Shown here piece by piece: positions 1 to 16,322 of a stretch of DNA of 16,322 nucleotides; positions within the stretch are counted from its first letter, which is position 1; the number at the start of each line of letters is the position of its first letter. Origin of the DNA: Gemmatimonadota bacterium. Lineage in GTDB: Bacteria; Gemmatimonadota; Gemmatimonadetes; Gemmatimonadales; Gemmatimonadaceae. Below the pieces are notes generated by a model, which saw only the letters and a list, made by a program, of their open reading frames with translations, did not search any database and had not been told where the DNA came from. The DNA is taken from the NCBI GenBank assembly GCA_003142495.1, contig PLMM01000182.1, forward strand, positions 2,351 to 18,672, written 5' to 3'. The position numbers and the translations under genes are program-made.

Positions 1-683
1 AGTTGCGCCCTGAGCGCTTCGGCGAAGAGCTCGTACGCCTTGAGATACTCGAAGCCACCGGACCACTCCTGCGCAGCCGCGCGAATCGACTGGCGATCGA
101 CGAAGTACGCGATCGACCGCGGATCCTTCGTGAAGGTGCGGTCTTTCACGTTGCTGATGATGGCGCTGTAGATGTTGCGGTCGGCTATATCCTCGTAGTG
201 TCGCCACCACGTCATCCCCATCTCGTCGGCGGCGCGCGAGAGCACGGCCGGATCTTTCCCCTTGCGAGCGGCCTTGAGCGCCTCTTCGAAGAGCGGCTTC
301 GCGCGCCCGCGCGTGGCGGCGGAGTTCGACGTGAGGTCGAAGCGCCCAAGGTCGACGAGGTAACCAGGCGAGCCCGGCGCGTTGCGAGTGGCGAGCCGGA
401 GCGACGAGTCGGCGAGATTCAGCAGCGCCTCGTTCGCGTTTCGCTTCATGAAGCCGGTGCGCTTCTCCGCGCCCGACATACGCCAGGCGAGCACGCCGCG
501 GCGATGCCAGGCCTCGCCGTCGCTGGCATTGGCGCGCACGGCCGCGTCGAGCAGCTGAAGGGCGCCGACGGAGTCGCCCTCAGATGCAAGCGAGTCAGCG
601 CTCGCGAATCGCTTTTCCTGAGTGTCCGATTGCGCCGCGAGCGAGCCGGCTGCAAGCAGACAGACGAGCATGACGCACCGCAT
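1..683 (-). CDS. Secreted TPR-type protein, C-terminal part missing (window edge)
   Basis: This frame is open from an ATG at 683 to the window edge with no stop, giving 227 residues of an incomplete protein. The N-terminus is a clear Sec signal peptide: a short basic start, a hydrophobic core (VMLVCLLAAGSLA) and a probable signal peptidase I site in SLAA|QSD. The mature part is alpha-helical with TPR-like spacing (ALQLLDAAVRANASDGEAWH near 40-60, AKPLFEEALKAARKGKDP near 125-145) and a tryptophan-rich segment (MTWWRHYEDIADRN). This layout resembles the N-terminal part of GWxTD-domain proteins common in Gemmatimonadota and Acidobacteria, but the GWxTD part would lie outside the window, so that is only a guess. 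It is probably periplasmic or envelope-attached. No Shine-Dalgarno is obvious; a promoter lies very close to the ATG. The frame uses G/C in third positions throughout, which supports it over the antisense frame. Confidence 0.8.
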   Translation of the reverse strand, partial: MRCVMLVCLLAAGSLAAQSDTQEKRFASADSLASEGDSVGALQLLDAAVRANASDGEAWHRRGVLAWRMSGAEKRTGFMKRNANEALLNLADSSLRLATRNAPGSPGYLVDLGRFDLTSNSAATRGRAKPLFEEALKAARKGKDPAVLSRAADEMGMTWWRHYEDIADRNIYSAIISNVKDRTFTKDPRSIAYFVDRQSIRAAAQEWSGGFEYLKAYELFAEALRAQ

Positions 684-688
684 ACTGG

Positions 689-718
689 ATAGTTCCGTCG
701 GGTACGCGGTGCTGTCAA
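689..718 (-). promoter_or_regulatory. Candidate sigma-70 promoter for the gene at 683-1
   Basis: Reading the minus strand, a perfect TTGACA (718-713) is followed after 18 bases by AACTAT (694-689), a moderate -10 match. The ATG at 683 would then lie about where transcription starts, so the mRNA would be leaderless or nearly so. This fits the absence of a clear Shine-Dalgarno. It is only a sequence match; the -10 is weak. Confidence 0.35.
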
Positions 719-771
719 GAGACCGCTTGTGACCTTACGGATTTCGCACGCCAATACCATCGGCCACGCGG

Positions 772-1827
772 TCAGCGACCGAAGATTCTTGACCAGAGCG
801 AACGCCGTTTTCCCCGTCTCGCATCCTCGGCGGACTCGATCATCTGTGCATACGCCTTGATCAGTCCAGGCGCCTGTGGCGTGCTGGGCTTCGCCGGCGT
901 GCCGGAGCGGCCGGGGGTCGCCGCGTGCGCGCCGGGGGTGTGCGAGGGCGTTCGCGTGGCCACGGGCGTCGGGGGCGCAGGCGACGGCGCCGGCTGGGCC
1001 GCGCGCACCTTGGGCGCCGGCGCCGCATCCGCCGAGAAATCCGGCGTGTCGCGATCGAGCCGCGCGCGCATGTTCCTGGCGCGCGGCACCGCGCCCACGC
1101 GCTTCTGCCGCTGCGCGGCCTTGTCGGCGATGTCGCCGCCGAGCTGCGTCTTCCCGCTCGCCGTGTAAATCTTTGCGAGCGCCGAGAGCGATCGCACCAT
1201 TTCCGCATCGCCGGCCTGCGCGCGCTCCTGCAGCGCGAGCGCGCGGCGCACGAGCTCCTCCGCCACCTCGTGCTCGCCGAGCGAGCTCCGCGCATTCGCC
1301 ACCGCGAGCATCAGCGAGATCGCGTGCGGATGCGACTCGCCGAGCGTGCGCTGCTTGATCGCGAGCAGCCGTCCGAGCAGCGGCGCAGCGGCGCGCCAGT
1401 CGGTCTTCCGCTGATGCAACCGCGCGAGGTTGCTGAGCGTGACCGTCAAATCGGGACTCAGCTCGCCGAGCTGCGCCTCGCCGATCGTGAGCGCGCGGCG
1501 ATAGAGTCGCTCCGCTAGCTCGAGCTCACCGCGCGAGTAGTACGGCGCGGCGAGATCGTTGAGCGCCTGCATGAGATCCACCGACTCGGTTCCGAGTGCC
1601 TGCTCGCGAATGGTCAGCGCGCGCCGAAAATAACTTTCGGCCTGAGTGAAATCGCGGAGGCTGAACGCAACTTGTCCGAGCTCGGTCAGCGTGACCGCGC
1701 CCAGTAACGTCGCTTGCCGGAGCGCCGCGATGTACGCCTGCTCGGCCTCCGCAAATTCGGCGCGCTCGAAGTGCCGGCGGCCGGTTTCGTTGTGTTCTTT
1801 CCAGCGTTCTTCGGTGGAAACGGCCAT
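772..1827 (-). CDS. Kinesin-light-chain-like TPR protein with Pro/Ala-rich linker and basic tail
   Basis: A 351-residue protein starting at an ATG with a good ribosome site (GGGAG, five bases upstream). Residues about 15-245 form successive tetratricopeptide repeats of the 42-residue kinesin-light-chain type; the repeated signature is A-E-x-x-Y/L-x-RRAL-x-I (for example AESYFRRALTIREQALG at 63-79 and AERLYRRALTIGEAQLG at 105-121). Residues about 268-320 are a low-complexity Pro/Ala/Thr linker. The last 15 residues are strongly basic with Trp and Phe (RRGKRRSLWSRIFGR) and could lie on a membrane surface or bind nucleic acid. There is no signal peptide, so it is probably cytoplasmic. TPR domains of this kind are protein-binding scaffolds; the partner is unknown. 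It follows ruvB after 72 bases and precedes the secreted TPR protein. Confidence 0.9.
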   Translation of the reverse strand: MAVSTEERWKEHNETGRRHFERAEFAEAEQAYIAALRQATLLGAVTLTELGQVAFSLRDFTQAESYFRRALTIREQALGTESVDLMQALNDLAAPYYSRGELELAERLYRRALTIGEAQLGELSPDLTVTLSNLARLHQRKTDWRAAAPLLGRLLAIKQRTLGESHPHAISLMLAVANARSSLGEHEVAEELVRRALALQERAQAGDAEMVRSLSALAKIYTASGKTQLGGDIADKAAQRQKRVGAVPRARNMRARLDRDTPDFSADAAPAPKVRAAQPAPSPAPPTPVATRTPSHTPGAHAATPGRSGTPAKPSTPQAPGLIKAYAQMIESAEDARRGKRRSLWSRIFGR

Positions 1828-1899
1828 ACAACTCCCGGAGACGTGCTAACACGAGAACCCGACGGGTCACGCAAGTGGCGCACCGTGTTGTAGGACGAT

Positions 1900-2940
1900 T
1901 CAGAAGAGCGTCGGTTGGCCCGGAAGTGCAGGTGGCGGCGAAAAACCGAAGTGGCGATATGCCAGCTGGGTGGCCATGCGGCCACGGGGGGTTCGCTGGA
2001 GGAATCCGTTCTGCACGAGGAAGGGCTCGTATACCTCCTCGATCGTTAGTTCATCCTCACCAATTGCGGCGGCGATGGTCTTCACGCCCACTGGGCCGCC
2101 GTCGAATTTCTCGATTATCGTTTTGAGGATGCGCGCATCCATGTCGTCGAGGCCGAACTGGTCGACGTCGAGCATCGCGAGCGCGGCATCCGCGAGATCG
2201 CGCGTGATGCGGCCGTTCCCCTTCACCTGCGCGTAGTCGCGCACGCGGCGGAGCAGCCGATTCGCGACGCGCGGCGTTCCGCGCGAGCGACGCGCGAGCT
2301 CCATCGCGCCCCCTTCATCGATCTCGACCTTCAGCACCTCGGCCGAGCGCAGCACGATCTGCTCGAGATCTTCCATCGGGTAGAAGTTGAGGCGCAGCGG
2401 GATGCCGAAGCGCGCGCGCATCGGCGACGTGAGCATCCCGAAGCGCGTCGTCGCGCCGATGAGCGTAAACGGCTCGATCTGCATCGTGATCGTCTGCGCC
2501 TTCGGGCCGTCGCTCAGGCGAATCTCGATCTTGTAGTCCTCCATCGCGGGATAGAGAAACTCCTCGATGATCGGACGCAGGCGATGGATCTCGTCGATGA
2601 AGAGGATGTCGCGGGCGCGCAGATTGGTGAGCGTGCCGACGAGATCGCCGGCTTTCTCGAGCGCTGGCCCACTCGTCGTGTGGATGTTGACGCCGAGCTC
2701 GCGGCCGATGAGCTCAGCGAGTGTAGTCTTGCCGAGTCCGGGCGGGCCGTAGAAGAGCGTGTGATCGAGCGGCTCATTGCGCGCTCGAGCGGCCTCGATG
2801 TAGATCGCGAGCGACTCCTTCACCTTCTGCTGCCCGATGAACTCGGCCAGCCGCTGTGGGCGAAGCGACAGCTCGACCACCGATTCGTCGGCGATGACTT
2901 CCGGTGTGGTGATCTCTGCGCGCGAGGTGGCCTGAATCAC
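1900..2940 (-). CDS. ruvB: Holliday junction branch migration helicase RuvB
   Basis: RuvB is the AAA+ motor that, loaded by RuvA, drives branch migration of Holliday junctions in recombination and repair. The protein has 346 residues, the normal family length. Visible motifs are Walker [10 protein letters not shown] (65-73), Walker B LFIDEIH (113-119), sensor 1 GATTR (162-166), the sensor 2 region [12 protein letters not shown] (221-232) and the C-terminal winged helix with [16 protein letters not shown] (281-295). The reading frame stays open far upstream, to 3453, but only the part from 2940 is RuvB. The GTG at 2940 overlaps the stop of the upstream aminotransferase in the sequence GTGA, so translational coupling is likely. 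It is unusual only in position: ruvC and ruvA lie about 3 kb upstream, separated by two unrelated genes and a terminator. Confidence 0.97.
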
Positions 2941-4094
2941 ACGCGCGCCTGGAGATTCGCGAGCCGCTCGCCCGCGGCGATGAGCGTCTCGTGCTTCTTG
3001 CAGAAGGCAAATCGCACGAGCTTGCGGCCGCCGTCGCCGGCGCGGAAGAAGCTCGAGCCCGGCACTGGCGCGACGCCGACATCGCGCGTGAGCCACTTCG
3101 CGAACTCGACGTCGCCGAGGTCGGAGAGCGCAGAGAAGTCGGCGAGGATGTAGTACGCGCCCTCGGGAACCGTGAAGGCGAATCCGCCCTCGCGCAGCGC
3201 ATCGCACAAAATGTCGCGGCGAGCGCGGTAGTCGAGCGAGAGATGATTGTAGTAGTCGGCGTCGAAAGCCATTCCGATGGCGGCCGCTTCCTGCAGCGGC
3301 GCGGGTGCGCCCACCGTGAGAAAGTCGTGCACCTTCCGGATCGCCACCGACTCGACTTCCGGTGCGATCGCGTAGCCGAGTCGCCAGCCGGTGCAGCTGA
3401 AGGTTTTGGAGAGACCGGAGATGGTGATCGTGCGCTCCGCCATCCCGGGCCACGTCGCGAGCGCATGATGGTCGCCGGCGTAGCGGATGTGCTCGTAGAT
3501 CTCATCGGTGAAGGCGTACACGTCGTGCTTCACGCACAGCTCGGCGATGAGCGAGATCTCGTCGCGCGTGAAGACGCGCCCCGTCGGATTGTGCGGCGTG
3601 TTGACGATGATCGCCTTCGTCTTCTTCGTAAACGCGGCGCGCAGCTTCTCCTCGTCTATCCGCCAACCCGGCTGCGTGAGCGGCACGAACACCGGCGTCG
3701 CCTCGGCGAGAATCGCATCGGGGCCGTAGTTCTCATAGTACGGCTCGAAGACGATCACCTCGTCGCCCGGATTGACGAGCGCGAGGAAGACCGCCGCCAT
3801 CGCCTCCGTGGCGCCGCAGGTGACGGTGACATTCTTCTCCGAGTCGACATCCATGCCGTACCAGCGCCGGTACTTGGCGGCGATCGCGATCCGCAACGAG
3901 GGCGTGCCCCACGTGATCGCGTACTGGTTGATGTCGGCCTGGATCGCCGTGCACGCCGCGTCCTTGAGCGGCTGCGGCATCGGGAAGTCGGGCATTCCCT
4001 GGGCGAGGTTGAGCGCGCCATGCTCGTTGGCAATGCGCGTCATCTCACGGATCACCGATTCGGTGAACGTGTTGGTGCGGCGGGCTGTGGTCAT
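2937..4094 (-). CDS. PLP-dependent aminotransferase, class I/II
   Basis: A fold type I aminotransferase of 385 residues, probably cytosolic, transferring amino groups between an amino acid and a 2-oxo acid. Key residues visible: the PLP-binding lysine K230 in [17 protein letters not shown]169 in NTPHNPTG, D197 and Y200 in TDEIYEH, and R361 in KLVRFAF, which would bind the substrate carboxylate. The N-terminus [13 protein letters not shown] (28-40) resembles the kynurenine/glutamine/methionine aminotransferase group (YbdL-like), but the substrate cannot be assigned. ATG 4094 is preferred; a TTG at 4142 would add 16 residues without family character and would reach almost into the terminator. 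The 3' end overlaps ruvB by four bases. Confidence 0.92.
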
Positions 4095-4148
4095 GCTCCA
4101 ACGTTGCTCAGGCTCCGCTATCAATGCAACCGGCCGGAGCAAGAAATG

Positions 4149-4188
4149 AAAAAAACCGCGACGTCCGTTTACGAACCGGACGCCGCGG
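4149..4188 (-). terminator. Intrinsic terminator after the secreted-protein gene
   Basis: Two 12-base arms (4156-4167 and 4177-4188) pair over their full length with a 9-base loop; the single non-Watson-Crick position becomes a G-U wobble in the minus-strand RNA. Seven T residues follow on the minus strand (4155-4149). It starts 19 bases after the stop codon at 4207. This separates the yebC-ruvC-ruvA transcript from aminotransferase-ruvB. The other strand also has a short T run (4190-4193), so weak bidirectional action is possible. Confidence 0.88.
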
Positions 4189-4206
4189 CTTTTCTCTGGC
4201 AGAGAG

Positions 4207-5898
4207 CTACTTGTTGATCGTGATTGTCGCGCCGCTCACGGCGAGGTTGGCGACGGAGCCAGAGGTGGTGGTGACTCCGGTGAGCGTCGATTGGAAGGTG
4301 ACGCTGCCGTTGCCGGTCTTCGGGCCGGTCGAGTCGCCGCCGCAGCTCACAACCGCCACGCTCGTGAGCATGACGAGGAGCATCGCGAGCAGCGTCTTCC
4401 GCTTCCGAGTGGCGGGAATGAGAAAGAGCGGCAAGAAGGCGAGCACGATCACTCCGCCGAGACGTTCCGCCACGGTGACGCTGAACGAGTACGTCACCAG
4501 TAGCGCAGTTGGGGCGGTGATGGCGAGCCCTGGATTCACGGGGAGCGTCACGCTGCCGTTTTTCGCCGCGAAGGTTCCGGTAGCGACGAGACTGTCGCCG
4601 GCGTCGACCTCGCCATTTGCATTCTTGTCGATGTAGAGATGCACAGCGGTTACGTCCGTCTGCTCGTTGCCCGTGCCGGATGCCTGCACGGTGACGCCGG
4701 TGACCGTCTGCTGCGATGCTGGGGTCAGAACGAACTCGATCATCGGAACGTCCGAGGAGCCGGCTGCGACGGTGTGGCTCGAAGGCGTAGAGCCGCCGAG
4801 TGCTACGGTGACTGGTACCGTGGTGGTGATGCAGGCGGCTGTGTTGTTGGACGTGTTCGGATCCGCCGGCCCCGACTCCTCGGGCGCACCCTGGTTGCTC
4901 ACCGTCAAGGTCGTGCAGCTCACCGTCACGCTCGGGAAGCTGTCAGCCGGCGTATCGGGCTCGAGATCCGGTATCGTTTCGAGCCGGACGTTCACTGTGG
5001 TGCTATCGCCGGCGGGAAGCATGGAAAGGTTGCAGCTCAACCCCCCACAAGATCCGTCGGCGATCGACATCGCGCCATTTACGTTCTCATTTTCCGTAGC
5101 GAAGCCCCCAAAGACGTGAACATTGTAAGCGTTGTTCGGTCCGTGATTCACAATGCGAAAAATGGAATTGGAAACGAATCCCTGGGCACTCCCCCCCACG
5201 AGAGTTATTCCGAGATCCGTGTGCAGGCTGATGCCGTTCGGATGCGGATTGGTGGTGTCCGGGAACGAGAAACCGAAACCATCGTAGACCCCCAACGTAT
5301 CCACAGCGGCGCTATCGACTTCATAGCCGCTTAGGGAATTCAGGCCGGGCGTGGCCGTTACAGTAATCCTGTCTCCATACGGCGCGACGCCATGGCATGC
5401 GTGGAAATTCACCCACTGATAAAACGCGGGACCACCCTCCACGGTCGTGCAATTCGCAACAGCGATCGGAGCTCCAATGCTGGGAAAAACAGTGAAATTC
5501 ACCGTACCAACGCCGTCGAAATTGTGATCCCCGAAGGGGATGAGTGCGATGTTCAGCTTGCAATCTCGGAGCGTCACGGGTACGTCGACCTCCGTCCACT
5601 TTCCCGCCGTGATCGTGAAGGTGACGTTGTCCGCCGACGCGCGACAGTTGCCAACGGGCGCATCGATCCGCGCCAGCGTATGTGATCCGGGCGTGAACTC
5701 CGCCGTGAACGTCTCCTCGAGACCGTTGGTCCCCTGAACGAAGGTGTGCGAGACACCCCGATCCTCGAAGGCATTGGTGCCGCCGACAACGTGCGTTCGA
5801 AAGTGCGCCCAACCAACCTGCGCTGACGCGGCGCTCGGCATCGTCGACGAAAGTGTGAACGCCAGTGTTGCGATAAGCGAAGAGCGGACGCGATGCAT
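4207..5898 (-). CDS. Large secreted beta-rich protein with DUF11-like domain and C-terminal membrane/lipobox-like segment
   Basis: A 563-residue exported protein with no assigned function. Residues 1-26 are a Sec signal peptide ending in ASA|QVG, preceded by a good GGAG ribosome site. Residues about 27-210 are beta-rich with several cysteines. Residues about 225-360 look like a DUF11/CARDB-type beta-sandwich (FRIVNHGPNNAYNVHV, then LPAGDSTTVNVRL). Residues about 375-475 form another beta domain with a possible calcium loop DKNANGEVD (424-432). The C-terminus is unusual: a hydrophobic segment (482-496), the basic cluster RKRK (498-501), a second hydrophobic segment (503-517), then SCGG with Cys519 and a 44-residue Gly/Thr/Ser-rich tail. 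The hydrophobic-basic arrangement resembles a sorting signal; the second half alone looks like a lipoprotein signal peptide. It sits between ruvA and the terminator at 4149-4188. A role as a surface-anchored adhesin or structural protein is inference. Confidence 0.85.
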   Translation of the reverse strand: MHRVRSSLIATLAFTLSSTMPSAASAQVGWAHFRTHVVGGTNAFEDRGVSHTFVQGTNGLEETFTAEFTPGSHTLARIDAPVGNCRASADNVTFTITAGKWTEVDVPVTLRDCKLNIALIPFGDHNFDGVGTVNFTVFPSIGAPIAVANCTTVEGGPAFYQWVNFHACHGVAPYGDRITVTATPGLNSLSGYEVDSAAVDTLGVYDGFGFSFPDTTNPHPNGISLHTDLGITLVGGSAQGFVSNSIFRIVNHGPNNAYNVHVFGGFATENENVNGAMSIADGSCGGLSCNLSMLPAGDSTTVNVRLETIPDLEPDTPADSFPSVTVSCTTLTVSNQGAPEESGPADPNTSNNTAACITTTVPVTVALGGSTPSSHTVAAGSSDVPMIEFVLTPASQQTVTGVTVQASGTGNEQTDVTAVHLYIDKNANGEVDAGDSLVATGTFAAKNGSVTLPVNPGLAITAPTALLVTYSFSVTVAERLGGVIVLAFLPLFLIPATRKRKTLLAMLLVMLTSVAVVSCGGDSTGPKTGNGSVTFQSTLTGVTTTSGSVANLAVSGATITINK

Positions 5899-5984
5899 GG
5901 TGGATTCTCCGGGCCGGTGAGTGGAGCGCTGCCCTACTCGCAGATAGGCGCGCGTCCTCCCGAAAATCCGGACATGCAGACTTC

Positions 5985-6587
5985 TTAACGCCCTCCGATC
6001 TTCGCCAACGCCGCCCGAATCAGCTCCGGCGCGGACAGCTTGGTCGGCCCCGTATCGATCACCGATCGCACTGCCTTCTCCGCGTCGATCGTCGCGTAGC
6101 CCAGCGACACCAGCGCGCGGATCGCATCCTCCGCACTCGCCCCCTCGGCCCGCGCGCCCGATACGATCGCCGCGCCAGCCACATCATCCAGCTTGTCCGA
6201 GAGATCGAGCACCAATCGCTCCGCCTTCTTCTTCCCGACCCGCGGCACGCCCTGCAGCGTCGCGATGTCCTTCTCGCGAATCGCCCGCACGAGCCGCTCG
6301 GCGGAGAGCGTCGACAACAGCCCGAGCGCGAGCGACGGACCGACGCCGTTCGCCGTCAAGAGCCGCTGGAAGACGCGCTTCTCGTTCACCGTCGCGAAGC
6401 CGAAAAGCAGAAACGCATCCTCGCGCACCACGAGATGCGTGTGGAGCTCCGCCTGCTCACCCACGCGCGGCAGCGTCTCGTACACGCCGAGCGGAATCGA
6501 GAGCTCGTATGCGACGCCGCCGCTGGTGAAGATCTCGACGCGGTCGAGCTCCTTGGCTACGAGCTTCCCGGCAACTCTCGCTATCAC
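5985..6587 (-). CDS. ruvA: Holliday junction DNA helicase subunit RuvA
   Basis: RuvA binds four-way DNA junctions as a tetramer and recruits RuvB. The 200-residue length is typical. The N-terminal OB domain begins MIARVAGKLV, and the central domain carries two helix-hairpin-helix motifs (NGVGPSLALGLL near 80-91 and LQGVPRVGKKKAERLVLDL near 111-129). The C-terminal RuvB-binding three-helix domain (about 152-200) includes ALVSLGYATIDAEKAV. The start is a GTG whose first bases form GTGA with the ruvC stop, a four-base overlap that indicates translational coupling. Confidence 0.97.
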   Translation of the reverse strand: MIARVAGKLVAKELDRVEIFTSGGVAYELSIPLGVYETLPRVGEQAELHTHLVVREDAFLLFGFATVNEKRVFQRLLTANGVGPSLALGLLSTLSAERLVRAIREKDIATLQGVPRVGKKKAERLVLDLSDKLDDVAGAAIVSGARAEGASAEDAIRALVSLGYATIDAEKAVRSVIDTGPTKLSAPELIRAALAKIGGR

Positions 6588-7072
6588 CTGATCCCCGCCA
6601 GCCGCCCGCCCATGATGTGCGCGAGCGCCGCCGCCGTTCCATCCGCCGCGTCGTTCGGCTGCGGCGCGCTCTTGAGTCGCAGCAGCTTCGTCACCATGAA
6701 CTGCACCTGCTCCTTCGATGCCTTCCCCGTGCCCACCACTGCCTTCTTGATCTCCGCCGGCGGATACTCGTGGATCGCGAGCTCCGCCTGCTGCGCCGCG
6801 AGCAGGATCACGCCGCGCGCGTGGCCGAGCACCACCGTCGTACGCACGTTCTTGGCGTAGAACACATCCTCGATCGACATCGCGTCGGGCTTGTGTCGCT
6901 CGATGAGGAGCACAACGTCGTCATAAATTTCGCGAAGGCGCGACGCCAGTGGCTCGCGCGCGTGCGTGCGGATCACGCCACACTCGATGAGCGAGAGCGA
7001 GCCAAACGGCTCGCCCTGTACCACACCGTAGCCAGTTGCCGCAGTGCCGGGATCGATCCCGAGAACGATCAC
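6584..7072 (-). CDS. ruvC: Crossover junction endodeoxyribonuclease RuvC
   Basis: RuvC cleaves Holliday junctions symmetrically after RuvAB branch migration. The protein has 162 residues with the RNase H-like fold and the four expected metal-binding acidic residues: D7 in GIDPGTAATGYG, E68 in SIEDVFYAKN, and D141 and D144 in NDAADGTAAALAH. The conserved GTGKASKEQV segment is at 114-123. It starts with GTG, ten bases after the yebC stop, and overlaps ruvA by four bases, so yebC-ruvC-ruvA is one operon. Confidence 0.97.
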   Translation of the reverse strand: MIVLGIDPGTAATGYGVVQGEPFGSLSLIECGVIRTHAREPLASRLREIYDDVVLLIERHKPDAMSIEDVFYAKNVRTTVVLGHARGVILLAAQQAELAIHEYPPAEIKKAVVGTGKASKEQVQFMVTKLLRLKSAPQPNDAADGTAAALAHIMGGRLAGIR

Positions 7073-7082
7073 GGCCGCCGAC

Positions 7083-7826
7083 TCACGCCTTCGTCATCTC
7101 GGCCACGTCCATGTCGAAGTTGGCCTCGACCTTTTGCACGTCGTCGAGCGAGTCCAGCTCTTCCATCAGCTTGAGGAGCGACTCAGCCGTCCGTCCCTCA
7201 ACGTGTACGGTGTTCTTCGGGATCATCGAGATCTCGGGATCGTGCACCGCGATCCCCTTCGCCTCGAGCGCACTCTTCACCGTGTGCAGCTCCGTGGGCT
7301 CCGTGCTCACGACGAACTGATCGCCGTCCTGCGCGAAGTCAGTCGCGCCGCCATCGAGCGCGGCCTCCATCGTCGCATCCTCGGCGAACTTCGTCGCGTC
7401 GACGTAGAGCTGCCCCTTTCGCTCGAACATCCAGGCGACTGAGTTCGATGCGCCAAGGTTGCCGTTGCCGCGCGAGAGCTTGAAGCGCACCTCGGCCACA
7501 GTGCGCGTCGGGTTGTCGGTGACCGCGTGGATGAGCAGCGCGACACCACCCGGCCCGTAGCCCTCGTACATCACCTCGATGTAGTCCACGCCTTCGAGCT
7601 CCCCCGTGCCCTTCTTCACGGCGCGCTCGATGTTCTCCTTCGGCATCGACGCGGCCTTCGCGATGTCGATCGCCGTGCGGAGGCGCGGATTGCCGGCGGG
7701 ATCGCCGCCGCCCGCCTTCGCGGACACCGTGATCTCGCGGATCAGCTTCGTAAAGTGCGCGCCGCGCTTCGCATCAGTCGCGGCCTTATAGTGCTTGATC
7801 TGCTTCCACTTACTGTGACCAGCCAT
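7083..7826 (-). CDS. yebC: YebC/PmpR family protein (TACO1-like)
   Basis: A 247-residue member of the YebC/TACO1 family, beginning with the family signature MAGHSKWKQIKHYKAATDAKRG and followed by FTKLIREITVSAKAGGGDP and MPKENIERAVKKGTG. The family was named as transcriptional regulators; members are now also linked to translation through ribosome-stalling motifs, so its role here is open. It is the usual partner upstream of ruvC. A GGAG lies directly against the ATG with little spacing, so the effective ribosome site may be the GCGGA slightly further upstream. The gap to the upstream ATPase gene is 39 bases. Confidence 0.96.
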   Translation of the reverse strand: MAGHSKWKQIKHYKAATDAKRGAHFTKLIREITVSAKAGGGDPAGNPRLRTAIDIAKAASMPKENIERAVKKGTGELEGVDYIEVMYEGYGPGGVALLIHAVTDNPTRTVAEVRFKLSRGNGNLGASNSVAWMFERKGQLYVDATKFAEDATMEAALDGGATDFAQDGDQFVVSTEPTELHTVKSALEAKGIAVHDPEISMIPKNTVHVEGRTAESLLKLMEELDSLDDVQKVEANFDMDVAEMTKA

Positions 7827-7865
7827 CTCCGTTATCCGCTGCAGACAGGGTGAATATACGAGCGG

Positions 7866-8717
7866 TCAGCGATCCGGGTCGACCATGTCTTCGAATCTGA
7901 GCCACTGCTTGTAAAAGTACAGATCGATGTACGTGGTCGGGCCATGCCGGTTCTTCAGGATCGCGAGCTCCGCGGCGCCCTCCGATCCCGGCACGGGGTG
8001 ATAGATCTCCTCGCGGAAGAGACCCAGCACGACGTCCGCGAGCTGCTTGATCGCGCCCACCGCTCCGAAGTCGTGCAGTTGCGGGCGCAGATTTTCGCGG
8101 TTGGGCGGGAGCTCGGGCAAGTGCGCCGTCACGAGCACCGCGATGTGATTGCGCATCGCGAGCTCCTTGAGCGAAAGCACCGCCTTCGCATTGTTCTCCG
8201 CCGGCGCGCCGCTCCCGTGGATGTGCTGCAGCGAGTCGACCACGAGCAGCACGGGCTTCGGCTCGCGCTTCGCCTCCGCGTCGAGCGCGTCGCTCCCCTC
8301 GTGCGGCATCGCGCGCACCACCGGGAGCATGTGCGGCTTCCTGAGCGCGACGGCGCCGAGCGACGCGCGCGTCTCCTCGTTTACGGTGCCCGCGCGCAGC
8401 GAGTCGATCGACGCGCGCCCCTCGATTGCGAGCAGCCGCTCGTTCACGCGATTCGGAGACATCTCTCCACTGAGATATGTCACCGCATTTCCCTCTTCCG
8501 CCGCTCTCAGAGCAATCGCAAGTGCTAAGGCACTCTTGCCGGTGCCGACGTCGCCGCCGAGCACGATGAGATCGCCCCGGCGAAGCCCGCCGCCGAGGAG
8601 ACGATCGAGCGTCGGGAAGCCGGTGGGGATATTGTCCGCCGCCGACTGCCCATCGGCGATCGCATCGGTGCGCTTGAGCAGTTCGGCGAGCCGCGGCTCG
8701 TCGTGGGGTGTAGTCAT
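7866..8717 (-). CDS. DnaB C-terminal-domain-like RecA-fold ATPase (no N-terminal DnaB domain)
   Basis: A 283-residue protein consisting of the RecA-like domain found in the C-terminal half of the replicative helicase DnaB. It shows IPTGFPTLDRLLGGGLRRGDL (30-50), Walker A GGDVGTGKS (54-62), YLSGEMS (81-87), Walker B VLLVVDSLQ (156-164), a GAVGAIKQLADVVL segment (218-231) matching the DnaB motif around SGxIEQDAD, and ILKNRHGPT (253-261). Only about 30 residues precede this domain, so the primase-binding N-terminal domain of DnaB is absent. It may be an accessory helicase, a RadA/KaiC-like regulator or a repair ATPase; the last fits its neighbours. The frame extends to 8801, but that extension is translated from the palindromic element at 8762-8997, so ATG 8717 is taken as the start, although no clear ribosome site precedes it. 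Confidence 0.85.
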   Translation of the reverse strand: MTTPHDEPRLAELLKRTDAIADGQSAADNIPTGFPTLDRLLGGGLRRGDLIVLGGDVGTGKSALALAIALRAAEEGNAVTYLSGEMSPNRVNERLLAIEGRASIDSLRAGTVNEETRASLGAVALRKPHMLPVVRAMPHEGSDALDAEAKREPKPVLLVVDSLQHIHGSGAPAENNAKAVLSLKELAMRNHIAVLVTAHLPELPPNRENLRPQLHDFGAVGAIKQLADVVLGLFREEIYHPVPGSEGAAELAILKNRHGPTTYIDLYFYKQWLRFEDMVDPDR

Positions 8718-8761
8718 TAGTGAGAAGTTACGGACAGACGGTGAAGCGAGGGAGGGGCGGG

Positions 8762-8997
8762 AACTGCTTACTACGAGCACGAAAAAAGCCGAAAAAGGCA
8801 CGAATCGAATCTTGTGGAGACGGACTTTTGTCGCGCGGGTTAGAGAGAATGATTTTTTTGGAAGTGCGCGAATAGATGCAAAGGCTTCAGGCCGTTAAAC
8901 AAAAGAGGAGACTCTTTCCACGTGCGCAGGCAGTTAGTCGCACCCAAGGTTCGATTCGTGCTTTTTTCGGCCTTTTTCGTGATCGTAGTTGGCAGTT
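8762..8997. repeat. Long imperfect inverted-repeat element (candidate MITE or structured intergenic repeat)
   Basis: Two 53-base arms, 8762-8814 and 8945-8997, are inverted copies matching at 47 of 53 positions. They enclose a 130-base spacer that itself has further partial complementarity (around 8814-8832 against 8899-8920) and a smaller stem (8922-8943). The arms are rich in the motif CACGAAAAA and its complement TTTTTCGTG, unlike the surrounding GC-rich genes. The element fills most of the gap between the hypothetical gene (stop at 8999) and the DnaB-like gene (start 8717). No target-site duplication is visible and no transposase gene is present. It could be a non-autonomous mobile element, a REP-like repeat, or an RNA structure or terminator between two minus-strand genes. 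Confidence 0.8.
8922..8943. repeat. Small stem-loop inside the palindromic element
   Basis: GTGCG (8922-8926) and CGCAC (8939-8943) form a perfect five-base stem around a 12-base loop. It lies beside the right arm of the larger inverted repeat, where it would form a side branch if the long hairpin folded. A short stem like this can occur by chance in GC-rich DNA. Confidence 0.4.
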
Positions 8998-8998
8998 A

Positions 8999-9400
8999 CT
9001 ACTCCTTCCGCTCTACTAGCCTTTTCACCACTCCCTCGAGCTCCGCCAAACTCCCCTCGTCGAGATGCTTCCTCGCAGCCGCGATCACGGCGCCGAGCGC
9101 CTCGGCGAGCTCCGATGTGCTCTCGCGGGCGCTCGCGGCTGCTACACGCGTTAGCGGTGTCCTAATCGCACTCGGGAGCGCGAGCGACGCGAACCATCGG
9201 CTCGCGCCCGTCGCGCGGGCCGCGCGCACCGGCGCCGGGAGCGGCGATCCCGCCACGGGCGTCGAGAGCCTTGCGGCCATCAGGCACGCGAGCGCCACCT
9301 CCCGTCCGCGACCCAGCTGCGCCCGCCCCGCATACTCCGCCAGCGCGCGAAAGGGGAAGACGATCGGGCCCACGGCGTACGGAGGAACTGAAGCGAGCAT
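8999..9400 (-). CDS. Hypothetical protein, 133 aa
   Basis: I do not recognise this protein. It is Ala/Arg-rich, mostly helical, with no clear signal peptide or membrane segment. It begins MLASVPPYAVGPIVF and ends in an amphipathic helix (about 94-132: SELAEALGAVIAAARKHL, then LEGVVKRLVERK). Third codon positions are G/C-rich as in neighbouring genes, which supports it as a real gene rather than an antisense shadow. The stop is one base outside the inverted-repeat element. It is transcribed divergently from the porX-like gene, with 136 bases between the starts. No clear ribosome site was found, so the start is uncertain. Confidence 0.6.
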   Translation of the reverse strand: MLASVPPYAVGPIVFPFRALAEYAGRAQLGRGREVALACLMAARLSTPVAGSPLPAPVRAARATGASRWFASLALPSAIRTPLTRVAAASARESTSELAEALGAVIAAARKHLDEGSLAELEGVVKRLVERKE

Positions 9401-9536
9401 GGGTAGCGTTAAAGAGAGTCAACCAGGGAACGAGGGCGCCCGGAGAGCGTAGAGAGAACCGAAGCGCGCCGCAAGCTCGTGCGCACCGGCCGAGTGCGCT
9501 GGCCGCCTCTTTTCCGTCAAACTACATTGTGAGTAC
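9401..9536. promoter_or_regulatory. Divergent intergenic region expected to hold promoters for the porX-like operon and the 133-aa gene
   Basis: This 136-base gap separates two divergent starts and is the only non-coding space upstream of the six-gene plus-strand operon, so its promoter should be here or very close. A weak -10-like TACATT lies at 9523-9528, eight bases before the ATG at 9537, but no convincing -35 accompanies it and no strong Shine-Dalgarno is seen. No palindromic operator stood out. Confidence 0.4.
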
Positions 9537-11099
9537 ATGGCACAGTACCCGAAATCGATTCTCTGGATCGACGATGAGGCCGATCTTCTCGAGTCGCACC
9601 GTATCTTCTTGCGGGAGAAGGGTTTCGAGGTAGAATCCGCGAGCAACGCGGACGACGCCGTCGAGATGCTCCGCCGGCGCACGTACGGGATAGTGCTGCT
9701 CGACGAACAGATGCCCGGCAAGCGTGGTCTCGAGGCCTATCGCGAGATTCGCGAGCTCGACCCTCTTCTTCCGATCATCATGGTCACGAAGAGCGAGGAA
9801 GACGCGACGCTGAAAGAGGCAATCGGCGTTGACGTGCGCGACTATCTCGTCAAGCCGATCAATCCGCGCCAGGTCTGTGCGGTGATCACGCGCGTGCTCG
9901 ATGGTCCGCGCATTCGGCAGCAGGCGATCGCGCGCTCGTTCGTCGAGCGCTTCCGCGCGATCGAGCTCGATCGCCAGGCGCCGCTCGACTGGCGCGGCTG
10001 GGTGTCGCGCTACAGTGAGCTCGTGGAATGGGACGTGAGTCTCGCCGAGGCGCGCGAGCAGAGTCTTTATGATTCGCTACAGTCGCTCTATCCGGACATG
10101 CGCCGCGAGTTTGCGATCTTCATGCGCGATGCGTATCCGGGGTGGCTCAAGAATCTCGAGGGCGATCGTCCGCCACTCTCGATCGACATCGTGAGCGAGT
10201 TCCTCCTCCCGATTCTCGAGCGCAATCGCGCGGCGGTGTTCGTCGTGATCGACTGTCTGCGCCTCGATCAGTGGGCGGTCCTGAGCCCGCTGCTCGCGCC
10301 GTTCTTCGAGATCGAGACGACGCACCACTTCTCGATTCTGCCCACTGCTACTCCGTACTCGCGCAACTCGCTCTTCAGCGGACTCTTTCCGAGCGAGATC
10401 GCCGCGCGATTCCCCGACTGGTGGGGCGAGCGCGAAGACGAATCGCTGAATGCGCACGAGCGCGGGCTGCTCGAGGCGCAGTTCGCGGAGCTCAAGCGCC
10501 CGATCCCCGTGCGCTACGAAAAGATCTCGAGCACCGCGGACAGCGCGGAGCTCGAGCGCCGCGTCTCGAGCGCGATCGCGCGCGAAGGGGTGAGCGCCTT
10601 CGTCTTCAACTTCGTCGACCTCCTCACGCACGGCCGCTCCGAGTCCGCCATCCTCTACGAGGTCGCGAAAGACGAGATCGCGCTGCGCCAGATCACGAAG
10701 CAGTGGTTCGAGCGCTCGGTGCTCTTCACGCTGCTCAAGGATGCCGCGCGCAAGAACATTCCGGTGCTCATCACGAGCGATCACGGCTCGATCCACTGCC
10801 TCACCCCCGCAACCGTCTTCGCGAAGCGCGACGCAACCGCGAATCTGCGCTACAAGTTCGGCGAGGATCTGCGCGCCGAGCGTCCGGAGTACGCGCTCTC
10901 GTTCGGGAATGCGGATGATCTCAAGTTGCCGCGTCGCGGCAGTGGCGCGAATACGCTGCTCGCCGTTGGCGACACCTTCTTTGTCTATCCCACGAAGCTG
11001 CGCGAATATCAGACGCGCTATCGCGGATCGTTTCTGCACGGTGGCGTGACGCCCGAGGAGTGCATCCTGCCGGTGGTGCTTCTCACGCCCAGGCGATAG
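9537..11099 (+). CDS. porX: PorX-like response regulator with PglZ (alkaline-phosphatase-superfamily) output domain
   Basis: A 520-residue protein, close to the length of Bacteroidetes PorX. The receiver domain (about 5-122) has the acidic pair D12/D13, phospho-acceptor D56 in IVLLDEQMPG, T84 and K106 (DYLVKPINP). A helical linker (about 123-215) leads to a PglZ domain (about 230-517) with the expected metal ligands and nucleophile: D239 in VFVVIDCLRLDQW, T272 in LPTATPYSRNSLFSG, D361 in NFVDLLTHGRSES, D415-H416 in ITSDHGSIHC, and H501 in FLHGGVTPEECILPVV. The metal site therefore looks intact. In Bacteroidetes, PorX works with the PorY histidine kinase to control type IX secretion, and its PglZ domain has been reported to act on oligonucleotides. 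No kinase is in this window. It is the first gene of the operon; its TAG shares a base with the next GTG. Its targets here are unknown. Confidence 0.9.
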   Translation: MAQYPKSILWIDDEADLLESHRIFLREKGFEVESASNADDAVEMLRRRTYGIVLLDEQMPGKRGLEAYREIRELDPLLPIIMVTKSEEDATLKEAIGVDVRDYLVKPINPRQVCAVITRVLDGPRIRQQAIARSFVERFRAIELDRQAPLDWRGWVSRYSELVEWDVSLAEAREQSLYDSLQSLYPDMRREFAIFMRDAYPGWLKNLEGDRPPLSIDIVSEFLLPILERNRAAVFVVIDCLRLDQWAVLSPLLAPFFEIETTHHFSILPTATPYSRNSLFSGLFPSEIAARFPDWWGEREDESLNAHERGLLEAQFAELKRPIPVRYEKISSTADSAELERRVSSAIAREGVSAFVFNFVDLLTHGRSESAILYEVAKDEIALRQITKQWFERSVLFTLLKDAARKNIPVLITSDHGSIHCLTPATVFAKRDATANLRYKFGEDLRAERPEYALSFGNADDLKLPRRGSGANTLLAVGDTFFVYPTKLREYQTRYRGSFLHGGVTPEECILPVVLLTPRR

Positions 11100-12949
11100 T
11101 GGATCTCCGCTCGTATCGGAGGATCACCCCGTTCCTGAAGCCGCACGCGTGGCGCATGGCGGGGAACATCTTCTTCAATCTCATCGGCGCCGCGCTCGAC
11201 GGATATTCATTCGCGCTGCTGATCCCGTTCCTCAACGCGCTCTTCGGGCTCCCAGCGCTGCCGATCAAGAGCGGCTGGGTCACCGCGTTCCTGCAGTGGA
11301 CGATCGGTTGGCTGCTCGATCCCGCGAATCCGATGGGATCGCTGCGCAACGTCATCCTGATCCTGCTCGGCACCGTTGCGGTGAAGAACATGTGCGTGTG
11401 GGCCGCCGGCACGCTCGGAGCACAGCTGCAGGAGTACATCACACGCGATCTGCGCGATGCCGTATATCGCCATCTGCAGTCGCTGCCGATCGGCTGGTTC
11501 ACGCGCACGAAGGTCGGACAGATCATCTCGCGCGTGCTCTCCGACACCGAGCAGACGAAGACGCTCGTGACGCAGCTCGTCACGCAGGCGATCTCCGCGG
11601 CCGCGATGGTGACGATCTACGTCGCGTATCTCTTCGGCATCTCGTGGCGCCTCACGCTGCTCGCGCTCGTCGTCGCGCCCGCGCTGACGTTCGCGCTGCA
11701 GCCGCTTCTTCGGAAGCTGCGCCGCGGATATAGGAGGTTGCGCAACGATCACGGCGAGATGATGAGCGTGCTGCAGGAGAGCGTGAGCGGCATTCGCCTC
11801 GTGAAGTCGTTCGCCGCCGAGGGCTACGAGGAGTCGCGCTTCATCGGCGCGAGCCATACGTATTCGCGCGGCCTCGTGAAGATGGCGAAGTTCGCGTTGA
11901 TTGGTCAGCCGATCACCGAGACGTTGGGCACGCTGATCGTCGTGCTGTTGCTGTGGACGGGGGCGAAGTGGGTGCTCGTCGACCACACGCTGCAGGCGTC
12001 GCAGTTCCTCGTCTTTCTCACGTTCGTGATGCGCATGCTGCAGCCGCTCAAGCAGCTCTCGCAGATTCCGGCGATCGCGCAGAACTCGTTCGCCAGCGCG
12101 GAGCGGCTCTTCGAGGTGCTCGACATGCCGACGGAGACGTCGCTCGACAAAGGAACGAAGGTCGCGAAGAGCTTCGACGATTCGCTCGAGTTCGATGACG
12201 TCTCGTTCGCGTACGACGCCGGCACCGACGTGCTCGCGGACATCTCGTTTACGGCGCGGAAGGGCGATGTGATCGCGCTGGTGGGCGCGAGCGGGGCGGG
12301 GAAGAGCACGCTCGCGGATCTGATCCCTCGCTTCTACGAGCCAACGTCCGGACGCATTTTCCTCGACGGTGTCGACACGCGCGACATCGTGCTGCCGTCG
12401 CTGCGCTCGCTCACGGGGATCGTGAGCCAGGAGACGGTGCTCTTCAACGACACCGTGCGCGCGAACATTGCGTACGGCCGCGGCGCGAAGTACTCCGACG
12501 CACAGATCGAGGCTGCCGCGCGCGCCGCGAACGCGCACGGCTTCATCGCCGAGCTCCCTCAGGGCTACGGCACCGTGCTCGGCGAACGCGGCGCGCGCCT
12601 CAGCGGCGGCCAACGGCAGCGCATCGCGATCGCGCGCGCGCTGTTGGTTGACCCGCCGATTTTGATTCTCGACGAGGCGACCTCTGCGCTCGACACCGAG
12701 TCCGAGCGCCTCGTGCAGGAGGCGATCGACCGCCTGCTCGCGGGACGCACGGTGATCGTGATCGCGCACCGCCTCTCGACGATCGTGAACGCGACGGAGA
12801 TTCTCGTGCTGGACCGCGGGCGCATCATCGAGCGCGGCACGCACGAAGCGCTGCTCGAGCACCGCGGCGCGTACTACCGGCTGCACACTCTCCAGTTCGG
12901 AGACAGGGATTCGCAACCGGTCGAAGAACATGCGCATCCTGTTTTATAG
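11099..12949 (+). CDS. msbA: MsbA-type ABC transporter (fused membrane and ATPase domains)
   Basis: A 616-residue ABC half-transporter of the lipid A flippase/multidrug type, expected to act as an inner-membrane homodimer. The membrane domain (about 15-330) has six likely helices, including 20-45, 84-104, 165-205, 275-290 and 300-315, and the coupling-region motif GIRLVKSFAAE (231-241). The ATPase domain has Walker A GASGAGKST (396-404), Q-loop Q444 in IVSQETVLFND, signature LSGGQRQR (501-508), Walker B ILILDEAT (521-528) and the H-loop histidine H557 in AHRLST. The start is taken as GTG 11099, which overlaps the last base of the porX stop; an ATG at 11060 would lie inside porX. Its location with a glycosyltransferase and an LpxL-type acyltransferase supports lipid A or glycolipid export. 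The symbol rests on family and context; the substrate is not proven. Confidence 0.85.
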   Translation: MDLRSYRRITPFLKPHAWRMAGNIFFNLIGAALDGYSFALLIPFLNALFGLPALPIKSGWVTAFLQWTIGWLLDPANPMGSLRNVILILLGTVAVKNMCVWAAGTLGAQLQEYITRDLRDAVYRHLQSLPIGWFTRTKVGQIISRVLSDTEQTKTLVTQLVTQAISAAAMVTIYVAYLFGISWRLTLLALVVAPALTFALQPLLRKLRRGYRRLRNDHGEMMSVLQESVSGIRLVKSFAAEGYEESRFIGASHTYSRGLVKMAKFALIGQPITETLGTLIVVLLLWTGAKWVLVDHTLQASQFLVFLTFVMRMLQPLKQLSQIPAIAQNSFASAERLFEVLDMPTETSLDKGTKVAKSFDDSLEFDDVSFAYDAGTDVLADISFTARKGDVIALVGASGAGKSTLADLIPRFYEPTSGRIFLDGVDTRDIVLPSLRSLTGIVSQETVLFNDTVRANIAYGRGAKYSDAQIEAAARAANAHGFIAELPQGYGTVLGERGARLSGGQRQRIAIARALLVDPPILILDEATSALDTESERLVQEAIDRLLAGRTVIVIAHRLSTIVNATEILVLDRGRIIERGTHEALLEHRGAYYRLHTLQFGDRDSQPVEEHAHPVL

Positions 12950-14021
12950 CCAGAGTCCGGAATGGAACGGCGGTGCGCGCACACTGGCCGCTGCGGCGCG
13001 TGGGATGAGCGAGCGCGGGCACAACGTGACGGTCGTGTGCCCGCCCGAGAGCGCGCTCGAGCAGCACCTGGAGTTCGGCGCGTACGAGGTCGTCTCGCTC
13101 TCGACGCTCCTGCCGTGGCCCGTCGCCGCGATGCGACTGCGCCGACTGCTCCACGATCGATTCATCCAGGTCGTGATCGTGAACGGCGACCGGGAGCAGC
13201 TCATTGCCGCGCTCGCGACGAGGCTCGCCGAGCGGGCGGCGGTGCTGCGGCGCGTGGCGATTGGAGAGAAGATCCGTCTCACAGCGAGCGCGCGCCTGGC
13301 ATTCAAGCTCGCGCCAACGGGATTGCTGTTCGGCTCAGAAGAGGACATGCGCAACGCGCCCTCCGCATCGCTCACGCGCTTTCCTCCCGCCATCGTCGCG
13401 CTCGGCGTCAACGCGCAGTCGTACGACGCCATCCGCCCCGCGTCGCGCGCAAGCATCGGCGCACCGGGCGGCACGCGGCTCCTTGTGTGCGTGTACGACC
13501 GCACCGGTCGCGCGCGCGCGGCGACGGTGCTGCGCGTGATCGCGCTGCTCGCGCCGCGACATCCCGAGCTGCGACTCGCACTGGTCGGCGCCGGTTCCGA
13601 CGACGAAGATCTGCGCATGCACGCTGCTGCCCTTCGCATTACGGGCGCCGTCAGCTTCCTCGGCGAGCGCGACGACTATCTCTCGGTGCTCAGCGTGGCC
13701 GATCTGGGCTGGGTCGTCGCCGATGGCGACAACGCGGTGTTCGCGCTCCTCGATCTTTTGGCATCGCGTGTGCCGGTGTTAGCGGAGAGGGGAACGGTGG
13801 CCGAGCAGTACGTGCCGGACGGGATCGCGGGGATCCTGTTGCCTCGAGGTGAAGCGCCCGATATCGCGGCGGCGGTCGCGCTCCTGCTCGGCCACGACGA
13901 TCGCCGTGCGGCGATGGGCGGCGCGGGGCGCGCGCGCGTGTCGCGGGACTATTCGGAGGCGAAGATGGTGGACGCGTTCGAGACGGCGGCCACCGTCGCC
14001 AGCGACCGCGCGCGCTGGTGA
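12930..14021 (+). CDS. GT-B fold glycosyltransferase, family 4-like
   Basis: A 363-residue predicted glycosyltransferase that would transfer a sugar from a nucleotide donor, probably onto a lipid or LPS acceptor at the inner face of the membrane. The N-terminal Rossmann half starts MRILFYSQSPEWNGGARTL with the family glycine loop (14-15) and RGHNVTVVCPPES. The C-terminal half has LRLALVGAGSDDEDL (214-228), VSFLGERDDYLSVLSVADLG (241-260) and LLDLLASRVPVLAERGTVAEQ. The usual GT4 E-x7-E motif appears as D267-x7-D275. The start overlaps the end of the transporter gene by 20 bases, and the stop forms GTGA with the next gene. The sugar and acceptor are unknown. Confidence 0.82.
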   Translation: MRILFYSQSPEWNGGARTLAAAARGMSERGHNVTVVCPPESALEQHLEFGAYEVVSLSTLLPWPVAAMRLRRLLHDRFIQVVIVNGDREQLIAALATRLAERAAVLRRVAIGEKIRLTASARLAFKLAPTGLLFGSEEDMRNAPSASLTRFPPAIVALGVNAQSYDAIRPASRASIGAPGGTRLLVCVYDRTGRARAATVLRVIALLAPRHPELRLALVGAGSDDEDLRMHAAALRITGAVSFLGERDDYLSVLSVADLGWVVADGDNAVFALLDLLASRVPVLAERGTVAEQYVPDGIAGILLPRGEAPDIAAAVALLLGHDDRRAAMGGAGRARVSRDYSEAKMVDAFETAATVASDRARW

Positions 14022-14950
14022 GCGAGCGACGCGGCCCGACGGTCGCGCATCGCGCGCAGTACGCGGCGTTGCGCGCGTTCGCGTGGCTGCTCGGGCTGAT
14101 GTCGTGGCGCGTGGCGACGAATCTCGCGGGGAGCATCGGGACGCTGTTCTATTCGCCGTTGGGAATCAGGCGGCGCGTGGCGGAGAAGCAGATCGCGGCG
14201 GCATTTCCGGAGCTCTCCTCGCGAGAGGTCGAGCGGGTGGCGAGAGAGAGCTATCGGCACCTGGCGCGTGTGGCGGCGGAGACCCTGCTGTTCTCGCGAC
14301 TCGATGGCGCCGGGATTCTGTCGCACATGTCGGGCATCGATGGGCTCGAGCACTTCGAGCGGCAGCGCGCGGAGGGAAAGGGCGCCATCGTGCTCACTGG
14401 CCATGTCGGCAACTGGGAGATTGGTGGGGCGGCGACTGCGGCGAGTGGAATTCCGATCGACGTCGTCGTCCGCCTCATGGGAAATCCGCTGTTCGATGAG
14501 TATCTCACGAGCGCGCGGCACAACCTCGGCATGACCGTCGTCCGCGATCGGGACGCCGTGCGCCACACCGCGCGCGCGCTGCGCGAGGGACATGTGGTCG
14601 CGTTTCTCATCGATCAGTCCGGACTCCACATCGCGTCGAGCTTCGTGAACTTTTTCGGGCGGCCGGCGAAGACACCGCGCGGGCCGGCAGTACTCGCGAT
14701 TCGACTTGGTGCGCCGGTGTTCTTCGGTGTGAGCCTCCGTCAGCCCGACGGTCGGTACCATCTCCACATTCGCGAGCTCGTCACGGAGCGCACCGGCGAC
14801 ACCGATCGCGATGTCGAAGCGATCCTGAACGCGTACTCGCGAACGCTCGAGTACTTCGTGCGCCAGGCGCCCGAGCAGTATTTCTGGCAGCATCGCCGCT
14901 GGAAGCGCCAGCCTGCGAGCACGCCACCCGAGCTCCGCGATCCGGTATGA
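14018..14950 (+). CDS. LpxL/HtrB-family lysophospholipid (lipid A) acyltransferase
   Basis: A 310-residue member of the LPLAT family of lipid A late acyltransferases, which add secondary acyl chains at the inner membrane. The catalytic H-x4-E motif is present as HVGNWE (129-134) in VLTGHVGNWEIGG. Other family blocks are GIRRRVAEKQIAAAFPE (49-65), VAFLIDQSG (194-202), FFGRPAKTPRGPA (212-224) and the C-terminal PEQYFWQHRRWKRQP (285-299). Residues about 17-47 are the likely membrane anchor. It starts with GTG, overlapping the glycosyltransferase stop by four bases, and overlaps the permease by four bases (ATGA). An acyltransferase for phosphatidylinositol mannoside or ornithine lipid has the same fold, so lipid A as acceptor is the most likely reading, not certain. 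Confidence 0.9.
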   Translation: MSERRGPTVAHRAQYAALRAFAWLLGLMSWRVATNLAGSIGTLFYSPLGIRRRVAEKQIAAAFPELSSREVERVARESYRHLARVAAETLLFSRLDGAGILSHMSGIDGLEHFERQRAEGKGAIVLTGHVGNWEIGGAATAASGIPIDVVVRLMGNPLFDEYLTSARHNLGMTVVRDRDAVRHTARALREGHVVAFLIDQSGLHIASSFVNFFGRPAKTPRGPAVLAIRLGAPVFFGVSLRQPDGRYHLHIRELVTERTGDTDRDVEAILNAYSRTLEYFVRQAPEQYFWQHRRWKRQPASTPPELRDPV

Positions 14951-15795
14951 ATGCGTTCCTGTGGCGGAAGCTACGCGCTGACCGGCGCGCGATGATCGGA
15001 CTCGGCGCGATCGCACTGATGGTGCTGCTCGCGATTCTCGCTCCCCTTGTCTCGCGATGGGACCCAACGGGCATCGCCCTCGCGAACCAGCTGCAGCCGC
15101 CGTCATCGGCGCACTGGCTAGGCACCGACCTCCAGGGCCGCGATGTGTGGGCGCGTCTCGTTTATGGCGCGCGCATCTCGCTCTCCGTCGGCTTCCTCTC
15201 GCAGGGAATCTCGCTCGCGATCGGGCTCACGCTCGGGCTGATGGCGGGCTTCTACGGCAAATGGATCGATGAAGGCGTGATGCGGCTCGCAGATGTCACG
15301 CTCGCCTTTCCCTCGCTCCTGCTCCTGATCGCGCTCGCCGCCGCCTTCGAGCCCTCGCTCACGACCGTGCTCGTCACGATCGGCGTCGTCGGCTGGGCCG
15401 GGATGGCGCGCATCGTTCGCGGGCAGGTGCTCGTCGTCCGACAGCTCGAGTACGTGCAGGCCGCGCGCGCACTCGGCGAGCGCGACTACCGCATCATCAC
15501 GCGACATTTGCTGCCGAACGTCATCGCGCCCGTCGTCATCGCCGCGACACTCGGCGTGGCCGGCGCGATCATGGCCGAGGCGGCGCTATCCTTTCTGGGA
15601 CTCGGCGTGCAGCCGCCGACGCCGAGTTGGGGCTCGATGATCGCGGATGGCCGCGACCTCGAGCAGCTGCGACACGCGCCGTGGACATCGCTCAGCCCCG
15701 GTCTCGCGATCGGCGCCGCGGTGCTCGGCTTCAACCTGCTCGGCGACGCGCTCAGAGATGCGCTCGACCCGCGCGCACTCGAGGGACGCACATGA
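14947..15795 (+). CDS. ABC transporter permease, OppC/DppC family
   Basis: A 282-residue inner-membrane permease of the peptide/nickel (Dpp/Opp) uptake family. It has the OppC N-terminal segment (first helix about 15-34), the block HWLGTDLQGRDVWARLVYGAR (56-76), and further membrane segments near 80-101, 117-134, 138-158, 192-218 and 251-270. The cytoplasmic EAA loop that contacts the ATPase is at about 169-190 (YVQAARALGERD, then HLLPN). Its partners (DppB-type permease, binding protein and DppD/F ATPases) are not in the window. It overlaps both neighbours by four bases (ATGA each time), so it is translated with them despite being of the importer type. Confidence 0.92.
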   Translation: MNAFLWRKLRADRRAMIGLGAIALMVLLAILAPLVSRWDPTGIALANQLQPPSSAHWLGTDLQGRDVWARLVYGARISLSVGFLSQGISLAIGLTLGLMAGFYGKWIDEGVMRLADVTLAFPSLLLLIALAAAFEPSLTTVLVTIGVVGWAGMARIVRGQVLVVRQLEYVQAARALGERDYRIITRHLLPNVIAPVVIAATLGVAGAIMAEAALSFLGLGVQPPTPSWGSMIADGRDLEQLRHAPWTSLSPGLAIGAAVLGFNLLGDALRDALDPRALEGRT

Positions 15796-16322
15796 GCTAC
15801 GACGTCGACGCGCTGCGCGCGAAGGAATTTCCGTGGACGCAGAGTGGCGAGACCACCTTTCTCGACAACGCGAAGACGGGCGCGCTGCCGGCGAGCGCGG
15901 TGGCGAAGCTGAAGGAGTGGGCCGACCTGCGCGCCGAGCCGTATCGACTGTCGACGTATCAGGATCTGGAAGTGTTCAGGAAGACGCGCGAGCTGGTCGC
16001 GAAGTTGATCGGCGCGAAGGTTGGAGAGATCGCGTGCATGGGAAATACGTCGTACGGGATCAACGTCGCGTCGCTGGGGCTGCCGCTGAAGTCGGGCGAC
16101 GTCGTGCTTACGTACGAGGGCGAGTATCCGGCGGATGTGTATCCGTGGATGTCGCTTGCGAAGAAGGGGGTGAAGCTCGAGCTGATTCCGAAGCGAGATG
16201 GCCTGCAGGATGAGGCGCGGCTGCTCGAGGAGCTGAAGCGTCCCGAGGTGAGGGTCGTGACGATGTCGTGGGTGTCGTTCAGTACGGGCTATCGCGCGGA
16301 CCTCGCGACCATTGGTAGAGAG
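15792..16322 (+). CDS. Class V aminotransferase-fold PLP enzyme, C-terminal part missing (window edge)
   Basis: The frame is open from an ATG that overlaps the permease stop (ATGA) to the window edge, giving 177 residues. The sequence FLDNAKTGALPASAVAKL (23-40), ACMGNTSYGINVASLGLPLKSGDVVL (81-106), EYPADVYPW (111-119) and VVTMSWVSFSTGYRADL (155-171) match the N-terminal half of class V aminotransferases (cysteine desulfurase, isopenicillin N epimerase and kynureninase relatives). The PLP-binding lysine would lie beyond the window, so activity and substrate cannot be judged. A simple IscS-type cysteine desulfurase is less likely, because the motifs look more like the isopenicillin N epimerase-like branch. 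Confidence 0.88.
   Translation, partial: MSYDVDALRAKEFPWTQSGETTFLDNAKTGALPASAVAKLKEWADLRAEPYRLSTYQDLEVFRKTRELVAKLIGAKVGEIACMGNTSYGINVASLGLPLKSGDVVLTYEGEYPADVYPWMSLAKKGVKLELIPKRDGLQDEARLLEELKRPEVRVVTMSWVSFSTGYRADLATIGRE

Follow-up and report, generated by a model that had tools for sequence, protein, structure and literature searches.

PorX, a regulator of secretion in Bacteroidetes, heads a conserved operon of outer-membrane lipid genes in Gemmatimonadota, and it is intact in a genus in which no SprA was found. The reading that we favour, to which we give roughly even chances, is that the protein is a real PorX, is co-expressed with genes for lipid A, and is retained without type IX secretion. 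We infer from its gene context a regulatory link between PorX and lipid A, through which PorX may control lipid A.

The stretch of DNA that we analysed (the window; 16,322 nt) is part of G000:C300, from a 3.2 Mb Gemmatimonadaceae genome in 431 contigs that is rated 84.5% complete. The named relatives of the window are Gemmatimonadaceae and other Gemmatimonadetes. Since the 42 loci that represent them were found with patterns from the window PorX, they lean to close relatives.

A full-length PorX with both active sites

The porX gene (positions 9537–11099, forward strand) encodes a protein of 520 aa with a receiver domain (residues 8–117), a helical linker and a PglZ phosphodiesterase domain. 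Judged by its sequence, this is a full-length member of the PorX family. It scores 523.9 bits against NF052313 (T9SS_RR_PorX; cut-off 300) over model positions 2–513 of 513, and PF00072 and PF08665 are both above cut-off. The first-pass annotation had called for a structural comparison with PorX, and solved PorX chains align with the window protein nearly end to end (7pv7, E 2.3e-103, query residues 5–519 of 520); the 8ted PorX structure is also matched. The PorX proteins of P. gingivalis and F. johnsoniae (7pv7/7pva/7pvk and the 8ted series) have the same architecture, length, and receiver and PglZ residues as the window PorX.

It had also been proposed that both the receiver, with D56, and the PglZ site, with D239, T272, D361, D415, H416 and H501, are intact. 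All of these residues are in place, together with the remainder of the receiver acid pocket and switch residues (D13, E14, T84 and K106). H365 is a further conserved PglZ residue, absent from the earlier list. The PglZ residues include those that bind the metals. The codon for the phospho-acceptor D56 lies at 9702–9704 on the forward strand, and the aligned residue is D in 81 of 82 Gemmatimonadota rows (the other is a gap in a fragment) and in all 60 Bacteroidota rows. T272, encoded at 10350–10352 on the same strand, is T in 82/82 and 60/60 of these rows, and is the counterpart, in the structural alignments, of the threonine replaced by alanine in 7pvk. Passages of PMC10951265 describe PorX-Pg T272A as an inactive mutant, name the F. 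johnsoniae equivalents of the receiver pocket and switch residues, and describe the phosphodiesterase activity and the dimerisation of PorX. No DNA-binding family in NCBIfam or Pfam matches the window PorX.

The PglZ proteins of BREX have the same phosphatase domain, but they lack a receiver domain, the match to BREX-3 PglZ is 81.5 bits, far below the cut-off of 250, and there is no BREX gene among the window genes scanned.

Signs of a single operon led by porX

The first-pass annotation described a one-base overlap between porX and an msbA-type gene, followed by genes for a glycosyltransferase and an LpxL-type acyltransferase, and the coordinates bear this out. The msbA-type gene for a lipid A/glycolipid exporter (11099–12949, forward strand) has a GTG start and encodes membrane and ATPase domains (PF00664, PF00005); base 11099 is common to the TAG stop of porX and this GTG (TAGTG). 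TIGR02203 is the best of 188 families for the product, with 530.1 bits. This is under the NCBI equivalog cut-off of 602, so “MsbA-type” is right whereas “MsbA” is uncertified. At E<=1e-100, the window gene is the only match in its own genome. Next on the forward strand come a gene for a GT4-family glycosyltransferase (GT; 12930–14021; PF00534, PF13692 and PF13439 above cut-off) and an lpxL-type lipid A acyltransferase gene (14018–14950; PF03279, 167.7 bits, cut-off 22.3), for whose product every NCBIfam equivalog is under its cut-off. The overlaps are 1 base for porX/msbA, 20 for msbA/GT and 4 for GT/lpxL.

A further forward-strand gene, for an oppC-type peptide ABC permease (14947–15795), was not in the earlier gene list. 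It overlaps lpxL by 4 bases, which makes it probably a member of the same operon, and it follows lpxL in many named relatives. On the other side of the porX promoter region lies a divergent, reverse-strand gene (8999–9400) for a small conserved protein of 133 aa, with no match in NCBIfam or Pfam. LpxC is matched in the window's own genome, as in every one of the 33 genomes searched; the match is partial in one of them (G125).

The sequence TACATT (9523–9528, forward strand), 14 nt before the ATG of porX, fits TANNTT, a promoter-like element of the -10/-7 type, and would serve as the promoter of porX. We were able to use 49 of 53 upstream regions, which came from the window, the 42 named loci and 10 loci from members of the family or order without SprA; 4 were unusable. 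In 45 of the 49 (42 of 46 distinct regions), TANNTT stands 8–20 nt ahead of porX; at a control offset of 30–42 nt it is found in none (0/49). At the same loci it precedes the downstream starts in 0/43 cases for msbA, 0/31 for GT and 1/29 for lpxL. A wider set that includes deeper families gives 51/75 for porX, 2/64 for msbA, 0/33 for GT and 2/37 for lpxL. No Shine-Dalgarno-like run precedes porX (0/49 regions), so its message probably has no leader, or almost none. The tight or overlapping spacing of porX, msbA, GT and lpxL, combined with a promoter-like element at the head only, speaks for a single operon that is transcribed from a promoter at porX.

Conservation of the porX-msbA order

Loss of the porX-msbA order in close relatives had been named beforehand as the result that would count against the proposal. 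The order is kept: msbA is the next gene after porX in all 40 evaluable named relatives (from the 42 loci, all with PorX), with a median gap of 2, and lpxL lies within 6.5 kb downstream of porX at 31 of 32 named loci. In families f4–f9 of the same class, msbA is next to porX at 11/13 loci and lpxL is within 6.5 kb at 8/11. At L091, one of the two loci without msbA, only about 1 kb of contig lies downstream. Two further loci, L256 and L258, have porX without adjoining msbA.

Two trivial explanations were considered and rejected. Contamination or misassembly is at odds with the finding of this block at 42 named loci and also in G033, a genome of the same genus (in which L034 and L100 denote one stretch). 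Chance adjacency is at odds with the class-level figure of 11/13 for porX-msbA, and with the control stretches, of which 1/20 has an LPS gene.

Could the neighbourhood be neutral? PorX might control something unrelated, surface proteins or an ECF sigma factor for instance, and its gene might have a promoter in common with msbA-lpxL only because the arrangement is old and suits expression. We regard this as unlikely, though by no means negligible. Upstream of porX, a gene for the 133-aa protein or a DnaB-like gene is found within 1.5 kb in 34 of 35 evaluable named relatives but at 0/13 of the f4–f9 loci. Hence, the upstream order is gone at the family level, whereas porX-msbA is kept. Furthermore, porX in another class (f10) adjoins different LPS genes. 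There, msbA adjoins porX at 0/6 loci, but heptosyltransferase-type genes, detected with an E. coli panel, are beside porX at 6/6, and on both sides at 5/6; at L082, both flanking genes were confirmed as PF01075. A heptosyltransferase-type gene is also directly upstream of porX at some loci of families f7 and f2 (L251–L253, L256, L257, L261 and L262). The physical tie of porX to envelope-lipid genes that the first-pass annotation claimed is thus strongly upheld, and beyond this window, by the conserved order, the element at porX only, and the LPS neighbours in another class. Evidence on the other side comes from loci that have lost one of the partners, and is taken up below.

LPS genes near porX

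We probed the surroundings of porX with 22 LPS proteins of E. coli K-12, with a distance limit of 6 kb. At least one LPS gene is within this distance at 40/42 named loci and at 17/19 deep Gemmatimonadota loci. The latter differ from the control stretches (1/20; Fisher p 6e-8), which were picked by hand, most of them on large contigs at some 100 kb from porX, and are not a random sample.

In Bacteroidota, where we took 60 loci from 60 of the 92 genomes with PorX, an LPS gene is near porX at 19/60 loci versus 2/20 controls (p 0.08), and a general enrichment of LPS genes near porX in that phylum is thus statistically unsupported. At 18 of the 19 loci the gene is lpxD, mostly together with lpxC and lpxA; these are high-scoring loci with apparently one shared arrangement, and may therefore reflect one event. 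At the 20 Bacteroidota loci whose genes we looked at, the gene after porX is commonly tsaE-like (a 12-member cluster, named by sight), whereas the window porX heads msbA-GT-lpxL.

The clustering of lipid A genes is itself familiar. In E. coli K-12, lipid A flippase and acyltransferase genes are likewise grouped, in the msbA-lpxK and lpxD-fabZ-lpxA-lpxB operons. Unlike the window, neither of these stretches includes a response regulator.

PorX and type IX secretion

The first-pass annotation had raised a link with type IX secretion, for which the picture is mixed. Across the phylum, SprA and PorX co-occur: PorX is above cut-off in 176 of 200 genomes and SprA in 144 of 200 (with a profile from 11 SprA proteins of the phylum), and SprA is present in 142/176 PorX-bearing versus 2/24 PorX-less genomes, the two being G051 and G117 (Fisher p 3.5e-12, uncorrected for kinship). 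The window's own genus is different. SprA matches are absent from all five genomes searched with the phylum SprA profile, one of which is rated 100% complete and two 68%. The window's genome, G000 (84.5% complete), has no match to SprA, PorV, GldL, GldM or the C-terminal domain (CTD) Por_Secre_tail. The same-genus genome G033 (rated 100% complete) has none to SprA, PorV, GldL or GldM, and one weak CTD match (E 8.1e-4). All five profiles were matched by the positive-control genome, G200.

The motor goes undetected more widely. We found no GldL in 46 Gemmatimonadota genomes, though a divergent GldL could escape the profile, and no GldM in 32. Of the 46 genomes searched for GldL, 28 carry SprA above cut-off. 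Published accounts describe PorX as a zinc-dependent oligonucleotide phosphodiesterase that has a receiver and binds GldL (passages of PMC10951265 and PMC12839542); this known partner, GldL/PorL, is what was not found in the 46 genomes.

PorX could nonetheless be an ordinary regulator of type IX secretion, in a genus whose system is divergent or unassembled. This idea draws on the 142 of 144 SprA-bearing genomes that have PorX, and on a statement in PMC11285876 that T9SS may be present in Gemmatimonadetes; a passage of PMC4793230 gives T9SS as found only in Bacteroidetes. However, the profile that missed SprA in all five genomes of the genus was the phylum's own, one of these genomes is rated complete, and PorV, GldL and GldM are absent from both G000 and G033, with CTD absent from the first and weak in the second. 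We therefore judge an ordinary type IX role in this genus to be improbable.

PorX without SprA, and loci without PorX

Another possibility is that porX is a relic, left behind by a type IX system that has been lost, and is itself disappearing. At 8 Gemmatimonadaceae loci (L105–L112), all in genomes without SprA, the gene for the 133-aa protein and an intact msbA-lpxL block are present with porX missing between them, as might be expected if the gene were being lost. The window porX, however, is under strong purifying selection. Its dN/dS is 0.057 against G033 (L034), where msbA has 0.130 and lpxL 0.174, and 0.051 against L042, where these genes have 0.122 and 0.233; in the G033 comparison, the porX value is near those of oppC (0.043) and GT (0.064). 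A relic would be expected to evolve under relaxed selection; porX shows no sign of this, which weakens the reading, and the catalytic residues are all kept. Distant families without SprA also have an intact PorX: in 24/24 SprA-lacking genomes examined, it retains all twelve of the active-site positions that we compared, with S in place of T84 in one. PorX data within the window's genus are for members other than G318–G320. Among the 34 genomes with PorX and without SprA, 20 further ones were looked at for gene order, and msbA is directly after porX in 16. We consider a relic very improbable.

The same 8 loci bear on the operon and on the role of PorX in it. At 6 of them, TANNTT is followed by a leaderless frame of 11–15 codons that ends in TGATG at the msbA start; at the other 2, msbA itself starts behind a TANNTT element. 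The retention of TANNTT ahead of msbA supports the idea that the porX promoter drives msbA where porX is present. Since msbA-lpxL is intact without porX at all 8 loci, the PorX protein would be dispensable for msbA and lpxL. This is what a neutral neighbourhood would predict, and the short frames look as if only a translation-coupling role of porX were needed. Genus g71 (G125, G120 and G176; L095, L254 and L255), which has porX without adjoining msbA and without SprA, is in keeping with neutrality as well; G125 is also the genome with the partial LpxC match. The persistence of msbA-lpxL where porX is lost, and the g71 arrangement, run against a simple link between PorX and lipid. The tracking of PorX loss with SprA loss, in turn, favours a type IX role for PorX where SprA exists.

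A model for PorX and outer-membrane lipid supply

What could an intact PorX do in a genus without SprA? Under our preferred reading, porX would be the first gene of a porX-msbA-GT-lpxL(-oppC) operon with its promoter just upstream. A histidine kinase encoded elsewhere would phosphorylate D56, and the phosphorylated PorX would dimerise. Its zinc-dependent PglZ domain may then hydrolyse an oligonucleotide messenger, as in the PorX of Porphyromonas and Flavobacterium, and phospho-PorX may alter gene expression or the activity of a partner. Joint production with the lipid A flippase and acyltransferase would tie the level and output of PorX to the supply of outer-membrane lipid. In SprA-bearing relatives, PorX probably matches type IX export to lipid supply; in the window's genus, only the envelope-lipid part would be left. 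A rather unlikely extension of this scheme is that PorX began as an LPS-linked messenger phosphodiesterase and was only later recruited to type IX secretion, with the SprA-less genera of Gemmatimonadota keeping its original lipid A role.

Among known systems, the one that comes nearest to joining PorX with LPS is the PorXY-SigP/PorA system of P. gingivalis. There, PorXY is linked to a surface signal, and one form of PorA is bound to A-LPS (PMC7712824). That system acts within type IX secretion, through a surface protein, whereas the window has an operon with lipid A export genes in a genus in which no SprA was found. A lipid A phosphatase has also been tied to a working T9SS (a passage of PMC12704123). 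PorX is studied in Bacteroidetes. We found no literature on porX gene order or on PorX in Gemmatimonadota in a full-text search, which does not prove its absence.

The occurrence of SprA-like proteins across Gemmatimonadota without matches to GldL or GldM bears on the spread of type IX secretion, or of something similar, outside Bacteroidetes. A lineage of Gemmatimonadota that has an intact PorX and lipid A genes, with no detectable SprA channel or GldLM motor, separates two roles of PorX.

Translation starts around msbA and yebC

Six of the eight Gemmatimonadaceae loci that lack porX and retain msbA-lpxL (L105, L106 and L108-L111) carry a leaderless frame of 11-15 codons upstream of msbA. This frame ends in TGATG, which overlies the msbA start, and it is preserved across the six loci though the encoded peptides are unlike each other. 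The promoter-like element TANNTT, which lies 8-20 nt before the porX start in most loci, is found 30-42 nt before the start of 22 of the 39 yebC genes in porX loci; therefore, elements of this type are found with leaders as well.

One contig titled Acidobacteria (PKUY01000003.1; locus L072) has a porX piece 99% identical and an msbA piece 93% identical to those of the window, and was probably binned wrongly. Two further proteins are encoded on the reverse strand of the window: a conserved 133-aa protein (8999-9400), divergent from porX, for which no family was matched, and a 563-aa protein (4207-5898) whose N-terminus resembles a signal sequence and which matched no Pfam family.

Type IX components in Gemmatimonadota

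In the genus g71 loci (L095, L254 and L255), porX is intact and msbA does not adjoin it. SprA was not found in this genus, and the LpxC match in one member, G125, is only partial.

SprA-like proteins of ~2,000 aa occur in 144 of 200 Gemmatimonadota genomes (sample G001-G199; loci L146-L155). The type IX motor proteins GldL and GldM had no match in any of the 46 and 32 Gemmatimonadota genomes searched, respectively. Together, these sequence searches suggest either that the type IX-like channel lacks the known motor, or that its motor is very divergent. In family f10, which belongs to another class of the phylum, three genomes (G001, G003 and G007) each have 25-33 matches to the sorting domain Por_Secre_tail, and PorV-family proteins are numerous. 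Judged by these gene contents, the class appears to be a genuine type IX lineage beyond Bacteroidota.
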